From contig NZ_CP036455.1 in NCBI RefSeq assembly GCF_004323735.1, positions 5,265,101 through 5,329,100 on the forward strand: 64,000 nucleotides of DNA, in the 5' to 3' direction. Each line of letters begins with the position of its first letter. The first letter of the stretch is position 1. The stretch comes from Streptomonospora litoralis. GTDB taxonomy: Bacteria; Actinomycetota; Actinomycetes; Streptosporangiales; Streptosporangiaceae. Positions 1-64,000 of the stretch are shown here, piece by piece. The notes beneath the pieces were generated by a model that saw only the letters and a list, made by a program, of their open reading frames with translations, was not told the DNA's origin and ran no database searches. The translations under genes and the position numbers were made by a program.

Positions 1-2
1 AG

Positions 3-491
3 GACATCATCGAAGCCTTTGCGGTCAACCTCTGCTTCGCCCTTGCGGCCGCGACAGCGTGCTTTTCGTTTCTGCGCCTGCGCCGGCAGCGGTGGGAGAC
101 GCCCGACCGCCACATCCTGAACCGCGGCGACGCTCAGAAGGTGTCCCTTCAGCTGCAGGCGACACTCGACGAACGCGCGATCGTGGACCGCAAAGAGCAG
201 GTGCTCAAGAGCGGGATGGAGGAGGCACTACGGCGGGCCCGCGGCGAGGGCGCCGCCGATCCGCCGGATCCGCCCTGGACTCCGGAGGAGCTAGGTGAAC
301 TCGACGCGGAGTTCGACGCGATCACCGAGCGGCTGCGGGAGCGGGAACGCGCGATCGACCACGCCACATGGCGGACCCGGCAGCGCAAGGAGGCGATGCT
401 GCGCGTCGCGGTCCGCGCCGAGTGGGTGTTCCTCGTCCTCTCTCTCATCTGCACGGTGATCGCCGGCTACTACGCCTACACGATGCCGTAG
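3..491 (+). CDS. Membrane-anchored coiled-coil protein, 5' end outside window
   Basis: The frame is open from the first full codon at position 3, so the start lies upstream of the window and about 162 residues are visible. A hydrophobic segment near the visible start (AVNLCFALAAATACFSFL) is followed by a charged helical middle rich in Glu and Arg and a second hydrophobic stretch close to the C-terminus (VFLVLSLICTVIAGYY). No family is recognised. It converges on the minus-strand secretion-like operon, and its layout (membrane segment, coiled coil, membrane segment) resembles the protein at 522-974, so it may belong to the same locus. A GTG at 141 could serve as an internal start but would drop the first membrane segment. 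Confidence 0.6.
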   Translation, partial: DIIEAFAVNLCFALAAATACFSFLRLRRQRWETPDRHILNRGDAQKVSLQLQATLDERAIVDRKEQVLKSGMEEALRRARGEGAADPPDPPWTPEELGELDAEFDAITERLRERERAIDHATWRTRQRKEAMLRVAVRAEWVFLVLSLICTVIAGYYAYTMP

Positions 492-521
492 GGGCCCGCG
501 GTCGCCTCTCGACGGGATGCG

Positions 522-974
522 TCACACGAGCAGCGCCGCGGCGACCGCCGCGAGCAGCACCAGCACGACGCAACCGAGCATGAAGGCCGCATCCAGCCAG
601 ACGGCCAGGCTCCGCAGCCGGGCTGCGCGATCGAGTCCGGCGGCCGTCTCGCTCTCGACCTCCTCGCCGCCGATGGCGAGTTCGGCGTCGACTCGGGCGA
701 GATCGCGGTCGAGCCGAGCCACGACGGCGCCCTTGTCCTCGGTCCCGCCGAGGATACGCGCCTCGGCGTCCTCCAGCAGTCCGCGCTTGGTGCGGTATGC
801 GCCGTAGCGCAGCTCCTGCATCCGTCTGGTCTGCTCCAACGGGAGGAGTATGGAGGGGTAGTCGTGCCGATGCGACCGGAAGCGCTCGAACGATTCCCGG
901 AACACGATTCCGCAGATGACGACGGCGATGCCGAGGAACGCCGCACCGACCGCTATCTGAACCGCCTCGTCCAT
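522..974 (-). CDS. Two-pass membrane protein with coiled-coil middle
   Basis: A 150-residue protein of unknown function. A membrane segment spans about residues 5-24, a charged helical region about 45-120, and a second strongly hydrophobic segment 127-150 ends the protein. ATG at 974 was chosen; a GTG two codons upstream (980) would overlap the preceding stop as GTGA, which suggests translational coupling to the gene at 977-1765. It is the last gene of the minus-strand secretion-like operon. No catalytic motif is visible; the layout fits an accessory inner-membrane component, which is an inference from position only. Confidence 0.6.
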   Translation of the reverse strand: MDEAVQIAVGAAFLGIAVVICGIVFRESFERFRSHRHDYPSILLPLEQTRRMQELRYGAYRTKRGLLEDAEARILGGTEDKGAVVARLDRDLARVDAELAIGGEEVESETAAGLDRAARLRSLAVWLDAAFMLGCVVLVLLAAVAAALLV

Positions 975-976
975 GG

Positions 977-1765
977 TCACAACCGCCTCGCGCTCTGGGT
1001 TCCCGGAGAGCGCGGCTTCTCCGCGCCCCTGGACCGGCGGGCCGTCGCCGGATCCAGCCTCCGTGGCAGTCCCGGGTTCATGTGCACCGCCTGGCGGAAC
1101 CTCCGATCCGAGGTCTGCTCCGCCCGCGGGAGCAACTCTCCGCCTTCGGCGTTCGCCTTGACTCTCCGGTAAAGGCCCTTCTCGTCGATACCCCGGTCGT
1201 CGAGCGCGGCGTTCATCCTGTCGGCGTCCTCGCGGGTGAACCCGATCGGGTCCGTCTCTCCGCTGGGCACGCCGCTTTCGCGACACGCCCGCCGAGCGTC
1301 CTCCATCGACGTCAGTGCCGTATAGAGCTGGTGCGCATTGCGCCGCTTGCGGGGCGATGCGGACCTTCGGTCGAGGAACACCAGCGCGCCGTCCCGGTAC
1401 GCGACCCACCCCGCCCTTCCAAGCCGATCGAGCAGCGCCGCCCGCCGGTTGTCGAAGGCGTCGAACGACTGGCGCGAACGCTTCGCCGACGCGTCCGCGG
1501 ACTCCTTCATCTCCAGCACCGATACGGCGCTGCGCCGGAGCGTGCCGTTCATTCTCGCCCGGCGCGCGTCCTCTCTCGCTCGGGGGAGGTTCGCCTCCGC
1601 TTCGAGCACCAGATTGTTGGAGTCGAAGCGCCTCAGCCTCGCCTCGCTGCGGGCACGGCTGATCGCCGCCCTCCCACCGCGGATGACGCGCCTGACGGCC
1701 AATGCGGCCATCACTCCGGCGAAGAGGCAGACGCCGGCGAGCAGCAGTCCCCCGTACACTCCCAT
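977..1765 (-). CDS. Hypothetical protein with N-terminal membrane anchor
   Basis: 262 residues. One hydrophobic segment at about residues 4-25 is followed by a long basic, Arg-rich helical domain; the rest is hydrophilic and probably cytoplasmic. No known domain is recognised. ATG at 1765. The stop codon abuts or overlaps the start of the next gene, and the gene shares strand and spacing with the coupling-protein and VirB4-like genes upstream, so it is most likely co-transcribed. Function unknown; a structural or cytoplasmic accessory role in the secretion-like machine is only an inference. Confidence 0.55.
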   Translation of the reverse strand: MGVYGGLLLAGVCLFAGVMAALAVRRVIRGGRAAISRARSEARLRRFDSNNLVLEAEANLPRAREDARRARMNGTLRRSAVSVLEMKESADASAKRSRQSFDAFDNRRAALLDRLGRAGWVAYRDGALVFLDRRSASPRKRRNAHQLYTALTSMEDARRACRESGVPSGETDPIGFTREDADRMNAALDDRGIDEKGLYRRVKANAEGGELLPRAEQTSDRRFRQAVHMNPGLPRRLDPATARRSRGAEKPRSPGTQSARRL

Positions 1766-1794
1766 AGCGGTCTCTTCCCGCGTTTCGCGTCCGT

Positions 1795-2148
1795 CTAGTG
1801 GGAACCGGGACTCGCGACGCCCGACGAGTCGAGCACCGTCCGGACATAGTGCGCGGTCTCGTCGAACGCGGCAGCGCGCTCCTCAGCGGTCATGCCGTCG
1901 GCGTCCGGTGCGGAGCGCGTCCCCGGCCCGGCGGCATCCGACAGCAGATTCCGCCATGCCAGGAACGCGCCTTCGCATCCACCCAGCTCTCCCCATCGCT
2001 CCAGCTGGGCCGTGGAGCGCGCCTCCAGAACCGTCCACCCCTCCTGCCAACCCCGGTAGGCGCGGTGCGCGACGAGATGTCTGCTCAGCGCCCACCGGAG
2101 TGCGGCCAGGATCACGGCCCCGAGCGCGATCCCCCAGACGAACGCCAT
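1795..2148 (-). CDS. Small hypothetical membrane-anchored protein
   Basis: 117 residues with an N-terminal hydrophobic helix (about residues 2-19) and a Trp/Glu-rich soluble part. ATG at 2148 lies two bases after the stop of the preceding gene; an upstream extension of the frame would overlap that gene deeply, so the short form is preferred. Not recognised as a known family. Its location inside the tail of the minus-strand secretion-like operon is the only clue to its role. Confidence 0.5.
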   Translation of the reverse strand: MAFVWGIALGAVILAALRWALSRHLVAHRAYRGWQEGWTVLEARSTAQLERWGELGGCEGAFLAWRNLLSDAAGPGTRSAPDADGMTAEERAAAFDETAHYVRTVLDSSGVASPGSH

Positions 2149-2150
2149 GG

Positions 2151-2738
2151 TCAGCCCCTCTTCCCTCGCCGGGATGCGATGTCCGCGGCCCCGGGCGCAG
2201 GCCCTCGGTCCCGCCGTCCGCGGCCGCCCGGAACGGCCGTACCCACCCTGCTGTTCCGGGCGTTCGGTTCCCGGGCGAACGGGTCCGGCACCCGGGCCAC
2301 GATCCGCGCCGCGCCCCCGGGTGCGCGGCCGAGCGGGCCCACCGTGCGCCCGAGGCCGCGCCATGCGGCACCGATGCCCCGGGGCGGACCGAGCAGCGTG
2401 TCGGCCGCCTGCTCCGCGTCCGCGAGCGACTCACCGAACCCCTGGACGTGTTTCGCGCGGGTCGCGGCGTCCTGCGCCGCGTTCTCGGCGTTCTCCCGGG
2501 CGCTTTGCACCTGCTTGGTCCAGGGACGGTCGGCTGCCCGGAACGTCTCGCCGAGCAGTGTCAAGAACCGGTATTCGATCACATCGGGGGTGCTCTGCGC
2601 CTTCAACCGGTAATCGACCGCCCGTCCGTGCAGTTCGTCGTTCTCCGGACGCCCGGACCAGCGGGCCCAGATCGCCCCGGCGGCCATCGCGAGCGCGGAC
2701 GCGGAGAGAAGGAAGCCGAGCAGCTCTATACCCGTCAC
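2151..2738 (-). CDS. Hypothetical protein with N-terminal membrane segment
   Basis: 195 residues, beginning with a GTG at 2738 preceded by a good Shine-Dalgarno (GGAGG, about 4 bases away). Residues 4-26 are hydrophobic; residues 40-110 look helical and charged; the C-terminal third is Arg/Gly/Pro-rich and probably disordered. No recognised domain. Spacing of two bases to the next gene indicates the same transcript. Roughly 160 bases separate it from the upstream DUF4913 gene, so a separate promoter is possible. Confidence 0.55.
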   Translation of the reverse strand: MTGIELLGFLLSASALAMAAGAIWARWSGRPENDELHGRAVDYRLKAQSTPDVIEYRFLTLLGETFRAADRPWTKQVQSARENAENAAQDAATRAKHVQGFGESLADAEQAADTLLGPPRGIGAAWRGLGRTVGPLGRAPGGAARIVARVPDPFAREPNARNSRVGTAVPGGRGRRDRGPAPGAADIASRRGKRG

Positions 2739-2904
2739 CGCGCCTCCGCCTGCGCATCCCCGCCGGAACCCACGTATTTCTACAATCCGACGGAGACGGG
2801 CGCGGCGACGCCGGGTTTCGAGCGGCTTAAATACGCGCGAACCCCGCCCGATCCGGGCTGTGGCACGCCCGGCGCCGGAAGAGCCGGCGCTGACTACCGC
2901 GGCG

Positions 2905-3450
2905 TCACCACTCGTCCTCGAACCAGCCCTGGGGCGCGGGCTCCACCGGCAGCGGCCGGGGCGCCTGGTGGCGCCGGGAGGTGCATTCGCGGAACGGTCC
3001 GGTGTCGCCGAGCAGGATGTTCAGCTGGAAGTCCAGGTGGTCGCGGTACCACACGGCCATGCCCGTGCCCGGCTCCCAGCGCAGCACCTCCCAGGCGTGC
3101 CAGAGGGCCTGGAAACGCGAAACCGCCTCGGGGTGGCGCCACCACTCCTTGCACCAGCGGAACTGACCGCCCTCCGGACGGATGTAGACCGGGACGAACC
3201 GGTAACGGACGAACTCCTCGACGTTCTTGAAAACGGGCTGCGGCGTCGCCTCGTCGGCGCCCTCCTCGTCCGGGTCCTCCTCCAGCGCGGCCACCGCCTC
3301 GGCGACACCGGGCGACTCCGCCGCCGGCGCCCGCCCGTCCCCGCCGCCGTCCCGCGCGCCCCCGCGCTCCTCGGCCGCGGAGCCGCCGGACCCCGGTCCG
3401 CTCCCCTCCTCGTCGGCGCTTGCGGCGCGCTCGATCCCGTCTGCCGTCAT
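2905..3450 (-). CDS. DUF4913 family protein
   Basis: 181 residues. The N-terminal 70 residues are acidic and low-complexity (Gly, Ala, Glu, Asp); the C-terminal half carries the DUF4913 signature: an aromatic-rich domain with FRWCKEWWRHPEA, a LWHAWE block and a WYRDHLDFQ block (about residues 100-150). DUF4913 proteins are usually found in actinobacterial conjugative or plasmid-like regions near coupling proteins; their biochemical role is unknown. ATG at 3450. Here it follows the secretion-like genes, which matches the usual context. Family assignment is from motif memory, not a database search. Confidence 0.75.
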   Translation of the reverse strand: MTADGIERAASADEEGSGPGSGGSAAEERGGARDGGGDGRAPAAESPGVAEAVAALEEDPDEEGADEATPQPVFKNVEEFVRYRFVPVYIRPEGGQFRWCKEWWRHPEAVSRFQALWHAWEVLRWEPGTGMAVWYRDHLDFQLNILLGDTGPFRECTSRRHQAPRPLPVEPAPQGWFEDEW

Positions 3451-3510
3451 CGCGTTCGGGCCCTTCCTCGTTCGTGGTCGTGTCGTGCCTGCCGGATACG
3501 GGTGCGCGCG

Positions 3511-5217
3511 TCAGCGCCGCTGCGCTGTCCGCTGCTCCCGCCGCCGGGTTTCGCGGCTCCGCGTCGTCTGCACACTGACGATGCGGCTCCGTCCGCGCCG
3601 CGTCAGACTCCCCCGCGCGGCCGGCCAGGAGTTCGCAGCGTTCGGCAGCCGGGAATCCGCGGGGAGCGGCGGCCGCGCATGCCCGGCGGGACGCGCCGTG
3701 TAGGTGCCGCGGTCGGGCGCCCCGGCCCGGTCCGGACGCGGGCCGCGGACGGGCGCGGGCGTGCGCCGGGGGTCGTCGAAGAGTCCGCCCGGGTCACCGC
3801 GCCCGCGGGGGCCGCTGCGCCCGGCGGACTCGCCGTCGCGGCGCTGCGCCGCGAACATCTCCTCCGCCTCGGGTCTCGCGGCGTGCTCCTGGCGTGGACG
3901 CAGCGTGCCCGCCGACGACTCGAACCCGGCGCGGGCGTACCCCCTGCCCAACTGCGCGGCGTCGGCGGGCAGCCGGCCCTCCTCGGGGACACGGGACGCC
4001 TGGGCTTCTTCATGCCGCGGCGCCCGGTCGGCACCCCCATCGGGGGTGTCGGGGCCGGGGTAGGCGGCCTGCAGCCGCCGGAAGCCGGCGGACCGGTCGC
4101 GCGGATCGCTGTTCACCGGATGGCCGCGCAGGTCGTCGAGTGCGTCGAGTGCGGCGTCGCCGGCACCGGTCTGGGCCCCCCGGCGCTCCTCCGTCTCGCG
4201 GCGCCGACTGTAGGCCGCGGCGAAGCCGGGCACGCCCTGCTTCGCGTTGTCGACCGCGGTGAGCAGATGCTCCACCGGAAGGGCGCCGTCCTTCACCGCT
4301 GCCTGGATCGACTCCAGCGCGTCGTGCAGCCTGCCGAGGTCCGCCCGCTTGTCGATGAACCACGGCAGGGCCTTGGTCCAGTACTCCTCCATGGACGGCA
4401 CGGCGCGCTGGTCCGCTGTCCCGCTCGCGCGCGCCACGGCGCCGGGCTTGTCGAGATCGGCGGATTCGGTGTCGCCGGTCCAGCTCGGATCGCCCGCCAT
4501 GCCGCGCTCTAGCGCGGCCATCAGCTGCGGGTGCTTCTCCGCGAGCATCCCCGCCAACCGCTTCTGCGCGTCGCGGGCCTCACCCTGGCCGGACATTGCG
4601 GCGCTGAGCCAGGCGACGGCGAGGTCCCGCGGCAGCATGCGGCGGAGGTCCCCGCCGTCGAGGGCGCGGCGCCAATGCTGCTCGGGCGGCAGTTCGCCGC
4701 CGGGGCTCTTCTCCTGCAGACCGGCACGCGCCGTCTGCTGCAGCCGCTGTGCGCGCGGCTCTTCGTGCAGCACCTGCTGCAGCGTCGCGAAGTCGGCCCG
4801 GGCCTGCACCCGGCGGATGCGGTCGAGGGCGACTCCCGGCAGTTCCCGAGCCGCACGGCCGGCGTCGGCCTGCCGCACCAGCTCCACCCCGGCGAAGACC
4901 ACCTCCGAGGGGCGTCCCAGGTGCTCGTCGGCGCACAGGGGCGCCTGCCCGCGCTCACTCGCGGGCCTGCGCCCGAGATGGAAGTAGAGCGCAGCGGTGC
5001 GCAGTTGACCGGCGCTGCTCATGCCCTGTCGGCCGATCGGGGCCCGCATGGCGGCGTGCAGCAGCGCCTCGACGATGTCCCGGCCGGCGTCTCCCGAGAC
5101 GCCGCTCCCACCGTCGCGGCCGCCGGCTCCGGGCACGCGCGCCCGGGTGCGCCGCCTGATGCGGGCGGCGTCGTCGTCCAGGAGGGGGGTGGCCGCGTCC
5201 TGCTGACGTATTTCCAT
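3511..5217 (-). CDS. Large hypothetical protein with disordered C-terminus
   Basis: 568 residues, ATG at 5217 with a strong ribosome site (GGAGGAGC) just upstream. Residues 40-400 appear largely helical, with repeated Ala/Leu/Glu patterns; residues 400-568 are Arg/Pro/Gly/Glu-rich and probably disordered. No membrane segment, nucleotide-binding motif or catalytic signature is visible. It sits in the secretion-like operon between the 309-residue hypothetical protein and the DUF4913 protein. A cytoplasmic substrate, chaperone or relaxosome-like accessory role is possible but unsupported. No relaxase HUH motif was found. Confidence 0.6.
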   Translation of the reverse strand: MEIRQQDAATPLLDDDAARIRRRTRARVPGAGGRDGGSGVSGDAGRDIVEALLHAAMRAPIGRQGMSSAGQLRTAALYFHLGRRPASERGQAPLCADEHLGRPSEVVFAGVELVRQADAGRAARELPGVALDRIRRVQARADFATLQQVLHEEPRAQRLQQTARAGLQEKSPGGELPPEQHWRRALDGGDLRRMLPRDLAVAWLSAAMSGQGEARDAQKRLAGMLAEKHPQLMAALERGMAGDPSWTGDTESADLDKPGAVARASGTADQRAVPSMEEYWTKALPWFIDKRADLGRLHDALESIQAAVKDGALPVEHLLTAVDNAKQGVPGFAAAYSRRRETEERRGAQTGAGDAALDALDDLRGHPVNSDPRDRSAGFRRLQAAYPGPDTPDGGADRAPRHEEAQASRVPEEGRLPADAAQLGRGYARAGFESSAGTLRPRQEHAARPEAEEMFAAQRRDGESAGRSGPRGRGDPGGLFDDPRRTPAPVRGPRPDRAGAPDRGTYTARPAGHARPPLPADSRLPNAANSWPAARGSLTRRGRSRIVSVQTTRSRETRRREQRTAQRR

Positions 5218-5307
5218 TCGCTCCTCCGATATCGCCTGTATACGGGGCCGGCGGGGCCCCCGGGCGAACCTTTGCGGTCCCGTCGGCCGACCGCTGCGGG
5301 GCGCTGC

Positions 5308-6237
5308 TCACCGCCCCCGGTTTCGGCGCCCGCGTCGGAACCGGGGACGCCGGGGATCGGCGGAGGCGACCGATGGTGCGCCGCCGAAGCGGCGCCGCCT
5401 CGCGTCTTCTCCGGTCGACTTCTCGTGCAGGTGCAGCTCGACCTGGTCGGCGAGGACGGGGGTGGCGGTGCGCGCCACCTCGGCCCGGGTCGGCGGCCTG
5501 CCGCCGCCACCCGTCGAAATCTCGGGCGGGGTCAGGCCCGCGAGGCTGAAGCGCACCCGGTCGGCGGCCTCGTCCGCGGAAAGGGCGAGCACCGCCCGCC
5601 TCAGGCGCCATCTGGCGAACGGGCGGTAGCGGGGCGTCCCCCAGAGCCGCTGCAGGCGCGCGTAGGCGTCGTAGCGCCGCCGCAGGTGGCGCTCACGGTA
5701 CGCGGCCATCCGGCGACGGGCCTCTTCCGCCACCGCCGGCATGTCGGTATTCCACAGGTGGTCCGCGATGTCCAGATACGTCGCGGTTCCTTCGGGGTCG
5801 TGCGCGCTCTCGTGTTTGTCGGCTCCTGGGGCCCCCAGCGGCTCGAAGGACTCGAACCGCCGGCGCTCCTGCGACCGGTGCGCCCAGAAGAGCTCCCGCT
5901 CGGCCGTGCTGCGGTAACTCCTCTCCCAGCGGCGCAGCGCATGCGCCGCCTCGCCGCGCCCGCCCTTGTTCAGGTGCTCGACCGCGTCCCAGAGCCGCCG
6001 ATCGGCGGCGTAGTCGACCATCCCGCGCAGGTCGGGGGTCTCGGCCCGGTCCTCGGCGGGATCGATCGGAGGTGGCTCGTAGGGCGGGTCCGGACGCGGG
6101 CCGCGACCCTCGCGCGACCGCGCGGCCACCCGCAACACGTTCATGCGCCAGCGCTCCAGGAGCGCTCCGCTGAACCACCCCCGCGGCATCCCGAACGGGT
6201 TCTCCCCATCGCCGTAGAACCGCTCACGGTGATCCAT
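5308..6237 (-). CDS. Hypothetical protein, Arg/Trp-rich
   Basis: 309 residues, ATG at 6237 after a clear GAGGGAGGA ribosome site. The protein is hydrophilic, rich in Arg, Glu and Trp, with likely helical hairpins between residues 70 and 215 and an Arg-rich tail. No membrane segment and no recognised domain. Co-directional with the coupling-protein gene upstream. It could be a cytoplasmic partner of the secretion ATPases; that is inference from position. Confidence 0.55.
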   Translation of the reverse strand: MDHRERFYGDGENPFGMPRGWFSGALLERWRMNVLRVAARSREGRGPRPDPPYEPPPIDPAEDRAETPDLRGMVDYAADRRLWDAVEHLNKGGRGEAAHALRRWERSYRSTAERELFWAHRSQERRRFESFEPLGAPGADKHESAHDPEGTATYLDIADHLWNTDMPAVAEEARRRMAAYRERHLRRRYDAYARLQRLWGTPRYRPFARWRLRRAVLALSADEAADRVRFSLAGLTPPEISTGGGGRPPTRAEVARTATPVLADQVELHLHEKSTGEDARRRRFGGAPSVASADPRRPRFRRGRRNRGR

Positions 6238-6324
6238 CGTTCCTCCCTCGAATACGGAGATCCCACGCCGGCGCTGCGAAGTGGCCGCGAGCCGACGAAA
6301 GCGGAGGCGTTCGTCCGTGCACGG

Positions 6325-7719
6325 CTACCGGCCCCTCCCCCGCATCCGGGGCCGCGGCAATCGGGGACGCCGGTCGGGGCGAGCGGTAGGCGTGTGCCCG
6401 CGCTCCCGCCGCCGCCTGCTCGGCAGGGGCGCAGACACAGACACAGACACAGGCACCTTCGACGCATCGGGAGCCGGGCCGCGTCCGGTGTCCGCGGCAT
6501 GGGCCGCGGGCCTTTCCGGCGCCCGACGGCGACCGCCGGCCGCGGGTGCCGCGAAATCCGCGTGCGCCGCGTCCACCGCCGCGCGGAACCGCCGCACGGC
6601 CGCGGTGTGCTGCCCATACGCCGTGTCCAACGACTGTGTGACGAACCTGCGCGCCTCTTTGCCGGCCCTGCGCCGATGGGGCATGAAGTCGTCGCGGAGC
6701 TCTTCGAGCCTGGCCAGACGGCTCGCGTGGTCCTGGGCGCCGCTCCCCCGGGACACCCCGTCGCCCACGTAGGCGGCGTGCGCCCGCTCGATCGTGTCGA
6801 CGGCTGCCCGCCGTCGCTGTTCGACGCCGTGCAACTCGGTCCGCGCGGCCGCCTGCGCGGCGCGCACCAGCCGATCGCCTTCGTTGCGGGCCTTGCGCCG
6901 CAGCTTGCCGGCCTTGCGCTCCGCGGACCGGAAGTCGCTCCTTCGGCGTCGTTCCGCGGCTGCGACGGCCTCCGGATCGCCTTTTCCGCGGGCGGCACGC
7001 AGGTACCCGGCGGAGCTGGTCTCCACTGCGCGTTCGAGAGCCCGGCGGCGGCTCTGCGCCCGCGCCAGCAGCTCCGCGCGCCTACCCTCCGCGGCGGAGA
7101 CACCCGCGCGTGCGGCCGTGCGCTCGGCCCGCGCGCTCTGCTCGACGCGGGCAAGGGCACGGTCGCGTACGCCGCCGGCCCACTGGGGCCCCTCGTCCTT
7201 CAGTACGGCCACGTGGCGCCGCACTGCGCCGCCGAGGGTCCGGCCGCGCAGGAATCCCGCGACGGAGGGGGCCCGGCGGGCCGCGCCCAGCAGGACGCCC
7301 GCCGTGGTCCGCGCCATGTCCACCAGTGTCCGGCGGACGATGTCCAAAAGCGACAGCACCCAGCCGACCATCCGCGCGATCGAGCGCAGCGCCTCGACGA
7401 CGGCCTCGGCGTACTCGCCGGAGCGCGCGGACACCGGGGGCGAACCCGCGTCCAGCGATCCCCGCGGCACGCCGCCGCCGGTGCGCCGCGTACCGCCCTC
7501 GGCGCCGAGCGTGCCCCCCGGCGGGGAGCCGGACCGCTGCGGGGCGTCGCCCACAGCTTCGTCCTGCCGGTTCGAGCCGCCGCGGCCCGTCGGCTCGGCA
7601 CCGCGCCCGCCGGCCCCTTGGGCCTCCCGTTCCGATCCGCCGCCCGCCCGGCGCGCGGGACCGCCGCCCCGGCGTGCGGCCACGGGCGGAGGCGGGCCCG
7701 GTCTGCGGGTTTCGGCCAC
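6325..7719 (-). CDS. Coiled-coil protein next to the coupling protein
   Basis: 464 residues starting at a GTG (7719) with a GGAG site upstream. The N-terminal 95 residues are Pro/Gly/Arg-rich; residues about 100-135 contain a moderately hydrophobic helix; residues 180-390 form a long Arg/Ala/Glu coiled-coil region. Near the C-terminus a hexanucleotide repeat (about 6431-6451) encodes an alternating Val-Ser run. The stop lies near an intergenic strip before the 309-residue gene; its start follows the stop of the coupling protein by nine bases. No known family. Probably a structural or DNA-binding accessory component. Confidence 0.55.
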   Translation of the reverse strand: MAETRRPGPPPPVAARRGGGPARRAGGGSEREAQGAGGRGAEPTGRGGSNRQDEAVGDAPQRSGSPPGGTLGAEGGTRRTGGGVPRGSLDAGSPPVSARSGEYAEAVVEALRSIARMVGWVLSLLDIVRRTLVDMARTTAGVLLGAARRAPSVAGFLRGRTLGGAVRRHVAVLKDEGPQWAGGVRDRALARVEQSARAERTAARAGVSAAEGRRAELLARAQSRRRALERAVETSSAGYLRAARGKGDPEAVAAAERRRRSDFRSAERKAGKLRRKARNEGDRLVRAAQAAARTELHGVEQRRRAAVDTIERAHAAYVGDGVSRGSGAQDHASRLARLEELRDDFMPHRRRAGKEARRFVTQSLDTAYGQHTAAVRRFRAAVDAAHADFAAPAAGGRRRAPERPAAHAADTGRGPAPDASKVPVSVSVSAPLPSRRRRERGHTPTARPDRRPRLPRPRMRGRGR

Positions 7720-7728
7720 GGTCGGCTC

Positions 7729-9636
7729 CTATCCGCGGGGCGGCGGCTGCGCCGAGCCGCCGACGGCCGTCGCCCCGTCAATGCCGGAGAAGCCGCGCCC
7801 ATCGGCCTCGTCGCGCCCGCTGCGGAGCCGCTCGCCGATCCGGGCTTCGGTGGTGATGCTCTGCTCGGCCTTCTTGATCGCGGCCGAGACGATCCCGGCC
7901 CGACCGGTCGCGTACCAGGGCCGCATGCGCAGGAGGGCGGGCTGCGCCGCAGTCGCGAACAGCAGGCACTCGCCCTTCTCGATCCGCCGGATGTCGGAAC
8001 CCTGCATGATCTCCTGGCGGCGCAGCTGCACCGAGTGGTTGCCCTTGCCTTCGCCGTAGCTGAAGGAGGTGGTGGAGATGTCGTGCTGGCCGATGAGCTT
8101 GGACAGCGCCTCGACGATCTTGTGGTCGTCGAGTCCGGCGCCGAACACCTTCACCGTCGCCGCCGACCACATCGCCTCCATCCCGTTCTCCGTCCACACC
8201 CGCACGCCCTGCCGGTAGCTCTGCAGGATCGTGACCGGCACGATCCCGCGCGAGCCCAGGTGGGAGTAGAGGTCGGGCAGGTCGGCGATCTTGCAGATGT
8301 TGGCGGCCTCGTCCAGCACGGCGACGAGCGGCGGGTCGAGCCGGCCGCCCTGGCCCTCCGACGCCTCCTCGCCCGCGATGAACACTGCGTCGGTCAGGGC
8401 GGCGATCAGCGGTGCGGCCGCCGCGCGCGACTTGCTCAGCAGGTACAGCGTCTCCTTGGACTTCACGAACTCCCGCGGCTCGAAGGCGGGCACCGAGGCG
8501 TTCGCGGGAGTCACCCATGCCATGATCTGCGGATCGTCCAGGCAGCGCGCGGCCGTACGGGCGGTGGTGTAGATGCCGTCGCGGGTCTCGGCCACGATGT
8601 TCTGGGTTTCGCGCAGCGCCTCGGCATAGGCCACGAACCCGTGCTCGAAGAGCAGGTCGACGGGCTGGGGCAGTTTGGTGTCGTGCAGCCACTCGCCGAC
8701 CTTGGCCAGCGACTCGCCGCCCAGCGCCGCGGCCAGCATCAGCTGGGAGAGCAGGGCGCGCGCCGCGGGCCCCCACATGTCCTTCTTGGAGTCGTCGTCG
8801 ATGGTGAGGACGAAATGCCCGGACAGCCGGTAGGCGTCCTCGACGCTGCGTACCCCGGCCAGCGGGTCCCACCAGAAGTCCCGCTGCTGGTGGGTGACGT
8901 GCTGGGGGTCGAACAACCACACCCGCTCACCGGTGGACTGCTCGCGCAGGCTCGCCGTGGCCGCCCAGACGTCGCCTTTGTTGCTGGTCGCCAGCGCCGG
9001 GCCGGGCGCGTCCAGCACGTAGGGGATCGCCATCGCCGTCGTTTTGCCGGCCCGGGGCGCCATGTAGGCCAGCACGGTGTCCTCCCAGGAGGCGAACAGC
9101 CGCGGCCCCTTGCCGCGTCCTTGGCCTTTCACGTCGCCGATGACCAGACCGACGTCGGCCTCCGGCAGCCGGGCGGCCCGGCGGTTGCGCCGACCCTGCT
9201 TGCGCAGACTGTGCTTGCGCAGTCGCAGCGCCTTCTCGGCGGCCTCGGGGCGGGCGAGTTCGGCGATGGTCGCGTTGCCCTTGTTCAGCGCCGCGACCGC
9301 GTCGGGCTGGCCGTAGACCAGGCGGTGCGCCACCTTCAGCAGCAGCCACACCGCGGCCAGAGCCAGTGCGGACATCGGGGCGAACAGCAGCACCACCAGC
9401 GGGGTGGAGACGCCCGGCCATGTGGTCTCCGTTTCCCACAGCACCAGGGCGAGCGTCCAGGAGGCGCCGAACTCCCCGACGCGGCCCCCGGCCAGCTCCG
9501 CGGCGGCCCAAGCCGCCACCCAGAACAGGTAGGCCAGCCCCACGGCGCCCCACAGCGCGAGCAGCACGAGCAGCGGTGGCGCACCGGCCGCGGCCGCACC
9601 GCCGCGGACCTGGTACTTGGGGCGTCTGCGCGCCAT
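7729..9636 (-). CDS. VirD4/TraG-like type IV coupling ATPase
   Basis: 635 residues. Two N-terminal hydrophobic blocks (about 20-45 and 76-101) anchor the protein; the ATPase domain follows with a Walker A APRAGKTT at 193-200 and a Walker B PPLVAVLDEAAN around 435-446, then a TraM-recognition-type region including LYSHLGSRG and the LQSYRQG block. Type IV coupling proteins feed DNA or protein substrate into the secretion channel by ATP hydrolysis at the inner membrane. ATG at 9636, six bases after the VirB4-like stop, with a GGAGTGAGG ribosome site. Length and motif order fit TraG/VirD4 relatives of actinobacteria. Confidence 0.85.
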   Translation of the reverse strand: MARRRPKYQVRGGAAAAGAPPLLVLLALWGAVGLAYLFWVAAWAAAELAGGRVGEFGASWTLALVLWETETTWPGVSTPLVVLLFAPMSALALAAVWLLLKVAHRLVYGQPDAVAALNKGNATIAELARPEAAEKALRLRKHSLRKQGRRNRRAARLPEADVGLVIGDVKGQGRGKGPRLFASWEDTVLAYMAPRAGKTTAMAIPYVLDAPGPALATSNKGDVWAATASLREQSTGERVWLFDPQHVTHQQRDFWWDPLAGVRSVEDAYRLSGHFVLTIDDDSKKDMWGPAARALLSQLMLAAALGGESLAKVGEWLHDTKLPQPVDLLFEHGFVAYAEALRETQNIVAETRDGIYTTARTAARCLDDPQIMAWVTPANASVPAFEPREFVKSKETLYLLSKSRAAAAPLIAALTDAVFIAGEEASEGQGGRLDPPLVAVLDEAANICKIADLPDLYSHLGSRGIVPVTILQSYRQGVRVWTENGMEAMWSAATVKVFGAGLDDHKIVEALSKLIGQHDISTTSFSYGEGKGNHSVQLRRQEIMQGSDIRRIEKGECLLFATAAQPALLRMRPWYATGRAGIVSAAIKKAEQSITTEARIGERLRSGRDEADGRGFSGIDGATAVGGSAQPPPRG

Positions 9637-9642
9637 GGCGCC

Positions 9643-11208
9643 TCACTCCTTGCGGATCGCCTGGTCGGTGTCGTAGAGGGCGAGTTCGTCGCGCGTGAGC
9701 GACATCTGCACCGGGATGCCGAGCCGCTCGGCGCCGGTCTTGATCAGGTACTTGCCGCGACCGGGGTGGCGCGCGCCGGGCTGCCAGGAGTCCGGGGAGG
9801 ACCACGACGACACCAGCCCCTGCTCGGGTCCCGTCAGCGGCGTGATCCGGTTGACCCAGGCGAGTTCGCGCGGGGGCAGGCCCGCCAGGACGGTGATGGC
9901 CGAGCGGTCCACGAACCCGCGGGCCTTGGCGCGGTCCTCTTCGTTGGCCAGCGCCTCCAGGTCGCTCAGCGAGTGCGTCACCATCACCGAGGCCATGCCC
10001 TTGGACCGGTTGAGCCGGGTGAGGGAGTCCGCGAACTCCACCAGGCCCGGTGCGCCCCGCAGGGCGCGCCACAGCTCGTCCATCACGCCGATGTAGGAGC
10101 GGCGGCGGATCGCGCCGTGCTCGGCCAGCACCGAGGCGGCGTCGACCATGCCGAACCCGTAGCTCCACGTGCACAGCATCGCCGCGGTCAGCAGCTTGTC
10201 CCCTGCGGCGCCGACACGGGAGATGTCGACGCTCACCCCGGGCGACTCCATGTCCAACGGGTTGGTGGTCTCGCCGTCGAAGACCCCGGCGAGCGAACCC
10301 GTGCACAGCAGCCGCAGCGTGAAGACGAGGTCGTCCACGCGGTTGTCGTACCGCTCGCCGCCGTCGGCGCGGGCGAAGGCCCGCAACGAGTCCGGCCCCT
10401 CCTCGACGACCTTGAGCACGTCGACCACCGTCGGCTCGCGGGAGCCGGCCAGGCGCTCGTCCAGCAGGTCCACGGCCGCGCCCAGCACGACCTCCTCGGC
10501 GTTGGTGATGCGGTCCTCGCGGATGAGCGTGCACAGCGCCATCAGCAGCGAGATGCGGCGGGACCGCACCTCCCAGCGCAGCTTCTCCCGCTCCACCGGG
10601 CTGAGGCGGCCGGTGATCCCGCCCAGCGGCCCGGCGTCGAGCGGGTTGATGCGATCGAGCCCGCGGCCGATCCGCACCACCTGGCCGCCCAGATGGCTGA
10701 TCAGCTCGGTGTAGTCGGGTTTGGTGTCGCCCAGGACGATCGCCTGGGAGCCGAAGGCCACGGCCCCGGTCACCAGCCGCTTGACGAAGGTGGACTTGCC
10801 GGTGCCCGGCTGGCCGAGTACGAAGCAGCCGGGGTTGGTGACCAGCCCGGCGCGCAGCCAGGCCATGGGGTCCAGGCAGACCACCTCGCCGGAGAGGAGG
10901 TCGCGGCCGATCGGTGTGCCGACGGAGGGCGGCTTGCTGCTGGTGACGAAGGGGAACAGGCCGCACGCCTGCGCGGTGGTGGCCTGGTACTCCACGACGT
11001 GGGGGATGTTGACCGCGACCCCGCCGCCGCGGTGCCGCCACCCGCGCACGGGGGCGATGGTTTCGGGCTCGCGGCCACTCCGGTGGTCAGCCCCGTCGTC
11101 GGGCCGCCCGTTCTCCGCTTGCTCCCGACTCCGCCGCCTGCCCTGCGCGCGCTTCTGCTTCTCGCGGCGCCGCTGCTCGCGCGGGTCCTGCCGCTCGGCG
11201 ATGGTCAT
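9643..11208 (-). CDS. VirB4-like secretion ATPase
   Basis: 521 residues. A basic N-terminus (1-60) is followed by a RecA-like ATPase core with Walker A GQPGTGKST at 132-140 and Walker B YIGVMDELW at 372-380, plus a VMVTHSLSD sensor-like segment around 409. VirB4/TraC-type ATPases energise pilus assembly and transport in type IV secretion. It lacks the usual large N-terminal VirB4 domain; that part may be supplied by the SCO6880-family protein encoded directly upstream, as in other actinobacterial loci where the two are split. Tight spacing to both neighbours supports a common transcript. Confidence 0.85.
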   Translation of the reverse strand: MTIAERQDPREQRRREKQKRAQGRRRSREQAENGRPDDGADHRSGREPETIAPVRGWRHRGGGVAVNIPHVVEYQATTAQACGLFPFVTSSKPPSVGTPIGRDLLSGEVVCLDPMAWLRAGLVTNPGCFVLGQPGTGKSTFVKRLVTGAVAFGSQAIVLGDTKPDYTELISHLGGQVVRIGRGLDRINPLDAGPLGGITGRLSPVEREKLRWEVRSRRISLLMALCTLIREDRITNAEEVVLGAAVDLLDERLAGSREPTVVDVLKVVEEGPDSLRAFARADGGERYDNRVDDLVFTLRLLCTGSLAGVFDGETTNPLDMESPGVSVDISRVGAAGDKLLTAAMLCTWSYGFGMVDAASVLAEHGAIRRRSYIGVMDELWRALRGAPGLVEFADSLTRLNRSKGMASVMVTHSLSDLEALANEEDRAKARGFVDRSAITVLAGLPPRELAWVNRITPLTGPEQGLVSSWSSPDSWQPGARHPGRGKYLIKTGAERLGIPVQMSLTRDELALYDTDQAIRKE

Positions 11209-11230
11209 GTCAGCTCGCTTCCTGGTCGTG

Positions 11231-12700
11231 CTATCCCATGCCGCGCTGGACGAGGTAGGGCGGGCACACGCCCAGCGGCAGGGTCGCCGCGAAGGCCACG
11301 TCCTGGCTGCCCCAGGCCCGGCGCAGCCGGATCCGCGACGTCTCCGCCGCCGATTCGGTGTGCGAGACCGCCTGCCGCAGCCGCTCGGGGTCCTCCACGG
11401 TGACCGAGGCGTAGAGGCTCATCTGGACCAGTCCCGCGCCGCGCGTCTCCTCCTGGGCGGCCTGCTTCGCGTAGGCGAGGTCCTGGTGGTCCCGGGCGCT
11501 GACACGGCGGCGGACCCGCCAGGACAGCTCGCTGCGGTATTGCGCAGCGGAGTTCTGCGCCTCCAGGGCGCGCGCCGCCGCTGCGGCCGGCCACGGGCGG
11601 AACAGCAGCGTCGTCCGCTTGGTCCACCGGGTCGGCGCCAGCAGCTCGGCGAGGACCGTGCTGGTGACGTGGGTGCGCGGCGCCTCCTGCCAGATCCAGG
11701 CGACGCTGGTGCCGCTGTCGTGCAGATAGTGGTCGTGGAATGTCTCGGCGTCGACCGGTACAGCGTCGGTCCAGTCGCCGGTCTCGATCGACTCGGGATC
11801 GGTGCGCAGCCGGGTGTTGACGTCGCTCAGCGAGGCCGGGTCGTAGGCGCTGCGCACCATCCCGACGAGCTGCTGCGGACTCGCCCGGCCCAGCACGCTG
11901 ACGCCCGTGCCGGCGAGGCTGCCCTCGATCTGGGTGAGGTAGTTGCTGATCTCCGCCGCCGCCTGCATGCGGTCCTTGGGGTTGGCGGGGAACCTGCGGG
12001 GGTCGAAGGTCACGGAGACCCGCGTCTCGACCTGGGCACTGACGCTGGGCGCCTGTTTCACCAGGTCCTGCACGATCTTCTGGGCGGCCTGCGGGGAGTT
12101 CGGGTCGATCTGGGAGGACACGCCGTGGCGCAGCGCGGACCCGGGGTCGGGGCGCGACTCCACTGTCACGGTCACCCACTGCACCCACGGCATGTAGCCG
12201 AAGGAGGCCAGCCACTGGTGCCAGTTGGCGACCCAGCCGTCGACGTCGGAGGGCTCGGCCAGCCACACCGAGTTGGACGAGACGAGGATGGTCGCGGTCA
12301 TGTGGCCCAACCTGCGGTTCCACGCGATCCCGAACCGGCCGCCCCGGCCGTCCTCGCAGGAGAGCAGGGTGACCGGGGCCAGGACTCCGGGCAGCTGGAA
12401 GGCCCGCGGATGCTCGATCAGCACTCCGGCGCGGAAGCGGGTGTGCCCCAGCACCGACGCCCACCACCAGCGCAGCCGGGTCAGCAGGAAGCTCAGCAGC
12501 GAACCGCCCTGCACCGGGACCGCGGCGAGCAGGAACGCCAGCGCCATGACCGGCAGGAGCACCGCAGCGACCGAGGGCGCGTACAGGCCGGAGAGCATCA
12601 GCACGATCAGGCCGAGCAGCAGGGCGACGGTCCCGTTGAAGCTCAGACCGAACAGCCCGATGCTGCGGCGGCGGCGCCATCCTCCGTAAGTGCGGGGCAT
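11231..12700 (-). CDS. SCO6880 family secretion-associated protein
   Basis: 489 residues. Two hydrophobic segments lie at about 20-62, followed by a soluble domain of mixed alpha/beta character containing the WLAEPSDVDGWVANWHQWL region. The family is named after Streptomyces SCO6880 and is found next to VirB4-like and TraG-like ATPases in actinobacteria; it resembles a PrgI/VirB3-like membrane part joined to the non-ATPase N-terminal half of VirB4. ATG at 12700 has an AGAGGAA ribosome site and lies five bases after the preceding stop. Role: probable inner-membrane platform with the ATPase at 9643-11208 (inference). Confidence 0.75.
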   Translation of the reverse strand: MPRTYGGWRRRRSIGLFGLSFNGTVALLLGLIVLMLSGLYAPSVAAVLLPVMALAFLLAAVPVQGGSLLSFLLTRLRWWWASVLGHTRFRAGVLIEHPRAFQLPGVLAPVTLLSCEDGRGGRFGIAWNRRLGHMTATILVSSNSVWLAEPSDVDGWVANWHQWLASFGYMPWVQWVTVTVESRPDPGSALRHGVSSQIDPNSPQAAQKIVQDLVKQAPSVSAQVETRVSVTFDPRRFPANPKDRMQAAAEISNYLTQIEGSLAGTGVSVLGRASPQQLVGMVRSAYDPASLSDVNTRLRTDPESIETGDWTDAVPVDAETFHDHYLHDSGTSVAWIWQEAPRTHVTSTVLAELLAPTRWTKRTTLLFRPWPAAAAARALEAQNSAAQYRSELSWRVRRRVSARDHQDLAYAKQAAQEETRGAGLVQMSLYASVTVEDPERLRQAVSHTESAAETSRIRLRRAWGSQDVAFAATLPLGVCPPYLVQRGMG

Positions 12701-12705
12701 TTCCT

Positions 12706-14172
12706 CTAGACTCCTCGGGCTCCGTCGGCCCCCGATGCGCCGGGAGCGGCCGGTTGGCTTGCTTCGGCTTGGGCGCCGGTACCGCCGTCCGCCCCGGCGG
12801 GAGTGTCGACGGCGGGCTCCGCCATGCCCGCTGCGGCGCTGTCACCGCCGGGCTCCGCGGCGCCGGGCGCCCCGGCGTCGCCGCCGCCCGCGTCGGTGAC
12901 GCCTGAGGGGGCGGTGGACACGGTCGTCTCGGTGTCGGCTCCGGTCGTGAGCTCCGACGCGGCCGTCGTCTCCAGGCCGCCGGCCGCGTCGGTGCCGGCG
13001 CCGGCACCCGCGCCCGCGGCCTGCACGGCCCCGCCTGCGCCCGCGGAGCCGGCCGCGACTCCCAGGGGACCGGCCTGGAACGCGCCGTCTGCGGGGGCGG
13101 AGTCGGACTGCGGGGTGTCGGGGGAAGGGAGGTTGTTCGACAGCGCGCCGCTGCGTTGCACCGCGGCTTGGGCCTGGGAGTTCCCGGAGTTCTCCGCCTG
13201 CTGCCCGCCGCCGGTGTTCTGCGCGTTGCCGCCCTGGGCACCGCCGCCCGCATCACCACCGCCTCCGCCACCGCCGCCGTCTCCATGACCGCCGAGGGCC
13301 GCCGAGCCGGCGCCCATCGCGCCCGCCATCATCAGCACGCCGGTGTGGCTCATCAGCTTCATCAGCACCGGGAGCGCCCCCGTGGCGAGGAGCATGATCG
13401 CCGCGCCGACGAAGTAGCGGAAGAGGTCGTCCCCGCTGCCGCTCAGGATCACCAGTCCGGCCAGGTACATCAGCAGGATCAGCGGTTTGTAGAGCAGGCA
13501 GGCCACCAGCCAGCCGATGACCTTGGGGAATATCCGAAGGCCGGGAACCATCGTGCTCGCGGCGGCGAGCGGCAGGATGCAGGCGATGAGGTAGATGACG
13601 GCCTGCAGCAGCACCAGGATGACGAGCTGGGCGATCAGCCCGAGGACGACCGCGAGGCCGACGATGTAGGTCACGGACTCCCCGGCCGCCTGCGTGGCGA
13701 ACCCCGATTCGCTGCCCGCCAGGCCGACCTGCATGATGCTCGCGTAGACGCTTCCGGCCGAGTCGATGAAGCTCTCGCGGCCCCCGCCCTGGTCCACGAT
13801 CATTGCGGCCAGGGCGCGGCTGAAGCCCATCAGGAGGTGGATGAAGAAGATTCCGGCGAAGGTGGTGATGATCACCGTCAGCAGGCCGCGGACGAGATCC
13901 AGCATCGGATCGAGCCGGCGCTGCCACAGCAGGCGGATCGTCGACATGAGAATGCCGAGGGTCGCCAGGAAGAGCACGAACGGGTTGAACAGGTTCTGCA
14001 GGTTGAGCATCCCCTGGTCGATCACCGGATAGAGCGGGATATGGCCGCTCAGGTCGACCTCGGTTTCGCCGGGAACCGTATAGGTGTCGCTGAGCAGCAC
14101 CTCCTCGAAGAGGGTTTTGATGATCCCTTCGATGCTCTCGTTGATCCAGTCCTGCGTGGGGCCCGCGCTCAT
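12706..14172 (-). CDS. VirB6/TrbL-like polytopic membrane protein with low-complexity tail
   Basis: 488 residues. About six membrane segments are visible (roughly 63-81, 96-117, 168-199 as a pair, 218-242, 252-270). After residue 296 comes a glycine run and then about 190 residues rich in Gly, Ala, Gln, Asn, Asp and Ser, probably disordered. The topology and position match VirB6/TrbL channel components of type IV secretion. ATG at 14172 with an AAGGAGGG ribosome site. The long Gly/Ala-rich tail is unusual compared with classical VirB6 and may reach the periplasmic or cell-wall space or stay cytoplasmic; orientation cannot be decided from sequence alone. Confidence 0.7.
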   Translation of the reverse strand: MSAGPTQDWINESIEGIIKTLFEEVLLSDTYTVPGETEVDLSGHIPLYPVIDQGMLNLQNLFNPFVLFLATLGILMSTIRLLWQRRLDPMLDLVRGLLTVIITTFAGIFFIHLLMGFSRALAAMIVDQGGGRESFIDSAGSVYASIMQVGLAGSESGFATQAAGESVTYIVGLAVVLGLIAQLVILVLLQAVIYLIACILPLAAASTMVPGLRIFPKVIGWLVACLLYKPLILLMYLAGLVILSGSGDDLFRYFVGAAIMLLATGALPVLMKLMSHTGVLMMAGAMGAGSAALGGHGDGGGGGGGGDAGGGAQGGNAQNTGGGQQAENSGNSQAQAAVQRSGALSNNLPSPDTPQSDSAPADGAFQAGPLGVAAGSAGAGGAVQAAGAGAGAGTDAAGGLETTAASELTTGADTETTVSTAPSGVTDAGGGDAGAPGAAEPGGDSAAAGMAEPAVDTPAGADGGTGAQAEASQPAAPGASGADGARGV

Positions 14173-14220
14173 CCGCCCTCCTTTCCGACGTGTGCTGCCC
14201 GATGCGGTAGGACCGGGCCG

Positions 14221-15078
14221 CTAGGGCGACCACTCCTCGTCAAGGTCGCAGTAGAGATCCGGTTTCGGCCTGTCGTATTCGACGTACTCGGGGTAGTACT
14301 CGCAGTGCCAGGCCCTGCGGGCCCAGATGGGATCGTCGTCGTGCTCGGCCGGGATGCCGTTGGTGTCAGCCGGCAGCAAGTCTGGACAGTCGTTCGGCTT
14401 GGGAGGGGTGAACCCTTCCCCCGTGTGGGTCCACTCGAGGGGACAGAAGTAGTCCCGCCAGACCCACGGCTCACCTTCCACCCACTGGCAGTTCTCCTCT
14501 TCGGCCGCGCAGAACCGGTAGCAGTCGGCTTCCTCGCCCTGCGTGCACCTCGGATCCTCGGGACCGGTCACCGGTAGAACGTCGAAGTAGCGGGACCAGC
14601 GATCATCCTCATCCGGACAGACGTACTGCTCGCCGCCGTCGTCGGAAAGCCGGTGTTCCTGGGGAATCTCCAAACACCCGTCCCCGAGTGCGTTGAACTC
14701 CTCTTCTTCCTGCTGCTCCTCGGCATCCTCGATGATCTCGGCGACGCTCTGCTCCGTCTCGTGCACCGATCCCTGCAGCAGGGTGGAGATCAGCCCGCCC
14801 GAAGCCACCAGCAGCACGATCCCGAGCAGCACCCACGGCAGCTCGGCCATGCCGCGCGCCGCGAGCCACGGGTCCCCGGTGAAGTTGGAGTGGATCATCC
14901 GGCCGCCGATGATGATCAGCGCCAGGACGCCGACGAGTACGCCCAGCGCCGAGGCGTAACCGAGCAGCTGATTGCCCCGCTCCTCGAACTCCTCGGCCGC
15001 GAGCGCCATCGCCGCGGGCGGCAGCCGGTACGCGGCCTCCGAGGCGAGCGCTAGTGCGCCGAGGGTGCCGGTCGGCAT
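14221..15078 (-). CDS. Two-pass pilin-like membrane protein with cysteine-rich acidic domain
   Basis: 285 residues. A hydrophobic signal-like start is followed by two membrane segments (about 39-60 and 80-101) separated by a short basic loop, the same layout as the two pilin-like proteins encoded upstream. From residue 105 the protein is strongly acidic and contains ten cysteines spaced through a Trp/Tyr/Pro-rich domain to the C-terminus. Ten cysteines in a probable extracytoplasmic domain suggest disulfide bonds. No known domain recognised. It may be a surface-exposed or wall-spanning part of the secretion apparatus (inference). ATG at 15078. Confidence 0.6.
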   Translation of the reverse strand: MPTGTLGALALASEAAYRLPPAAMALAAEEFEERGNQLLGYASALGVLVGVLALIIIGGRMIHSNFTGDPWLAARGMAELPWVLLGIVLLVASGGLISTLLQGSVHETEQSVAEIIEDAEEQQEEEEFNALGDGCLEIPQEHRLSDDGGEQYVCPDEDDRWSRYFDVLPVTGPEDPRCTQGEEADCYRFCAAEEENCQWVEGEPWVWRDYFCPLEWTHTGEGFTPPKPNDCPDLLPADTNGIPAEHDDDPIWARRAWHCEYYPEYVEYDRPKPDLYCDLDEEWSP

Positions 15079-15115
15079 ACCCGCCCCCTTCGTGGGAATC
15101 GTCGCGGCATCGCTC

Positions 15116-15481
15116 TCAGCCCACGCCCGCCAGGCCGGTGGCGACGGAGATCGCGACGAGCATCAGCGAGACGCCCATGATCGTCCACACCAGGCCGCCG
15201 ACCCCTTCGGCCGCGACCTCGGAGCGGCCTATGCGGCCCGCGGCCATCTTCCCGGCGGAGTAGAGGACGCCGATGATCCCGACGACGACGATCACGCCCT
15301 GGGCGTACTGGATGAAGCGGCCGATGGGGTCCTCGTCGGGGTTCTGGGAGAATCCGAACCCGAAGTCCGGCATCCGCGGTGTGGTGTCCCAGTCGACGTC
15401 GACCGCGAAGGCCGACAGCGCCGGCGTGAGCAGGGCGTCGGCGGACACCGACACCGCTTCGCAGGCGAGCCAGAGGGTCAT
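15116..15481 (-). CDS. VirB2/TrbC-like pilin-type protein, copy 1
   Basis: About 121 residues. After a hydrophobic N-terminal region and an Asp-rich linker, two membrane helices follow (IQYAQGVIVVVGIIGVLYSA and VWTIMGVSLMLVAISVATG) joined by a short loop with KMAAGRIGRSE. This layout matches VirB2/TrbC-type prepilins. ATG 15481 has an AGGAGG twelve bases upstream; a GTG at 15502 is an alternative start. The core is near-identical in pattern to the downstream-encoded paralogue at 15573-15926. Likely the pilus or channel subunit of the secretion-like system. Confidence 0.65.
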   Translation of the reverse strand: MTLWLACEAVSVSADALLTPALSAFAVDVDWDTTPRMPDFGFGFSQNPDEDPIGRFIQYAQGVIVVVGIIGVLYSAGKMAAGRIGRSEVAAEGVGGLVWTIMGVSLMLVAISVATGLAGVG

Positions 15482-15572
15482 GGGGTTGCTGGTCCTCCTC
15501 ACGTGCGCGGTCGGGATCGGGCAGGGCGACGGGCGGGAGCGGTCTCGGTGGGCGTCCGCAAGCGGCGACGCG

Positions 15573-15926
15573 TCAGGAGCCCCCCACGACGCCCGCGACC
15601 GCCCGGATGACGGGGATGGCGACGAGCATCAGCGAGATGCCCATGACGGTCCACACCAGCCCGCCGACGCCGTCGGCGGCGAGGTCGGACCGGCCGAACT
15701 TGCCGATCGCCATCTTCCCGGCGGCGAACAGGATGCCGATGATCCCGATCACGATGATCACGCCCTGGCCCCAACCGATGAGCTGCTGGATGGGGTCGTG
15801 CTGTTCCCCGCTTCCGTCGGTTCCGAAGTTCGGCAGTGCGGGGCCGTTCTCCCAGTCGAAGGCGCCGGCCTCGAAGACCGGCAGCTGGCCGGCGAGGCCG
15901 GCCGCCAGTTGCAGGATGCCGTCCAT
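15573..15926 (-). CDS. VirB2/TrbC-like pilin-type protein, copy 2
   Basis: 117 residues, ATG at 15926 after a GGAG-containing leader. Its second half (IGWGQGVIIVIGIIGILF, AAGKMAIGKFGRSDLAADG, VWTVMGISLMLVAIP) aligns almost residue for residue with the product of 15116-15481, so the two genes are tandem duplicates that have diverged in their N-terminal 45 residues. Two membrane helices with a small basic loop fit prepilins. It follows the lysine-less P-loop gene by only five bases, so it is in the same operon. Confidence 0.65.
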   Translation of the reverse strand: MDGILQLAAGLAGQLPVFEAGAFDWENGPALPNFGTDGSGEQHDPIQQLIGWGQGVIIVIGIIGILFAAGKMAIGKFGRSDLAADGVGGLVWTVMGISLMLVAIPVIRAVAGVVGGS

Positions 15927-15931
15927 GGCCC

Positions 15932-16483
15932 CTAGCTCTCCTCTGCGTTTCGTACGAGCACGTCACCGGCCGCCGCCCGGTAGCACGCCTGGGTGATCTC
16001 CGTGAGCGCCTGCTGCGCCTTCTTGTGCATGCGGACCCGGTCCACCTCGGATACGTCGACGAAGCGCAGGCCCGCCACGAAGGGCACGCGGACGAGTCGG
16101 CCGACCCGCTCCTCTACCAGGCGCAGCCGTGTGGACGCCTCGGCCGGTTCGGGCCCTGAACCGTCCGCGACCACGGCGAGCACCGCGATGCCGACGCCGC
16201 GGGCGGCGACGTTGTTGACCACGTCTGCTGCGCGGGCCGCGGCGGCCGCGTTGTCGCGGGTGACGAGGACGAGGGGGCGCCCGAAGGTGGCGATCTCGCT
16301 GCGGTCGACCGAGTAGGCGCCCAGTTCCCACGGAGTTTTGAGCAGGATGCGCAGTGTCGTGGTGCCTGCTCCTCCGTGGCAGCCCAGCAGCACCATCTCC
16401 TTGGCCCACTCCGGCAGCGCCGCCGCGTGGTCCAGCTCGGCGGCACCGCGGTCAGCCCGCTTGCGTGCCATCACATCCACCAC
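15932..16483 (-). CDS. ParA/MinD-like protein with degenerate P-loop (DUF6668-like)
   Basis: 183 residues. Near the N-terminus (about 34-44) lies CHGGAGTTTL, which has the shape of the KGGxGKT deviant Walker A of ParA/MinD ATPases but with both lysines replaced. Later segments (LVLVTRDN, VAVLAVVADGSGP-like strands) fit a Rossmann-type P-loop fold. I associate it with the DUF6668 family that accompanies SCO6880-type loci, from memory. Start could be GTG 16483 or ATG 16471. It is the first gene of the minus-strand operon and may act as a regulatory or localisation factor; nucleotide binding is doubtful without the lysine. Confidence 0.6.
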   Translation of the reverse strand: MVDVMARKRADRGAAELDHAAALPEWAKEMVLLGCHGGAGTTTLRILLKTPWELGAYSVDRSEIATFGRPLVLVTRDNAAAAARAADVVNNVAARGVGIAVLAVVADGSGPEPAEASTRLRLVEERVGRLVRVPFVAGLRFVDVSEVDRVRMHKKAQQALTEITQACYRAAAGDVLVRNAEES

Positions 16484-17064
16484 TCAGCTCGGGGCGGTCC
16501 CGCGGACCGCCGCGTCCTGCTTGCCGCGCGCGACCGCCGCCCGCGGCGCCGACCCGCCCTGGATCTGGGAGGCCGGCCGCTGTATCCGCACGTCCTCGCG
16601 TCGAGAATGCGCCGGTCTCACCACGAGCGGGCCTGATTCCCTCCCGACCGACAAACGGCACACGATGTTGCGTTTTTATCCCAACCATCCGAACACCACA
16701 AGTGACCCGTTTCACACAACAATCACCCTATGTACACATATCCGGATTCGGTGACCGCGCAACGTGAAAACACGGAACTCGGGTTCATGTCAGTCGAAAC
16801 CGGACCGCCACCCCGACGCGGAGGCTCGCCCGACGCCCCACTTCAGCGGCCGACCGATCTGCGCGGCCCGCATTCGCGCACCCGGACCACATAATCGCGA
16901 CGTATACGAAACCGTTGCAAAAAATGACTCTTAGTAATCGCTACCGTCACGATATGCCATTGCGCATCCGTGGCCCCACGGGATACCAATAGCTGTCCTT
17001 TGCCCAGTAAAGCGAACTTGGCGGGCGGATATCGCATGGTCCGGACAGCAGGGTGCGGCCGATC
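16484..17064. promoter_or_regulatory. Divergent regulatory region of the secretion-like locus, locally AT-rich
   Basis: 581 bases without a convincing gene separate the minus-strand secretion operon from the plus-strand peptidase operon. Base composition falls sharply around 16660-16790 and 16890-17020 compared with the surroundings, as expected of promoters and regulator sites. TTGCAA with TAATCG near 16914-16940 and TTGTGG with ATAAAA on the minus strand near 16690 are weak promoter candidates. No clear long inverted repeat is present. Confidence 0.45.
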
Positions 17065-17682
17065 ATGAACGCGTTCATCACCGGCCCGCGGGAGAAGATC
17101 GTGGCGACGGGGATCATCCTCGCGCTGGTCGTCGCCGCGGTTCTGCTCTTCCGCCAACTCTCGCCGGGCGCAGACTCCGCCGGGGCCGCCGCCCCCGGTC
17201 AACCTCCTACGGAGACCGGCGAGGAGCAGGACGGCAGCGGACAGGGCGCCCGAGCCGACGTGCTGGAACTCCTTCCGCACTCGGCCGCGGAGGTGCGGAT
17301 CGCCGCGGACGCGGCCCGTGAGTTCGCGGCCGCCTACAGCGAACGCGTCGCCGGCGAGACCCCGCTGGACCGCCTGGAGCGCCTCGAACCGCTGGCCGCC
17401 GAGATCTTCGCCGACCGCCTGGAGACGCTGCTGCTGTCCACCCCGACGAGCGGCAGGCCGCAGGCACCGGTCGGCGACGTCGACGCCTCCCCCTCGGTCG
17501 CCGGCATCCGCACCATCGGCACCTCCTCGGTCATCTTCGTCGTGGACGTGACGACATCGCCCGGCGGCGGTGGCGACGGCCGGGAGGCCAGGGCCTCCTA
17601 CGCGGTGACCGTGGTGCCGGAGGGCGGGGAGTGGGCCGTCGCCGCCTTCCGTGAGGCGTCCGTGGGGAACGGGCCGCGATGA
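17065..17682 (+). CDS. Single-pass protein with possible VirB8/NTF2-like outer domain
   Basis: About 205 residues. A membrane helix lies near the N-terminus (IVATGIILALVVAAVLLF), then a Pro/Gly/Glu linker, then a compact domain with a helix (EFAAAYSERVAG) and strands ending in GGEWAVAAF. This arrangement, one inner-membrane helix plus an NTF2-like outer domain, is that of VirB8/TcpC-type proteins; the fold is inferred from pattern only. ATG 17065 has AGGG about eleven bases upstream; a GTG at 17053 is an alternative. The stop overlaps the next start as ATGA, so it is translationally coupled to the peptidoglycan hydrolase gene. Confidence 0.55.
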   Translation: MNAFITGPREKIVATGIILALVVAAVLLFRQLSPGADSAGAAAPGQPPTETGEEQDGSGQGARADVLELLPHSAAEVRIAADAAREFAAAYSERVAGETPLDRLERLEPLAAEIFADRLETLLLSTPTSGRPQAPVGDVDASPSVAGIRTIGTSSVIFVVDVTTSPGGGGDGREARASYAVTVVPEGGEWAVAAFREASVGNGPR

Positions 17683-19181
17683 GCAGTCCCCGCCACCCCG
17701 GCCTCGCCGCTCGCATGTCCGCCCGCCTGGCGGCCCGGCTGCAGCGCCTGCGGGCGGAGCGCCGTCCGCGCGGCGACCGCGGAGCCGCGACCGCGCGCGT
17801 CGCCGGGGGCGCCTCCGCTCTGCTGGTCATGGGCACGGTCGGGTTCATCGCCACATCGTGTGAGGGCGGCACCCCCTTCGGCGAGCCCGCCTCCACCGTC
17901 GACACCGTCGGGGCGTCGGGCCAAGGGATCTCGCCCAGCGTCTCCTCCGACAACGTCGCCACCATCGACGCGCACGGCGAGCCGGGTGCCGGTTCGACCG
18001 CGACGGTGCCGATGGACATCCCCGAGGACGTCCTGGAGGCGCAGCGGTACGCCGCCGACGCCTACGACGTGCCATGGGAGATCATCGCCGCCATCGCGGC
18101 CAAGGAGACCCACAGCGGCAAGTACCTGGCCGAGGAGGTGCCCGACTGGGACTCCGGAGTGCTGCCGGGAACCCGCAACCCCTACGGCGCCGCCGGGATC
18201 ATGCAGTTCGGCGTACTCGACCCGGAAACCGGCGAAGAGGGCGGGCCTCGGGGCAACGCGGCCAACGCCTGGGGCGGGATGCCCGTGGAGGACGTCGAGG
18301 ACCGGGAGCGCCACTACGAGGTCGGCGAGGTTCCCAGCGAGCCCGGGGTTTGGGACTACTTCGGCATCGACGGCAACGGCGACGGAACGGTCAACGTCTG
18401 GGACCCGTGGGACAACATCGTCTCCGCCACGTTCAAACTCGCCTACTTCCGCGGCATCGCCGAGAACCACCGCGGCTCCGGCGCCGTCGCCGACTGCTGG
18501 AACGAGGCGGGGCTGAGCGACCCGCTGGACTGCGCGGTCTACCGGCACAACCCGGCCTCGTGGTACGTCCACCAGGTCCGCGACCTCGCCGCGCTTTATG
18601 CCGACTCCGACGAGTACGAGGCGATGCCGGCGCTGAACATCTCCCCGGCGGCCGCGTTCTCCTCCGTCGACGGACAGCAGTGCGGCGACGCCGAGAACGC
18701 CGCCTACCAGGCGCCGTGGGGGCTCTCCGGCGCCGTCGGCGAGGCGCACGAGGCGGCGGTGCAGTACGCACACAGCCAGGTCGGCAAACCCTACGAATGG
18801 GGAGCCGAAGGACCGGGCACCTTCGACTGCTCCGGGCTGACCATGGCCGCGTGGAACGCCGCCGGAGTGTCGATCCCACGAGTCACGACGGGCCAGTGGA
18901 ACCCGGACGATCCCGGATACGGCAGCGCCACGGCCATACGCGTGCTCGAAGGCGAGTTACGCGTGTCCGAGCTCCGCCCCGGCGACCTGATCCTGTTCCA
19001 CACCATCGAGCACCACGCCAGCCCCTCGCACGTGGGGCTCTACATCGGCGACGGCCAGATGGTCGACGCCGGGAACTCGGCGGTCGGCGTCCGCAAAGGC
19101 CCCCTGGACACCTCGAAGTGGCGTTCGGTGTTCGTCGGCGCCATACGGATCGTCCCGGACTCGGAGGCGGTCGAGGCATGA
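17679..19181 (+). CDS. Fused lytic transglycosylase and NlpC/P60 endopeptidase
   Basis: 500 residues. A basic N-terminus precedes one membrane/signal segment (about 41-60). Residues 114-310 form a lysozyme-like transglycosylase domain with the probable catalytic Glu143 in AAKETHSG and an AAGIMQF block; residues 350-495 form an NlpC/P60 cysteine peptidase with Cys384 in DCSGL and His451 in SHVGLYIG. Such bifunctional enzymes open the peptidoglycan for type IV secretion machines (VirB1-like role). ATG 17679 overlaps the preceding stop. The protein is likely held in or exported across the membrane. Motifs for both activities are intact. Confidence 0.85.
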   Translation: MSSPRHPGLAARMSARLAARLQRLRAERRPRGDRGAATARVAGGASALLVMGTVGFIATSCEGGTPFGEPASTVDTVGASGQGISPSVSSDNVATIDAHGEPGAGSTATVPMDIPEDVLEAQRYAADAYDVPWEIIAAIAAKETHSGKYLAEEVPDWDSGVLPGTRNPYGAAGIMQFGVLDPETGEEGGPRGNAANAWGGMPVEDVEDRERHYEVGEVPSEPGVWDYFGIDGNGDGTVNVWDPWDNIVSATFKLAYFRGIAENHRGSGAVADCWNEAGLSDPLDCAVYRHNPASWYVHQVRDLAALYADSDEYEAMPALNISPAAAFSSVDGQQCGDAENAAYQAPWGLSGAVGEAHEAAVQYAHSQVGKPYEWGAEGPGTFDCSGLTMAAWNAAGVSIPRVTTGQWNPDDPGYGSATAIRVLEGELRVSELRPGDLILFHTIEHHASPSHVGLYIGDGQMVDAGNSAVGVRKGPLDTSKWRSVFVGAIRIVPDSEAVEA

Positions 19182-19243
19182 CGGGGACTGCTGAGCGGAC
19201 AAGCGGACGCGAAAGTGCGGCGGACACGCCGCCGGAGAGTTAG
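19178..19243 (+). CDS. Possible 21-residue peptide in the hydrolase operon
   Basis: A short frame starts with an ATG that overlaps the hydrolase stop as ATGA and encodes 21 hydrophilic residues (Thr, Ser, Arg, Glu). Its stop sits inside the TTAGGAG that forms the ribosome site of the next gene, so its translation could couple the two neighbours. No homology recognised; it may be only a translational bridge. Confidence 0.3.
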   Translation: MTGTAERTSGRESAADTPPES

Positions 19244-19252
19244 GAGTCGATC

Positions 19253-19675
19253 ATGCCGTTGCCGGCACTGGCCGTGGCCGCTCTGGGCGCCGCCGGCGGC
19301 TCACTGGCGCTGGGGGCCGCGAAGGCGGGCGTCAAGGTGGGCGCGAAGTTCCTCGGCAGCAAGGCGAGCGGCTGGCTCGCCCAGCGCGGCTGGGGACGCG
19401 CGGCCATGACGGTCGCGCGGCTGACGGGCAACGGCGCGGCAGCGGCGGCGGGCGCCGCCGGAACCCTCGCCAAGCTGGGCGCGGGCGCGTTGGCGCTCGC
19501 CGCGAAGGCGGGCTCGGTGATCGGCGGAGGTTTGGGCGCCGCCCTGGGCGGAGCGTTCAGCCTGCTCAGCTCGATCGCCTCGACGGTGTCCGCCGGCGGT
19601 GCGGCGCAGGGGTCGGGAATGCACAGCCTCGGCAGTGCGGTGGGGGTGCGGAGCCTGGGCGGCAAAACCGCATGA
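19253..19675 (+). CDS. Ala/Gly-rich hydrophobic protein of the secretion-like locus
   Basis: 140 residues, almost entirely small and hydrophobic (Ala, Gly, Leu, Val), with three or four potential membrane or amphipathic segments separated by Lys/Arg (AKAGVKVGAKFLGSKAS, GWGRAAMTVARL). No known family. ATG 19253 has TTAGGAG nine bases upstream. A perfect 38-base palindrome starts three bases after the stop. A small membrane component of the secretion apparatus, or a peptide-like pore former, are possibilities; neither is supported by a motif. Confidence 0.55.
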   Translation: MPLPALAVAALGAAGGSLALGAAKAGVKVGAKFLGSKASGWLAQRGWGRAAMTVARLTGNGAAAAAGAAGTLAKLGAGALALAAKAGSVIGGGLGAALGGAFSLLSSIASTVSAGGAAQGSGMHSLGSAVGVRSLGGKTA

Positions 19676-19678
19676 CTC

Positions 19679-19716
19679 CGCCCGTTGCGGCGCCCGCGCG
19701 GGCGCCGCAACGGGCG
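19679..19716 (+). terminator. Perfect 38-base palindrome after the Ala/Gly-rich gene
   Basis: The two 18-base arms at 19679-19696 and 19699-19716 are exact reverse complements around a CG centre, so the RNA would form an extremely stable hairpin three bases after the stop codon at 19675. There is no T-run, as is common for high-GC actinobacterial terminators. It may also act as an mRNA 3'-stabiliser that attenuates expression of the downstream genes, which are on the same strand. Confidence 0.6.
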
Positions 19717-19820
19717 CTTACCTCGCTGTCAGACCCCCGCGTCCGGCGGGCGCCGTCACGTTCTCCCGTTCTCCCGTTCGCCGCGTCGGCGAGCCAGCTA
19801 TCCCCGGCAGGGCCGCAACC

Positions 19821-20429
19821 GTGAGACACTCCCTTCTCCCGCAGCGCAACGCGGTCGTCGTCGTGCTGATCGTCGGCGTGCTGATCGGCGCCCTGCTCGC
19901 CCTCGGTAACGCTCTTCAGGGCGGGAATTGGGGCGAATCAGCGGGCGAGGGCGGTGAGAGCGGCAGCGGCGACGCTTCCGGCGACTATCCGCCGTTCACC
20001 GAGGCGCTGCCCGTCGGCGCCGACGACTACGGTCGCGCGGCGGCGGTGGCGCTGCGGCACGCCCGGAGCTACGGAGACTTCGCACCCGGCCGGTCCGCCG
20101 AGGCGTACCGCGCGCACATCCGCGACGCCGCCGCGCTGGCCGACGTGCCCGGCGGCGTCGCCCTCGTCCCCGCGGACTCCGCGTACGGCCGGCTGACCGA
20201 CCAGGGCGTCGCCACCCGCGGCCGGGCGGAGGTGACGGGCATCGAGTACCTCGGCGCGCGGTCCATCGAGTTGGGCGTCGCGATCACCGCCGTCGCCGAG
20301 GACGACCCCTCGTCTGCACTCGACCTGGACCGACATTCGCTGCTGCTCGTCGAGGAGGAGGGGGCCTGGGCGGTGGCCTCGACCGGGCGGCCGCGCGGAG
20401 GCGGCACCGCCCCTCCGGCCGACGGCTGA
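19821..20429 (+). CDS. Single-pass protein with possible VirB8/NTF2-like outer domain, second copy
   Basis: 202 residues starting at GTG 19821 with GGCAGGG about nine bases upstream. One membrane helix (VVVVLIVGVLIGALLALG), a Gly/Ser/Glu linker, then a domain with helix (AAAVALRHARSYGDF) and strands ending in EEGAWAVAST. The same order, and the same closing GxWAVA motif, appear in the product of 17065-17682, so the two are probably distant paralogues. Upstream extension of the frame would run into the palindrome at 19679-19716 and is unlikely. A VirB8-like periplasmic adaptor is the working guess. Confidence 0.55.
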   Translation: MRHSLLPQRNAVVVVLIVGVLIGALLALGNALQGGNWGESAGEGGESGSGDASGDYPPFTEALPVGADDYGRAAAVALRHARSYGDFAPGRSAEAYRAHIRDAAALADVPGGVALVPADSAYGRLTDQGVATRGRAEVTGIEYLGARSIELGVAITAVAEDDPSSALDLDRHSLLLVEEEGAWAVASTGRPRGGGTAPPADG

Positions 20430-20442
20430 AAGGGAGCCGACG

Positions 20443-21120
20443 ATGTCCGCACATCTGCTCGGGCGGCTGCGTGCGCGCCTGCTCGGCCGCGGCGACCGCG
20501 GTGAAATCGAAGGCTCCGCGGACTTCGCCGTCGGCGGGCTGTCGCTGTCGCTGGGCGGCATCGTCAGCTTCGCGGTGGTCCACGCGGTTTTGGGCGGCCC
20601 GGGTAACGGCGAGGGCGCCGCGCAGAACACCTCCTTCGACGCTTCGGCCGTCAGCGGGCAGTGCCAGGGGCGACAGGCCGCGACCGCCGAGGAGTACCCG
20701 AACGGCCAGATCCCCACCGAGGCGCTGTGCGAGCTGCACCAGGAGGGGGAGTACCTGCGTGCCGACGCGGCGGCGGGCTTCCTGGCGCTGAACGAGGCGT
20801 ACGAGGAGCGTTTCGGCTCCGGGATCTGCGTGACGGACGCCTACCGCTCCCTGGCCGACCAGCACCGGCTCTACGACGCGTACCAGAGCGGCACCGGCAA
20901 CCTCGCCGCGGTACCGGGCACGAGCAATCACGGGTGGGGGCTCGCGGTCGACCTGTGCGGCGGAGTCAACCGGTTCGGCACCGAGCAGCACGAGTGGATG
21001 CGGGCCAACAGCCAGGAGTTCGGCTGGTTCCACCCGGCCTGGGCACAGCAGGGGAGCAGTTCCGCGGAGGCCTGGCACTGGGAGTACTCGGTCGAGGGGC
21101 CGGAGGCCGTCGCGGCCTGA
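20443..21120 (+). CDS. M15 family D-alanyl-D-alanine carboxypeptidase (VanY-like)
   Basis: 225 residues. A short basic N-terminus and one membrane segment (about 28-50) are followed by the zinc peptidase domain: SNHGWGLAVD at 161-170 (zinc ligands His163 and Asp170) and EAWHWE at 209-214 (catalytic Glu209, ligand His212). M15 enzymes trim peptidoglycan stem peptides. ATG 20443 has AGGGAG upstream. Together with the transglycosylase-P60 enzyme it gives the locus three wall-cleaving activities, consistent with a machine that crosses a thick wall. It ends the plus-strand secretion operon. Confidence 0.85.
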   Translation: MSAHLLGRLRARLLGRGDRGEIEGSADFAVGGLSLSLGGIVSFAVVHAVLGGPGNGEGAAQNTSFDASAVSGQCQGRQAATAEEYPNGQIPTEALCELHQEGEYLRADAAAGFLALNEAYEERFGSGICVTDAYRSLADQHRLYDAYQSGTGNLAAVPGTSNHGWGLAVDLCGGVNRFGTEQHEWMRANSQEFGWFHPAWAQQGSSSAEAWHWEYSVEGPEAVAA

Positions 21121-21219
21121 TCGGCCCGGTCGGCGGCCACCGCCGCACCCGCACGAGTAGGGGCTTCGCGGGCTGCGACCCACCCGCGGGACGGGCCCGT
21201 GCCGGTTGCCGGTAGCGTA

Positions 21220-21235
21220 CATACCGACCGGTATG
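21220..21235. promoter_or_regulatory. Candidate TetR-type operator upstream of the thioesterase operon
   Basis: CATACC and GGTATG form a 6-4-6 inverted repeat with spacer GACC. It lies about 50 bases before the chosen thioesterase start. The pattern resembles operators of TetR-family regulators, and a TetR gene follows the two enzyme genes (23110-23730). Binding is inferred. Confidence 0.5.
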
Positions 21236-21283
21236 CAGAGCGGGGGCACAGACCCGAGGACCCGACGGAGACGGGGGTGGCCG

Positions 21284-21742
21284 GTGGACGCGGCCCGTAT
21301 GGACAGATCACCCGGCGGCGGCGATCGGCCCGACTACGCCCACTGGATGGAGATCCCCACCCGGTGGGCCGACAACGACGCCTACGGCCACATGAACAAC
21401 ACCGTCCACTACGAGTTCATGGACACGGCCATCAACACCTGGCTGGTCGAGCAGGGCGGGCTGGACTACCGCGGCGGGGCCGTCATCGGCCTGTGCGTGG
21501 AGTCGCAGTGCTCCTACACCGCCGAGATCGCGTTCCCCGAGGTGCTCGCGGTCGGGCTCTCGGTATCGCACCTGGGCAACTCCTCGGTGCACTACGCAGT
21601 CGGCCTCTACCGGCGCGACCGGACCACCGAGGTGGCCGAGGGGCGGTTCGTGCACGTTTTCTGCGACCGCGAGACGCGCCGCCCGGTGCCCGTCGACGGG
21701 CGGCTGCGCACCGCCCTGGAGAAGCTGCGGAGGAGTCCGTGA
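21284..21742 (+). CDS. Acyl-CoA thioesterase, 4HBT hot-dog family
   Basis: About 152 residues. The hot-dog thioesterase signature is present: TRWADNDAYGHMNNTVHYEF, with the Asp-x-x-x-H-x-N active-site pattern of 4-hydroxybenzoyl-CoA thioesterase relatives, followed by the central helix and strands (AVIGLCVESQCSYTAEIAFP). It would hydrolyse an acyl-CoA to free acid. GTG 21284 (GGAG 13 bases upstream) or ATG 21299 are the plausible starts; an ATG further up would place the operator inside the gene. The stop overlaps the next gene's GTG start, so it is coupled to the alcohol dehydrogenase. Confidence 0.8.
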   Translation: MDAARMDRSPGGGDRPDYAHWMEIPTRWADNDAYGHMNNTVHYEFMDTAINTWLVEQGGLDYRGGAVIGLCVESQCSYTAEIAFPEVLAVGLSVSHLGNSSVHYAVGLYRRDRTTEVAEGRFVHVFCDRETRRPVPVDGRLRTALEKLRRSP

Positions 21743-22884
21743 ACACCCCAGCCCCCAAAGCCGTACGCGCCGCCGTCCTGGAGGAGATCGGCGCCGCGGC
21801 CCCCTACGCCCACTCGCGTCCGCTGCGGGTGCGGGAACTGGCCCTGGCGCCTCCCGGCCCCGGCGAACTGCTGGTCCGCGTCCGCGCGGCCGGCCTGTGC
21901 CACTCCGACCTGTCCGTGGTCAACGGCGACCGGCCGCGCCCGGTGCCGATGGTGCTGGGCCACGAGGCGGCCGGCGAGGTCGTCGGACTGGGGCCGGGCA
22001 CGCAGGACCGGTTCGCGTCCGGCGACCACGTGGTGCTCTACTTCGTCGCCCCGTGCGGCGGCTGCCCCCGCTGCCTGGAGGGGCGGCCCGCACTGTGCGT
22101 TCGCGGCGCGGCCGCCAACAACGCCGGAGACCTGGTCGGCGGCGGTCGCCGCTGGCGCGACGCCGACGGCACTCGGCCCGCCCACCACCTGGGCGTGTCC
22201 GCGTTCGCCGAGTACGCCGTCGTCTCGGCCGACTCCGCGGTGCGGGTGGACGCCGACCTGCCCTTCGAGGTCGCCGCGCTGTTCGGCTGCGCGGTGCTGA
22301 CGGGCGTCGGCGCGGCACTCCGGGCCGCCGAGGTCCGGCCGGGCGAGCGTGTGGCCGTATTCGGCTTGGGCGGTGTGGGCCTCTCGGCGCTGCTGGGGAC
22401 CCGGGTCGCGGGCGCCGCGCAGGTCGTCGGCGTCGACCCGGTCGCGGCGAAACGGGAGCTGGCGGGCCGGCTGGGAGCGACGGAGGCCGTCCCGGGCGGG
22501 CCGGACGCGGTGGCGCAGGTGCGGGAGCTGACCGGCGGCGGCGCCGACAAGGTCGTCGACACCACCGGCAACGCCGACGTGCTGGCGCAGGCGTACCTGG
22601 CCACCCGGCCCGGCGGTACGACGGTGACCGTCGGGCTGCCGCACCCCGACCGGCACGTGTCGATCCCCGCCGTCACCCTGGCGGCCCAGGAGCGGACGCT
22701 GCGCGGCAGCTACCTCGGCTCCGGGGTCCCGGCCCGCGACATCCCCGCCTACATCGCCCTGTACCGCCGCGGGATGCTGCCGGTGACCGAACTGCTGTCG
22801 GGACGCCTCGGGCTGGCAGACGTCAACGAAGGGTTCGACCGCCTGGCCTCGGGAGAGGCGGTACGCCAGGTGGTCGAGCTCTAG
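21739..22884 (+). CDS. Zinc-dependent alcohol dehydrogenase (MDR superfamily)
   Basis: 381 residues from GTG 21739, which overlaps the thioesterase stop and has AGGAG upstream. Visible motifs: catalytic zinc Cys in AAGLCHSD, GHEAAGEV, structural zinc cysteines in CGGCPRCLEGRPALC, and the nucleotide-binding GLGGVG. Oxidises an alcohol or reduces an aldehyde with NAD(P). Pairing with a thioesterase and a TetR regulator suggests a small lipid or xenobiotic catabolic unit; the substrate cannot be told from sequence. Confidence 0.85.
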   Translation: MNTPAPKAVRAAVLEEIGAAAPYAHSRPLRVRELALAPPGPGELLVRVRAAGLCHSDLSVVNGDRPRPVPMVLGHEAAGEVVGLGPGTQDRFASGDHVVLYFVAPCGGCPRCLEGRPALCVRGAAANNAGDLVGGGRRWRDADGTRPAHHLGVSAFAEYAVVSADSAVRVDADLPFEVAALFGCAVLTGVGAALRAAEVRPGERVAVFGLGGVGLSALLGTRVAGAAQVVGVDPVAAKRELAGRLGATEAVPGGPDAVAQVRELTGGGADKVVDTTGNADVLAQAYLATRPGGTTVTVGLPHPDRHVSIPAVTLAAQERTLRGSYLGSGVPARDIPAYIALYRRGMLPVTELLSGRLGLADVNEGFDRLASGEAVRQVVEL

Positions 22885-23109
22885 CCCGCATTGTAGGGCG
22901 GCTGCGGATCGTACTCCGTGACGAGCTGGCTCGTCTTTCCAACCTTTTCTGCCATCACTCGCGCTGCACGTCGCTGCTGTTGTGCCCGCGCAGCAGCGGA
23001 TCCAGGTTCGGGGTTCGCTACGGTGGAGGCGCTCGGAGGCGCTGCCCGGGGCCGTCGTGCCGCCGGGATTCCCCCGGCCCCCATCCCCTACGGAGGCGGA
23101 AAGGCACGC

Positions 23110-23730
23110 ATGGCACGCAAGGCGGGGACGCACACGGCCGGGCGCGGCGGCGGTGCGTGGCGGTGGAGCCGCACCGCTCACACCCGCCGCGTCCTGCTGG
23201 AGGCCGCGCGCGAGGTGTTCACCGAGAAGGGCTTCGCCGAGGCCGGGGTCGCCGATGTGGTGGAGCGGGCGCAGTCCAGCGTCGGCAGCCTCTACCACCA
23301 CTTCGGCGGCAAGACCGAGCTGTTCCTGGCGCTGTGGGAGGACCAGCAGGCCGCCGACGAGGAGCAGGCGTCCGGCGCCGTGGCCCGTGCCCGCGCGGCC
23401 GGGGAGGAGGACCCGGTCGAGCTGTTCATCGCGGGGGCACGCGCATTCCTGGAGGGGTCCTGGCAGCGCCGCGGCGTCGGTCTGCTGCTGCTCACCGGCG
23501 ACGGGCCGCCCGGGTTCGACGTGCTGCGCCGCGGCCGCAGCCGGGAGTGGGTGCGGCAGAACGCGGTACTGCTGCAGGCGGGCGAGTCGGCGGAAGAGCG
23601 GCTCGCGGTCAGCGTGCTCACCGCGGCCATCGGCGAGGCGCGGCGCGAGATCGTCGTCGCCGAGTCCGCCGAGGAGGCGGAGCGGATCACCGAGGCCGCC
23701 ATCGGGCTGATCCGGCGCCTGAGCGCGTGA
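23110..23730 (+). CDS. TetR/AcrR family transcriptional regulator
   Basis: 206 residues. The N-terminal helix-turn-helix (about residues 24-70) is typical: RRVLLEAAREVFTEKGFAEA, then VADVVERAQSSVGSLYHHFG and KTELFLALW. The C-terminal ligand domain is not assignable. ATG 23110 has GGAAAGG upstream. It is probably the local repressor of the thioesterase/dehydrogenase unit through the inverted repeat at 21220-21235, inferred from proximity. A large hairpin begins directly after its stop. Confidence 0.85.
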   Translation: MARKAGTHTAGRGGGAWRWSRTAHTRRVLLEAAREVFTEKGFAEAGVADVVERAQSSVGSLYHHFGGKTELFLALWEDQQAADEEQASGAVARARAAGEEDPVELFIAGARAFLEGSWQRRGVGLLLLTGDGPPGFDVLRRGRSREWVRQNAVLLQAGESAEERLAVSVLTAAIGEARREIVVAESAEEAERITEAAIGLIRRLSA

Positions 23731-23785
23731 GGCCGCCGCCGGTAGCGCACCAGGTCCTTGAGGGACGTGCGCTCCGGTGGCGGCC
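23731..23785. terminator. Long stem-loop between convergent tetR and ABC permease genes
   Basis: Left arm 23731-23750 pairs with right arm 23767-23785: twelve outer pairs with one mismatch, a one-base bulge, then seven perfect pairs (AGCGCAC/GTGCGCT) and a small inner GTCC/GGAC stem. It starts at the base after the tetR stop. No T-run, as usual in high-GC actinobacteria. Likely a bidirectional terminator. Confidence 0.7.
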
Positions 23786-23797
23786 GAACGGGCCGGA

Positions 23798-23824
23798 GCG
23801 CCCCGGGAGGAAGGACCGGGGCGC
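23798..23824 (-). terminator. Hairpin downstream of the ABC permease gene
   Basis: GCGCCCCGG (23798-23806) and CCGGGGCGC (23816-23824) are perfect complements around a nine-base loop, ten bases past the permease stop on the minus strand. It backs up the larger hairpin at 23731-23785. Confidence 0.55.
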
Positions 23825-23834
23825 CCCGGCGGGA

Positions 23835-26177
23835 CTACTCCGCCCGGAGGTTGTCCGGTCGGACGAGCCGGGTCAGGGCAGGCAGGCTGAGCAGGCTGAC
23901 CGCGAGTCCCACCAGTGCCGCCCCGCCCGTGATGGCGACGACGGTCCCGAGGTCGAAGCCCACCGGGTACTCGACGATGCGCAGCAGTATCGCGCCCATC
24001 GCGGTGCCCATCACCACCGCCGCCGCCAGGCCGACCGCGAGCGGTATCGTCGCCTGGTACAGCACCGAGACCGCGAGAGTGCGCCTGCGCACGCCCGACG
24101 CGGCGAGGACCGCCAGAGGCTGCCTGCTCTCCCGCAGCTGGTCGATCGTGGAGATCAGCAGGCCCAGGCCGATGACGGCGAGGGAAGTGGCGATGGCCGC
24201 GGTCACCAGGGCACCGACGGTGGCGACCTGCTCCTGGACGGCCGAGCGCGAATCGCCCGCCATGTCGGCCAGCGGGTGCGTGCTCAGGATCGCCGTGCGG
24301 ACCTCCTCGGTCGCGCGCGGCGTGGCGGAGGCTATGTCGAAATCGACCCAGAGCGATGTGCGGGGCAGCCCGGCACCCGCCACCGCACCCGGTGTCGCCA
24401 ACACGCGCGCCGCCGTATGCCCCGGCTCCGCTTCCGCGGAATCCGCGGCCGGAACCCGGCGCGTCGATGCAGGCAGGACCCAGGAGGCGCGTTCGCCGCT
24501 GTCGCCGCTTCCGCTGAGTTCCAGCTCGTCGCCGGGGGCGACCCCACCGCCCTTGTTGCCCACCAGGAAGACGTCTCCGGCCTCGCACCGGTCTATCCGA
24601 GCGGAGGCGCGCAGCGCCGTGCACTCGCCGACGGTCAGCCGGACCGGATCCCTGCCGCTGGGGTCGTGGTAGTCGGCGGTCGCGTGCACGTTGTGCACCT
24701 GCGGCAGCGACCGCAGCCCCTCGGTCGTGCCGGATGCGGCGGACATAGACACGTCCGGGATCCGCGCGGAATAGGCCGGACCGGTTTCCTGCCCCTGCAA
24801 AGGGTTTTCGAAGTTCTGCTGGACACCGGTGAACAGGGTCTGCACGGCGATGGCGCCCGCGGCGATCACCGCGACGCCGGCCACGGCGCGCGTCTCGGCC
24901 GCGCCGTCGGCGCGCAGCCTGCGCACCGCCAGCAGCCAGGCCGGGCCGCCGCGGCGCGCCCGGGACACCGCGACCTGGAACACCCACGGCGTCAGCAGCC
25001 CGGCGCCCGACAGGAACAGCAGCAGCCCGCCGACCAGTTGCAGTTCACTCAGACCGGCGCCGATGTCCTCGCTTGCGGTGAACACCGGATAGAGCAGCCC
25101 GAGACCGGCCGCGGGGATGGCGAGTCGCCACCACAGCCTCCGCCGCGGCCGGGAGGCGCGGCGCGTCACCCCGAGCGGGTCGGCGACTGTCCGGGCGGTG
25201 GAGACGAGGGTGACGGTCACCGCCAGTGCGACCACGCCGATCAGTACCGCCGCCGCGAGCGAGGGCAGCGGCACGACGTCGGTGGTGAAGGCCGAGATAC
25301 CCGCGACCTGCACGGACTCCACGCCCGCGCGCAGCAGCAGGAACACCCCGGCCCCCAAGGCGATTCCGGCCAGTGCGCCGGTGAGGGCCTCCCCGCAGGC
25401 GATTCGGGCCGCCGTCCACCGGTCCGCGCCCAGGAGCCGCAACGCCGCCAGCCGGCGGTCGCGCTTGTCCGAACCCAGGCGCAGCGCCGCTGCCACGAAC
25501 ACGCCCAGCGGAAGCAGCGCCACCACCGCACCGACGAGTACCAGCAGCAGCACGGCGGGGACGAGTCCGGCGTCGGGCATGGAGTAGCCCAAGCGGTCGA
25601 GGCGCTCGACCGAGGGGTTCGCCGGGGACAGCGTTTCGGCCTCGGTTCCGGCGTAGTAGGCGAGTTCTCCGGGACCGAGCAGGCCCTCCTCTCCGATGGT
25701 GCCGACGATGCGGTAGTCCAGTCGCTTGCGCAGCAGTTCGCCCTCGGGCGAGTCCAGCAGCCGCGCCAGCGCGGGTGAGACCACCATCTGCCCCGCTTCG
25801 GGCACCTCCGCGATTCCGGGCGGCACGGGCGCGCGCGGCCCTTCGGCGGCCACAAGGCGGCCGTAGACCGACTGCCCGTAGTACTCGGTGTCGGCCTGGG
25901 CCATGAGCAGCGTCCGCTCGGACTTCGGGGGAGTCTGGTCCGTCCAGGCGATGGTGCGTGCCGACTCGCGCTCCTCGCGGGCGCCGATCACGTTCGGGGC
26001 CGCCGCCGCGGCGAGCAGCAGCGCCACCGCCGCCCCGATGCCCACGGCGATCAGGGCGAGCCGCAGCCATGCGTCCCCACCTCCGGAGACCGACATCCGC
26101 GCGCCGAGCACGGCCTCCCGCACCCAGCGCACCGGCGCGGAGCCGGACGGACGTGATCCTGCGACCGGCCTGCTCAT
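23835..26177 (-). CDS. ABC transporter permease, FtsX/MacB type
   Basis: 780 residues. One N-terminal membrane helix, a soluble extracellular domain (about 70-215), three helices, further helices in the middle (about 370-500), a second large extracellular domain and three C-terminal helices: the duplicated FtsX layout typical of actinobacterial macrolide/lipoprotein-type exporters. ATG 26177 overlaps the ATPase stop as ATGA. With the ATPase at 26174-26908 it forms an exporter or a bacitracin/antimicrobial-peptide-type resistance transporter; the substrate is unknown. Confidence 0.85.
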   Translation of the reverse strand: MSRPVAGSRPSGSAPVRWVREAVLGARMSVSGGGDAWLRLALIAVGIGAAVALLLAAAAAPNVIGAREERESARTIAWTDQTPPKSERTLLMAQADTEYYGQSVYGRLVAAEGPRAPVPPGIAEVPEAGQMVVSPALARLLDSPEGELLRKRLDYRIVGTIGEEGLLGPGELAYYAGTEAETLSPANPSVERLDRLGYSMPDAGLVPAVLLLVLVGAVVALLPLGVFVAAALRLGSDKRDRRLAALRLLGADRWTAARIACGEALTGALAGIALGAGVFLLLRAGVESVQVAGISAFTTDVVPLPSLAAAVLIGVVALAVTVTLVSTARTVADPLGVTRRASRPRRRLWWRLAIPAAGLGLLYPVFTASEDIGAGLSELQLVGGLLLFLSGAGLLTPWVFQVAVSRARRGGPAWLLAVRRLRADGAAETRAVAGVAVIAAGAIAVQTLFTGVQQNFENPLQGQETGPAYSARIPDVSMSAASGTTEGLRSLPQVHNVHATADYHDPSGRDPVRLTVGECTALRASARIDRCEAGDVFLVGNKGGGVAPGDELELSGSGDSGERASWVLPASTRRVPAADSAEAEPGHTAARVLATPGAVAGAGLPRTSLWVDFDIASATPRATEEVRTAILSTHPLADMAGDSRSAVQEQVATVGALVTAAIATSLAVIGLGLLISTIDQLRESRQPLAVLAASGVRRRTLAVSVLYQATIPLAVGLAAAVVMGTAMGAILLRIVEYPVGFDLGTVVAITGGAALVGLAVSLLSLPALTRLVRPDNLRAE

Positions 26178-26908
26178 CCCGCCGCTCCCGCCGCGAAGTC
26201 GCGGGTGCGGCCGTCGCGCACGCCGACCTCGCGGTCGGCGTAGGCGGCGATGCGGGGCTCGTGGGTGACGAGCACGACCGCCGTGCCGCTGCTGCGAGCC
26301 GAGGTCGCCAGCAGCCGCATCACCTTCTCCTCGTTGAGGGAGTCGAGAGCGCCGGTGGGTTCGTCGGCGAACAGGATCGCGGGATCGGTGATCAGCGCGC
26401 GGGCCATACCGACGCGCTGGTACTCGCCGCCGGAGACCTCGCCGGGCTGCTGGCGGGCGGTGTGGGCCACGCCCAGGTGTTCCAGCCACTCCTCGGCGCG
26501 GCGGTGGGCCACCTTGCGGCCGGTGCCGTTGAGCCGCAGCGGCAGGGCGGCGTTCTCCAGGCAGCTGAGCTCGGGGACCAGCCCCCCGGACTGGAAGAGG
26601 AACCCGAACTCGCCGCGGCGCAGCCCGCTGCGCTCGCTCTCGGACATGGCGGCGAGGTCGCGGCCCTGGTAGAGGATCCAGCCGTGGTCGGGCCGGGTGA
26701 TGCCGGCCAGGCAGTGCAGCAGGGTGGTCTTTCCCGAGCCGGAGGAGCCCATCACCGCGACGAGCTCGCCGGGGTCGATGTCGAAGGAGGCGCTTTGCAG
26801 GGCGGTCGTGGGACCGAAGGACTTGGCCAGGCCGCGCGCGGCCAACAGGGTCCCGCCGGCGGCCTCCTCGGGAGGGGCCGGGGGCGCCGGGGTGGTATCG
26901 GCGGTCAT
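26174..26908 (-). CDS. ABC transporter ATP-binding protein
   Basis: 244 residues with a complete nucleotide-binding domain: Walker A GSSGSGKTTL, signature VSGGEYQRVGMARAL, Walker B ILFADEPTGALD and switch His in LVTHEPR. LolD/MacB class judged from the sequence around Walker B (EPTGALD). The start overlaps the PadR stop and the stop overlaps the permease start, so regulator, ATPase and permease are one transcript. Energises the permease at 23835-26177. Confidence 0.9.
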   Translation of the reverse strand: MTADTTPAPPAPPEEAAGGTLLAARGLAKSFGPTTALQSASFDIDPGELVAVMGSSGSGKTTLLHCLAGITRPDHGWILYQGRDLAAMSESERSGLRRGEFGFLFQSGGLVPELSCLENAALPLRLNGTGRKVAHRRAEEWLEHLGVAHTARQQPGEVSGGEYQRVGMARALITDPAILFADEPTGALDSLNEEKVMRLLATSARSSGTAVVLVTHEPRIAAYADREVGVRDGRTRDFAAGAAG

Positions 26909-27432
26909 GTGTGGCGGACCTCCTTTGCGAGCTCGTCCAGCCGGGCCGCGGTCAGCTCCAGCCAGCGCAGGTCGGCCTCCAGGTGGAAGAGCGCGTGGTC
27001 GCAGATCAGGGTTTCGGCGAGATCGCCGCTCGTCTTTCGCCGGGTCAGCTCGCGCATCGCCCCCAGATGGGCGCCGCGCTGCACCTCCAGGACCTCGGCG
27101 GCGGGGCGCCCGGCGAGCAGCGCCAGGACGACCTTGGTGTAAAGGGTGCTCTGCAGGTATTGCTCGGGGGCTTCTGCCGTGGCCAGCCAGGCCCCCACAT
27201 CGGTGACACCCGCATCGGTGATGGCGTAGCGCTTGCGCTCGGGCCCGCCGCCGGACTCGGTTCCGGCGACCTCGATCAGCCCCTTCTTCAGCAGGCGCGC
27301 GAGCGCGGCGTAGACCTGGCCGTAATGCATCGGGCGATCCTGGCCGAAGTGCTCGTCATAGGCCCGCTTGATGTCGTACCCGTGGGCGGGACCGTTCTCC
27401 AGCAGCCCCAGGACGGTGTGCGCGAAGGACAT
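26905..27432 (-). CDS. PadR family transcriptional regulator
   Basis: 175 residues. N-terminal winged helix typical of PadR (VLGLLENGPAHGYDIKRAYD, then MHYGQVYAALARLLKKGLIE) and a helical C-terminal dimerisation domain. PadR proteins often repress an adjacent ABC exporter and respond to its substrate. ATG 27432 was chosen: a TATAGT box lies eight bases upstream, suggesting leaderless translation; GTG 27441 is an alternative. The inverted repeat directly upstream is the likely autoregulatory operator. Confidence 0.85.
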   Translation of the reverse strand: MSFAHTVLGLLENGPAHGYDIKRAYDEHFGQDRPMHYGQVYAALARLLKKGLIEVAGTESGGGPERKRYAITDAGVTDVGAWLATAEAPEQYLQSTLYTKVVLALLAGRPAAEVLEVQRGAHLGAMRELTRRKTSGDLAETLICDHALFHLEADLRWLELTAARLDELAKEVRHT

Positions 27433-27440
27433 GGCCAGCA

Positions 27441-27472
27441 CTATACATGCTGTCTATACATCGTGTGTATAG
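27441..27472 (-). promoter_or_regulatory. Candidate PadR operator and promoter
   Basis: CTATACA (27454-27460) and TGTATAG (27466-27472) form a 7-5-7 inverted repeat; a third half-site CTATACAT lies at 27441-27448, a direct copy of 27454-27461. The TATAGT at 27440-27445 on the minus strand overlaps the third site and can serve as -10 box. Placement immediately before padR indicates autoregulation of the padR-ABC operon. Confidence 0.65.
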
Positions 27473-27531
27473 CTGGCCGAAGCAGCAAGTGCGGCAGTGG
27501 ACTGGGCACGCGGGCGGCGGGGGCGGCGGCC

Positions 27532-27745
27532 ACGGTCCACTGGGCGGCCTTGTGGTCTGCCGAGCGGCGGGCCACCTGGGGGAGAAGCGGCGGCAACGGC
27601 CGAGGACGGCCAAGCCCGCGCCCACCGCACCTGGTGCCCGCCGGTGGCGGTGGCCGACGATTGCGGCCCGGCTCCGCTGGGCGGCCTTGTCGGTCTGCCG
27701 GGCGGCGGGTGGCCTTGACTGGAAAGCGGCGGCGAGGGTGCCGGA
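27532..27745 (+). repeat. Two direct copies of a ~137-bp intergenic repeat
   Basis: The block beginning with CTGGGCGGCCTTGT starts at 27540 and again at 27677. The first copy runs to about 27668; the second is cut short near 27745, where the palindromic element begins. The same unit recurs in inverted orientation at 27905-28190. No gene in this stretch is convincing. Confidence 0.75.
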
Positions 27746-27748
27746 CTC

Positions 27749-27850
27749 GGCGCGGCTTCTCTCAGTGTCGTGAACTATGGCCACGGAATGCGTTTTCCCG
27801 CGGCCATAAGTTCACGATAGACGCCGGACGAACCGGCATACCGGACATAG
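27749..27850. repeat. Palindromic element, copy A (degenerate left arm)
   Basis: Arms around 27768-27782 and 27802-27823 can pair across a ~19-base loop that itself contains a small GGAA/TTCC pairing. Flanks on both sides (CGGCGCGGCTTCTC before; GAACCGGCATA after) are shared with copy B at 33608-33712, giving about 100 bases of homology. The left arm has lost a base and carries changes relative to copy B. Confidence 0.75.
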
Positions 27851-27904
27851 CGGCGCCGGGTCGCCGTCGCACGCGCCACCGCACGCGGACAGGGCCGGTG
27901 CCGC

Positions 27905-28190
27905 CGCCCCGCCGGGTGCTCAACCGGCGAGCACGCGACCCGGTGACCGCGGGCCCAGCCCTTCGCCGCCGTCGCTGCCGCTTTTCCGTCGAGGCCACCC
28001 GTCACCCGGCAGACCAGCAAGACCGCCCAGCAGACCCGACCCGCTCTCGTCGGCCACGGCCACCGGCGAGCACCGGGTGTGTCGATCGCGGGCCGGACCC
28101 GGCGCCGTCCTCGGTGCCCGTCGTTCTCCGTCAGGCCACCCGTCGCCCGGCAGACCAACAAGGCCACCCAGCGGACCCGCGCCGCTCCCT
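27905..28190 (-). repeat. Two inverted copies of the ~137-bp intergenic repeat
   Basis: Read on the minus strand, units start at 28171 (CTGGGTGGCCTTGTTGG) and 28030 (CTGGGCGGTCTTGCTGG), period about 141. They match the plus-strand units at 27532-27745 along most of their length, including the GGTGCTCGCCGGTGGCCGTGG segment region. With the plus-strand pair they face each other across the palindromic element. Confidence 0.75.
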
Positions 28191-28234
28191 CCCCCCGGGC
28201 ACTGCCCGCGGGGCGCCGGTACTGCCGCAACCGG

Positions 28235-28999
28235 TCAGTACAAGACGTGCTTGCCGCCGTCGATGACAAGCGTCTCGCCGGTGACGGCGTCCATCTCCAG
28301 CATCGCGAGCAGCGTGTGGGCCACCTGCTCGGGCTGAGTGGTGGAGCGCAGCGGGATTACCTCGCGCTCCTTGCTGCTGAACTCGGCGAAGCCGTCCTCG
28401 CCGCGCAGGTCCGTCTGCCAGCGGGTGGCGACCGTGCCGGGGGCGACCGCGTTCACGCGCACCTCCGGCGCGAGGACGGCCGCCAGCGAGCGGGTGAGCT
28501 GCTGCAGCGCAGCCTTGCTGACGCCGTAGGCGATGGAGGAGCCGCCGGCGCGGAAAGCCGAAATCGAGGAGGTGTTCACGATCGCTCCGCCGGCCGCGCG
28601 CAGCGGCCGCTCCAGCGCCCGGGCACAGCGGAAGGCGCCGACCACGTTCACGTCGAGGATCTCCCGCCACATGTCGTCGGTGAGGCCGGCCAAGTCGTCC
28701 GGCGCCACGGCACGGGTCGTCCCGGCGTTGTTCACCAGCGCGTCGACCCGGCCGAAGCGCTCGACCGCGCTCTTCGCCATGTCCTCGACCTGCTCGGTGT
28801 CGGCGACGTCGGCGCGTACCGGGAGCGCGGGCACGTCCCGCGCCTCGATCTCGGCGGCGGTGTCCTCGGCCTCGCCCGCCGAGCGTGCGTAGGTGAGCAC
28901 CACCCCGGCGGCGCCGCGCCGGGCGGCCTCCAGGCACGCCGCCCGGCCGATGCCGGTTCCTCCGCCGGTCACGACCACCACAGCGCCGTCGATCCGCAT
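28235..28999 (-). CDS. Short-chain dehydrogenase/reductase
   Basis: 254 residues, ATG 28999 with an AGGAGG site. Classical SDR: cofactor motif TGGGTGIGR near the N-terminus, NNAG around residue 90, catalytic Ser in VNTSSISAF, Tyr and Lys in YGVSK, and an IDGGKHVL end. It oxidises or reduces a hydroxyl/carbonyl group with NAD(P). It is the last gene of the IclR-linked sugar-acid cluster and probably handles a sugar acid or related polyol; substrate not determinable. Confidence 0.85.
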   Translation of the reverse strand: MRIDGAVVVVTGGGTGIGRAACLEAARRGAAGVVLTYARSAGEAEDTAAEIEARDVPALPVRADVADTEQVEDMAKSAVERFGRVDALVNNAGTTRAVAPDDLAGLTDDMWREILDVNVVGAFRCARALERPLRAAGGAIVNTSSISAFRAGGSSIAYGVSKAALQQLTRSLAAVLAPEVRVNAVAPGTVATRWQTDLRGEDGFAEFSSKEREVIPLRSTTQPEQVAHTLLAMLEMDAVTGETLVIDGGKHVLY

Positions 29000-29117
29000 C
29001 GCGTCCTCCTTGCCGGTTGCCTGTTGCCGGTTTCCGTTCGCCCGTCCGCACGTTCGCCCGTCCGCACGTTCGCCTGCGGTTGTGCGCCCTTCACCGTCGG
29101 CCCGCGCGCCGCGCCGG

Positions 29118-30596
29118 CTATCCCGCGGCCTCACGCACCACCGCCTCGGCGCCGCGCACCTCCAGCGCGCGCAGTGCCTCGGCGACCCCGTCGCCGACGT
29201 CGGGGCGCGCGCCCGACTCCCCGGAGAGCCCGGGCATGCGCTCCCGCACCAGATCGACGGCCTCGACCGCGTACCGCACGGCGGCCAGCTCGCGCGCGAA
29301 CTCCTCGGATGCGGGATCCAACCGCGGCCGCGCGCCGACGGGAGTGCGCAGCAGCCGCACCCACGACGCGATCGCCAGGCACGCCAGGCGCGGCTCGCGG
29401 CCCTCGCGCACGTGTTCGGCGGCGGGTGCCACGAGGCGCTGCGGCAGCTTGCCCAAGCCCTGCTGGGCCACCTGGCCCAAACGGTGCTGCAGGTTCGGGT
29501 TGCCCAGGCGCACCAGCAACTCCTCGAAGCCGGGCGGCTCGCCGCCCGCGGCGACGGCGCTGGGAGCCAACTCCTGGGTGTAGAGCGCACGCAGGAAGCG
29601 GCGCAGGTCGAGGCGGCCCACCGCCTCGGCCATCGTGTGGACGCCCAGCAGCAGTCCCAGGCAGGCGGCCGTTGTCTGCGTCGCGTTGATACAGCGCAGC
29701 TTGACCGTCTCGTGGGGCCGGACGTCGTCGGCGAAGCGGGCGCCGACGCGGTCCCAGGCCGGCCGCGGACCGGCGAAGCGGTCCTCGATCACCCACGAGC
29801 GGTACTCCTCGCCGACCACGGCGGCCTCGTCGGCCACGCCCAACGCCTCGACCACCCGTTCCAGGTCGGCCGGGGCGGTGGCCGGCACCACCTGGTCGAC
29901 CACAGTGGAGCAGAACGCGACACGCGCGCCGATCCACTCCAGCAGCGGCGCTTGCTCGCTCTCGGGCAGCATGCGGCAGAAGGAGTCGACGAGCCCGCGC
30001 AGCAACCGACCGTTCTGCGGCAGGTTGTCGCAGGAGAGCACGGTCAGCGGCGTGCCGTCGGTGCGGCTGCGCTGCTGCAGGCCGCGCACCAGTTGGCCGA
30101 CGGCGGTGCGGGGCGCGCGCCCGGCCGCGTCGGCGGCGATTTCGGGGTCCTCGGGCAGCAGTCGCCCGGTGGCGGGGTCGTGCCGGTATCCGCCCTCGGT
30201 GACGGTCAGCGAAACGATGCGCGTACCCGGCGCGGCGACGGCGGCCGCCAGTCGCTCTGGCTCGTCGAGCGCGGCCACGGAGTCGGTGATGGCGCCGACC
30301 GCGCGCATCCGGTCGGCGCCGTCGGCCGCGCGCTCGGTGACGGTGTAGAGGTGGTCCTGCGCCCGCAGCGCATCGACGACGGACCGCCCCCGCGCCGCGG
30401 CGGCGCAGATCCCCCAGTCGCCCGGCTCGGCGGCCATCGCCCGCTGGGTGTAGACGGCCTGGTGCGCCCGGTGGAAGGCGCCCGGTCCCAGGTGCACGAT
30501 CCCGGTCCGGGTTTCCTGCGGCGGCAGTTCGCGCACCATCTTCTCGGGCAGCAGCGTGCGCGCCGCCCGGCTCAGGCGCGGCCCGGCCGTGGTCAT
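29118..30596 (-). CDS. Mannitol dehydrogenase family oxidoreductase (fructuronate reductase-like)
   Basis: 492 residues, ATG 30596 after GGAGGTGACC. The N-terminal Rossmann signature GIVHLGPGAFHRAHQA and the KLRCINATQTTAACLG segment of the C-terminal helical domain identify the polyol/mannonate dehydrogenase family (MtlD, UxuB, fructuronate reductase). These interconvert D-fructuronate/D-mannonate or D-mannitol/D-fructose with NAD(P)H. Neighbouring MHS-type transporter, Ldh-family enzyme and IclR regulator suggest hexuronate or aldonate use, but no dehydratase or kinase is present, so the pathway is incomplete here. Confidence 0.8.
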   Translation of the reverse strand: MTTAGPRLSRAARTLLPEKMVRELPPQETRTGIVHLGPGAFHRAHQAVYTQRAMAAEPGDWGICAAAARGRSVVDALRAQDHLYTVTERAADGADRMRAVGAITDSVAALDEPERLAAAVAAPGTRIVSLTVTEGGYRHDPATGRLLPEDPEIAADAAGRAPRTAVGQLVRGLQQRSRTDGTPLTVLSCDNLPQNGRLLRGLVDSFCRMLPESEQAPLLEWIGARVAFCSTVVDQVVPATAPADLERVVEALGVADEAAVVGEEYRSWVIEDRFAGPRPAWDRVGARFADDVRPHETVKLRCINATQTTAACLGLLLGVHTMAEAVGRLDLRRFLRALYTQELAPSAVAAGGEPPGFEELLVRLGNPNLQHRLGQVAQQGLGKLPQRLVAPAAEHVREGREPRLACLAIASWVRLLRTPVGARPRLDPASEEFARELAAVRYAVEAVDLVRERMPGLSGESGARPDVGDGVAEALRALEVRGAEAVVREAAG

Positions 30597-30687
30597 GGTC
30601 ACCTCCGTGTCGGCTGTGCAATCGGTTCCGGCGGCGTCCCGCGCCGCGGGTACCGCCACGGCGCGGCGGTACCCGCTCGGGCGCCGC

Positions 30688-32070
30688 CTACTCGGCGGCC
30701 GTCTTGCTGCTGCGCCAGGACCCCGAGACGACGCTGGCCTGGTCGGGGTCGAAGGCGGCGATGTCGATCTCCCGCGTCTCCCGGGAGAACACGAACGCGA
30801 TCAGCGAGACCGCCGCCGTACCGATCATCAGCAGCGCGACCAGCCACGGGTCCCCGCCCGATGCGGCCAGCAGCGCGCTGGCGGCGACCGGCGAGAACCC
30901 GGCGACGGCCGCGCCCATCTCGCGGGAGGCGGCGAAGCCGGTGTAGCGCACGCCGGCGCCGAACAGCTCCGCGTAGAACGCCGGCTGGACCGCGATCATC
31001 GGCGCCACGCCCAGGGTGGTGGCGATCAGCAGGGCAAGCCAGATGACCAGCGGTTCGCCGGTGTTGAGCATCAGGAAGAACGGGTACGCGAAGGCGGCTG
31101 TGAACAGCACGCTGAAGATGTTCAGCGGCCGCCGCCCGATGCGGTCGGAGAGAGCACCGTAGACCGGCTGCAGCAGGATGACCGCGATACCGAAGGCGAT
31201 GACGCCGGTCAGCGCGACCCAGCGCGGTTGGTCCAGCTGGGTGGTCAGGTACGTGACGCTGAAGGTCGCGTAGATGTAGACGACGGCCGTGTCGCAGATG
31301 TGCGCGCCGATGCCGACCAGGAAGCTCCCGGGGTACTTCTTCAGCGCCTGCACCACCGGGACCTTGACGGTGGTCTGGCTCTTCGCCGCCCGCAGGAACA
31401 CCGGCGACTCGGCGACGCGCAGCCGCAGGTACAGCGACACCGCGATCAGCAGGAAGCTGAGCAGGAACGGGATCCGCCAGCCCCACGACATCAGCTGCTC
31501 ATCGGGCAGGAAGCCCACGATCAAAAAGACCACCGTGCCCATGACCAGCCCGATCTGCACGCCGGTCTGCGCGAAGGAGCCGAAGAACCCGCGCCGCGCG
31601 GGCGGGGCGTGCTCGGAGAGCAGCGTGGAGGCGCCGCCGAACTCGGCCCCCGCGCCCAGGCCCTGGCAGACGCGCAGCAGCGTGAGCAGCACCGGGGCCC
31701 AGATTCCGATCTGGGGGTAAGTCGGCAACAGCCCGATGATGCCGGTGGACAGGCCCATCACCAGGGTGGTGATGACCAGGGTGGTGCGCCGCCCGAGGAC
31801 ATCGCCGATGTGGCCGAAGACGAAACCGCCGAGCGGGCGGAACACGAAGCCGACGCCGAAGCTGGCGAAGGCGACGAGGGTGCCGATCGCCGGGTCGGCG
31901 TCGGTGAAGAACAGCACGTTGAAGACGAGGGCGGCTGCCGTGCCGTAGATGAAGAAGTCGTACCACTCCAGCGCGGTCCCCACGAGCGAGGCGAGGACGA
32001 CGCGCCGCATGTGCTGGGGCGACGTAGCGGGGATGTTGTCCGGGGTCGCGGCCCCGTCCTTGTCGGTCAT
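30688..32070 (-). CDS. MFS transporter, metabolite:H+ symporter (MHS) type
   Basis: 460 residues with about twelve membrane helices. Typical MHS features: LVGTALEWYDFFIYGTAAAL in helix 1, GGFVFGHIGDVLGRR in the 2-3 loop, and QGLGAGAEFGGA near helix 4. MHS carriers import organic acids such as citrate, alpha-ketoglutarate, shikimate or related compounds with protons. ATG 32070 with CGGAG. It lies between Ldh-family and mannonate-type oxidoreductase genes and most likely imports their substrate. Confidence 0.85.
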   Translation of the reverse strand: MTDKDGAATPDNIPATSPQHMRRVVLASLVGTALEWYDFFIYGTAAALVFNVLFFTDADPAIGTLVAFASFGVGFVFRPLGGFVFGHIGDVLGRRTTLVITTLVMGLSTGIIGLLPTYPQIGIWAPVLLTLLRVCQGLGAGAEFGGASTLLSEHAPPARRGFFGSFAQTGVQIGLVMGTVVFLIVGFLPDEQLMSWGWRIPFLLSFLLIAVSLYLRLRVAESPVFLRAAKSQTTVKVPVVQALKKYPGSFLVGIGAHICDTAVVYIYATFSVTYLTTQLDQPRWVALTGVIAFGIAVILLQPVYGALSDRIGRRPLNIFSVLFTAAFAYPFFLMLNTGEPLVIWLALLIATTLGVAPMIAVQPAFYAELFGAGVRYTGFAASREMGAAVAGFSPVAASALLAASGGDPWLVALLMIGTAAVSLIAFVFSRETREIDIAAFDPDQASVVSGSWRSSKTAAE

Positions 32071-32187
32071 GGCGTTACTCCGTCTCTCCCCCGTTTGCGA
32101 TCGTGGCCGGGATCAGCTGTCGGATCTGGGGGCGCCCCGGATCGGGGCGCGGCGGGCCGGTCGAGGCGCCCCCCGACCGGCCGCGGC

Positions 32188-33318
32188 TCACCGGGGGCCG
32201 CCCGCTGCCGGGTCGGCGGCGGTGCCGCGCGGTGAGCCCTGCTCGTCGGGACGGCCGGGCACCAACTCTGTCAGCGCGTCCCACACCGAGGCCGGCACCG
32301 GGATGCCCGACTCGGCCCGTTCGGCGCGGGCGCGCCGCTCGACGTCGCCGGGCACGAGCACCTCGTCGTGGCCCTCGGCGACGGGCGTGCGGCGCAGTTC
32401 GTCGCAGAAGTCCTCGACCTGGGCGCGGAACGCGTCGGCGGGCATGAACCGCGCCGGGTCGATGCCGACGAGGACCGTGCCGTTGCCTCCGTCGTAGCCG
32501 GGCAGGCAGGACACGCCGCCTCCGGAGAGGAGGCCGCCGACGGCCTCGATCATCACGCTCAGGCCGTAGCCCTTGTGTCCGGCGAACGGCAGCAGCGCCC
32601 CGCCGCCGTAGAAGTCGGCGGGGTCCCGGGAGACGCGGCCCGCGGAATCCATCAGCACCCCTTCGGGCGCCCGCTCGCCGCGGGCGCGGGCCAGGGCCAG
32701 TTTGCCCTCGGCGACCGCCGAGGTCGCCCAGTCCATCACAACCGGGCCCTCACCTGCGGGATCGCTGACGGGTCCGCGTGGCAGCGCCCAGGCCAGCGGG
32801 TTCGTGCCGAGTCGGCGCTCCCGCCCGCCGAACGGCGCCACCGTGGGATCGACGTTGCACAGCGCGAGCCCGATGATGCCGCCCTCGGCCAGCGACTCGA
32901 CGTACTCGCCGAGCCGGCCGATGTGGTTGCAGTCGCGGACCGCCGCCACGCCGATGCCGTTGGCGGTCACCGCCGCGGTCAACTCCTGCACAGCCGCGGC
33001 CGCGGCCAACTGTCCGAACGAGCGGTTGCCGCGCACGGTGACGACGGCGCCGTCGCGCTCGCCCACTTCGGGCAGCGCGGCGGGATCGATCTGCCCCAGA
33101 TTCGCCGCACGGGCGTAGATGGGCAGCCGCCGCACGCCGTGCGAGTCGTGGCCGACGAGGTTGGAGTCGACCAGCGAGGCAGCGACCGCGAGCGCGCTGC
33201 CGTTCGGCGTCCCCATGTGCCGCAGCACCGCCTCGGCCAGCTCCGTCAGCTCGGCCGGAGGCACCAGCCGCGGCGGCGCCTGATCGTGGGCGTCCGCCCG
33301 ACCGGAGTCGGCGTCCAT
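32188..33318 (-). CDS. Ldh family oxidoreductase (malate/L-lactate/ureidoglycolate dehydrogenase type)
   Basis: About 376 residues from ATG 33318. The family signature is clear: VDSNLVGHDSHGVRRLPIY, then GNRSFGQLAAAAAV, AAVRDCNHIGRLGEY and VDPTVAPFGG, ending in GHKGYGLS and the glycine-rich SGGGVSCLPGYDGG loop. These NAD(P) enzymes oxidise 2-hydroxy acids or sugar acids such as 2,3-diketogulonate, malate or ureidoglycolate. GTG 33381 is another possible start; the more distant ATG at 33468 would place the inverted repeat at 33431-33448 inside the gene and is rejected. Confidence 0.8.
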   Translation of the reverse strand: MDADSGRADAHDQAPPRLVPPAELTELAEAVLRHMGTPNGSALAVAASLVDSNLVGHDSHGVRRLPIYARAANLGQIDPAALPEVGERDGAVVTVRGNRSFGQLAAAAAVQELTAAVTANGIGVAAVRDCNHIGRLGEYVESLAEGGIIGLALCNVDPTVAPFGGRERRLGTNPLAWALPRGPVSDPAGEGPVVMDWATSAVAEGKLALARARGERAPEGVLMDSAGRVSRDPADFYGGGALLPFAGHKGYGLSVMIEAVGGLLSGGGVSCLPGYDGGNGTVLVGIDPARFMPADAFRAQVEDFCDELRRTPVAEGHDEVLVPGDVERRARAERAESGIPVPASVWDALTELVPGRPDEQGSPRGTAADPAAGGPR

Positions 33319-33430
33319 CCACGCTGCGCCGCCGGCGCTGTCGGCGCTGCCGGCGCCCTCGGACCGTCCCCCGCTCTGCACTGGCCTGCCATCCCTTCGC
33401 TGGGCGATGTGTTCCTGTGTTTCATTTAAC

Positions 33431-33448
33431 GGAATGGCGTTCCATTCC
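33431..33448 (-). promoter_or_regulatory. Candidate IclR-type operator of the sugar-acid operon
   Basis: GGAATGG and CCATTCC form a perfect 7-4-7 inverted repeat. IclR-family operators are commonly short palindromes with GGAAT/ATTCC half-sites near the target promoter. It lies upstream of the Ldh-family gene and downstream of iclR, in the place expected for control of the catabolic operon. Confidence 0.6.
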
Positions 33449-33607
33449 CGTTTCATGAATAATCCCATAGCTGTGAGGAACTGTGAAGGGGGTCACAGCG
33501 GACAGCCACCGAAGCGACTTCGGACGGGCGGCGGGTGCGGCGGAAGATGGGGCCGGAGCTTGGGGGGATTGCCCGCCGGCGGCGAGGGGCAAGGGGCGGC
33601 GAGGTCG

Positions 33608-33712
33608 GCGCGGCTTCTCCCGTCTATCGTGAACTTATGGCCACGGAATGCGCTTTCCTGCGGCCATAAGTTCACGATAGACGCCGAAGGAACCGGCATA
33701 CAGGACATACCG
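33608..33712. repeat. Palindromic element, copy B (perfect arms)
   Basis: Arms 33622-33642 and 33662-33682 are perfect 21-base complements around a 19-base loop (33643-33661). Outside the arms the element shares flanks with copy A at 27749-27850. The pair resembles REP/MITE-like mobile intergenic palindromes. No transposase is nearby. Confidence 0.8.
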
Positions 33713-33775
33713 GGGCAGGCCCAGCCATCCGCCGGTCACGACATCACGCCTTCACCACGCCACGGCATCACGCCT

Positions 33776-34528
33776 TCATGGCGAGCCGATCAGGGAGGAG
33801 ATCTCCGCCGCCGCGGCCGCGACCTGTTCGCCGCGCCAGGCGGCCGTGCCCTCGGTGGGCACGTGCACCAGCGCCGCGGCGCTGACACCGCCCACGACCG
33901 CGCCGGTGTAATCGGCGACCGCGGCGCCCACCGCACCCACTCCGGTCTCGTTCTCCTCGCGGTCCTCGGCGTATCCGCGGGCGCGGACGGTCTCCAGCTC
34001 GGCGAGGAGCCGGTCCTCGTCGCAGATGGTGTTGGGCGTGCGGCGCGGCAGGCCGGTGCGCTGGATAAGGGCGTGCACACGGTCGTCGGGCATACGCGCG
34101 AGCATCGCCTTGCCGACCGAGGTGCAGTGCAGCCACAGCTGCATGCCCACGCGGGAGGCCAGGTGGTAGGGCTTGGTGCCCTCCAGTTTGGCGGCGTAGA
34201 CGGCCTCGTCACCGGCGAGCATCGCCAGGTGCACCGTCCACTCGGTGCTCTGCTGCAGGCGCGAGAGCACGGGGTAGGCGTGCTGGGCCAGATCCAGCCG
34301 GCGCATGTAGCGCCCGGCCAGCGACAGCACGCGCGGCCCTCCGGTGTAATGCCCCTGGCCGTCGGTGCGCACGAAGTCGCGCGCCACCATCCGCTGCAGA
34401 ATGCGGTGCACCGTCGGCTTCGGCAACTCGGTGGCCGCGGCTATGTCGGCCAACCGCGACGTGTGCGTCAACGCCTCCAGTACGTCCAGCGTCCGATCGG
34501 TCACCGTCTCCTTCTCACGCCCCTCCAT
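33776..34528 (-). CDS. IclR family transcriptional regulator
   Basis: 250 residues from ATG 34528. An N-terminal winged helix (RTLDVLEALTHTSRLADIAAATELPK, shown here only as its position, residues about 10-35, then TVHRILQRMVARDF) is followed by the IclR effector domain (about 75-250) with QLWLHCTSVGKAMLA and EDREENETGVGAVGA. IclR proteins sense small organic acids or sugar-acid derivatives. It lies upstream of, and in the same direction as, the Ldh-MHS-mannonate-SDR genes and is the likely regulator of them through 33431-33448. Confidence 0.85.
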   Translation of the reverse strand: MEGREKETVTDRTLDVLEALTHTSRLADIAAATELPKPTVHRILQRMVARDFVRTDGQGHYTGGPRVLSLAGRYMRRLDLAQHAYPVLSRLQQSTEWTVHLAMLAGDEAVYAAKLEGTKPYHLASRVGMQLWLHCTSVGKAMLARMPDDRVHALIQRTGLPRRTPNTICDEDRLLAELETVRARGYAEDREENETGVGAVGAAVADYTGAVVGGVSAAALVHVPTEGTAAWRGEQVAAAAAEISSLIGSP

Positions 34529-34596
34529 ACCCCGATTATCCGCACAAAGGGAAGCCGCACGCCGCACCGCCGCGGCGAGCTGCGGCGCCGTCTGCT

Positions 34597-35292
34597 TCAG
34601 GCGTCCGATTCCGCGTCTTCGAGGAGGCCGGCGTCGTGCACCAGCAGAGCGATCTGCACGCGGTTGTTCAGCTGCAGCTTGGCGAGGATGCGCGAGACGT
34701 GGGTCTTCACGGTGGGCACGCTGAGGTGGAGCGAGGCGCCGATCTCGGCGTTGGAGCCGCCCTCGCCGACCGCCACGGCGACGTCGCGCTCGCGTCCGTT
34801 GAGCGCGCCCAGCCGCTCGCGCGCCCGCTCCCGCCTGCGGTCGCGGCCGCCCGCGCCGGTGGCACGGTCGATCAGGCGGCGGATCACCGAGGGCGACAGG
34901 ACGGGGCTGCCCCGGGCCACCCGGCGTACGGCATCCACGATCTCCGCCGGCGGGGTGTCCTTCAGCACGAAACCGGCCGCCCCCGCTCCCAGCGCCCGCA
35001 GGACGTGCTCGTCGGCGTCGAAGGTAGTGAGAACGACCACCTCGGGGGCCGATTCGCGAGCGCGCAGCGCCTCGGTCGCCGAGAGGCCGTCCACCGCCGG
35101 CATCCGGATGTCCATGAGCACCACATCGGGGTGGCCGGTGTCGACGAGGCCGGGCACCTCGGTGCCGTCTCCCGCCTCCCCCACGACCTCCAGGTCGGGG
35201 GCGCCGCCGAGCATCATCCTCAGCCCGGCGCGCAGCAGCGGGTCGTCGTCGACGATCAGGACGCGGATCGGTGAGGCAGCGGGCGCCGTCAT
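34597..35292 (-). CDS. NarL/FixJ family response regulator, orphan
   Basis: 231 residues. Receiver domain with VDDDPLLRAGLRMML, phospho-acceptor Asp61 in VVLMDIRMP, a Thr in VLTTFD and Lys in FVLKDTP; C-terminal LuxR helix-turn-helix with LNGRERDVAVAVGEGGSNAE and VPTVKTHVSRILAKL. ATG 35292 was preferred to longer forms because the receiver begins directly after it. No histidine kinase gene adjoins it, which is unusual for this family; a kinase without regulator lies 11 kb away (46489-47787). Confidence 0.85.
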   Translation of the reverse strand: MTAPAASPIRVLIVDDDPLLRAGLRMMLGGAPDLEVVGEAGDGTEVPGLVDTGHPDVVLMDIRMPAVDGLSATEALRARESAPEVVVLTTFDADEHVLRALGAGAAGFVLKDTPPAEIVDAVRRVARGSPVLSPSVIRRLIDRATGAGGRDRRRERARERLGALNGRERDVAVAVGEGGSNAEIGASLHLSVPTVKTHVSRILAKLQLNNRVQIALLVHDAGLLEDAESDA

Positions 35293-35391
35293 GCCCGACA
35301 GCTTAGATCGGCGGACGGGACGGATGCGCGGTAGCGGCCGGCCGCATCGGCGCCCGGCACCTCCTTCACGCACCCCCCTTTCCGGAATATA

Positions 35392-35405
35392 GTTGAATAT
35401 TCAAC
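35392..35405. promoter_or_regulatory. Candidate MarR operator: 14-base perfect palindrome
   Basis: GTTGAATATTCAAC is a perfect palindrome in an otherwise GC-rich region, 47 bases before the dioxygenase start. MarR-family repressors of quinone-responsive operons bind palindromes of this type, and a MarR gene is the third gene of the operon downstream. Confidence 0.65.
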
Positions 35406-35451
35406 GGTTGCCGTACTCGAACGCAGCACCGCACGCGAGGAAAGGCCGATC

Positions 35452-36459
35452 ATGGATGTGCGCCCGGTGGGGATCCACCACGTCACCGCCATCGCCAGCG
35501 ACCCGCAGGCCAACGCCGACTTCTACCTGAACGCCCTGGGCATGCGACTGGTCAAGAAGACCGTCAACTTCGACGCCCCGGACACCTACCACCTCTACTA
35601 CGGCGACCGAGCGGGCAACCCCGGCACCGTCATGACGTTCTTCCCCTGGCCGGGCGCGCCCAAGGGCCGACTGGGCGCCGGACAGGCCACGACCACGTCC
35701 TTCTCCGTGCCCGAGGGCTCGCTGGGCTGGTGGCGGGACCACCTCGCGTCGCTCGGCGTGGAGGCAACCCGGCCCGTCGAGCGGCTCGGGGAGGACGTGC
35801 TGAGCCTGCGAGACCCCGACGGCCTCGTCATCGAGCTTGTGGCCAGCGCCGACTACCACGACACCGAGCCCTGGGACGGCGGCGGCATCCCGTTCGAGCA
35901 CGCCATCCGCGGCATCCGCGCCGTCACCCTGACCGAGCACGACCTGGACCGCACCGCCGGCATGCTCAGCGGGCGGCTCGGCTTCGAACTGGCCGCAGAA
36001 CTGGGCAACCGCTACCGGTTCCACACCGATGAGGCCGCGACGGGCGTGGGCAGCGTCGTCGACGTGCTGGCCGATCCCAAGGCCCGCGACGGCCTCGTGG
36101 CCGCCGGCACCGTGCACCACGTCGCCTACCGCGCCCCCGACCAGCCCACGCAGATCGGCTGGCAGCAGCGCCTGGCCGGCGACGGCGTCGGTGTCACCGA
36201 GATCCGCGACCGCTCCTACTTCACCTCGATCTACTTCCGCGAGCCCGGCGGCGTCCTGCTGGAGATCGCCACCGACGGCCCCGGCTTCGACTACGACGAG
36301 CCTTTGCTGCAGCTGGGCCGTGCACTGAAGCTTCCGCCGTGGCTGGAGCCGCAGCGGTCGGTGATCGAGCGGCACCTGCCCGAACTGGTCGTCGGCGAGC
36401 ACGACGGCGCCGGCGCACCCACCGCGGTCGCCCCGACCGCCGAGGAGGGCGGGCAGTGA
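35452..36459 (+). CDS. Ring-cleaving dioxygenase of the glyoxalase/VOC fold (MhqO-like)
   Basis: 335 residues with two vicinal-oxygen-chelate modules (about 5-130 and 150-290). The start GIHHVTAIASDPQANADFY and KKTVNFDAPDTYHLYYGD, and later TVHHVAYRAPD and REPGGVLLEIATD, are typical of MhqO/MhqA-type enzymes that open hydroquinone rings. Metal ligands are probably the His in IHHVT, the His in VHHVA and the Glu in LLEIA. ATG 35452. The stop overlaps the next GTG start. Role: detoxification of quinones or hydroquinones, under MarR control. Confidence 0.8.
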   Translation: MDVRPVGIHHVTAIASDPQANADFYLNALGMRLVKKTVNFDAPDTYHLYYGDRAGNPGTVMTFFPWPGAPKGRLGAGQATTTSFSVPEGSLGWWRDHLASLGVEATRPVERLGEDVLSLRDPDGLVIELVASADYHDTEPWDGGGIPFEHAIRGIRAVTLTEHDLDRTAGMLSGRLGFELAAELGNRYRFHTDEAATGVGSVVDVLADPKARDGLVAAGTVHHVAYRAPDQPTQIGWQQRLAGDGVGVTEIRDRSYFTSIYFREPGGVLLEIATDGPGFDYDEPLLQLGRALKLPPWLEPQRSVIERHLPELVVGEHDGAGAPTAVAPTAEEGGQ

Positions 36460-37145
36460 GCGCGGCCGCCGACTTCCACCACGTCTACGTCCAAGCGGAG
36501 GAGCCGGGGCGGCCGACCCTGCTCCTGCTCCACGGCACCGGGGCCGACGAACACGATCTGCTCGGCCTCGGGCGCGCCCTCGCGCCCGGTGCGGCGCTGC
36601 TCTCGCCGCGGGGAAAGGTCGACGAGCACGGCGCCAACCGCTGGTTCCGGCGCCTGCGCGAGGGCGTCTACGACGTCGACGACGTCATCGCGCGCTCCAG
36701 TGAGCTGACCGGCTTCATCGGGGCGGCCACTGCCGAGTACGGGCTCGACCCGCGCGGCGTCGTCGCCGTGGGGTTCTCCAACGGCGCCAACATCGCCGCG
36801 GCGACGCTGCTGCTGCACCCCGGCGCGCTGGCCGGGGCCGCCCTGTTCGCCTCGGCGGCGCCGCTGCAGGACCGCGAGCCCGACCGCGTGGACCTCTCGG
36901 GGACGCCGGTGTTCCTGGGTGCCGGCCGCACCGACCCCATTACCACCGTGGAGGAGGCGCGGCTGCTGGCCCGCCAGTTGCGCGAGCGCGGCGCCGACGT
37001 GCGGATGCACGAGCACCCCGGCGGCCACGCGCTGCCCGCCCCCGTGCTCGCCGACGCCCGCGACTGGCTGGCCGCGAGCGGGCTCTCCGGCGCGCCCGCT
37101 GACGGCGGCGCCGACGGGCCTTCGTCCGCCGAGTCGGGCGGGTGA
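36456..37145 (+). CDS. Alpha/beta hydrolase, phospholipase/carboxylesterase family (MhqD-like)
   Basis: 229 residues from GTG 36456, overlapping the dioxygenase stop. Motifs: LLLHGTGADEHDL oxyanion region, nucleophile Ser in GFSNGAN, Asp in GAGRTDPI and His in PGGHALP. In Bacillus and others MhqD accompanies MhqO in the quinone-stress regulon; the same gene pair here supports that function. Cytoplasmic esterase of unknown exact substrate. Confidence 0.8.
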   Translation: MSAAADFHHVYVQAEEPGRPTLLLLHGTGADEHDLLGLGRALAPGAALLSPRGKVDEHGANRWFRRLREGVYDVDDVIARSSELTGFIGAATAEYGLDPRGVVAVGFSNGANIAAATLLLHPGALAGAALFASAAPLQDREPDRVDLSGTPVFLGAGRTDPITTVEEARLLARQLRERGADVRMHEHPGGHALPAPVLADARDWLAASGLSGAPADGGADGPSSAESGG

Positions 37146-37152
37146 GCACTGC

Positions 37153-37638
37153 GTGAGTACGATGGCGCGCATGGACGACGAGGAGGTGCGCTGGCTCGAC
37201 GCCGAAGAGAACTCGATGTGGCGCAGCCTGCTCACCGCCCAGTCGCGGATCGAGGAGGTACTCGACCACGACCTGCAGTCCCGCCACGGGCTGAGCCTGG
37301 TCGAGTTCGGCATCCTGGTCACGCTTTCGGAGTCGCCCGCTATGCGGATGCGGATGCGCGTACTCGCCGACAGCGTGATCGTCTCCAAAAGCCGCCTGTC
37401 CCATCAGATCGCCCGCTTGGAGCGCACCGGGCACGTGCGCCGCGAGGTCTGCGAGGAGGACCGCCGCGGCTCGTGGGCGGTCCTCACCGACTCCGGGCTG
37501 GAGTTGCTGCGGACCGCCGCGGTTTCGCACGTCACCCGGGTCCGCGAGCGCGTCTTCGACCGGCTCACCCGCGAACAGGTGCGCGAACTGGGCGCCATCA
37601 TGCGGGTCCTGGAGCCCGGGAGCGGCGCCATGGGGTGA
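37153..37638 (+). CDS. MarR family transcriptional regulator
   Basis: 161 residues from GTG 37153 (ATG 37162 and 37171 are alternatives). Winged helix with HGLSLVEFGILVTLSESP, VIVSKSRLSHQIARLERTGH and REVCEEDRRGSWAVLTDSG, the last being the beta-wing. MarR proteins sense phenolic or oxidising compounds. It completes the dioxygenase-hydrolase-MarR operon and is the likely repressor acting on the palindrome at 35392-35405. Confidence 0.85.
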   Translation: MSTMARMDDEEVRWLDAEENSMWRSLLTAQSRIEEVLDHDLQSRHGLSLVEFGILVTLSESPAMRMRMRVLADSVIVSKSRLSHQIARLERTGHVRREVCEEDRRGSWAVLTDSGLELLRTAAVSHVTRVRERVFDRLTREQVRELGAIMRVLEPGSGAMG

Positions 37639-37658
37639 GCCGGGGCGGGGCGGCGGCG

Positions 37659-37681
37659 TGCGAGTGGTCCTCGCAGGTTTT
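37659..37681 (+). terminator. Small intrinsic terminator after the MarR operon
   Basis: TGCGAG (37659-37664) and CTCGCA (37670-37675) pair across a five-base loop and are followed within two bases by a TTTT run, making a short but classical rho-independent terminator shape between convergent genes. Confidence 0.45.
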
Positions 37682-37741
37682 CCGGTCAGCCGGGCGGCCG
37701 ACCGTTCGCGCCGCACGCGGAGCCGGTCGCCCGATCGGCGC

Positions 37742-38296
37742 TCAGGGCCGCCGCCCCACGAACGCCAGCATCCGGTCCTGCTCGGAGGCGGACTCGGGCA
37801 CCTCGACCTCCGGGCCGCAGACCCCTTCCATGCGCAGGTTGTCGCCCAGCCCGCGCGCCATCTCGAAGGTGCGTTCCACCTCGTCCGCGGGCAGGGTCTC
37901 GTCCTGCCCCGTGGCGCGGGCGAGGTCCCAGGAGTGCACGACAAGGTCGAAGGCGAGGAATTGGTCGACGGTGCTGCCCACGCTGATCCGGCCGAAGTAG
38001 CCGTCGTACTCCGCAGCCGCCTTGGCGGGGTCGTTCAGCACTTCCTGCAGCGCGGCGCGCGCCTCGTGCCAGGCGGCCACGGGGGCGTCGTCGACGGACT
38101 CGGTCAGCTCCAGTTTCATCCCGGCGTGCGACGGCATCGCCGTATGGTTGTCGATCATGTGGCGCAGCACGTCGCGCGCGGTCCAACCGGCGCACGGTGA
38201 CGGCGATTCCCACCGGTCGGCCGGCACCCCCTCGACCCGGCGGGTGAACTCAGCGGCCAGCTTGCGATAGTGCTCTGGGATGCTCTCGGTATCCAT
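37742..38296 (-). CDS. TIGR03086/DinB-fold putative mycothiol-dependent enzyme
   Basis: 184 residues from ATG 38296. DinB-like four-helix fold with metal-binding pattern: CAGWTARDVLRHMIDNH near residue 40-52 and AFDLVVHSWDLARATG near 117-132. The TIGR03086 family of actinobacteria resembles maleylpyruvate isomerase and other mycothiol-using S-transferases; substrates are mostly unknown. It overlaps the 3' end of the AraC gene by 47 bases on the same strand, so the two are coupled. Confidence 0.75.
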   Translation of the reverse strand: MDTESIPEHYRKLAAEFTRRVEGVPADRWESPSPCAGWTARDVLRHMIDNHTAMPSHAGMKLELTESVDDAPVAAWHEARAALQEVLNDPAKAAAEYDGYFGRISVGSTVDQFLAFDLVVHSWDLARATGQDETLPADEVERTFEMARGLGDNLRMEGVCGPEVEVPESASEQDRMLAFVGRRP

Positions 38297-39137
38297 GCCC
38301 ACTAGCCTGCCACCTGCGGTTCCGAGCCGTCGTGTACGGATCGGACACGGGGCCGATCCCGGCGCCGAGGGCCGCCGCCGGCTCGGCCGCTGCGGCGGCG
38401 CGCCGCCGCAGCGGGCGGCCGATGAGCTCGTGCGGGCCGGCGCCGCCGATCTCCCGGCACTCGCGGTAGAGGTGCGGCTGGTCGGTGAACCCGGCGGTGT
38501 GGGCGAGGCCCGCGATGTCGGCGGGCGCGGCCGGGTGCCGGGCCAGGCGCAGGAACCGCTGCAGACGCAGGATGCGGCGCAGCGTAGAGGGGCCGTAGCC
38601 GAAAGCGGCGGCGCAGCGCCGGTGCAGCTGGCGCTCGCTCAGCCCGGTCTCGGCGGCGATGGCGGCGACCGGTGTCGCGGGATCGGCGGTCAGCATGCCC
38701 GCCGCCGCGGCCGCGACCGTGTCGGTCGGCGGTGCGCTGCGGAGCCGTCCGCGCACCAGGTCCTCCAGCACGGCCACGCGCTCCTGCGCACCGCCGGCCG
38801 CGTCGAGCCGTTCCAGCAGGCTGCGCTGCGTATACGAGCCCAGGACGTCTTCGAGCGGCACCCGGCGCTCCCGGGCATCGGCGGTGTCCATGCCCAGCAC
38901 CGAACCGGCCCGGCCCGGACGGAACCGCACGCCCGCCGCGGCGGTGCCCGGGGGCAGCGTGAAGGTCCACCCGGTGGTCTCCGGGCCGCAGACGACAAGC
39001 CGGCCGTTGTCGATCCACAGCAGGTCGACACAGCCGTCGGGCACCAGCCGGTGAAGGCCGCTGATGTGCGCGGTCCAGCTCAGCACCAGGTCGTCGGCCA
39101 AGTCCGGGGCGACGGCGGCGGGCGTGTACCAGGTCAT
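38250..39137 (-). CDS. AraC family transcriptional regulator with DUF6597-like N-terminus
   Basis: 295 residues from ATG 39137 (GAGGGGGAG upstream). The N-terminal domain (about 1-135) has the VPDGCVDLLWIDNG and AGVRFRPG motifs seen in DUF6597 AraC proteins; the C-terminal AraC domain has two helix-turn-helix units (AIAAETGLSERQLHRRCAAA and IAGLAHTAGFTDQPHLYREC). About 35 extra Ala/Arg residues follow. It reaches into the DinB-fold gene and probably controls it. Confidence 0.85.
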   Translation of the reverse strand: MTWYTPAAVAPDLADDLVLSWTAHISGLHRLVPDGCVDLLWIDNGRLVVCGPETTGWTFTLPPGTAAAGVRFRPGRAGSVLGMDTADARERRVPLEDVLGSYTQRSLLERLDAAGGAQERVAVLEDLVRGRLRSAPPTDTVAAAAAGMLTADPATPVAAIAAETGLSERQLHRRCAAAFGYGPSTLRRILRLQRFLRLARHPAAPADIAGLAHTAGFTDQPHLYRECREIGGAGPHELIGRPLRRRAAAAAEPAAALGAGIGPVSDPYTTARNRRWQASGHGYREHPRALSQAGR

Positions 39138-39410
39138 GACTCCCCCTCGGATGCGGCCGCCGACGGTCCGCACCTGCGGCGCGGCGCGAGTCGGGTCCGG
39201 TCCGGTCCGGATTCCACTCTAGAGCCCGGCTGAGACATCGGCCCGGGCGCCGCGGCACCGCCCCGGCAACCACGGGGCCCGGGAGGCCGCGCAAGGCCGG
39301 GGCCGGGTACGCGGCCCGGTGCCCGATGGCGCAGACTGTCGGGGTGCCGCCCGGGCGCGCAGGGACGCGCCCGCGGAAAGCGTTGCGCCTACGAGGAAAG
39401 CGAAGGGCCG

Positions 39411-40295
39411 ATGGCTGGGACGATCGGCGCCGAGTCCGCAGCAGCACCGGATCCCGCGCCGGAGGAGCCGCGGCTGCTGGCTGTCAGCGACCTGCACGTG
39501 TCGCACAGCGGCAACCGCGAGGTGCTGGAGGGGCTGTACCCCCACACCGCCGACGACTGGCTGATCGTGGCCGGGGACGTGGCCGAGACGCCCGCGGCCG
39601 TCGAGTCGGCGCTGTCCCTGCTGCGTGGACGGTTCGCCGAGGTGCTGTGGGTTCCGGGCAACCACGAACTGTGGACCACTCCCCGCGACCCGTCGCAGCT
39701 GCGGGGCGCGGAACGCTACGCACAGCTTGTGGACATCTGCCGCGGCATGGGGGTGCACACCCCCGAGGACCCCTACCCGGTGTGGCGGGGCACCGGCGGT
39801 CCGGTCACCGTGGCTCCGCTGTTCACGCTCTACGACTACACCTTCCACTCGCCCGGCACGTCCTCCAAGGAGGAGGGCCTGGCCTATGCGCGCAGTACGG
39901 GCGTGGTGTGCACCGACGAGTTCATGCTGCACCCCGACCCCTATCCCAGCCTGGACGAGTGGTGCCGGGCCCGCCTGGAGTACAGCGAGCGCCGTCTGTC
40001 CTCCGTCACGGGACCGACCGTGCTGGTCAACCACTACCCGCTGGTCCGCGAACCCACCGACGTCCTCTACTACCCGGAGTTCGCCCAGTGGTGCGGGAGC
40101 GTGCACACCGCCGACTGGCATACGAGGTTCGACGCCGCCGCCGTCGTCTACGGGCACCTGCACATCCCGCGGGTCACCCACCATGACGGCGTCCGGTTCC
40201 AGGAGGTTTCGGTGGGCTACCCGCGCGAGTGGAAGCGCCGCCCCGTCCCCGACAACCGCCTATACCAGGTGCTGCCCGCCCCGCTGGAGTACTGA
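39411..40295 (+). CDS. Metallophosphoesterase
   Basis: 294 residues, ATG 39411 with AAAGCGAAGG upstream. Complete calcineurin-like metal site: SDLHVSH, AGDVAE, PGNHELW, LVNHYPL and YGHLH. Substrates of this actinobacterial subfamily are not defined; phosphodiesters or phosphoproteins are possible. It is on the plus strand, divergent from the AraC gene. Downstream lies a truncated radical SAM gene, suggesting a rearranged border. Confidence 0.85.
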   Translation: MAGTIGAESAAAPDPAPEEPRLLAVSDLHVSHSGNREVLEGLYPHTADDWLIVAGDVAETPAAVESALSLLRGRFAEVLWVPGNHELWTTPRDPSQLRGAERYAQLVDICRGMGVHTPEDPYPVWRGTGGPVTVAPLFTLYDYTFHSPGTSSKEEGLAYARSTGVVCTDEFMLHPDPYPSLDEWCRARLEYSERRLSSVTGPTVLVNHYPLVREPTDVLYYPEFAQWCGSVHTADWHTRFDAAAVVYGHLHIPRVTHHDGVRFQEVSVGYPREWKRRPVPDNRLYQVLPAPLEY

Positions 40296-40329
40296 ACCTC
40301 CCCCGCCCCGGCACACACCCGTATCGGCG

Positions 40330-40989
40330 GTGCGGTCCGAGGGCCGCTACCGGCTGATGCCCGAGATCATCGCGGCCCTGCGCGACTTCGCCAACCCCTT
40401 CTCCATCCTCACCAAAGGCCGCCTCATCCTGCGCGACCTCGACCTGCTGGAGGAGGCCGCACGGGTTACCGAGGTCGGGCTGGCGGTCTCGGTCGGCTCG
40501 CTCGACGAAGAGGTGCGGCGTTCGGCCGAACCCGGCACGCCCCGCCCCGAGAGCCGCCTGGACGTCGTCCGGCGCTGCGCGGAACGCGGCCTGCGGTGCT
40601 CGGTGCTGATGGCCCCGATCCTGCCGGGGCTGACCGACTCCCCGGAACAGATCGAATCCACCGTCGCCGCCATCGCCGACTCCGGTGCCGCGAGCGTCAC
40701 CCCGATCATGCTGCACCTGCGCCCCGGCGCCCGCGAGTGGTACCTGCAGTGGCTCGCCCGCGAACACCCGCATCTGGTGCCGCGCTACCGCGAGCTCTAC
40801 CGCCGCGGCGCCTACGCCCCCAAGCCCTACCGCGACCTGGTCTCCTCCCGCGTCCACGACGCGGCCCGCCGCCACCGCCTCGTCGGCCCCGGCGACGGCT
40901 CCTCACGACACCGCCCCACATCGGACGAACCCGCAGCAGCCGACGCGGCCACCCCTGACGCGAACGGTGAACAGCTCACCCTCATGTAG
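40330..40989 (+). pseudogene. Radical SAM protein (Rv2578c-like), N-terminal part deleted
   Basis: The remaining 219 residues begin exactly where the middle of an Rv2578c-type radical SAM protein would be (EGRYRLMPEIIAALRDF, then FSILTKGRLILRDLDLL, LAVSVGSLDEEV, SVLMAPILPGLTD) and continue to a normal C-terminus. The N-terminal region with the CxxxCxxC iron-sulfur motif is absent and is not found upstream; the frame runs back into the metallophosphoesterase gene out of register with any homology. GTG 40330 gives an open frame, but the product cannot bind the cluster. Gene decay by deletion is the simplest reading. Confidence 0.7.
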
Positions 40990-41002
40990 TCGGTGTTTCG
41001 GC

Positions 41003-41019
41003 CCCGCCTGCCAGGCGGG
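41003..41019. terminator. Short GC hairpin after the radical SAM remnant
   Basis: CCCGCC and GGCGGG pair around a five-base loop 13 bases after the stop at 40989. No T-run. Likely terminator between convergent genes. Confidence 0.45.
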
Positions 41020-41047
41020 TGCCTGCGAATACGCCGACTGGACTGGG

Positions 41048-41102
41048 CCGGAGCGGCCGGCGGCGGTGGGAAGGGCGCGCTGATCCCACCGCCGCGCTCC
41101 GG
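41048..41102. terminator. Long hairpin between convergent genes
   Basis: GCGGCGGTGGGA (41060-41071) pairs perfectly with 41084-41095 around a 12-base loop; after a five-base bulge the outer CCGGAGC (41048-41054) pairs with GCTCCGG (41096-41102). A strong bidirectional terminator candidate between the radical SAM remnant and the DUF2000 gene. Confidence 0.6.
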
Positions 41103-41231
41103 CGGAACGCGGTGCGGGCACGGTCCGCCGGCGCGACGGCGGTCGCCGGGGTCCCGGCGGCGGCGCCTGCGACTCGCCCTCGGCGGGAGGCTCCCTTGGA
41201 GCTCCGGCCCGCTGTTGCCGCGACTGCCGTG

Positions 41232-41732
41232 TCACCTCAGTAGGGGCAGGCGGCCGACGATCTTGTCGACCTTGTTGCGCGGTCCGACCAGCGCGACGCC
41301 GTGGTAGCCGATGTCGTCGGGTCCGGTGTCGGCCAAGGTGTCCAGGTAGCCGCCGTACACGCGGCAGACCTGGGCCAGCGACGGCATGTCCACCAGGAGC
41401 AGCCCCGCCTTGCCGGCGGCTTTGTCGCGGATGCGGCGCACCGCCTCCGCATCGCCCCCCAGGACCGTGCAGCCGGTCCAGGGCAGCCCGCGGTGCACGG
41501 AGCCGGAGGCGTCGGCGCCGCCGGGGCCGATCAGCAGCGGCGCCTCCCGGCCGACGGCGGCGGCCAGGCAGCCCGCGGTGTTGGCGACGAGCCCCGGCTC
41601 CAGGTTCCGGTCGATCACCATCACCCATTTCACCGAGACGTCGCGGGTCGGCCGGTCGATGTCGACGTCGTCGGGGTCGATCTCGAAGGAACCCGCCGGG
41701 GCGGGGTCGGGGCGGGTGAGCTGGTCGGTCAT
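41232..41732 (-). CDS. DUF2000 family protein
   Basis: 166 residues, ATG 41732 with GAGGAAGA. After an Asp/Pro-rich start, KWVMVIDRNLEPGLVANTAG opens the DUF2000 fold (PTH2-like alpha/beta domain); GPGGADASGSVHRGLPWTGC and YHGVALVGPRNKVDKIVG are also typical. Function unknown. Divergently placed next to a Lrp/AsnC regulator, an arrangement seen repeatedly for this family, so the regulator probably controls it. Confidence 0.8.
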   Translation of the reverse strand: MTDQLTRPDPAPAGSFEIDPDDVDIDRPTRDVSVKWVMVIDRNLEPGLVANTAGCLAAAVGREAPLLIGPGGADASGSVHRGLPWTGCTVLGGDAEAVRRIRDKAAGKAGLLLVDMPSLAQVCRVYGGYLDTLADTGPDDIGYHGVALVGPRNKVDKIVGRLPLLR

Positions 41733-41879
41733 ACGTCTTCCTCGGCGTCGGGCGCCTCGGCGGAGTTTCCCGCCTAGGCGCGTTCTCTGTTCGACGTACG
41801 CGTACTGTGGCTGAAGCTAGCCATACATACGAGCTTGGGAAAGCCGATCCGAACTTCGTTCGCCGAAGGGGCGGAATTC

Positions 41880-42389
41880 GTGGAGTTGGACGAACTCGAC
41901 CGCGCGATTCTGCGAGAGCTGCAGAAGGATGCACGGCGCACCAACCGCGACCTGGCCGCGGCGGTCGGCGTGGCGCCGTCCACGTCGCTGGAGCGGGTGC
42001 GGTCGCTGCGGGAGCGGGGGGTGTTGCGCGGCTACCGCGCCGAGGTGGACCTGGAGGCGATCGGACGCGGCATCCAGGCGATGATCTCGGTGCGGATCCG
42101 CCCGCCGTCGCGGCGCAACATCGAGGCGTTCCGCGAGTGGGCGGCGCGGCTCCCCGACACCGTGGGCGTGTTCGTGACCTCGGGAAACAAGGACTTCCTG
42201 CTGCATGTGGCCGTTCCCGACACGGACGGCCTCTACGCGTTCGTCATCGACCGGCTGACCGAGCGCCCGGAGGTCGCCGACGTCGAGACGAGCGTCGTCT
42301 ACGAGCACGTCCGCGCACCGGCGATCGAGCCGGTCCGGCCGCCACGTCCCCACACCGGCGACCGCGGCCGCGGCAGCCGCCCCGGATGA
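41880..42389 (+). CDS. Lrp/AsnC family transcriptional regulator
   Basis: 169 residues from GTG 41880 with AAGGGG upstream. N-terminal helix-turn-helix (LDELDRAILRELQKDARRTN then VGVAPSTSLERVRSLRERGVL) and C-terminal RAM domain (AMISVRIRPPSRRN to the beta-strand ADVETSVVYEHV), with a Pro/Arg-rich extension of about 25 residues. Senses amino acids or related effectors. Divergent from the DUF2000 gene with about 147 bases between starts. Confidence 0.85.
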   Translation: MELDELDRAILRELQKDARRTNRDLAAAVGVAPSTSLERVRSLRERGVLRGYRAEVDLEAIGRGIQAMISVRIRPPSRRNIEAFREWAARLPDTVGVFVTSGNKDFLLHVAVPDTDGLYAFVIDRLTERPEVADVETSVVYEHVRAPAIEPVRPPRPHTGDRGRGSRPG

Positions 42390-42710
42390 ACCGTTCGGGC
42401 CCGCGGAACGTTCGGCCGAGCCCGATAGCGTCGGCGGCGCGTAGGCGGCGGCTCCGCACACGGGGCCGGCGGTCCTTGCTCGCGGGCTCCGAACCGCAAG
42501 CGTGAGCGTAGTCCGGACGGACTTCGACAGACTCCGCGTTCATCCGGATTGCGCTGCGTCGATGTAATCGGCCGAATCCGATGGGTGAAAAGGGTCTAGA
42601 CCACATACCCGCTCCCCGGGTACAAAGGATCGGATTTCCGGCGTCGCACGGCATCTGGCCCAAACGGGACAGCCGTAGCGCGCACACCCACGGACAACGG
42701 TGGTCTGCTG
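42390..42710. promoter_or_regulatory. Upstream region of the ferric-reductase-like gene
   Basis: 321 bases without a gene. A 10-base palindrome GGTCTAGACC (42593-42602) with an A-rich run directly before it lies about 110 bases before the start at 42711 and may be part of a promoter or operator. Nothing else is recognised. Confidence 0.35.
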
Positions 42711-43865
42711 ATGGCGAGAATCCCCCACTCATCGCCCGACGAACGGCGGCCGCGGCGCGGCGGACGCTTCGACTGGGCTGCCCTGCGCGCGGACCTGCGC
42801 GCCGCCGTCCCCGACGCCGCGGCGGCGCTGGTCGTCACGGCGGCCATCTTCGCCTGGCTCTACGCGCGTATCCACAGCGGCACGTCACCGACGATCGACG
42901 TGATGCCCATGCTCGGCGAGCACCCCGACCGGTACTGGATGTACTGGTTGTGCCAGGCGTTCGGCTGGTCGGCGCTGCTGTGGGCGTGGATCACCGTGAT
43001 GTTGGGCATGGCGCGCTCCAGCGTGCACCCCTCGTGGCTGCCGGTCTCGGCTCCGCGCCTGGAACGCTGGCACCGCACCACCAGCCTGACCACCATCGGG
43101 TTGATGTTCGCGCACGCGTTCATGTTCTTCGCCGACTCGGTGCGCGGCAACGAGGACGGCCTCGGCTGGGCCGGCCGCCTCGGCACCGCGTTCGTCGAGG
43201 TCTTCGTCCCCGGCGGCTACACCACGGGCACCGGCCAGGTGGCGATCCTGATCGGACTCATCGCCTTCTACCTGGCCATCCCGCTCGGGCTGGCGTTCTA
43301 CCTGCGCCGCCGCACCGGGTCGCGCGTGTGGCTGGCCCTGCACAGGTTCGTGATCGTCGTGTACGCCCTGAGCGTCTGGCACACGCTGCTCTACGGCACC
43401 AACGTCTGGTACGACGGGGCGTTCCGCACCACCGTGTGGCTGCTGCAGATACCGGTCGCCGCGCTGCTGCTGGTGCGCCTGTCCGCCCCGGCTCGGCCCG
43501 GTGAGCGGCTGCGCCCACGCAACGCGGGGCAGGGGCCGCTGGGATACGCCCTGCGCCTGGCCGCCCGGGTCGGGGCGGCGGCGGTGATCGCCGTGGTCCT
43601 GGCGGTGACCTTCACCGGACGCGACGGCGGCAGGACGCGCGGCGTGGAAGGCGCCGAGATGAACGTGACGCAGCCGATGGTCTGGGTTGGGCTCGCCCTC
43701 CTGCTGGCCACGATCGTCGCGGTCGTCGCCGCGGTGGCCCGGCGCCGCACCGGCCGAAGCGGTCCGCGAAGGGCGGCGGCAGCGCCCGAAGGGTCCGCCG
43801 AGGAGGGGGCCTCCTATGCGGATGGTGCCGCCGGTACCGGACGCACCCCGGCGTCGGAAGGGTAG
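42711..43865 (+). CDS. Ferric reductase-like transmembrane protein
   Basis: 384 residues. About seven membrane helices. Histidines placed in helices (RLERWHRTTSL, LMFAHAFMF, LHRFVIVVYALSVWHTLL) are the likely ligands of two haems, as in the ferric reductase/NOX transmembrane domain and MsrQ. No FAD/NAD(P) module follows; the C-terminal part has one more helix and an Ala/Gly/Glu tail, so electrons would have to come from a separate partner. Membrane electron-transfer protein; iron or oxidised-protein reduction are possible roles. Confidence 0.7.
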   Translation: MARIPHSSPDERRPRRGGRFDWAALRADLRAAVPDAAAALVVTAAIFAWLYARIHSGTSPTIDVMPMLGEHPDRYWMYWLCQAFGWSALLWAWITVMLGMARSSVHPSWLPVSAPRLERWHRTTSLTTIGLMFAHAFMFFADSVRGNEDGLGWAGRLGTAFVEVFVPGGYTTGTGQVAILIGLIAFYLAIPLGLAFYLRRRTGSRVWLALHRFVIVVYALSVWHTLLYGTNVWYDGAFRTTVWLLQIPVAALLLVRLSAPARPGERLRPRNAGQGPLGYALRLAARVGAAAVIAVVLAVTFTGRDGGRTRGVEGAEMNVTQPMVWVGLALLLATIVAVVAAVARRRTGRSGPRRAAAAPEGSAEEGASYADGAAGTGRTPASEG

Positions 43866-44728
43866 CTCCCCTCGAACCGGAAATCCTGATCCGGTGCGGC
43901 TTTCCGGAAGCGGTGCGGCCCGCGGCCTGGCAGCGGCACGGCCGGCCGCGCGGGCGCCTGGAGCGTTCGCGCGGCGCGGCCGGTGGCGCGGGCGGAGCGG
44001 TGTGCCCCGATGCCTGTGCCGCCATCGTCACAGCACGCGCAGGTCCGGCAACAGGACCCGCCACGCCTCCGCGGATACGGCCGGATGCCGCCACACCCGA
44101 GCGGCAGCGCGATGGCACCCGCGCGCAGGCGGCGGGGCGTGCGGCAGACGTTGTATCGGGAACCGCACTATGGTTCACTATCCGATGGATACACAGTTTC
44201 CTGTACCAACGGAGATGACCCCATGGTCGCGGCGACTCCTGCTCCGCGCCCGAGACTCCTGTCCGGGCGCCCCTCGTCATGTACGCCGCGGACGCGGCCG
44301 CGGCGTCCGCGAAGGAGAAGCCGCGGCGACGAGGGCGGCTCAGGCGCGGGCCCGGGCCCGCGCCCATCGGGCGAGGGCTCGCCGTCGCCGGCACCCGTTC
44401 CGGCGGTGCTCTGTGCGGGGCTTAGGAGGATCCGGATTGCGGGGACTCTGCCACCTTTCGCCGGGTGCGCGGTGGCCTCGCGGAGCGCACTCCGCCGCGC
44501 CGCCCAGTCCGCGGACCGGTTTCGCGCTCGCGTCATCGCCGGTCACCGGGTCCTCGGCTGTCCGCGTCGGCACGCCGCGGCCCCCGACCTGCTCGGTCGA
44601 GTCCGAATCGGAAGCCGACCGTGGCCGTCGAGGGCATTCCCCCGGTGCGGAAGATGCGGTACCCATTGACCTGGAAGCAGGGGGCGTTATGGGCGTGACG
44701 GGCGATTCCGAGACCTCGTGGGTGTGAT
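43866..44728. other. 863-base stretch without a supported gene
   Basis: Several overlapping frames exist on both strands but none has a recognisable domain or natural composition. Around 44150-44205 base composition drops and two nested inverted repeats occur (GAACC/GGTTC, and TGTATC/GATACA further out), resembling a promoter with an operator; the downstream frame beginning at 44214 decays into Arg/Ala-rich text. The stretch may hold the remains of a deleted gene. Confidence 0.4.
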
Positions 44729-45352
44729 GTGGCGAAGCGAACCGACGAACCCGGGGACGACCCCTCCGTCGACGAGAAGGACCCGGCAGCGGCCGAAGCG
44801 GTCGCCACCACGGAGATGGCGCAGGGCCCCGACCGCGGAGAGGACAGGTCCGCCCCCGGCGGTCCCCCTGAGGCCACCGGTGCGGCCGGGCGGCTCCGCA
44901 GGTTGGGGTTCTTCCTCCTCCGCGCGCTCGCCATCCTGGCGGCGTTCGCCGCGATGGTGGCCTTCGCCGCGGTGCTGGCCCGGCTCACGCTGACACCGGT
45001 CCCCGGCGCCGCCGGCCACACCCACACCAACCTGGAACCGGGCTGGTCGCTGCGGTTCTACCTCGACGCTCCCGCCCGCGACGCGATCCAGCAGGTCGGC
45101 GGAAACATCGTCCTCGGCGCGCCGTTCGGCATCCTGCTGCCGATCCTGTACCCCGGATTCCGCCGCGTCGTGCGCACGGTCGTACTCACGGCCACGGTGA
45201 TGCTGCTGGTGGAGACCGTGCAGGGTACGCTGATCACCGGCCGGGCCTTCGACATCGACGACGTCATCCTGAACACCACCGGCGCCCTGCTCGGCTACGT
45301 GCTGCTCGGCCGCCGGATCTCCCGCGCCGTCCACGGCTGGGGCCGCCGGTAG
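44729..45352 (+). CDS. VanZ family membrane protein
   Basis: 207 residues from GTG 44729. An acidic N-terminus (1-50) precedes about four membrane helices. The VanZ signatures are present: VGGNIVLGAPFGILLPIL, LVETVQ and GRAFDIDDVILNTTGALLGY. VanZ proteins are associated with teicoplanin resistance and membrane-lipid functions; exact activity is unclear. The ribosome site is weak. Convergent with the YqeB-like gene with only 32 bases between stops. Confidence 0.8.
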   Translation: MAKRTDEPGDDPSVDEKDPAAAEAVATTEMAQGPDRGEDRSAPGGPPEATGAAGRLRRLGFFLLRALAILAAFAAMVAFAAVLARLTLTPVPGAAGHTHTNLEPGWSLRFYLDAPARDAIQQVGGNIVLGAPFGILLPILYPGFRRVVRTVVLTATVMLLVETVQGTLITGRAFDIDDVILNTTGALLGYVLLGRRISRAVHGWGRR

Positions 45353-45384
45353 CCGAGTGCGCAGTCGGCCTCCCGCGGACGCCG

Positions 45385-46155
45385 TCACACGCCATCCGCG
45401 CCCCCGGCTTCGGGGTCGCCGCACTCGGCAACGACACTGCGCCAGTACTGGCTTTTGCCGTGGTCGCGTACCACCAGGTCCAACCGCGCCAGTTCCGCGC
45501 GCAGCGCCTCGGCGTCCTCGGCGGCCTTGGAGCCGTCCTCGGCCAGCGCTCGCGCCCGCGCGGCGAAGAGCCCGTGTGCGCTCGCGGAGAGGTCCGGCGC
45601 GCCCTCCACCCAGCGGCGGTACTGCGCGGCGTGCGGGTCGCCGCCGTCGACCCAGGGGTAGCCGTGCTTGCGGAACGCGGCTGCCAGGCGGGCGGCGCTG
45701 AGGTCGGTGGTCCGCCCGGCGAGCTCCTCGGTCGCGGGGCCGAGCGCTACCAGCCGCTTGCCGTCCTTGAAGACCGCGCTCGTCCGGGCGCGGCGGAAGG
45801 CGGTGTGCCGGTGCTCGCGCTCGATCGTCGCCGCTTCGTCGGACACGGTCACCGTTACCGACTCTCTCGCGCCGATCGCGGCCAGCGCCAGTCCGGCGGC
45901 CAGTCCGACGACAGCGCCGCCGATGCGGGTGGGCAGATCCGGCAGCGCGGCCAGGAGCTGGACCGGCCCTTCGAACGGCACCCACGGCCAAGTCGCCACC
46001 CGGTCGGCCAGACTCTTCAGCAGGGCGCCGAGGACGGTCCCCACCAGTGGGAACCCGCCCCACATCAGGACGCGCTCGCCCCGGCCCGCCGCGACGACCG
46101 TCGCACCCCCGGGCGCCGACGCCTCCGGTTTCATGCCACCCCTCTTCTCCGCCAT
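45385..46155 (-). CDS. YqeB-like two-helix membrane protein
   Basis: 256 residues. A basic start, two membrane helices (about 30-50 and 75-95), then a soluble domain with VTVTVSDEAATIEREHRHTA and VFKDGKRLVAL, resembling the bacterial PH-like domain of YqeB-family proteins; I make this match from memory. The C-terminal part is helical and ends acidic. Function unknown. Divergent from the histidine kinase gene. Confidence 0.6.
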   Translation of the reverse strand: MAEKRGGMKPEASAPGGATVVAAGRGERVLMWGGFPLVGTVLGALLKSLADRVATWPWVPFEGPVQLLAALPDLPTRIGGAVVGLAAGLALAAIGARESVTVTVSDEAATIEREHRHTAFRRARTSAVFKDGKRLVALGPATEELAGRTTDLSAARLAAAFRKHGYPWVDGGDPHAAQYRRWVEGAPDLSASAHGLFAARARALAEDGSKAAEDAEALRAELARLDLVVRDHGKSQYWRSVVAECGDPEAGGADGV

Positions 46156-46488
46156 AGCGTGTCCGATACCCCTCCGTTCGGGAGCGCCCCTCCCGACGCC
46201 GACCGTTACCGCCGTCCCGCGCCGGACGTGCGGGCGGGAGTGGGTCGGCGCTCCCGGCCGCCGCCTGCGAGCAGACGACCGGGCCCTGGACCCGTGCGGT
46301 CCGTGTCATGGCTCGAAGCTAGAGCCCGCGGGGATTCGGGCGCGTCGACCGCCGGTATCGGATGCCGCGACGACGGTCGTCGATCGGCGGGGAACCGTCA
46401 TCCGAAAGTATTCTCCGCCCCTACTCGGGTCGCCGATGCTGCCCCGTGCGCACCGCCGCAGCTGGGGCGCCGAGTAGTTTCGACAGTC
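46156..46488. promoter_or_regulatory. Divergent promoter region of yqeB-like gene and histidine kinase
   Basis: 333 bases without a gene. The strip around 46400-46420 (GAAAGTATTCT) is locally AT-rich and could hold the kinase promoter. No inverted repeat stands out. Confidence 0.3.
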
Positions 46489-47787
46489 ATGGAGGGCGCA
46501 GACGACAGCCGGATCGCCGAGCAGGCGGACGCGGGCCTGCTCGGCAGGCGCGGGCCGCGCGAGTGGGCCGCGGACCTCGCCCTGTTCCTCGTCGCGGTCG
46601 GCTACGGGCTCGTCTGGACGGTGGCGCTGTCGGAGGACCCCGATATCACGGGGGCGGCGCTGCTGCGGGAGCAGCTCGTCTGGGCGGCGGCGTGCGCGGC
46701 GGTGTGGCTTCGACGCCGGTGGCCGGTCGCGCTGTCCCTCGGCCTGATCCCGCTTTCCGCCTATGCCGCGCTGTCCGACGGCGCTCAGCTGGTGGCCCTG
46801 TTCACCGTGGCCGTGCACCGGCCCGCCCGCACGGCCGCCCTGTGCGGAACGGCGACCGTGGCCGGGCAGATCGTCTACTTCGCGCTGTTCACGCTCCTGG
46901 CGTCGCCCGTGCGGCAGCCCGACGACGGCGAACTGCAGTGGATCGTGGCGTTCACGGCCGTCGCGGTCGTCGCGGCGCTCGGGTGGGGAGCGGTGGTCCG
47001 CCATCGTCGCCAGCTCGTGCTGAGCCTGCGCGAACGGGCGGCGCGAGCCGAATCCGAGGCGCGGCTGCGCGCCGAGCGCGCCCAGATGCACGCCCGTGAG
47101 CAGATCGCCCGCGAGATGCACGACGTGCTCGGGCACCGGCTCTCGCTACTGAGCGTGCACGCGGGCGCGCTGGAGTACCGGCCCGACGCGCCGGCCGAGG
47201 AGGTCGAGCGCGCCGCCGCCGTGATCCGCGTCAGTTCGCACCGGGCCCTGCAGGATCTGCGGGAGGTCATCGGCGTGCTGCGCGCGCCGGTGGGCGAGCT
47301 GCCGCAGCCGACGCTGGCCGACGTCCGCGGCCTGGTCGCCGAGTCGGCGGCGGCCGGGATGCGGGTGGAGCTGGTCGAGGAGGTCTCGGGCAGAGCGCCG
47401 GAGACCGCCGGGCGTACGGCCTACCGGATCGTGCAGGAAGGGCTGACCAACGTGCGCCGGCACGCGCCCGGAGCGCACGTGCGGGTGAGCCTGCACGGCG
47501 CTCCGGCCGAGGGGTTGGCAGTCGAGGTACACAACACCGCTCCGGCGGCGGGGAGGACGCCGGACGGGCGCGGCCCCACCGCCGGCGGCGCCGCCGGCGT
47601 GGAGCCGGAGCCGGGTCGCGGCACACGGGACGGAGCCCGAGAGGCCGGATCCGGCGCGGCTCCGGTCGGCGGCCAAGGGCTTCTCGGACTCGCGGAACGC
47701 CTCTCCCTGGCCGGCGGCCGACTCAGCCACGGTCCCGACGACTCCGGCGGCTTCCACCTCAAGGCCCGGCTGCCCTGGGACGAGTGA
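46489..47787 (+). CDS. Sensor histidine kinase (HisKA_3), orphan
   Basis: 432 residues from ATG 46489. About five membrane helices up to residue 172, a coiled linker, the HisKA_3 dimerisation helix with phospho-acceptor His211 in AREMHDVLGHRLSLLSVH, and an HATPase domain with the N-box (VQEGLTNVRRHA) and a long disordered insertion (about 355-395, Gly/Pro/Arg-rich) before GLLGLAERLSLAGG. Partner NarL regulators normally lie directly downstream; here the next gene is on the other strand. The unpaired NarL regulator at 34597-35292 is a possible partner. Confidence 0.85.
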   Translation: MEGADDSRIAEQADAGLLGRRGPREWAADLALFLVAVGYGLVWTVALSEDPDITGAALLREQLVWAAACAAVWLRRRWPVALSLGLIPLSAYAALSDGAQLVALFTVAVHRPARTAALCGTATVAGQIVYFALFTLLASPVRQPDDGELQWIVAFTAVAVVAALGWGAVVRHRRQLVLSLRERAARAESEARLRAERAQMHAREQIAREMHDVLGHRLSLLSVHAGALEYRPDAPAEEVERAAAVIRVSSHRALQDLREVIGVLRAPVGELPQPTLADVRGLVAESAAAGMRVELVEEVSGRAPETAGRTAYRIVQEGLTNVRRHAPGAHVRVSLHGAPAEGLAVEVHNTAPAAGRTPDGRGPTAGGAAGVEPEPGRGTRDGAREAGSGAAPVGGQGLLGLAERLSLAGGRLSHGPDDSGGFHLKARLPWDE

Positions 47788-47805
47788 CCCGCGCGACGAG
47801 CGAGC

Positions 47806-48411
47806 CTACCCGCGCCCCGGCAGCACGTTCCAGTCGGTGAGCACCGGCCTGCCGTGCTCCTCCCCCAGGCGCGCCGTGGCCGCCGTCTCCAGGCGGAACA
47901 GGGCGCCGCACTCCGGCGGCAGGCCCAGGCGGCGTGCCGTCAGGACGCGGAGCAGGTGGCCGTGGGCGACGACGGCGGCGTCGGCGGCGCCGGGGTCCTC
48001 CAGGACCGGCCGCAGCCGCTCCAGGACCCGGTCGGCCCGGGTGCCGACGTGCTCGACGCTTTCGCCCGGATGCTCCGCGTCGCCCGCGGCCACTCCGTCG
48101 CGCCAGATGTACCAGCCGGGGCGCTCCTGCTGGACGGCCGCGGTGGTGCGGCCCTCGTAGCCGCCGTAGTCCCACTCCATCAGGTCGGGGTCGGTCTCCA
48201 CGCCCTCCAGGCCCGCCAGTTCGGCGGTGCCCAGGGCCCGCCGCAGCGGGCTGGCCAGGACCCGCGACAGCGGGCGCCCCGCCAGCAGCGGCCGCAGGGC
48301 GCGCGCCTGCTCCTCGCCCTCGGCTGTCAGTGGCACGTCGGTGCGTCCGGTGTGCCGCCGCGCCACGCTCCACTCGGTCTGCCCGTGGCGGATCAGCAGC
48401 AGTCCGGCCAT
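47806..48411 (-). CDS. Histidine phosphatase (phosphoglycerate mutase-like)
   Basis: 201 residues, ATG 48411 with AAGGAGAG. Catalytic RHGQTEW near the N-terminus, Arg in SPLRRALGTAELAG, Glu in MEWDYGGYEGRT and second His in VVAHGHLLRVL. Broad acid-phosphatase or sugar-phosphate phosphatase activity is likely. It is next to pgi on the same strand, so a link with sugar-phosphate metabolism is plausible. Confidence 0.85.
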   Translation of the reverse strand: MAGLLLIRHGQTEWSVARRHTGRTDVPLTAEGEEQARALRPLLAGRPLSRVLASPLRRALGTAELAGLEGVETDPDLMEWDYGGYEGRTTAAVQQERPGWYIWRDGVAAGDAEHPGESVEHVGTRADRVLERLRPVLEDPGAADAAVVAHGHLLRVLTARRLGLPPECGALFRLETAATARLGEEHGRPVLTDWNVLPGRG

Positions 48412-48528
48412 GCGGTTCTCTCCTTCCCTGTCGTCTCCCCTGCGGCGCTCGGCCCCCTGCGGCCCCGGCGCCGCGGCGCGGGCGGGGGCGGGCGCCGGGC
48501 CGGTGCCGGCGCCCGCCCGCCCGGACCG

Positions 48529-50205
48529 TCAGCCGTTCAGCGCCCGGTAGCGGCTCACCAGCGCCGCCGTGGAGGAGTCCAACCCGGGCACGTCGGCCCC
48601 CTCTGTCAGGGCGGGCTCGATGCGCTTCGCCAGCACCTTGCCCAGCTCGACGCCCCACTGGTCGAAGGAGTCGATGTTCCACACCGCGCCTTGCACGAAC
48701 ACCTTGTGCTCGTAGAGGGCGATGAGCTGGCCCAGTACCGACGGCGTGAGCTCACTCGCCAGGATGGTCGTGGTGGGGCGGTCCCCGGCGAAAGTGCGGT
48801 GGGGCACCTGTTCCGGCGGTACTCCCTCGGCCGCGGCCTCCTCGCCGGTCTTGCCGAACGCCAGCGCCTGGCCCTGGGCGAACATGTTCGCCATCAGCAG
48901 GTCGTGCTGGGCCAGCAGCTCCGGACTCATCCCCGCGACCGGGCGCGCGAACCCGATCAGGTCGGCCGGTACCAGCTTCGTCCCCTGGTGCAGCAGCTGG
49001 AAGTAGGCGTGCTGCCCGTTGGTGCCGGGCGTGCCCCACACGACGGGACCGGTGGGGTAGGTCACCGGTCGGCCCGCGCGGTCCACCGATTTGCCGTTGG
49101 ACTCCATGTCCAACTGCTGCAGGTAATCGGGAAAGCGGGCCAGGTACTGGCTGTAGGGCAGCACCGCGTGGGACTGCGCACCGTGGAAGGCGCCGTACCA
49201 GATGCCCAGCAGCCCCATCAGCATCGGCGCGTTGGCCTCGATCGGCGCGGTGCGGAAGTGGTCGTCGACCAAGCGGAAGCCCTCCAGCATCTCGCGGAAG
49301 CGCTCCGGCCCGATGGCTACCATCAGCGAGAGCCCGATCGCGGAGTCGAGGGAGTAGCGGCCGCCCACCCAGTCCCAGAACCCGAACATGTTCTCGGTGT
49401 CGATGCCGAACTCGGCGACCTTCTCGGCGTTGGTCGAGACCGCGACGAAGTGCCGGGCGACGGCCGAGACGTCGCCGTCCGTCCCCGACAGCAGCCACGC
49501 GCGCGCCGAAGTGGCGTTGGTGATGGTCTCCACCGTGGTGAATGTCTTGGACGCGACGATGAAAAGGGTGGTGGCGGGGTCCAGGTCGCGCAGCGTCTCG
49601 TGCATGTCGGCGCCGTCGACGTTGGAGACGAAGCGGACCTCGATGCCGTGCTCCCCGTCGTCCCCGGGCTCGGCGAAGGGCCGCAGCGCCTCGTAGGCCA
49701 TGGCCGGGCCCAGGTCGGAACCGCCGATCCCGATGTTCACGACGTGGGTGATGGAGCCGCCGAAGTACCCCTGCCAGGCGCCCGAGCGGACCCGCTCGGC
49801 GAAGTCGGACATCTTGTCCAGCACCTCGTGCACCTCGGGTACCACGTTCTCCCCGTCGGCCTCGACCACCGCGTCGCGCGGCGCCCTCAGTGCGGTGTGC
49901 AGCACGGCGCGGTCCTCGGTGACGTTGATCCGCTCCCCGCGGAACATGGCGTCGCGCAGCCCTTCGACGTCGGCGGCGGCGGCCAGGTCGCCCAGCAGCC
50001 GCAGCGTCTCGTCGGTCGCCAGGTGCTTGGAGTAGTCCAGGTGCAGATCGCCTACCTGCAGGGTGTACCGGCCGCCGCGCTCGGGATCGGCGGAGAACAG
50101 GTCGCGCAGATGCGTTTCCCCGAGCTTCGCGCGGTGCTCGCCCAGGGCCGCCCATTCCGGCAGCCGGTCCGGGCGCGTGCGGTCGTTCGCGGTCGTGTCG
50201 GGCAT
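48529..50205 (-). CDS. pgi: Glucose-6-phosphate isomerase
   Basis: 558 residues, ATG 50205 with GAGGAGCGAG. Full-length PGI with the SIS folds: [57 protein letters not shown] (catalytic Arg), [11 protein letters not shown] (catalytic Glu) and the C-terminal [11 protein letters not shown] with the catalytic Lys. Interconverts glucose-6-phosphate and fructose-6-phosphate. Length matches the large PGI class of Escherichia coli and actinobacteria. Confidence 0.95.
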
Positions 50206-50549
50206 CGGTCTCGCTCCTCGCATGTCCGTTCTCGCATCGGTGCGGCTTGCCGCCGGCGTCGAGCGGGCGCGGCGGCCGCGCGCCGCCGGAGCACACCCCT
50301 ACCCGGCATCATGCACGCTCGCCCGTCCCGCCGCCCGGCCGCCCTGCCGCGCCGGCACGGCCCGGCGCGGTCGGCGGCGGTCACGTCGCCTCCCGAACGC
50401 GTCGGGGTAGGGGTAGCACCGGCCGTACGGCGCGTCGGAGCCCGCCGGCGCACCGATCGTGGCATATGACGGGTAAGGGCCGGATTCGGCCGCGACGGCC
50501 CCGTCGCGTTCCGCCCGGGGCCGCATTCGACTCAAGGGAGCAGGTGCGC
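50206..50549. promoter_or_regulatory. Divergent region between pgi and the flavoprotein gene
   Basis: 344 bases with no gene. ACCCCTACCC (50295-50304) recurs as its reverse complement at 50405-50414, a distant 10-base inverted repeat that could be a pair of regulator half-sites. Nothing else seen. Confidence 0.35.
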
Positions 50550-51902
50550 ATGGACGCGCAGTACGACGCCGTCGTGATCGGCATGGGTCCCGGCGGCGAG
50601 GTCGCCGCATCGAAGCTCATCCAGAACGGGAAGCGGGTCGCCGTCGTCGAGCGTGAGCTCATCGGCGGCGAGTGCGGGTATTGGGCCTGTATCCCCTCCA
50701 AGACGCTCCTGCGCCCGCTGGAGGCCGCCGCGGAGGCCGCCGATGTGGCGGGGTTGGACGCCCCCACCCCCGACTGGGCGGGCATGCGGGCATACCGCGA
50801 CACCATGATCCGCCATCTGGACGACTCCAAGCAGGTGGAGGGCTACCGGTCCCAGGGCGTTCCGGTCTTCAAGGGCACGGCCCGCATCACCGGGCGCGAC
50901 CCGTGGGTGGTGGCCGTCGACGAGCACCGGCTGACCGCCGACGACGTGATCGTGGCGACCGGGTCGTCGGCGGCCAGGCCCCCGATCGAGGGCTTGGAGG
51001 AGGTGGAGGTCTGGACCAACCGGCAGGCGACCACGGTCGAGGAGGTTCCCGATCGCGCGGTGGTCGTCGGCGGCAGCGCCGTGGGCGTGGAGATGGGCCA
51101 GTTCCTCGCCCGCATGGGGTGCACGGTGACGCTGGTGCAGCGCGGCCCCGCCCTGATGGACCGCGAGGAGCCGCGCGTGGGCGAACTGACCGCCGAACTG
51201 CTGCGCGCCGACGGCGTGGACGTGCGCACCGGGATCGAGCCGCGCCGGGCGTACCGCCGGGGGCGCGACAGCGTGCTGGAACTGTCCGACGGTTCCGAGG
51301 CCGTCGGCGACGTCGTACTGCTGGCCACCGGGCGCGCTGCGCGCGTCGAAGACCTGGAACTCGACCGGGTCGGGGTCGAGACCGGTCCCAAAGGATTGGC
51401 CGTGGACGAGCGCTGCCAGGCGGCGCCGGGGCTGTGGGCGGTCGGCGACGTCACCGGGGTCGCACTGTTCACCCACGTCGCGAAGTACCAGGGCGGCGTC
51501 GTCGCCGGAAACATCCTCGGCCGCCCCCGCACGGCCGAGTACACCGGTGTGCCGCGCGTCGTCTTCTCCGACCCCGAGATCGCCTGTGTCGGCCTCACCG
51601 CCGACCAGGCGCGCGCCCGGGGCGTGGACGCGGTGTCCGCCGAGGTCGACCTGACCGCGGGGCTGGCCCGGCCCTGGACCTATGAGACGTCGCCCAAGGG
51701 GCACGTGGGGGTGCTGGCGGACCGGTCGCGCGGCACGCTCATCGGCGCCTGGGCCGTGGCACCCCTGGCGGGCGAGTGGATCCACACCGCCGCCCTCGCC
51801 GTGCGGGAGCAGATCGGCGTCGACCGACTGCGCGAGGGCATCTTCCAGTTCCCGACCTTCAGCGAGGGCTACACGCTGGCGGTCGACGCGCTCGACCTGT
51901 AG
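50550..51902 (+). CDS. FAD-dependent pyridine nucleotide-disulfide oxidoreductase homologue
   Basis: 450 residues, ATG 50550 with AAGGGAG. FAD motif GMGPGGEVAA, redox pair Cys42/Cys47 in GGECGYWACIPSK, NAD(P) motif VVVGGSAVGVEMGQFLA, second FAD motif LWAVGDVTG, and the C-terminal dimerisation domain. The CxxxxC spacing matches lipoamide dehydrogenase, mercuric reductase and mycothione reductase relatives, but the conserved His-x-x-x-x-Glu near the C-terminus is not in place: EWIHTAALAV occurs instead. Substrate unknown. Confidence 0.8.
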   Translation: MDAQYDAVVIGMGPGGEVAASKLIQNGKRVAVVERELIGGECGYWACIPSKTLLRPLEAAAEAADVAGLDAPTPDWAGMRAYRDTMIRHLDDSKQVEGYRSQGVPVFKGTARITGRDPWVVAVDEHRLTADDVIVATGSSAARPPIEGLEEVEVWTNRQATTVEEVPDRAVVVGGSAVGVEMGQFLARMGCTVTLVQRGPALMDREEPRVGELTAELLRADGVDVRTGIEPRRAYRRGRDSVLELSDGSEAVGDVVLLATGRAARVEDLELDRVGVETGPKGLAVDERCQAAPGLWAVGDVTGVALFTHVAKYQGGVVAGNILGRPRTAEYTGVPRVVFSDPEIACVGLTADQARARGVDAVSAEVDLTAGLARPWTYETSPKGHVGVLADRSRGTLIGAWAVAPLAGEWIHTAALAVREQIGVDRLREGIFQFPTFSEGYTLAVDALDL

Positions 51903-52209
51903 CCGCAGGGGCGGCCAGCGGGCCGAACGGCGCCCCGGCGACCCGGCCTCCCTTCGACTCCCCTGCACGCGAACTCTGGAATCGCGCGTGTAACCGATGC
52001 CACAGTCGGGCAGGGGGACATCTCCGGTTCCGGTCGGGTCCGCTCGGCGCGCGGGTCGCCGCCGACCGCCGGCGGGGACGGAGCGCAGGAGAGCAGGGGC
52101 GTCCTACGCCCGCCGCGTTAGGGACGCCTCCGCCCGCGGCACGACGACAGCCGCACGCGCACCGAGCAGACTCGGCCGGGACCAACCGACGGCACGAGGG
52201 GCGGTCCTC
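51903..52209. other. 307-base gap without a recognised gene
   Basis: GC-rich sequence between the flavoprotein gene and the Ala-rich membrane protein. Frames through it look like upstream extensions of the following gene and are not supported. No repeat, hairpin or promoter stands out. Confidence 0.3.
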
Positions 52210-53007
52210 ATGGGAGCCGACACACCCGGGCGTCGGGGCCGAAGGGCCGCGCGGCGCGCGGGTGCGCACGCGCCGCCGAATGCCGTCGCGGCCTCACGGC
52301 GGCCCGCGGCGGCAGCCGCAGCCTATGGCGGGCGCCTGTGCTCTCCGGTGCTGCGCGGACTCTCGGCGGCGGCTCCGGCTTCGGCCGGACGCGGGCTCGC
52401 CGCCTTGTCCGCCGCGATCGCCGCACGGCTGCGCTGGGCCCGCGCCGCCGCGTCCACCCGGCCGGCGGTACCGGAGACCGCTCCGGCGGTTCCGACCGGG
52501 CGCGCCGAGGAGACCGACGCACCCGCCCTGCGGATTCCCGCCCAGCGCGCCCCCGTGCCGCCCGCCGGGCAGCAGCCGCCTCCGCCGCCCGCCGCCGCGT
52601 CGCGGCTGTCCGCACTGCGCGGCACGTGGCGGTCGGCGGCCCTGTGGACACTGCGGCTGACCGTCCTCGTCCAGGTCGGCGTGCTGCTCCTGCAGTCCGC
52701 GACCGTCGGCGCCACACCAGCCGGCCAAGCGGCGGCCGCGGGCGCGCTCGGCGATCCGCTGCTGTGGCCGGTGGCGGCGGCCGGCACCGCGCAGGCCGCC
52801 GCAGCGGCCGCGATCGCGGTGGGCGCCCGCGCCTCCTGGTGGCCCGCCGTGTTCAGCGCCGTGCTGCTCGTCGGCGGGCTGGTACAGCGCGGCATGTCCG
52901 GCGCCGACCCCGCCTACCTGATCCTCCTCGGCACAGTGCTGGTCGCACCGGGCCTCTGGGTGGCGCTGTGGGCCTGGGGCTGGCACTGGCCCGAGCAAGA
53001 GGAGTAG
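52210..53007 (+). CDS. Ala/Pro/Arg-rich protein with C-terminal membrane domain
   Basis: 265 residues from ATG 52210. The first 130 residues are Arg, Ala and Pro-rich and probably disordered; about four hydrophobic helices follow (about 140-260: LWTLRLTVLVQVGVLLLQ, LLWPVAAAGTAQAAAAAA, WWPAVFSAVLLVGGLV and LILLGTVLVAPGLWVALW). Family not recognised. Function unknown. Convergent with the DUF6221 gene. Confidence 0.55.
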   Translation: MGADTPGRRGRRAARRAGAHAPPNAVAASRRPAAAAAAYGGRLCSPVLRGLSAAAPASAGRGLAALSAAIAARLRWARAAASTRPAVPETAPAVPTGRAEETDAPALRIPAQRAPVPPAGQQPPPPPAAASRLSALRGTWRSAALWTLRLTVLVQVGVLLLQSATVGATPAGQAAAAGALGDPLLWPVAAAGTAQAAAAAAIAVGARASWWPAVFSAVLLVGGLVQRGMSGADPAYLILLGTVLVAPGLWVALWAWGWHWPEQEE

Positions 53008-53070
53008 GTACCGGCGCGTTTCCGGGACCAGGCGGGCCGGCCCCGCGCATAGCCGTCGGTCAGCCTTTCG

Positions 53071-53370
53071 TTATCTTTTCCAAGAGAGGTCGTAGTCGGG
53101 ATGGGCGGCGTAGACGGCCGCCAGGTGCTCAAGGGCCCGGCGCCAGGCGTGCAGCGCCGACCAGGCGCCGTCCTCCTCCGAGGCGGACTGGGCGCCGTTG
53201 TTCAGGGTGTCCATGCACTCGCGGTAGGTCTCGTTGTAGCCCTCCACGATCCCGCGTTTGGCCCCGACGTCGGCGCGGGCGCGTTCGGGCCCCCCGGTGC
53301 CCGGGGAGGCCGCGTGCGCGGCGCTTTCGTCCTCCGCCAGGCGCGCGTTGAGGAACTCCACGATCGTCAC
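53071..53370 (-). CDS. DUF6221 family protein
   Basis: 99 residues from GTG 53370 with GGAGTGGAG upstream. The start VTIVEFLNARLAEDESAA and the helical middle match small DUF6221 proteins, common orphans in actinobacterial genomes. It is hydrophilic and probably cytoplasmic. Longer frames upstream overlap the glutamate-sensing cluster border and are not favoured. Function unknown. Confidence 0.65.
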   Translation of the reverse strand: MTIVEFLNARLAEDESAAHAASPGTGGPERARADVGAKRGIVEGYNETYRECMDTLNNGAQSASEEDGAWSALHAWRRALEHLAAVYAAHPDYDLSWKR

Positions 53371-53538
53371 CCTTGCTCCACTCCTTCCGCTGGAGTCCGA
53401 CCTCTGTCGACGCTCCCCGCCGGCTGCGCGTTCCACCGGGCGCACCGCGCATCCACCCATGTTCCGGACAGCCTTGGGATCGTCTCGCGAAGACCGGTTC
53501 GTCGGAAACCCCGGCATCCGCTCCGGATCGCCGGGCGC

Positions 53539-54369
53539 CTACCCGCAGCCCTCGAACTGGGGCACACTGGTATTCAGGTCCAGCCCGGTATCGCCGAACC
53601 ACTTGCGCAGCAGCCAGGCGGCGGTGCCGTCCTGGTACATGCGGGTGATGGCCCGGTTCACCGCCTCGCAGCCGGCGAGGTCCTCCTTGGCGACACCCAC
53701 CCCGTACTTCTCACTGGTGAAGGGCGCGTTGACCAGTCGGAACGACGCCGGCGCGGTGGCCAGGTAGCCCGCCAGGATGAGGTCGTCGGTCGAGACGGCG
53801 TCCACCTCGCCTTCCGCGAGCAGGTCGATGCAGTCGCTGTAGTCGGGCCGCTCGACACGCACCGCCGCCACCTCGCGCTCCTCGATCACCCGGTTGGCGG
53901 AGTTCGACCCGGCGCCCTGGCACAGCCGCTTGCCTGCCAGGTCGGCGACCCCGTCGACGGAGGTGTCTCCGGCTCGGACCAGGATGTCCTGGTGGGCCAC
54001 GTAGTAGGGACCGCCGAACGTGACGACCGTCTTGCGCAACTGGGTGATGGAGTAGGTGGCCAGCACGAGGTCCACCTTGCCGCGGACGAGCACGCGCTCA
54101 CGCTCACGCGAGGTCACCCCCACGAACTCGACGCTCTCGCGCGGCACTCCCAGTTCGTCGGCGATGTAGAGCGCCACGTCGACGTCGAAGCCCTCGTAGT
54201 CCCCGCCGTCGGTGCGCAGACCGAGCCCCGGCTGGTCGGTCTTCACCCCGATGCGCAGCGCCGTCGCGTCCGCGACGGAGGTGTGCACGCCGACGGTGTC
54301 GGTGCACGCGGCGGCCGCGGCCAGGACCGCCGCCGCAGCGGCGGCGGAGACCAGCCGGCGCAATGGCAT
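53539..54369 (-). CDS. glnH: GlnH-like amino-acid-binding lipoprotein
   Basis: 276 residues, ATG 54369. Signal peptide with lipobox-like LAAAAAC (Cys22), then a periplasmic binding protein type II fold: ALRIGVKTDQPGLG, GGDYEGFDVDVALYIADELG, RGKVDLVLATYSIT, FGGPYYVAHQDILVR and GVAKEDLAGCEAVNRAI. In mycobacteria and corynebacteria GlnH binds aspartate/glutamate outside the cell and signals through GlnX to PknG rather than importing it. No ABC permease or ATPase gene accompanies it, and glnX and pknG homologues lie in the same cluster, so sensing is the likely role. Confidence 0.8.
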   Translation of the reverse strand: MPLRRLVSAAAAAAVLAAAAACTDTVGVHTSVADATALRIGVKTDQPGLGLRTDGGDYEGFDVDVALYIADELGVPRESVEFVGVTSRERERVLVRGKVDLVLATYSITQLRKTVVTFGGPYYVAHQDILVRAGDTSVDGVADLAGKRLCQGAGSNSANRVIEEREVAAVRVERPDYSDCIDLLAEGEVDAVSTDDLILAGYLATAPASFRLVNAPFTSEKYGVGVAKEDLAGCEAVNRAITRMYQDGTAAWLLRKWFGDTGLDLNTSVPQFEGCG

Positions 54370-54416
54370 CGGCGCTCGCCTCCTCTCCTGCCGCGGCGCG
54401 GCCGCAAACCGCCGGG

Positions 54417-55910
54417 CTAGCGGTACTCCGCCAACCGCGGCCGCACGCCCAGCACCACCAGAGCCGCTACTCCCAGGCACGCGCCCAGCAGCGCCGCGTC
54501 CCAGCCGCGCAACCCGGCGCCGGCCTCGGCGACGGCGGTGTCGAAGGTGTTCTTGTGCAGCGCGGTCAGCCGGATCAGTGAACGTTCGTAGCGGTCGAAC
54601 AGGTCCTCGACGGAATCCTCCCCCGACATGTGGGCGTCGACCGCCTCCGCGATGCGGCCGTTTTCGGCCAGCTCGCGCATCCGCCGGTCGGCCTGCAGGT
54701 AGGCGCTGTAGTCCCGCAGGGTCTGCCGCTGCACCTCCTCGCGCCCCTCGACCCCGCCGGCGCGGATCTCCTCGCCCAGCAGGCCGAGCATCCGCCCCGG
54801 GTAGTCGGTGTGGTCGGGCACCGCCTCGGCGACCTCGGCGGTGTAGGATTCCAGGTCGCCCGGCACGTCGGAGTCCCGGGGGACCAGGAACAGCACCATC
54901 TGCGCGTCCTCCAGGAAGGTCTGCTCGTAGGCGCCGGCGCGGCCGGGATCCATCAGCCAACGGCTCTGGTCGGCGTTCATCCCGGTGCTGATGGCCCGGG
55001 CGCGCGAGAGCGCCAGCACCGAGTCGAGCCCCTCCTCCTTGGCCGTGCGCAGCAGGGCCGCCTGCTGCTCCAGCATCGCCATGGCGGCGAGGCCGAACAC
55101 CAGGACGCCGGCGGTGGCGGCGGCGAGCGGCACGTTGTAGCGGCGCCGGAACCGCTTGCGCAGGAACAGCTGCAGCCCGAGCAGCGCCGCGAGCAGGGCG
55201 GTGACCGAGCCCGCGACCAGCGCGACGCCCACCGACGCGGCCGAGCTGTTGCGCTGGTACGTGCTGCGCACGGTGGCTCCACTGTCGAGGGTGAGGTTGT
55301 AAGCCTTGGGCAGCAGGTCGCGGCGCATCAGCCCGCCGGCGCGCCGGTAGAGCCGGACGACCTCGTCGGACGGCTCGCCCGCGGGGCGGCCCGCCTCGTC
55401 GTTGAGCAGTCGCGCCTGGGCCACCAGGTTCTCGTAGCTGTTCATGCCGTCCATGACGGCGCGGACGTTCTGCTCCTCGGCGGGGCCGCCCTCGGCGAGC
55501 TGGGCGGCGTGCAGCAGCGCGCGGCCGGCCTCCTTTCGGCTCTGCTCGTAGCGCACCAGCGCGGCCTCGCGGCCGTCGCCCAAGGAGTGCTCGGAGCCCA
55601 TCAGCAGCACGTTGGCCATCTGGGCGTCCATGTCGCTCAGCGCGAAGTACAGGTCGGCGGTGGCCACCACTTTGGGGCCTTCGCCGCGTCCGATCACCTC
55701 CAGACCGTCGCGCGCCCGGGAGATCGCCGACCCCGTGACGCCGAACAGCACGGCGACCAGCACCAGGCACAGCGCGCTGAGCAGCCACACGCCGCCGCGT
55801 GTCCCGGGCCAGCCCGCCCATTCGGGCACGCCCATCCGCCGGCGCGCCCGCTCGGCGGCACCGGTGGCCAGCCGGTCGGCGATCTCGGGGGACTCGGTGC
55901 TGCGCTTCAC
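54417..55910 (-). CDS. glnX: GlnX-like transmembrane signal transducer
   Basis: 497 residues from GTG 55910 (GAGG seven bases upstream). Four membrane segments: about 40-61, 227-249, 261-279 and near 473-490. The two large loops between them (about 62-226 and 280-472) are helical and would face outside, as in GlnX, which links external GlnH to cytosolic PknG in mycobacteria. Sequence motifs are weakly conserved, so the call rests on topology plus neighbours (glnH downstream, pknG upstream). No kinase or methyl-acceptor domain is present. Confidence 0.7.
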   Translation of the reverse strand: MKRSTESPEIADRLATGAAERARRRMGVPEWAGWPGTRGGVWLLSALCLVLVAVLFGVTGSAISRARDGLEVIGRGEGPKVVATADLYFALSDMDAQMANVLLMGSEHSLGDGREAALVRYEQSRKEAGRALLHAAQLAEGGPAEEQNVRAVMDGMNSYENLVAQARLLNDEAGRPAGEPSDEVVRLYRRAGGLMRRDLLPKAYNLTLDSGATVRSTYQRNSSAASVGVALVAGSVTALLAALLGLQLFLRKRFRRRYNVPLAAATAGVLVFGLAAMAMLEQQAALLRTAKEEGLDSVLALSRARAISTGMNADQSRWLMDPGRAGAYEQTFLEDAQMVLFLVPRDSDVPGDLESYTAEVAEAVPDHTDYPGRMLGLLGEEIRAGGVEGREEVQRQTLRDYSAYLQADRRMRELAENGRIAEAVDAHMSGEDSVEDLFDRYERSLIRLTALHKNTFDTAVAEAGAGLRGWDAALLGACLGVAALVVLGVRPRLAEYR

Positions 55911-55919
55911 CAAGCCGCC

Positions 55920-56651
55920 TCACCCCCACTGCCGGTGCAGGGTGATGACGGTCCAGGCGCCGACGTAGATCCGGTCGGTCTCATGCAGCGCCACCTCCGT
56001 GTTGCGCGGGACCGGGTTCCCGGTCCCGTTCAGCGTCGTGCCGTTCGTGGAACCCTCGTCGACCAGTGCCCACGCGCCACCAGGCCGGGCGAGCAGAGCC
56101 GCGTGGGCGTGGGAGACCGCCGGATCCTCCGGCGGACCGGCCAGATCGATCTCCGGGTGGAGGCCGCGGCTCAGGCTGCGCCGCCCGATGCGGACGCGTG
56201 CGCGGTTGAGCGGAACGCGGCGCTGCGGAGCGTGGGACGGGAAGACGAGCGCGCCCGGGTCGAGCACGCCGCTGTCGGCCATGGCCTGGTAGTAGGCCGG
56301 GTCCGCGGCGACGATCGCCCACCAGGTGGCCTCCGCCGCACCACCGGAGGAGTCCGGCCGACCGGTGCGCGCACCGGGTGCCGCGCTTTCCGCTGCGCCC
56401 GGTCCGGCCACCGGGTGGTCGTCGGCGAGCGGCAGCGGCGACGCCTCGGTGCTAGCGGCGGCTGCGAAGTCGTGCCCGCACGCCTCGCAGAAACGGCCCG
56501 CGCGCTCGGCCGCGCAGTCGGGGCACCGCTCGTCGGGCACCTCCTCCGACATCCCGGTGCGCAGCCCGATCGGCGGTGTGGGGATGAGCAGCCCGCACAC
56601 GTCGCAGTAGGCGTCGCCCAACGAGCGGTGGCCGGCGGGACACGTCGGCAT
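55920..56651 (-). CDS. Zinc-ribbon and FHA domain protein
   Basis: 243 residues, ATG 56651 with GAGGGGAGGA. Two cysteine-knuckle ribbons at the N-terminus (CPAGH...YCDVCG, then CPDCAAERAGRFCEACG), a Pro/Ala linker, and a C-terminal FHA domain with RIGRRSLS, the VSHAHA loop and DEGSTNGTTLNG (about 150-240). FHA domains bind phosphothreonine peptides, so this protein may read the product of the PknG-like kinase. It has no GarA/OdhI-type N-terminal ETTS motif, so it is not a GarA orthologue. Confidence 0.85.
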   Translation of the reverse strand: MPTCPAGHRSLGDAYCDVCGLLIPTPPIGLRTGMSEEVPDERCPDCAAERAGRFCEACGHDFAAAASTEASPLPLADDHPVAGPGAAESAAPGARTGRPDSSGGAAEATWWAIVAADPAYYQAMADSGVLDPGALVFPSHAPQRRVPLNRARVRIGRRSLSRGLHPEIDLAGPPEDPAVSHAHAALLARPGGAWALVDEGSTNGTTLNGTGNPVPRNTEVALHETDRIYVGAWTVITLHRQWG

Positions 56652-56670
56652 GGTCGGCCTCTTCCTCCCC

Positions 56671-57990
56671 TCACACGGCCCCCGGTTCGCGGTCGCCCCC
56701 GCGCGTGGGAACGGTTCTCGTCGAGTGGGTGTCCAGCGTCATCTCGTCGGCCCGGGAGACCGCGGGGCGCAGCCGCACCGTGCCCGTGGCCGCGTCGACG
56801 ACCTCGACGACCCGGTCCAGCAGAGCCGCGGTGGCGTCGTTGCCCGAGGCGTGCGCCAGGGCCACCGCGTGCCCCAGCCGTTCGGTGGCCGAATCGTTTT
56901 CGCCTTGCCGACGCGCGTGCAGCCCCTCCTGCACGGCGCGGGCCAGCTCGGTCCGCCCGGTGTAGTGGGCGACGACCGGGTCGGTCCGCGCGGCCCGGTC
57001 GTAGTCGGCGGTCCACGCGGCCAGCACGTCGCCGCAGACGGTATGGGAGGCGTCGGTGCCCGCGGGGACCGGGCGCACCCGCCCGGCCCGCATCCGCCGG
57101 CCGGTGGCGCCGGTCGGCACCCGCAGGTGGAGGTGGTAGGCGCGGGTCTCGGCACCCCAGGACCCGGTCGGGTAGTCGCCGCTGAGCCGCCCCGAAGCGG
57201 TGCGCCGTGCGGTGAGGTCGTGCACGCTGGGGGCGACCTGGACCAGAGCGGCGACCGAGGCGCCGCGCGGCGTCCACAGGCGCAGCGCCACGTCGGCGAC
57301 GGCCTTGTCCATGGCGGCGCGTGCCATGGCGCGGAAGTCCTCGGCCAGGCGCTCCGGATCGGTGATGATCCCGACGCCGCCGAGCAGGGCTTCGGCGACG
57401 CGGCGCAGCTCGCCCACATGCCAGTCGGTGCCAACGCCGCGGCAGTCGCAGACGAACCTGCCGGCGTGCTCGGCCAGGACCGGGTCGAAGGTGTCGGGCC
57501 GCTCGTTGTTCCGGCCGTCGGTGAGCAGGATGGCGTGCTTGAGAACGCCCGGCCCCAGCGGCTCGAACAGCGCGCCGGCGGTGCGCAGCCAGGCACCCAT
57601 GCGCGTGCCGCCCGCGGCGGTGAGGCCGTCCACGGCGGCGTGCGCCTCGGCCCGGGTGCGGGGCGAGGCGGGAGCCAGGCCGGTCGTGGCCGGATAGACC
57701 ACCCTGGCGGTGTCCCGCCCCGCCACGACGGCGAACTCGACCCCGTTGCGCAGCGCGTCGACAGCGGCGCGGGCGGCCCGCTTGGCCGCGCTCAGCTTCT
57801 CGCCGTGCATCGAACCCGACGTGTCGACGACGACCACTTCCGCCGCCGGCGGGACCGGCCCCGAATCGGCGGTCGGATGCGCGGTGACCTGCACGATCGC
57901 ATGCACCTCGGTCCCGCCGGGAGCGAGCCACGGATTCTGGTCCACGCGCACGGCGAAGTCCGGCGCCCGTCCCGGGGCCCGCGCGTTCAT
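56671..57990 (-). CDS. von Willebrand factor A domain protein of the PknG cluster
   Basis: 439 residues, ATG 57990 overlapping the PP2C stop as ATGA. vWA domain at about 50-230 with an intact MIDAS: DTSGSMHG (Asp56, Ser58, Ser60), the Thr in GGTRMG and Asp in LLTDGRNN. The C-terminal half has a beta-rich then helical portion. Such vWA proteins mediate metal-dependent protein contacts, often with AAA ATPases or phospho-signalling complexes. Coupled to the phosphatase by overlap; probable scaffold of the kinase/phosphatase unit (inference). Confidence 0.8.
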   Translation of the reverse strand: MNARAPGRAPDFAVRVDQNPWLAPGGTEVHAIVQVTAHPTADSGPVPPAAEVVVVDTSGSMHGEKLSAAKRAARAAVDALRNGVEFAVVAGRDTARVVYPATTGLAPASPRTRAEAHAAVDGLTAAGGTRMGAWLRTAGALFEPLGPGVLKHAILLTDGRNNERPDTFDPVLAEHAGRFVCDCRGVGTDWHVGELRRVAEALLGGVGIITDPERLAEDFRAMARAAMDKAVADVALRLWTPRGASVAALVQVAPSVHDLTARRTASGRLSGDYPTGSWGAETRAYHLHLRVPTGATGRRMRAGRVRPVPAGTDASHTVCGDVLAAWTADYDRAARTDPVVAHYTGRTELARAVQEGLHARRQGENDSATERLGHAVALAHASGNDATAALLDRVVEVVDAATGTVRLRPAVSRADEMTLDTHSTRTVPTRGGDREPGAV

Positions 57991-58964
57991 GGCGCCACCC
58001 CCTGCGCCGTGCCGCCGGGCACGGTGACCACGACCACGGTCACGTTGTCGTGGCCTCCGCGCTCCAGCGCGAACCGGACGCAGGACCGCGCTGCGGCGAG
58101 CGGGTCGGGGCCGCCGCCCCGGACCAGCGCGGCCAACTCGACCGGGTCGGGCACGAGGTTCCACAGCCCGTCGCTGCACAGCACCAGGCTGCCCGCGCCG
58201 CCCGGGTCGAAGGTGGCCACCCGCCCGGCGGTGCCGCCGTAGTCGGCGCCCAGCCAGGCGGTCAGCGCATGGGCGCGCGGAGAGCGGGCGGCCTCTTCGG
58301 GGCTGAGCAGCGACATCGCGACCATGGCGGCACTCCAGGAGTCGTCGCTGGTGAGCTGCGCGGAGGGTGCTGATCGGGCGCTCGCGGAGACCCAGTAGGC
58401 GCGGCTGTCCCCGACCCAGCCCACCCCCAGCGGCCCCCTCGGCGGCACCGCCGCCGCGAGGAAGGTGCACGCCGGGGCCGCGGCCGCCGAGGGGGCGAGC
58501 GCCGCGACGTCGTGGTCCGCCCGCCGCACCGCCGCGCCGAGGGCGGCCGCGGTGTCGGCACCGCCCTCCAGCCGCTCGGTGAGCGCGGCGCAGCCGGACT
58601 GCGCGGCGGTGCCGGCGGCCGCCTCCGGACGGGGGGAAGTGGACACGCCGTCGCAGACGACGGCGGCGACGGTCGCCGCGGGGCCGGCCGCCGCATCCGC
58701 AGCCGCGCCCACCACCCGCACCGCCATCGCGTCCTCGTTGTACTCGTGGCGCAGGCCCCGGTCGCTCACGCCTGCGGCGCGGCCCACTCGGAGTTCGCTG
58801 TGATCCGCGGGGGCGCGGCGGCGCATCCCGTCGGCGGGCCCGGTGGCGCCCGCGCCGCCCGCGGGGTGCGCGCCGTGCCCGGTGGAACGCAGGCCGTGGC
58901 CGCAGTGCTCGCAGAAGAAGTCCTCCGCGGCTACCGCGTCACCGCACATCGGGCAGGTCAGCAC
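57987..58964 (-). CDS. PP2C-type serine/threonine phosphatase with zinc ribbon
   Basis: 325 residues from GTG 58964 (GGAGGCGAGG upstream). N-terminal ribbon CPMCG...FFCEHCGHG (about 4-24), then the PP2C domain with HEYNEDAMAV, VVCDGVS, GWVGDSRAYW, LVLCSDGLWN and GGHDNVTVVVV, covering the metal-binding aspartates. Removes phosphate from Ser/Thr; the kinase encoded directly upstream on the transcript (59169-61619) is the natural counterpart. Its ribbon resembles those of the kinase and the FHA protein. Confidence 0.85.
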   Translation of the reverse strand: MLTCPMCGDAVAAEDFFCEHCGHGLRSTGHGAHPAGGAGATGPADGMRRRAPADHSELRVGRAAGVSDRGLRHEYNEDAMAVRVVGAAADAAAGPAATVAAVVCDGVSTSPRPEAAAGTAAQSGCAALTERLEGGADTAAALGAAVRRADHDVAALAPSAAAAPACTFLAAAVPPRGPLGVGWVGDSRAYWVSASARSAPSAQLTSDDSWSAAMVAMSLLSPEEAARSPRAHALTAWLGADYGGTAGRVATFDPGGAGSLVLCSDGLWNLVPDPVELAALVRGGGPDPLAAARSCVRFALERGGHDNVTVVVVTVPGGTAQGVAP

Positions 58965-59168
58965 GCTGCGCCTCGCCTCCCCTCTGCCGCGTCGCCGCGG
59001 CCGCTGAACGCGCGCGGCCCCGGCGGACGAGCGCGCCGACGCGGCGCCCGCCACCGCCGCGCAGCGGTTCGCCGCCGCACCGCATCCCGTCCCGCTCCCG
59101 GTTAGAGGCCATACCCGCGCAAAGCGGTGCCGCTAACGCGGGCGGGGGAACCGGGGCGGGCCGCGCGC

Positions 59169-61619
59169 TCACAGCAGGGTCCTCGGACGCACCGCGTTGG
59201 CGCGGTCGACGAGTTCGCGGCGGCGCGCGCTGTCGGTGGTGATCCGAGCCCGCTCGCGGTAGCTGCGTTCCAGGTTGGTGCGCAGCCCCACCTCGGTCAG
59301 CGGCCCGCCGAGCAGCCTCGTGTGCCGGTTCTTCGGGCCGTAACCGGCCAGCACCCAGTCCAGGGCGGTGCGCAGCACGCGCGCGTTGAGCCGGTTGGCG
59401 GCTTCGCCGCGCAGTCCGAGCCGGCGCAGACGGGCGACGGCGTCCAGGAACACGGCCTCGGACAGGGTGCCGGGATCGCGGTCGGTCACCAGCACGCTCA
59501 CCGCCGCCATCTGCGCGGCGATGTAGACGCTGGACAGCTCGGGCACCATGTCCAGCACCCGCACCGCCCCGGCCGGGTCGCCGTGGGCAAGGCGGATCCG
59601 GGCCAACCCGAACCCGGCGCTGAGGTAAGAGCGGTCGGTCAGCCACACGGTGCGGTAGAGCCGCTCGGCGTCGGCGAGGCCGCCGGTCAGCTCGCACGCG
59701 GCGGCCAGACCCAGCTTGGGCGCCGCCTCGCCGGGCAGGTGGTCGAAAAGCTCCTCGAACCGGTCGCGGGCGTCGGGGCACTCGTGCGCGCCCAGCGCCA
59801 TCACCGCCCAGTACCAGAACGGCCGCCAGTCGCCGGGGGCCCTGGCGCCGAACTCCTGCAGCTGGTGGGCGGCCTCCTCGCGGCGGCCGACGCCGATCAG
59901 GGCGCGCGCCAGCATCAGCCGGGTCTCGGGGGTGGGGCCGGCGTCGCCCTCCAGGGTGGCGACCAGCTCCTCGTCGGGTACGGCGGCGAGCCCGAAGAGC
60001 TGGGCCGCCGCCGTATCGCCGGGGTCGACCAGCGGGAACGGCAGCGCGGCGGCCGCTCGGCCGGGGTCGGGCGGACCCAGCAGCCGGTCGGTCTCGTCGA
60101 TGACCCGGATGAGGTTGCCCGAGGTGAACAGGGGGTGTTCGGAGCCGAACAGGCCGGAGGGTGCCGGGTGGGGGCGGCCGTGCAGGTCGGAGAGGACCTC
60201 GCGCAGCACACCGGTGAGCTGCTCGGCCATCTCGGCGGCGTCCTGGAATCGGAGCTGCGGTTCCGGCTGCAGGGCGCGGCGCAGCAGCCGGTCGTAGGAG
60301 GGGTGGCGCCGCAGCACCGGCACCTGGTCGGCGTCGGGCAGGTCGTGCTCGTAGGTCCGGGCGAAGTCGAAGCGGAAGCTGAGCACGGCCAGGCAGCGCG
60401 CCACCGAGTACAGATCGGAGCTGACCGAGGGGCCGTGGTGGCGCAGCTCGCGCTCGGGGACCCGGTAGCCCGCGGTGGTGTAGACGGGGGCGACCATGTC
60501 GTCGATGCGGCGCACCGCGCCCAGGTCGATGAGCTTGATCTGCTCCTCGCTCTGGATGACGTTGTCGGGTTTGAAGTCGCAGTAGAGCAGGCCCTTGCTG
60601 TGCAGGTGCCCCAGCGCCCGCAGGGCCTCCAGCCCGAAGGCGATGACCCGGTCGACGGGCAGCCCGTCGGCGCCGGGGTCGCGTTCGCGGTGGTCCACGA
60701 GCAGGTCGCGCAGCGACTTGCCGCCCACGTACTCCATGACGATGTGGCCCGCCGGGACCCCGGTGCGCGGATCGGGGTGCTGCACGAAGTTGTAGATCTT
60801 GACGACGTTGGGGTGTTCCACCTCGGCCAGCACGCCGCGCTCGGCGGCGGCGGTCTTGTGCGCCTCGGCGTCGCCGACGTTGAGCAGGCCCTTGAGCACC
60901 ACCCACCGGTCGTTGACGTTGTGGTCGCGGGCGAGGTAGATCCAGCCGAGCCCGCCGTGTGCCAGGCAGCCCAGCACCTCGTACTGGCCGGCGACCAGGT
61001 CGCCGGGGGCGAGCTTGGGTGTGAAGGAGAACTCGGTGCGGCAGGAGCGGCAGTAGCCCTCGGTGCGGCCGGGGCGGCCGTCGAAGGAGCGGCCCACGCT
61101 GTCGCCGCAGTGGCCGCACACCCGGTTCTTCTCGGCGACGACGGGGTCGCTCAGCACCGCGCTGGCGGGGTCGCGGTAGGGCACCGGCGGCACCTGCACC
61201 AGGCCCAGACCGAGCAGGCCCCGCGAGGAGGGGACGCCGGTGCGGCTGGGGGCGGCGCCGGAGGAGCCGCGGCCGGAGTGCGCGCGGGGACCCGACGAGG
61301 TGGACAGGCGGGGCGCGCGGAGACTGGGTGAGCGCCCCGAGGACGACGCGGTGCCGTCGAACGCGCTGTCGGCGCCGCTTCGGCCGTCCTCGTCGGAGGA
61401 CGCGCCGGAGTCCGGCTCGGGAGCCGCGGCACGGCCGCCGCCTCTGGACGGGGCGGGCGAACGCGGCGCGGGAGCGGGGGCGGTGGGCAGGTTCTCCGGG
61501 GCGTGCGCGGCCCGCGGCGCGGGGACGATCCCTTCGGATACCACTGGGGCCATGCCGCACTGGTCGCAGTAGCCGTCGTCGATCACGCCGGTGCAGTCGG
61601 TGTCGGTGCACTCGGTCAT
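59169..61619 (-). CDS. pknG: PknG-like serine/threonine protein kinase
   Basis: 816 residues from ATG 61619 (GGAGAG upstream). Order: N-terminal cysteine ribbon (1-22), Ser/Gly/Pro-rich linker to 140, rubredoxin-like domain with Cys168, Cys171, Cys190 and Cys193, kinase domain about 212-480 and TPR-like helical repeats from about 560. Kinase residues: Gly-rich loop LAHGGLGWIYLA, Lys243, catalytic Asp348 in YCDFKPDN and metal Asp365 in IDLG. PknG responds to glutamate/aspartate via GlnX/GlnH and controls 2-oxoglutarate dehydrogenase through GarA/OdhI in mycobacteria and corynebacteria. All domains present; soluble. Confidence 0.9.
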   Translation of the reverse strand: MTECTDTDCTGVIDDGYCDQCGMAPVVSEGIVPAPRAAHAPENLPTAPAPAPRSPAPSRGGGRAAAPEPDSGASSDEDGRSGADSAFDGTASSSGRSPSLRAPRLSTSSGPRAHSGRGSSGAAPSRTGVPSSRGLLGLGLVQVPPVPYRDPASAVLSDPVVAEKNRVCGHCGDSVGRSFDGRPGRTEGYCRSCRTEFSFTPKLAPGDLVAGQYEVLGCLAHGGLGWIYLARDHNVNDRWVVLKGLLNVGDAEAHKTAAAERGVLAEVEHPNVVKIYNFVQHPDPRTGVPAGHIVMEYVGGKSLRDLLVDHRERDPGADGLPVDRVIAFGLEALRALGHLHSKGLLYCDFKPDNVIQSEEQIKLIDLGAVRRIDDMVAPVYTTAGYRVPERELRHHGPSVSSDLYSVARCLAVLSFRFDFARTYEHDLPDADQVPVLRRHPSYDRLLRRALQPEPQLRFQDAAEMAEQLTGVLREVLSDLHGRPHPAPSGLFGSEHPLFTSGNLIRVIDETDRLLGPPDPGRAAAALPFPLVDPGDTAAAQLFGLAAVPDEELVATLEGDAGPTPETRLMLARALIGVGRREEAAHQLQEFGARAPGDWRPFWYWAVMALGAHECPDARDRFEELFDHLPGEAAPKLGLAAACELTGGLADAERLYRTVWLTDRSYLSAGFGLARIRLAHGDPAGAVRVLDMVPELSSVYIAAQMAAVSVLVTDRDPGTLSEAVFLDAVARLRRLGLRGEAANRLNARVLRTALDWVLAGYGPKNRHTRLLGGPLTEVGLRTNLERSYRERARITTDSARRRELVDRANAVRPRTLL

Positions 61620-62168
61620 CGGCACTCTCCGGTCGCTGGTCGGCGGAGCGGCCGCACCGGTGCGGGGCCGGGCACGCTCGGCGCCGCCGCGCGCACCGCG
61701 TGTCACGGGTGCGACGGAGCCGGTGCCCGGCCGGTGGGCGCAGCGCCCGATCCGGGCGTCCACGGCACCGGCCGCATCGCTGTTCGTCCACGGATTGGCA
61801 GGAACGGGCCTTCGCACCGAGTCTTACCCGGTTGCGGACCGACCACAAGGGAACGCGGCTCGGGAGAGCGTCTGCGGCCGGTAACGAGTGGGTCACTCGG
61901 CGGTGAGCTGCCCCTGTACCGGGTCCGCTTCCCCGCATGCGGCGATTCAGTCGGACCGAATAGGTCGTGTCGGCGCGGCGCAATCGCATGGCGCAGCATG
62001 TGCGGCACGCGTGCCGCGGCGCCGCGCCGACAGCGGACCGCCCGCACACGCGGTTGCGGTCACGTGCTAACCGCCCGACTTCTGTGGAGAAGTGGGAGCG
62101 GGGAGGCGGGGGTGGCGGCCACGCGGCACGGTGCGGACCGCTCCGTCCTCTCCGCCGTCGCGCGCCCC
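61620..62168. promoter_or_regulatory. Intergenic region upstream of pknG
   Basis: 549 bases without a gene. It should carry the promoter of the six-gene pknG-glnH run on the minus strand. A CGAGTG/CACTCG inverted repeat with GGT spacer sits at 61885-61899. On the other side, the 3' end of the response regulator gene abuts it. No further element recognised. Confidence 0.4.
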
Positions 62169-62834
62169 TCAGCCGAGCCAGCCGGGGCGGACCATGCCGG
62201 TCTCGTAGGCGATGACGACGAGCTGTGCCCGGTCGCGCGCCCCCAGCTTCGTCAGTACCCGGCTCACATGGGTCTTCGCGGTGGCCGGGCTGAGGACCAG
62301 GCGGCGGGCCAGCTCCTCGTTGGACAGCCCCTCGGCGACGGCCGCCATGACCTCGCGTTCGCGCTCGGTCAGCGAGTTGAGCCGCGGCGCCGGCGGCGGT
62401 TCCTTGATGCGCCCGGCGAACTCACCGATCAGGCGCCGGGTGACCGACGGCGCCAGCAGCGCGTCACCGCGGGCGACCACGCGCACGCCGTGGATCAGCT
62501 CGGCCGGTTCGGTGTCCTTGACCAGGAAGCCTCCGGCGCCCGCTTTGAGGGCGCCGTAGACGTACTCGTCCAGGTCGAAGGTGGTCAGAATGACGACCTT
62601 GACGTCGCGGAGCCGGTCGTCGGCGGCGATGCGCCGGGTGGCCTCCAGTCCGTCGACGCCGGGCATGCGGATGTCCATGAGCACGACGTCGGGAAGCTCC
62701 GCGCGGGCGGCGCGGACCGCCTCGTCGCCGTCGCCGGCCTCGGCGACGACGGAGATGTCCGCTTCGCCGTCGAGCATGGAGCGGAATCCGGCGCGAACCA
62801 GCCTCTGATCGTCGGCGAGCACCACTCTGGTCAT
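62169..62834 (-). CDS. NarL/FixJ family response regulator
   Basis: 221 residues from ATG 62834. Receiver domain [18 protein letters not shown], Asp54 in VVLMDIRMP, Thr in ILTTFD and Lys in [10 protein letters not shown]-terminal LuxR helix-turn-helix ([18 protein letters not shown] and [19 protein letters not shown]). It is the partner of the histidine kinase encoded immediately upstream on the same strand (62965 to beyond the window), with 130 bases between. Confidence 0.9.
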
Positions 62835-62964
62835 GCGCGCCCGCTCCTTCCCGGCCGCGGTCCGCGGCCGCACTCGACGCCCCTTTCATATCAGCCCGCG
62901 GGCGCCGCGAAGGGCGGAGAAGGAGCCGAGCGGCCGCACCGGCCCCAAAAGACCTGCCGGCACC

Positions 62965-64000
62965 TCAGCCGGAGGTGGTGGAGGCACCCTCGACCGCGGC
63001 CGACGGCAGCGGGAACTCGGCGCGGACGGCGAAGCCCGGACCGTCCTCCCGCGGTCCGGCGGTGCAGGTGCCGCCCGCCGCGGCGGCGCGTTCGCGCATC
63101 CCGCGCAGTCCGTTGCCCGCGGTCTGCGAGCCCTCGGGGGCCCCGCTGCCGTCGTCGGCCACGGCCACGCGCAGGCGTCGGCTGTCGTAGCCGACCGCCA
63201 CCCGCACGCTCGCTGCGCCCGAGTGGCGCAGCGCGTTGGTGAGCGCCTCCTGGACGATGCGGTAGGCGGCCACGTCCACCGTCGCCGGCAGTGCCGCCGG
63301 CTCTCCCGCCACCTCCAAGCGGACCGGTAGCCCGGCGGCCGTCGTCTGCTCGACCAGGTCGGCCACCCGCTCCAGCGAGGGGAGGGGCGCGGTGGGCGGC
63401 CCGCCCTCGTCGACCTGGCGCAGCACGCCCAGGGTCGACCGGAGTTCGCGCAGCGTCTGGCGGCTGGCCGACTTGATGTGGTCGAGGGCCTCGAACGCGG
63501 CCTCGGGATCGTCGCGGCGGTGCGCGGCCGCTCCCGCCTGAACGTTGATCAGCGAGATATTGTGGGCGACCACGTCGTGCAACTCGCGGGCGATGCGCAG
63601 CCGCTCCTCGATCGCGCGGCGCCGGCCCTCCTCCTCGCGGGTGCGCTCGGCCTCGGCGGCGCGCCGCTGCACCTCGCGCACATAGGCGCGGTGGCTGCGC
63701 GCGATCTCGCCGGCGAGCAGCACCACCAGCGCCGCGGCCAGCACCGATACCGCCCGCCAGAAGCTGAACGCGATCACCTCCCCGACGGCGGAGACGGCCA
63801 GCAGCGCCGCGATGGCGAACACGGCGGCCCGGCGGTGGCCCGTGGAGCCCAGCCGCACCACTGCCACGACGAACAGCAACCAGGCCGCCCAGGAGTCGGC
63901 GGCGGAGGTCATGTAGTACAGCGGCACCGAGACCCCCACGACCACTGCGGCGGTGCGGGGCAGCCGCGTCAGCACGGCGGCGGCGGCCGTCCCGGCAGAC
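62965..64000 (-). CDS. Sensor histidine kinase (HisKA_3), N-terminus outside window
   Basis: The frame is open to the window edge; the start is not visible. Several membrane helices precede the dimerisation helix with phospho-acceptor His in ARELHDVVAHNISLINVQ, followed by an HATPase domain (IVQEALTNALRH, VADDGSG, GNGLRGMRERA). The codon at 63975 is a GTG but membrane segments likely continue upstream. Forms a two-component pair with the regulator at 62169-62834; ligand unknown. Phosphotransfer to NarL-type regulator is the family norm. Confidence 0.85.
   Translation of the reverse strand, partial: SAGTAAAAVLTRLPRTAAVVVGVSVPLYYMTSAADSWAAWLLFVVAVVRLGSTGHRRAAVFAIAALLAVSAVGEVIAFSFWRAVSVLAAALVVLLAGEIARSHRAYVREVQRRAAEAERTREEEGRRRAIEERLRIARELHDVVAHNISLINVQAGAAAHRRDDPEAAFEALDHIKSASRQTLRELRSTLGVLRQVDEGGPPTAPLPSLERVADLVEQTTAAGLPVRLEVAGEPAALPATVDVAAYRIVQEALTNALRHSGAASVRVAVGYDSRRLRVAVADDGSGAPEGSQTAGNGLRGMRERAAAAGGTCTAGPREDGPGFAVRAEFPLPSAAVEGASTTSG

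What the first reader, a model, noticed from the sequence alone, without database searches (positions are those of the whole stretch)
53539..61619. Expanded GlnX/GlnH/PknG glutamate-sensing cluster with phosphatase, FHA reader and vWA protein
Seen: six co-directional genes with overlaps or short gaps encode PknG-like kinase, PP2C phosphatase, vWA, FHA, GlnX-like and GlnH-like proteins. Known: in mycobacteria and corynebacteria GlnH, GlnX and PknG alone sense aspartate/glutamate and steer 2-oxoglutarate dehydrogenase. Inferred: here writer (kinase), eraser (PP2C) and reader (FHA) of phosphothreonine are encoded with the sensor, a self-contained circuit that would extend the known module. The FHA protein is not GarA-like.
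Basis: partly seen in the sequence, partly recalled or inferred. Interest (0 to 1): 0.7.

Follow-up and report, generated by a model that had tools for sequence, protein, structure and literature searches.

The report
Six-gene PknG signalling module, zinc-ribbon tagged
Many actinobacteria keep the amino-acid-sensing kinase PknG, known from a three-gene operon, in a larger six-gene unit with a phosphatase, a phosphate reader and a vWA protein, and kinase, phosphatase and reader carry small zinc-binding tags.

Summary
In detail: six minus-strand genes (61619-53539) encode PknG, PP2C, vWA, FHA, GlnX and GlnH; only the pknG-PP2C gap is not short.

The cluster is widespread. Of 39 PknG genomes in a class sample, 26 have PP2C, vWA and FHA beside pknG; the 9 with none are all family f4. 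The block pknG-pp2c-vwa-fha keeps its order in 60 of 62 loci with all three, with glnX-glnH before or after it. Relatives of this vWA occurred in 25 of 148 genomes, all with PknG. Parsimony mildly favours the three-gene operon being a reduction.

New: PknG of extended loci has an N-terminal C4 zinc ribbon (69 of 76, against 3 of 38 without the block). PP2C, FHA and the separately encoded GarA have ribbons too; vWA does not. Five genomes hold both PknG types. Allowing for relatedness, the ribbon association is not significant.

'Self-contained' is not supported: GarA and its presumed targets lie elsewhere. Likely mechanism: a GlnH/GlnX-driven PknG relay to GarA with its own reset, reader and scaffold. 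New variant of a known kind.

The parts
59169..61619 (-). pknG: N-terminal C4 zinc ribbon (residues 4-22), roughly 100-residue disordered linker, rubredoxin, Hanks kinase, TPR
   Evidence: PknG_rubred 2e-23, Pkinase 2e-24, PknG_TPR 1.6e-87; K243, D348, N353, D365 invariant in 28 aligned PknGs (these rows were picked for having the ribbon, so its invariance there is by construction); model mean pLDDT 82.6, residues 1-20 about 80, 28-131 under 50
57987..58964 (-). PP2C-type phosphatase with N-terminal zinc ribbon (alternative start 59054)
   Evidence: ribbon CPMCGDAVAAEDFFCEHCG; best solved relative PstP, E 1e-13
56671..57990 (-). vWA protein (VWA_3 + VWA_3_C), MIDAS intact, no zinc ribbon
   Evidence: solved relative 4fx5, E 5e-106; MIDAS D, S, S, T, D each at least 95% conserved in 78 aligned vWAs
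55920..56651 (-). FHA protein with two N-terminal zinc ribbons (residues 4-19 and 43-58)
   Evidence: FHA 1.1e-10; in 38 aligned sequences C16, C19, C43, C46, C55 and FHA residues G156, S180, H183, N203 invariant, R157, G204, T205 at least 90%, C58 not (rows were picked by the first C-P-x-G-H motif, so C4 and H8 are by construction); model pLDDT 85.7
54417..55910 (-). GlnX-family membrane transducer (four hydrophobic segments by eye)
   Evidence: NCBIfam NF058618, 275 bits over cut-off 250
53539..54369 (-). GlnH-like solute-binding lipoprotein (lipobox by eye)
   Evidence: SBP_bac_3 8e-27; five of seven polar ligand contacts of solved GlnH 6h1u conserved

Best explanation
This is the extended form of the GlnH-GlnX-PknG amino-acid sensing relay. 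Inferred mechanism: the lipoprotein GlnH binds an acidic amino acid outside the cell; GlnX passes the signal through the membrane to the TPR domain of PknG; PknG phosphorylates its own disordered N-terminal linker and then the separately encoded GarA at the ETTS motif, releasing the brake on 2-oxoglutarate dehydrogenase and glutamate enzymes. The three extra proteins form a control block around the kinase: PP2C resets the phosphothreonines locally; the FHA protein docks on phosphorylated PknG as competitor, adaptor or second substrate; the vWA protein holds the set together, perhaps by binding the zinc ribbons of PknG, PP2C and FHA (and of GarA in many extended lineages). Shown here: gene content, conservation, block order, conserved catalytic and binding residues, the ribbon motifs, and GarA plus candidate target enzymes in the genome. 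Inferred: every interaction and its direction. The three-gene operon is read as a reduced form.
For: All of PP2C, vWA, FHA (PVF) beside pknG in 26 of 39 PknG genomes of a class sample (one of the 26, G071, by a weak 31-bit vWA match); 4 with one of the three (one cut by a contig end); 9, all f4, with none. Order pknG-pp2c-vwa-fha in 60 of 62 loci with all three, glnX-glnH before or after. vWA (E at most 1e-40) in 25 of 148 genomes, all among those 39; none in the other 109; Fisher 1e-18, not corrected for relatedness. PknG ribbon in 69 of 76 loci with any of PVF, 3 of 38 with none. In five of five genomes holding both forms the three-gene copy has no ribbon and the extended copy has one. PP2C ribbon in 81 of 83 hits; FHA N-terminal ribbon in 63 of 75. 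Conserved MIDAS, FHA and kinase residues. GlnH keeps the counterparts of R147, T162, S164, R169, D250 of 6h1u (residue roles from passages of PMC6069109). GarA with ETTS and ribbon, OdhA-type enzyme, large NAD-GDH. GlnX, TPR and linker roles from passages of PMC8546545 and PMC9769921.
Against: No interaction or activity was tested. Phylogenetically independent pairs, ribbon against PVF: about 2.4 of 7 agree, 0 oppose, not significant. Parts are dispensable: vWA missing from 4 Nocardiopsis loci, PP2C and/or FHA from L102, L132, L151. GarA lacks the ribbon in Nocardia, Phytohabitans and G027, which have the block, and has it in genomes where no PknG was found: G016, G087, G141, G028, G110 (not searched for the TPR part). 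GlnH differs from 6h1u at W232 (Tyr) and K161 (Ala). ETTS is not universal in GarA of extended genomes (for example DTTS, DVTS). A three-gene PknG (L114) and two others without the block (L079, L136) carry the ribbon.
Confidence: 0.55

Rival explanations
1. A distinct paralogous relay: the ribboned PknG with PP2C, vWA and FHA serves another output (the FHA protein or an unknown client), while GarA is handled by other kinases such as PknB.
For: Four Nocardia genomes and an Amycolatopsis MAG keep a three-gene and an extended copy in one genome, so the two are not simply interchangeable. The FHA protein is strongly conserved. GarA is present in 69 of 69 genomes examined, including some in which no PknG was found. 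PMC12321487 passages name PknB as well as PknG for GarA.
Against: 19 of the 26 genomes with the full block show one PknG locus by the rubredoxin search (one of these, G073, has a second TPR match), and all those included also encode GarA; glnX and glnH accompany 68 of 76 extended loci.
Confidence: 0.25
2. A TerY-P-like kinase/PP2C/vWA triad (metal- or stress-responsive, or defence-linked) that has captured PknG and the GlnX-GlnH sensor.
For: The TerY-P triad is vWA + PP2C + kinase with zinc ribbon (PMC11090510 passages); actinobacterial kinase-ribbon, PP2C and vWA sets are described beside GTPase systems (PMC7159879 passages). PP2C-vWA-FHA also occurs with a TPR-less kinase and without GlnX/GlnH (L084-L086).
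Against: PADLOC gave only kinase-domain hits for PknG and none for the other five (whether it holds TerY-P models was not checked). Of nine neighbouring frames scanned, five had families (DUF6221, response regulator, histidine kinase, PGI, pyridine nucleotide oxidoreductase) and four none. The ribbon is N-terminal, not C-terminal; FHA is an extra part.
Confidence: 0.12
3. Neighbours without functional connection: a stable gene order inherited by descent.
For: Association with the ribbon is not significant after allowing for relatedness; single members are lost in some lineages.
Against: Block order kept across orders while glnX-glnH switch sides; vWA not found without PknG in 148 genomes.
Confidence: 0.08

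Closest known systems
GlnH-GlnX-PknG-GarA/OdhI relay of mycobacteria and corynebacteria
   Same: Homologous sensor lipoprotein, membrane transducer and TPR kinase; GarA with phosphorylation motif and candidate target enzymes in the genome
   Different: Three extra genes in the cluster; zinc ribbon on PknG and (here) on GarA; two common gene orders
TerY-P triad (vWA, PP2C, kinase with zinc ribbon)
   Same: Same three protein kinds, zinc ribbon on the kinase
   Different: Kinase is PknG with rubredoxin and TPR; ribbon N-terminal; FHA protein added; beside an amino-acid sensor; no PADLOC match for vWA or PP2C
Threonine phosphorylation pathway of type VI secretion (PpkA, PppA, Fha)
   Same: Kinase, PP2C and FHA encoded together below membrane-located regulators (PMC3953482 passages); PpkA itself has a C-terminal vWA domain (PMC1262709 passages)
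   Different: No secretion genes recognised here; separate vWA protein; zinc ribbons; solute-binding sensor
Actinobacterial kinase-ribbon/PP2C/vWA sets beside GAP1-N2 GTPase systems (PMC7159879 passages)
   Same: Kinase often with zinc ribbon, PP2C, standalone vWA in actinobacteria
   Different: Here no GTPase system was recognised; FHA, GlnX and GlnH are present

Membership tests
GlnH-GlnX-PknG relay | PknG architecture: rubredoxin, kinase, TPR | tested here: met
   PF16919, PF00069, PF16918 over cut-off
GlnH-GlnX-PknG relay | GlnX-family transducer | tested here: met
   NF058618 over cut-off; strict equivalog NF041460 not reached
GlnH-GlnX-PknG relay | GlnH with acidic-amino-acid contacts | tested here: inconclusive
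   5 of 7 contacts conserved, W232 to Tyr, K161 to Ala (contacts from PMC6069109 passages)
GlnH-GlnX-PknG relay | GarA/OdhI with ETTS in the genome | tested here: met
   C1:2656926-2657465
GlnH-GlnX-PknG relay | PknG phosphorylates GarA in response to Asp/Glu | not testable with these tools
   Needs experiment
GarA/OdhI (for the operon FHA protein) | ETTS motif before the FHA domain, OdhI-type sequence | tested here: not met
   No ETTS in the sequence; OdhI model 22.5 bits against cut-off 200; solved OdhI E 4e-4
TerY-P triad | vWA + PP2C + kinase encoded together | tested here: met
TerY-P triad | Kinase with C-terminal zinc ribbon or OB fold | tested here: not met
   Ribbon N-terminal, TPR C-terminal
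TerY-P triad | TerY-type vWA in a Ter or defence context | tested here: inconclusive
   PADLOC: no vWA or PP2C match; no TerY sequence was compared directly
Type VI threonine phosphorylation pathway | Encoded in a type VI secretion cluster | tested here: not met
   None recognised among the nine neighbouring frames scanned; the rest of the window was not scanned

The most novel reading that the evidence does not exclude
A zinc-ribbon address code: PknG, PP2C, FHA and GarA carry related N-terminal ribbons, and the MIDAS-bearing vWA protein, the one cytosolic member without a ribbon, is the hub that binds them, so that writer, eraser, reader and substrate are held in one complex under the amino-acid sensor. 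Loss of the hub in the ancestors of Mycobacteriales and Pseudonocardiaceae freed the kinase, whose ribbon then decayed (the three-gene PknG of Kibdelosporangium, L114, still has one).
Probability: 0.25. Interest if true: 0.8.

Novelty: new variant of a known kind. Interest (0 to 1): 0.6.

Why it matters
PknG signalling has been worked out in bacteria that, on this evidence, may hold a stripped-down version. In Streptomyces and relatives the kinase comes with a phosphatase, a reader and a vWA protein, which makes the open question of how PknG signals are switched off and kept specific testable in non-pathogenic, antibiotic-producing laboratory strains. Engineering GarA already raised erythromycin yield about twofold (PMC12321487 passages), so a native control block for the same pathway has practical interest.

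Tried and rejected
Tried and dropped. (1) S. coelicolor SCO2110 as the PknG of this locus: the only paper found calls it PkaF, and I recall it as a PASTA kinase. (2) GarA ribbon as a strict partner of the block: fails in Nocardia, Phytohabitans and G027, and occurs where no PknG was found. (3) The ribbon-block association as independent evidence: raw Fisher for vWA and ribbon 1e-24, half-ribbons counted as ribbons, but independent pairs not significant. (4) Defence system: only kinase-domain matches in PADLOC. (5) Two of the 41 class-sample PknG_rubred matches (G028, G110) were set aside: neither locus held a PknG match (L087, L088), and G110's match lies inside GarA at the ribbon.

Corrections made on the way. 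The first ribbon scans used poor anchors and missed or misplaced ribbons; one search replaces them. In one search I recoded three extended rows (L058, L095, L097) by a relaxed pattern but left L114, a three-gene row that also matches; applies the relaxed pattern to all 114 rows and is the one to use. L083 has a ribbon-like stretch by eye but is counted as without. Rows dropped: of 129 PknG hits of at least 450 bits in 134 loci, 15 lying within 4 kb of a locus end (listed). In one search four of the 50 GarA loci (L179, L181, L219, L223) gave no readable frame and are not counted.

Limits. The class sample is drawn evenly from a larger group. The profile HMMs were built from the loci they then scored. 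Gene order and PVF counts use a neighbourhood of 7.5-8 kb. f4 is unnamed; I call it Mycobacteriales-like because its PknGs group with those of Nocardia. The root used is a long branch. For PP2C or FHA taken singly the presence at the base wins by 8 against 10 and 9 against 11 steps, and loses by one step if losses cost double. The AlphaFold models carry no zinc and their cysteine geometry was not measured. The conservation figure of PMC6069109 is not held and may show some of these neighbours; two subscription papers on Streptomyces kinases and PPM phosphatases, seen only as references, may do so too.
Full report
What is there. Six genes run on the minus strand from 61619 to 53539: pknG, PP2C, vWA, FHA, glnX, glnH. 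Pfam and NCBIfam support the names; GlnX has no Pfam match but passes NCBIfam NF058618. Upstream lie about 550 bp and then a response regulator and a histidine kinase on the same strand; downstream a DUF6221 gene follows glnH on the same strand. PP2C and vWA overlap by ATGA; the other gaps are 9-47 bp except pknG-PP2C, 114 or 204 bp by the start chosen. The consensus scan found no promoter-like site and one terminator-like site on the other strand, no more than chance.

Parts look functional. PknG keeps K243, D348, N353 and D365 in all 28 aligned relatives and matches solved PknG at 9e-152. PP2C has, by eye, NED, DG, GDSR, SDG and DN motifs and matches PstP at 1e-13. The MIDAS residues of vWA are each at least 95% conserved in 78 aligned vWAs; a relative is solved, 4fx5, E 5e-106. 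The FHA protein keeps G156, S180, H183 and N203 in all 38 aligned rows and R157 in at least 90%; GR, SxxH and NG are the phosphothreonine-binding motifs (PMC1262709 passages). AlphaFold gives it two small N-terminal parts and an FHA domain with block means of 90 or more (mean 85.7); the 50 Foldseek matches shown align 119-157 columns of FHA proteins. GlnH keeps the counterparts of R147, T162, S164, R169 and D250 of solved GlnH, with W232 to Tyr and K161 to Ala (roles from PMC6069109 passages), so an acidic ligand is likely but not settled.

The known output exists elsewhere in the genome. GarA with ETTS lies at C1:2656926-2657465, an OdhA-type enzyme at C1:992231, a large NAD-dependent glutamate dehydrogenase at C1:1083503, and a second PP2C beside two FHA genes at C1 near 87-90 kb. 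That GarA inhibits the first and acts on glutamate enzymes is from the papers cited. The operon FHA protein is not GarA: no ETTS, OdhI model 22.5 bits against a cut-off of 200.

Is it conserved? Of the 39 class-sample genomes with PknG, 26 have PP2C, vWA and FHA beside it (G071 by a weak vWA match of 31 bits), 4 have one of the three (one cut by a contig end), 9 have none, and those 9 are all family f4. Among named loci with enough flank, Pseudonocardiaceae have none in 23 of 24; all three are found in 11 of 11 Streptomycetaceae, 12 of 15 Thermomonosporaceae, 2 of 6 Nocardiopsidaceae (the other 4 lack vWA) and 3 of 4 Nocardiaceae loci. On 114 usable PknG rows, the order pknG-pp2c-vwa-fha is kept in 60 of the 62 with all three; glnX-glnH precede the block in 36 and follow it in 21. 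Both glnX and glnH accompany 68 of 76 extended rows and 32 of 38 others. The window's vWA finds relatives at E 1e-40 or better in 25 of 148 genomes; all 25 are among the 39 with PknG, none among the other 109 (read; Fisher 1e-18, not corrected for relatedness). The block also occurs without GlnX-GlnH beside a TPR-less kinase in three loci (L084-L086).

The ribbon. In extended loci PknG starts with a C4 ribbon, in the window CTDTDCTGVIDDGYCDQCG; in most rows a methionine lies within 12 residues before it. One relaxed pattern applied to all 114 rows gives 69 with, 4 half-ribbon and 3 without among the 76 rows having any of PP2C, vWA, FHA; and 3 with, 35 without among the 38 having none. The three with a ribbon but no block are L079, L136 and L114; L114 (Kibdelosporangium) is a three-gene PknG with a ribbon at its very start. 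PP2C carries a ribbon in 81 of 83 hits; in the 60 residues before the vWA MIDAS the pattern occurs in 3 of 78. FHA has the N-terminal one in 63 of 75. The PP2C ribbon matches that of this genome's GarA at E 4e-7 in a small set of 331 frames. In the PknG model residues 1-20 score about 80 and 28-131 under 50: a knob on a tether, as I read it.

Relatedness. On a PknG core tree of 114 rows (quick method) presence of the block needs 5 changes. Rooted on the Streptomyces-like kinase-vWA group, equal-cost parsimony prefers the block present at the base of the rest (5 against 7 steps; a tie if losses cost double). Seven independent pairs differ in the ribbon; the block differs the same way in about 2.4 and the opposite way in 0, so relatedness alone could explain the association. 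The best natural control lies inside genomes: four Nocardia and one Amycolatopsis MAG each hold a three-gene copy without ribbon and an extended copy with ribbon, 5 of 5 (in the MAG the extended copy shows no glnH). One of them, Nocardia alder85J, has a further ribboned PknG with glnX only. GarA's ribbon follows lineage rather than the block.

How it likely works. From work on the three-gene system (passages of PMC6069109, PMC8546545 and PMC9769921) GlnH senses Asp/Glu, GlnX is proposed to carry the signal to the TPR domain, and PknG autophosphorylates its N-terminal tail, docks the FHA substrate there and phosphorylates it. I infer that here PP2C gives local reset, the FHA protein reads the same tail as competitor, adaptor or extra substrate, and vWA organises the set, perhaps by binding ribbons. 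The type VI pathway of PpkA, PppA and Fha (PMC3953482 passages) shows that kinase, PP2C and FHA encoded together can form one circuit. Nothing here demonstrates an interaction.

Known or new. My ten paper searches, several of them pairing PknG or GlnX with FHA, PP2C, von Willebrand, Streptomyces or zinc ribbon, turned up no account of the six-gene block in their listings, nor in the passages I read of eleven papers. I read no paper whole; subscription journals are largely missing and figures are not held. Kinase-ribbon, PP2C and vWA sets are known in other settings. I therefore call it a new variant of a known kind.

Noticed in passing
   Followed up: partly
L075, L077, L078 (family f18, Streptomyces-like): A second, distant PknG-like kinase with N-terminal ribbon paired with a vWA gene only.
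   Followed up: partly
L093, L095, L096, L097 (Nocardiopsis): vWA gene missing from an otherwise kept block, PP2C directly followed by FHA.
   Followed up: partly
L235-L239 (Nocardia sp. alder85J): Five PknG-like loci in one genome, including copies without glnX-glnH nearby.
   Followed up: partly
L114 (Kibdelosporangium aridum), PknG N-terminus: A three-gene PknG that carries a C4 ribbon, a possible intermediate.
   Followed up: partly
window 50421-51902 (+) and 48529-50223 (-): A pyridine nucleotide-disulphide oxidoreductase (dihydrolipoyl dehydrogenase-like by eye) and phosphoglucose isomerase lie near the cluster; a link to it was not tested.
   Followed up: no
window 53367-53071 (-): DUF6221 gene about 170 bp behind glnH on the same strand; its conservation beside the cluster was not surveyed.
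   Followed up: no
G110:C5:22812-22877 (L088): The Pfam PknG_rubred profile rings weakly on the zinc ribbon of GarA, which can be mistaken for PknG.
   Followed up: yes
L214, L215 (Phytohabitans GarA): GarA without ribbon and without ETTS (DVTSTLNL) in genomes that have the six-gene block.
   Followed up: partly
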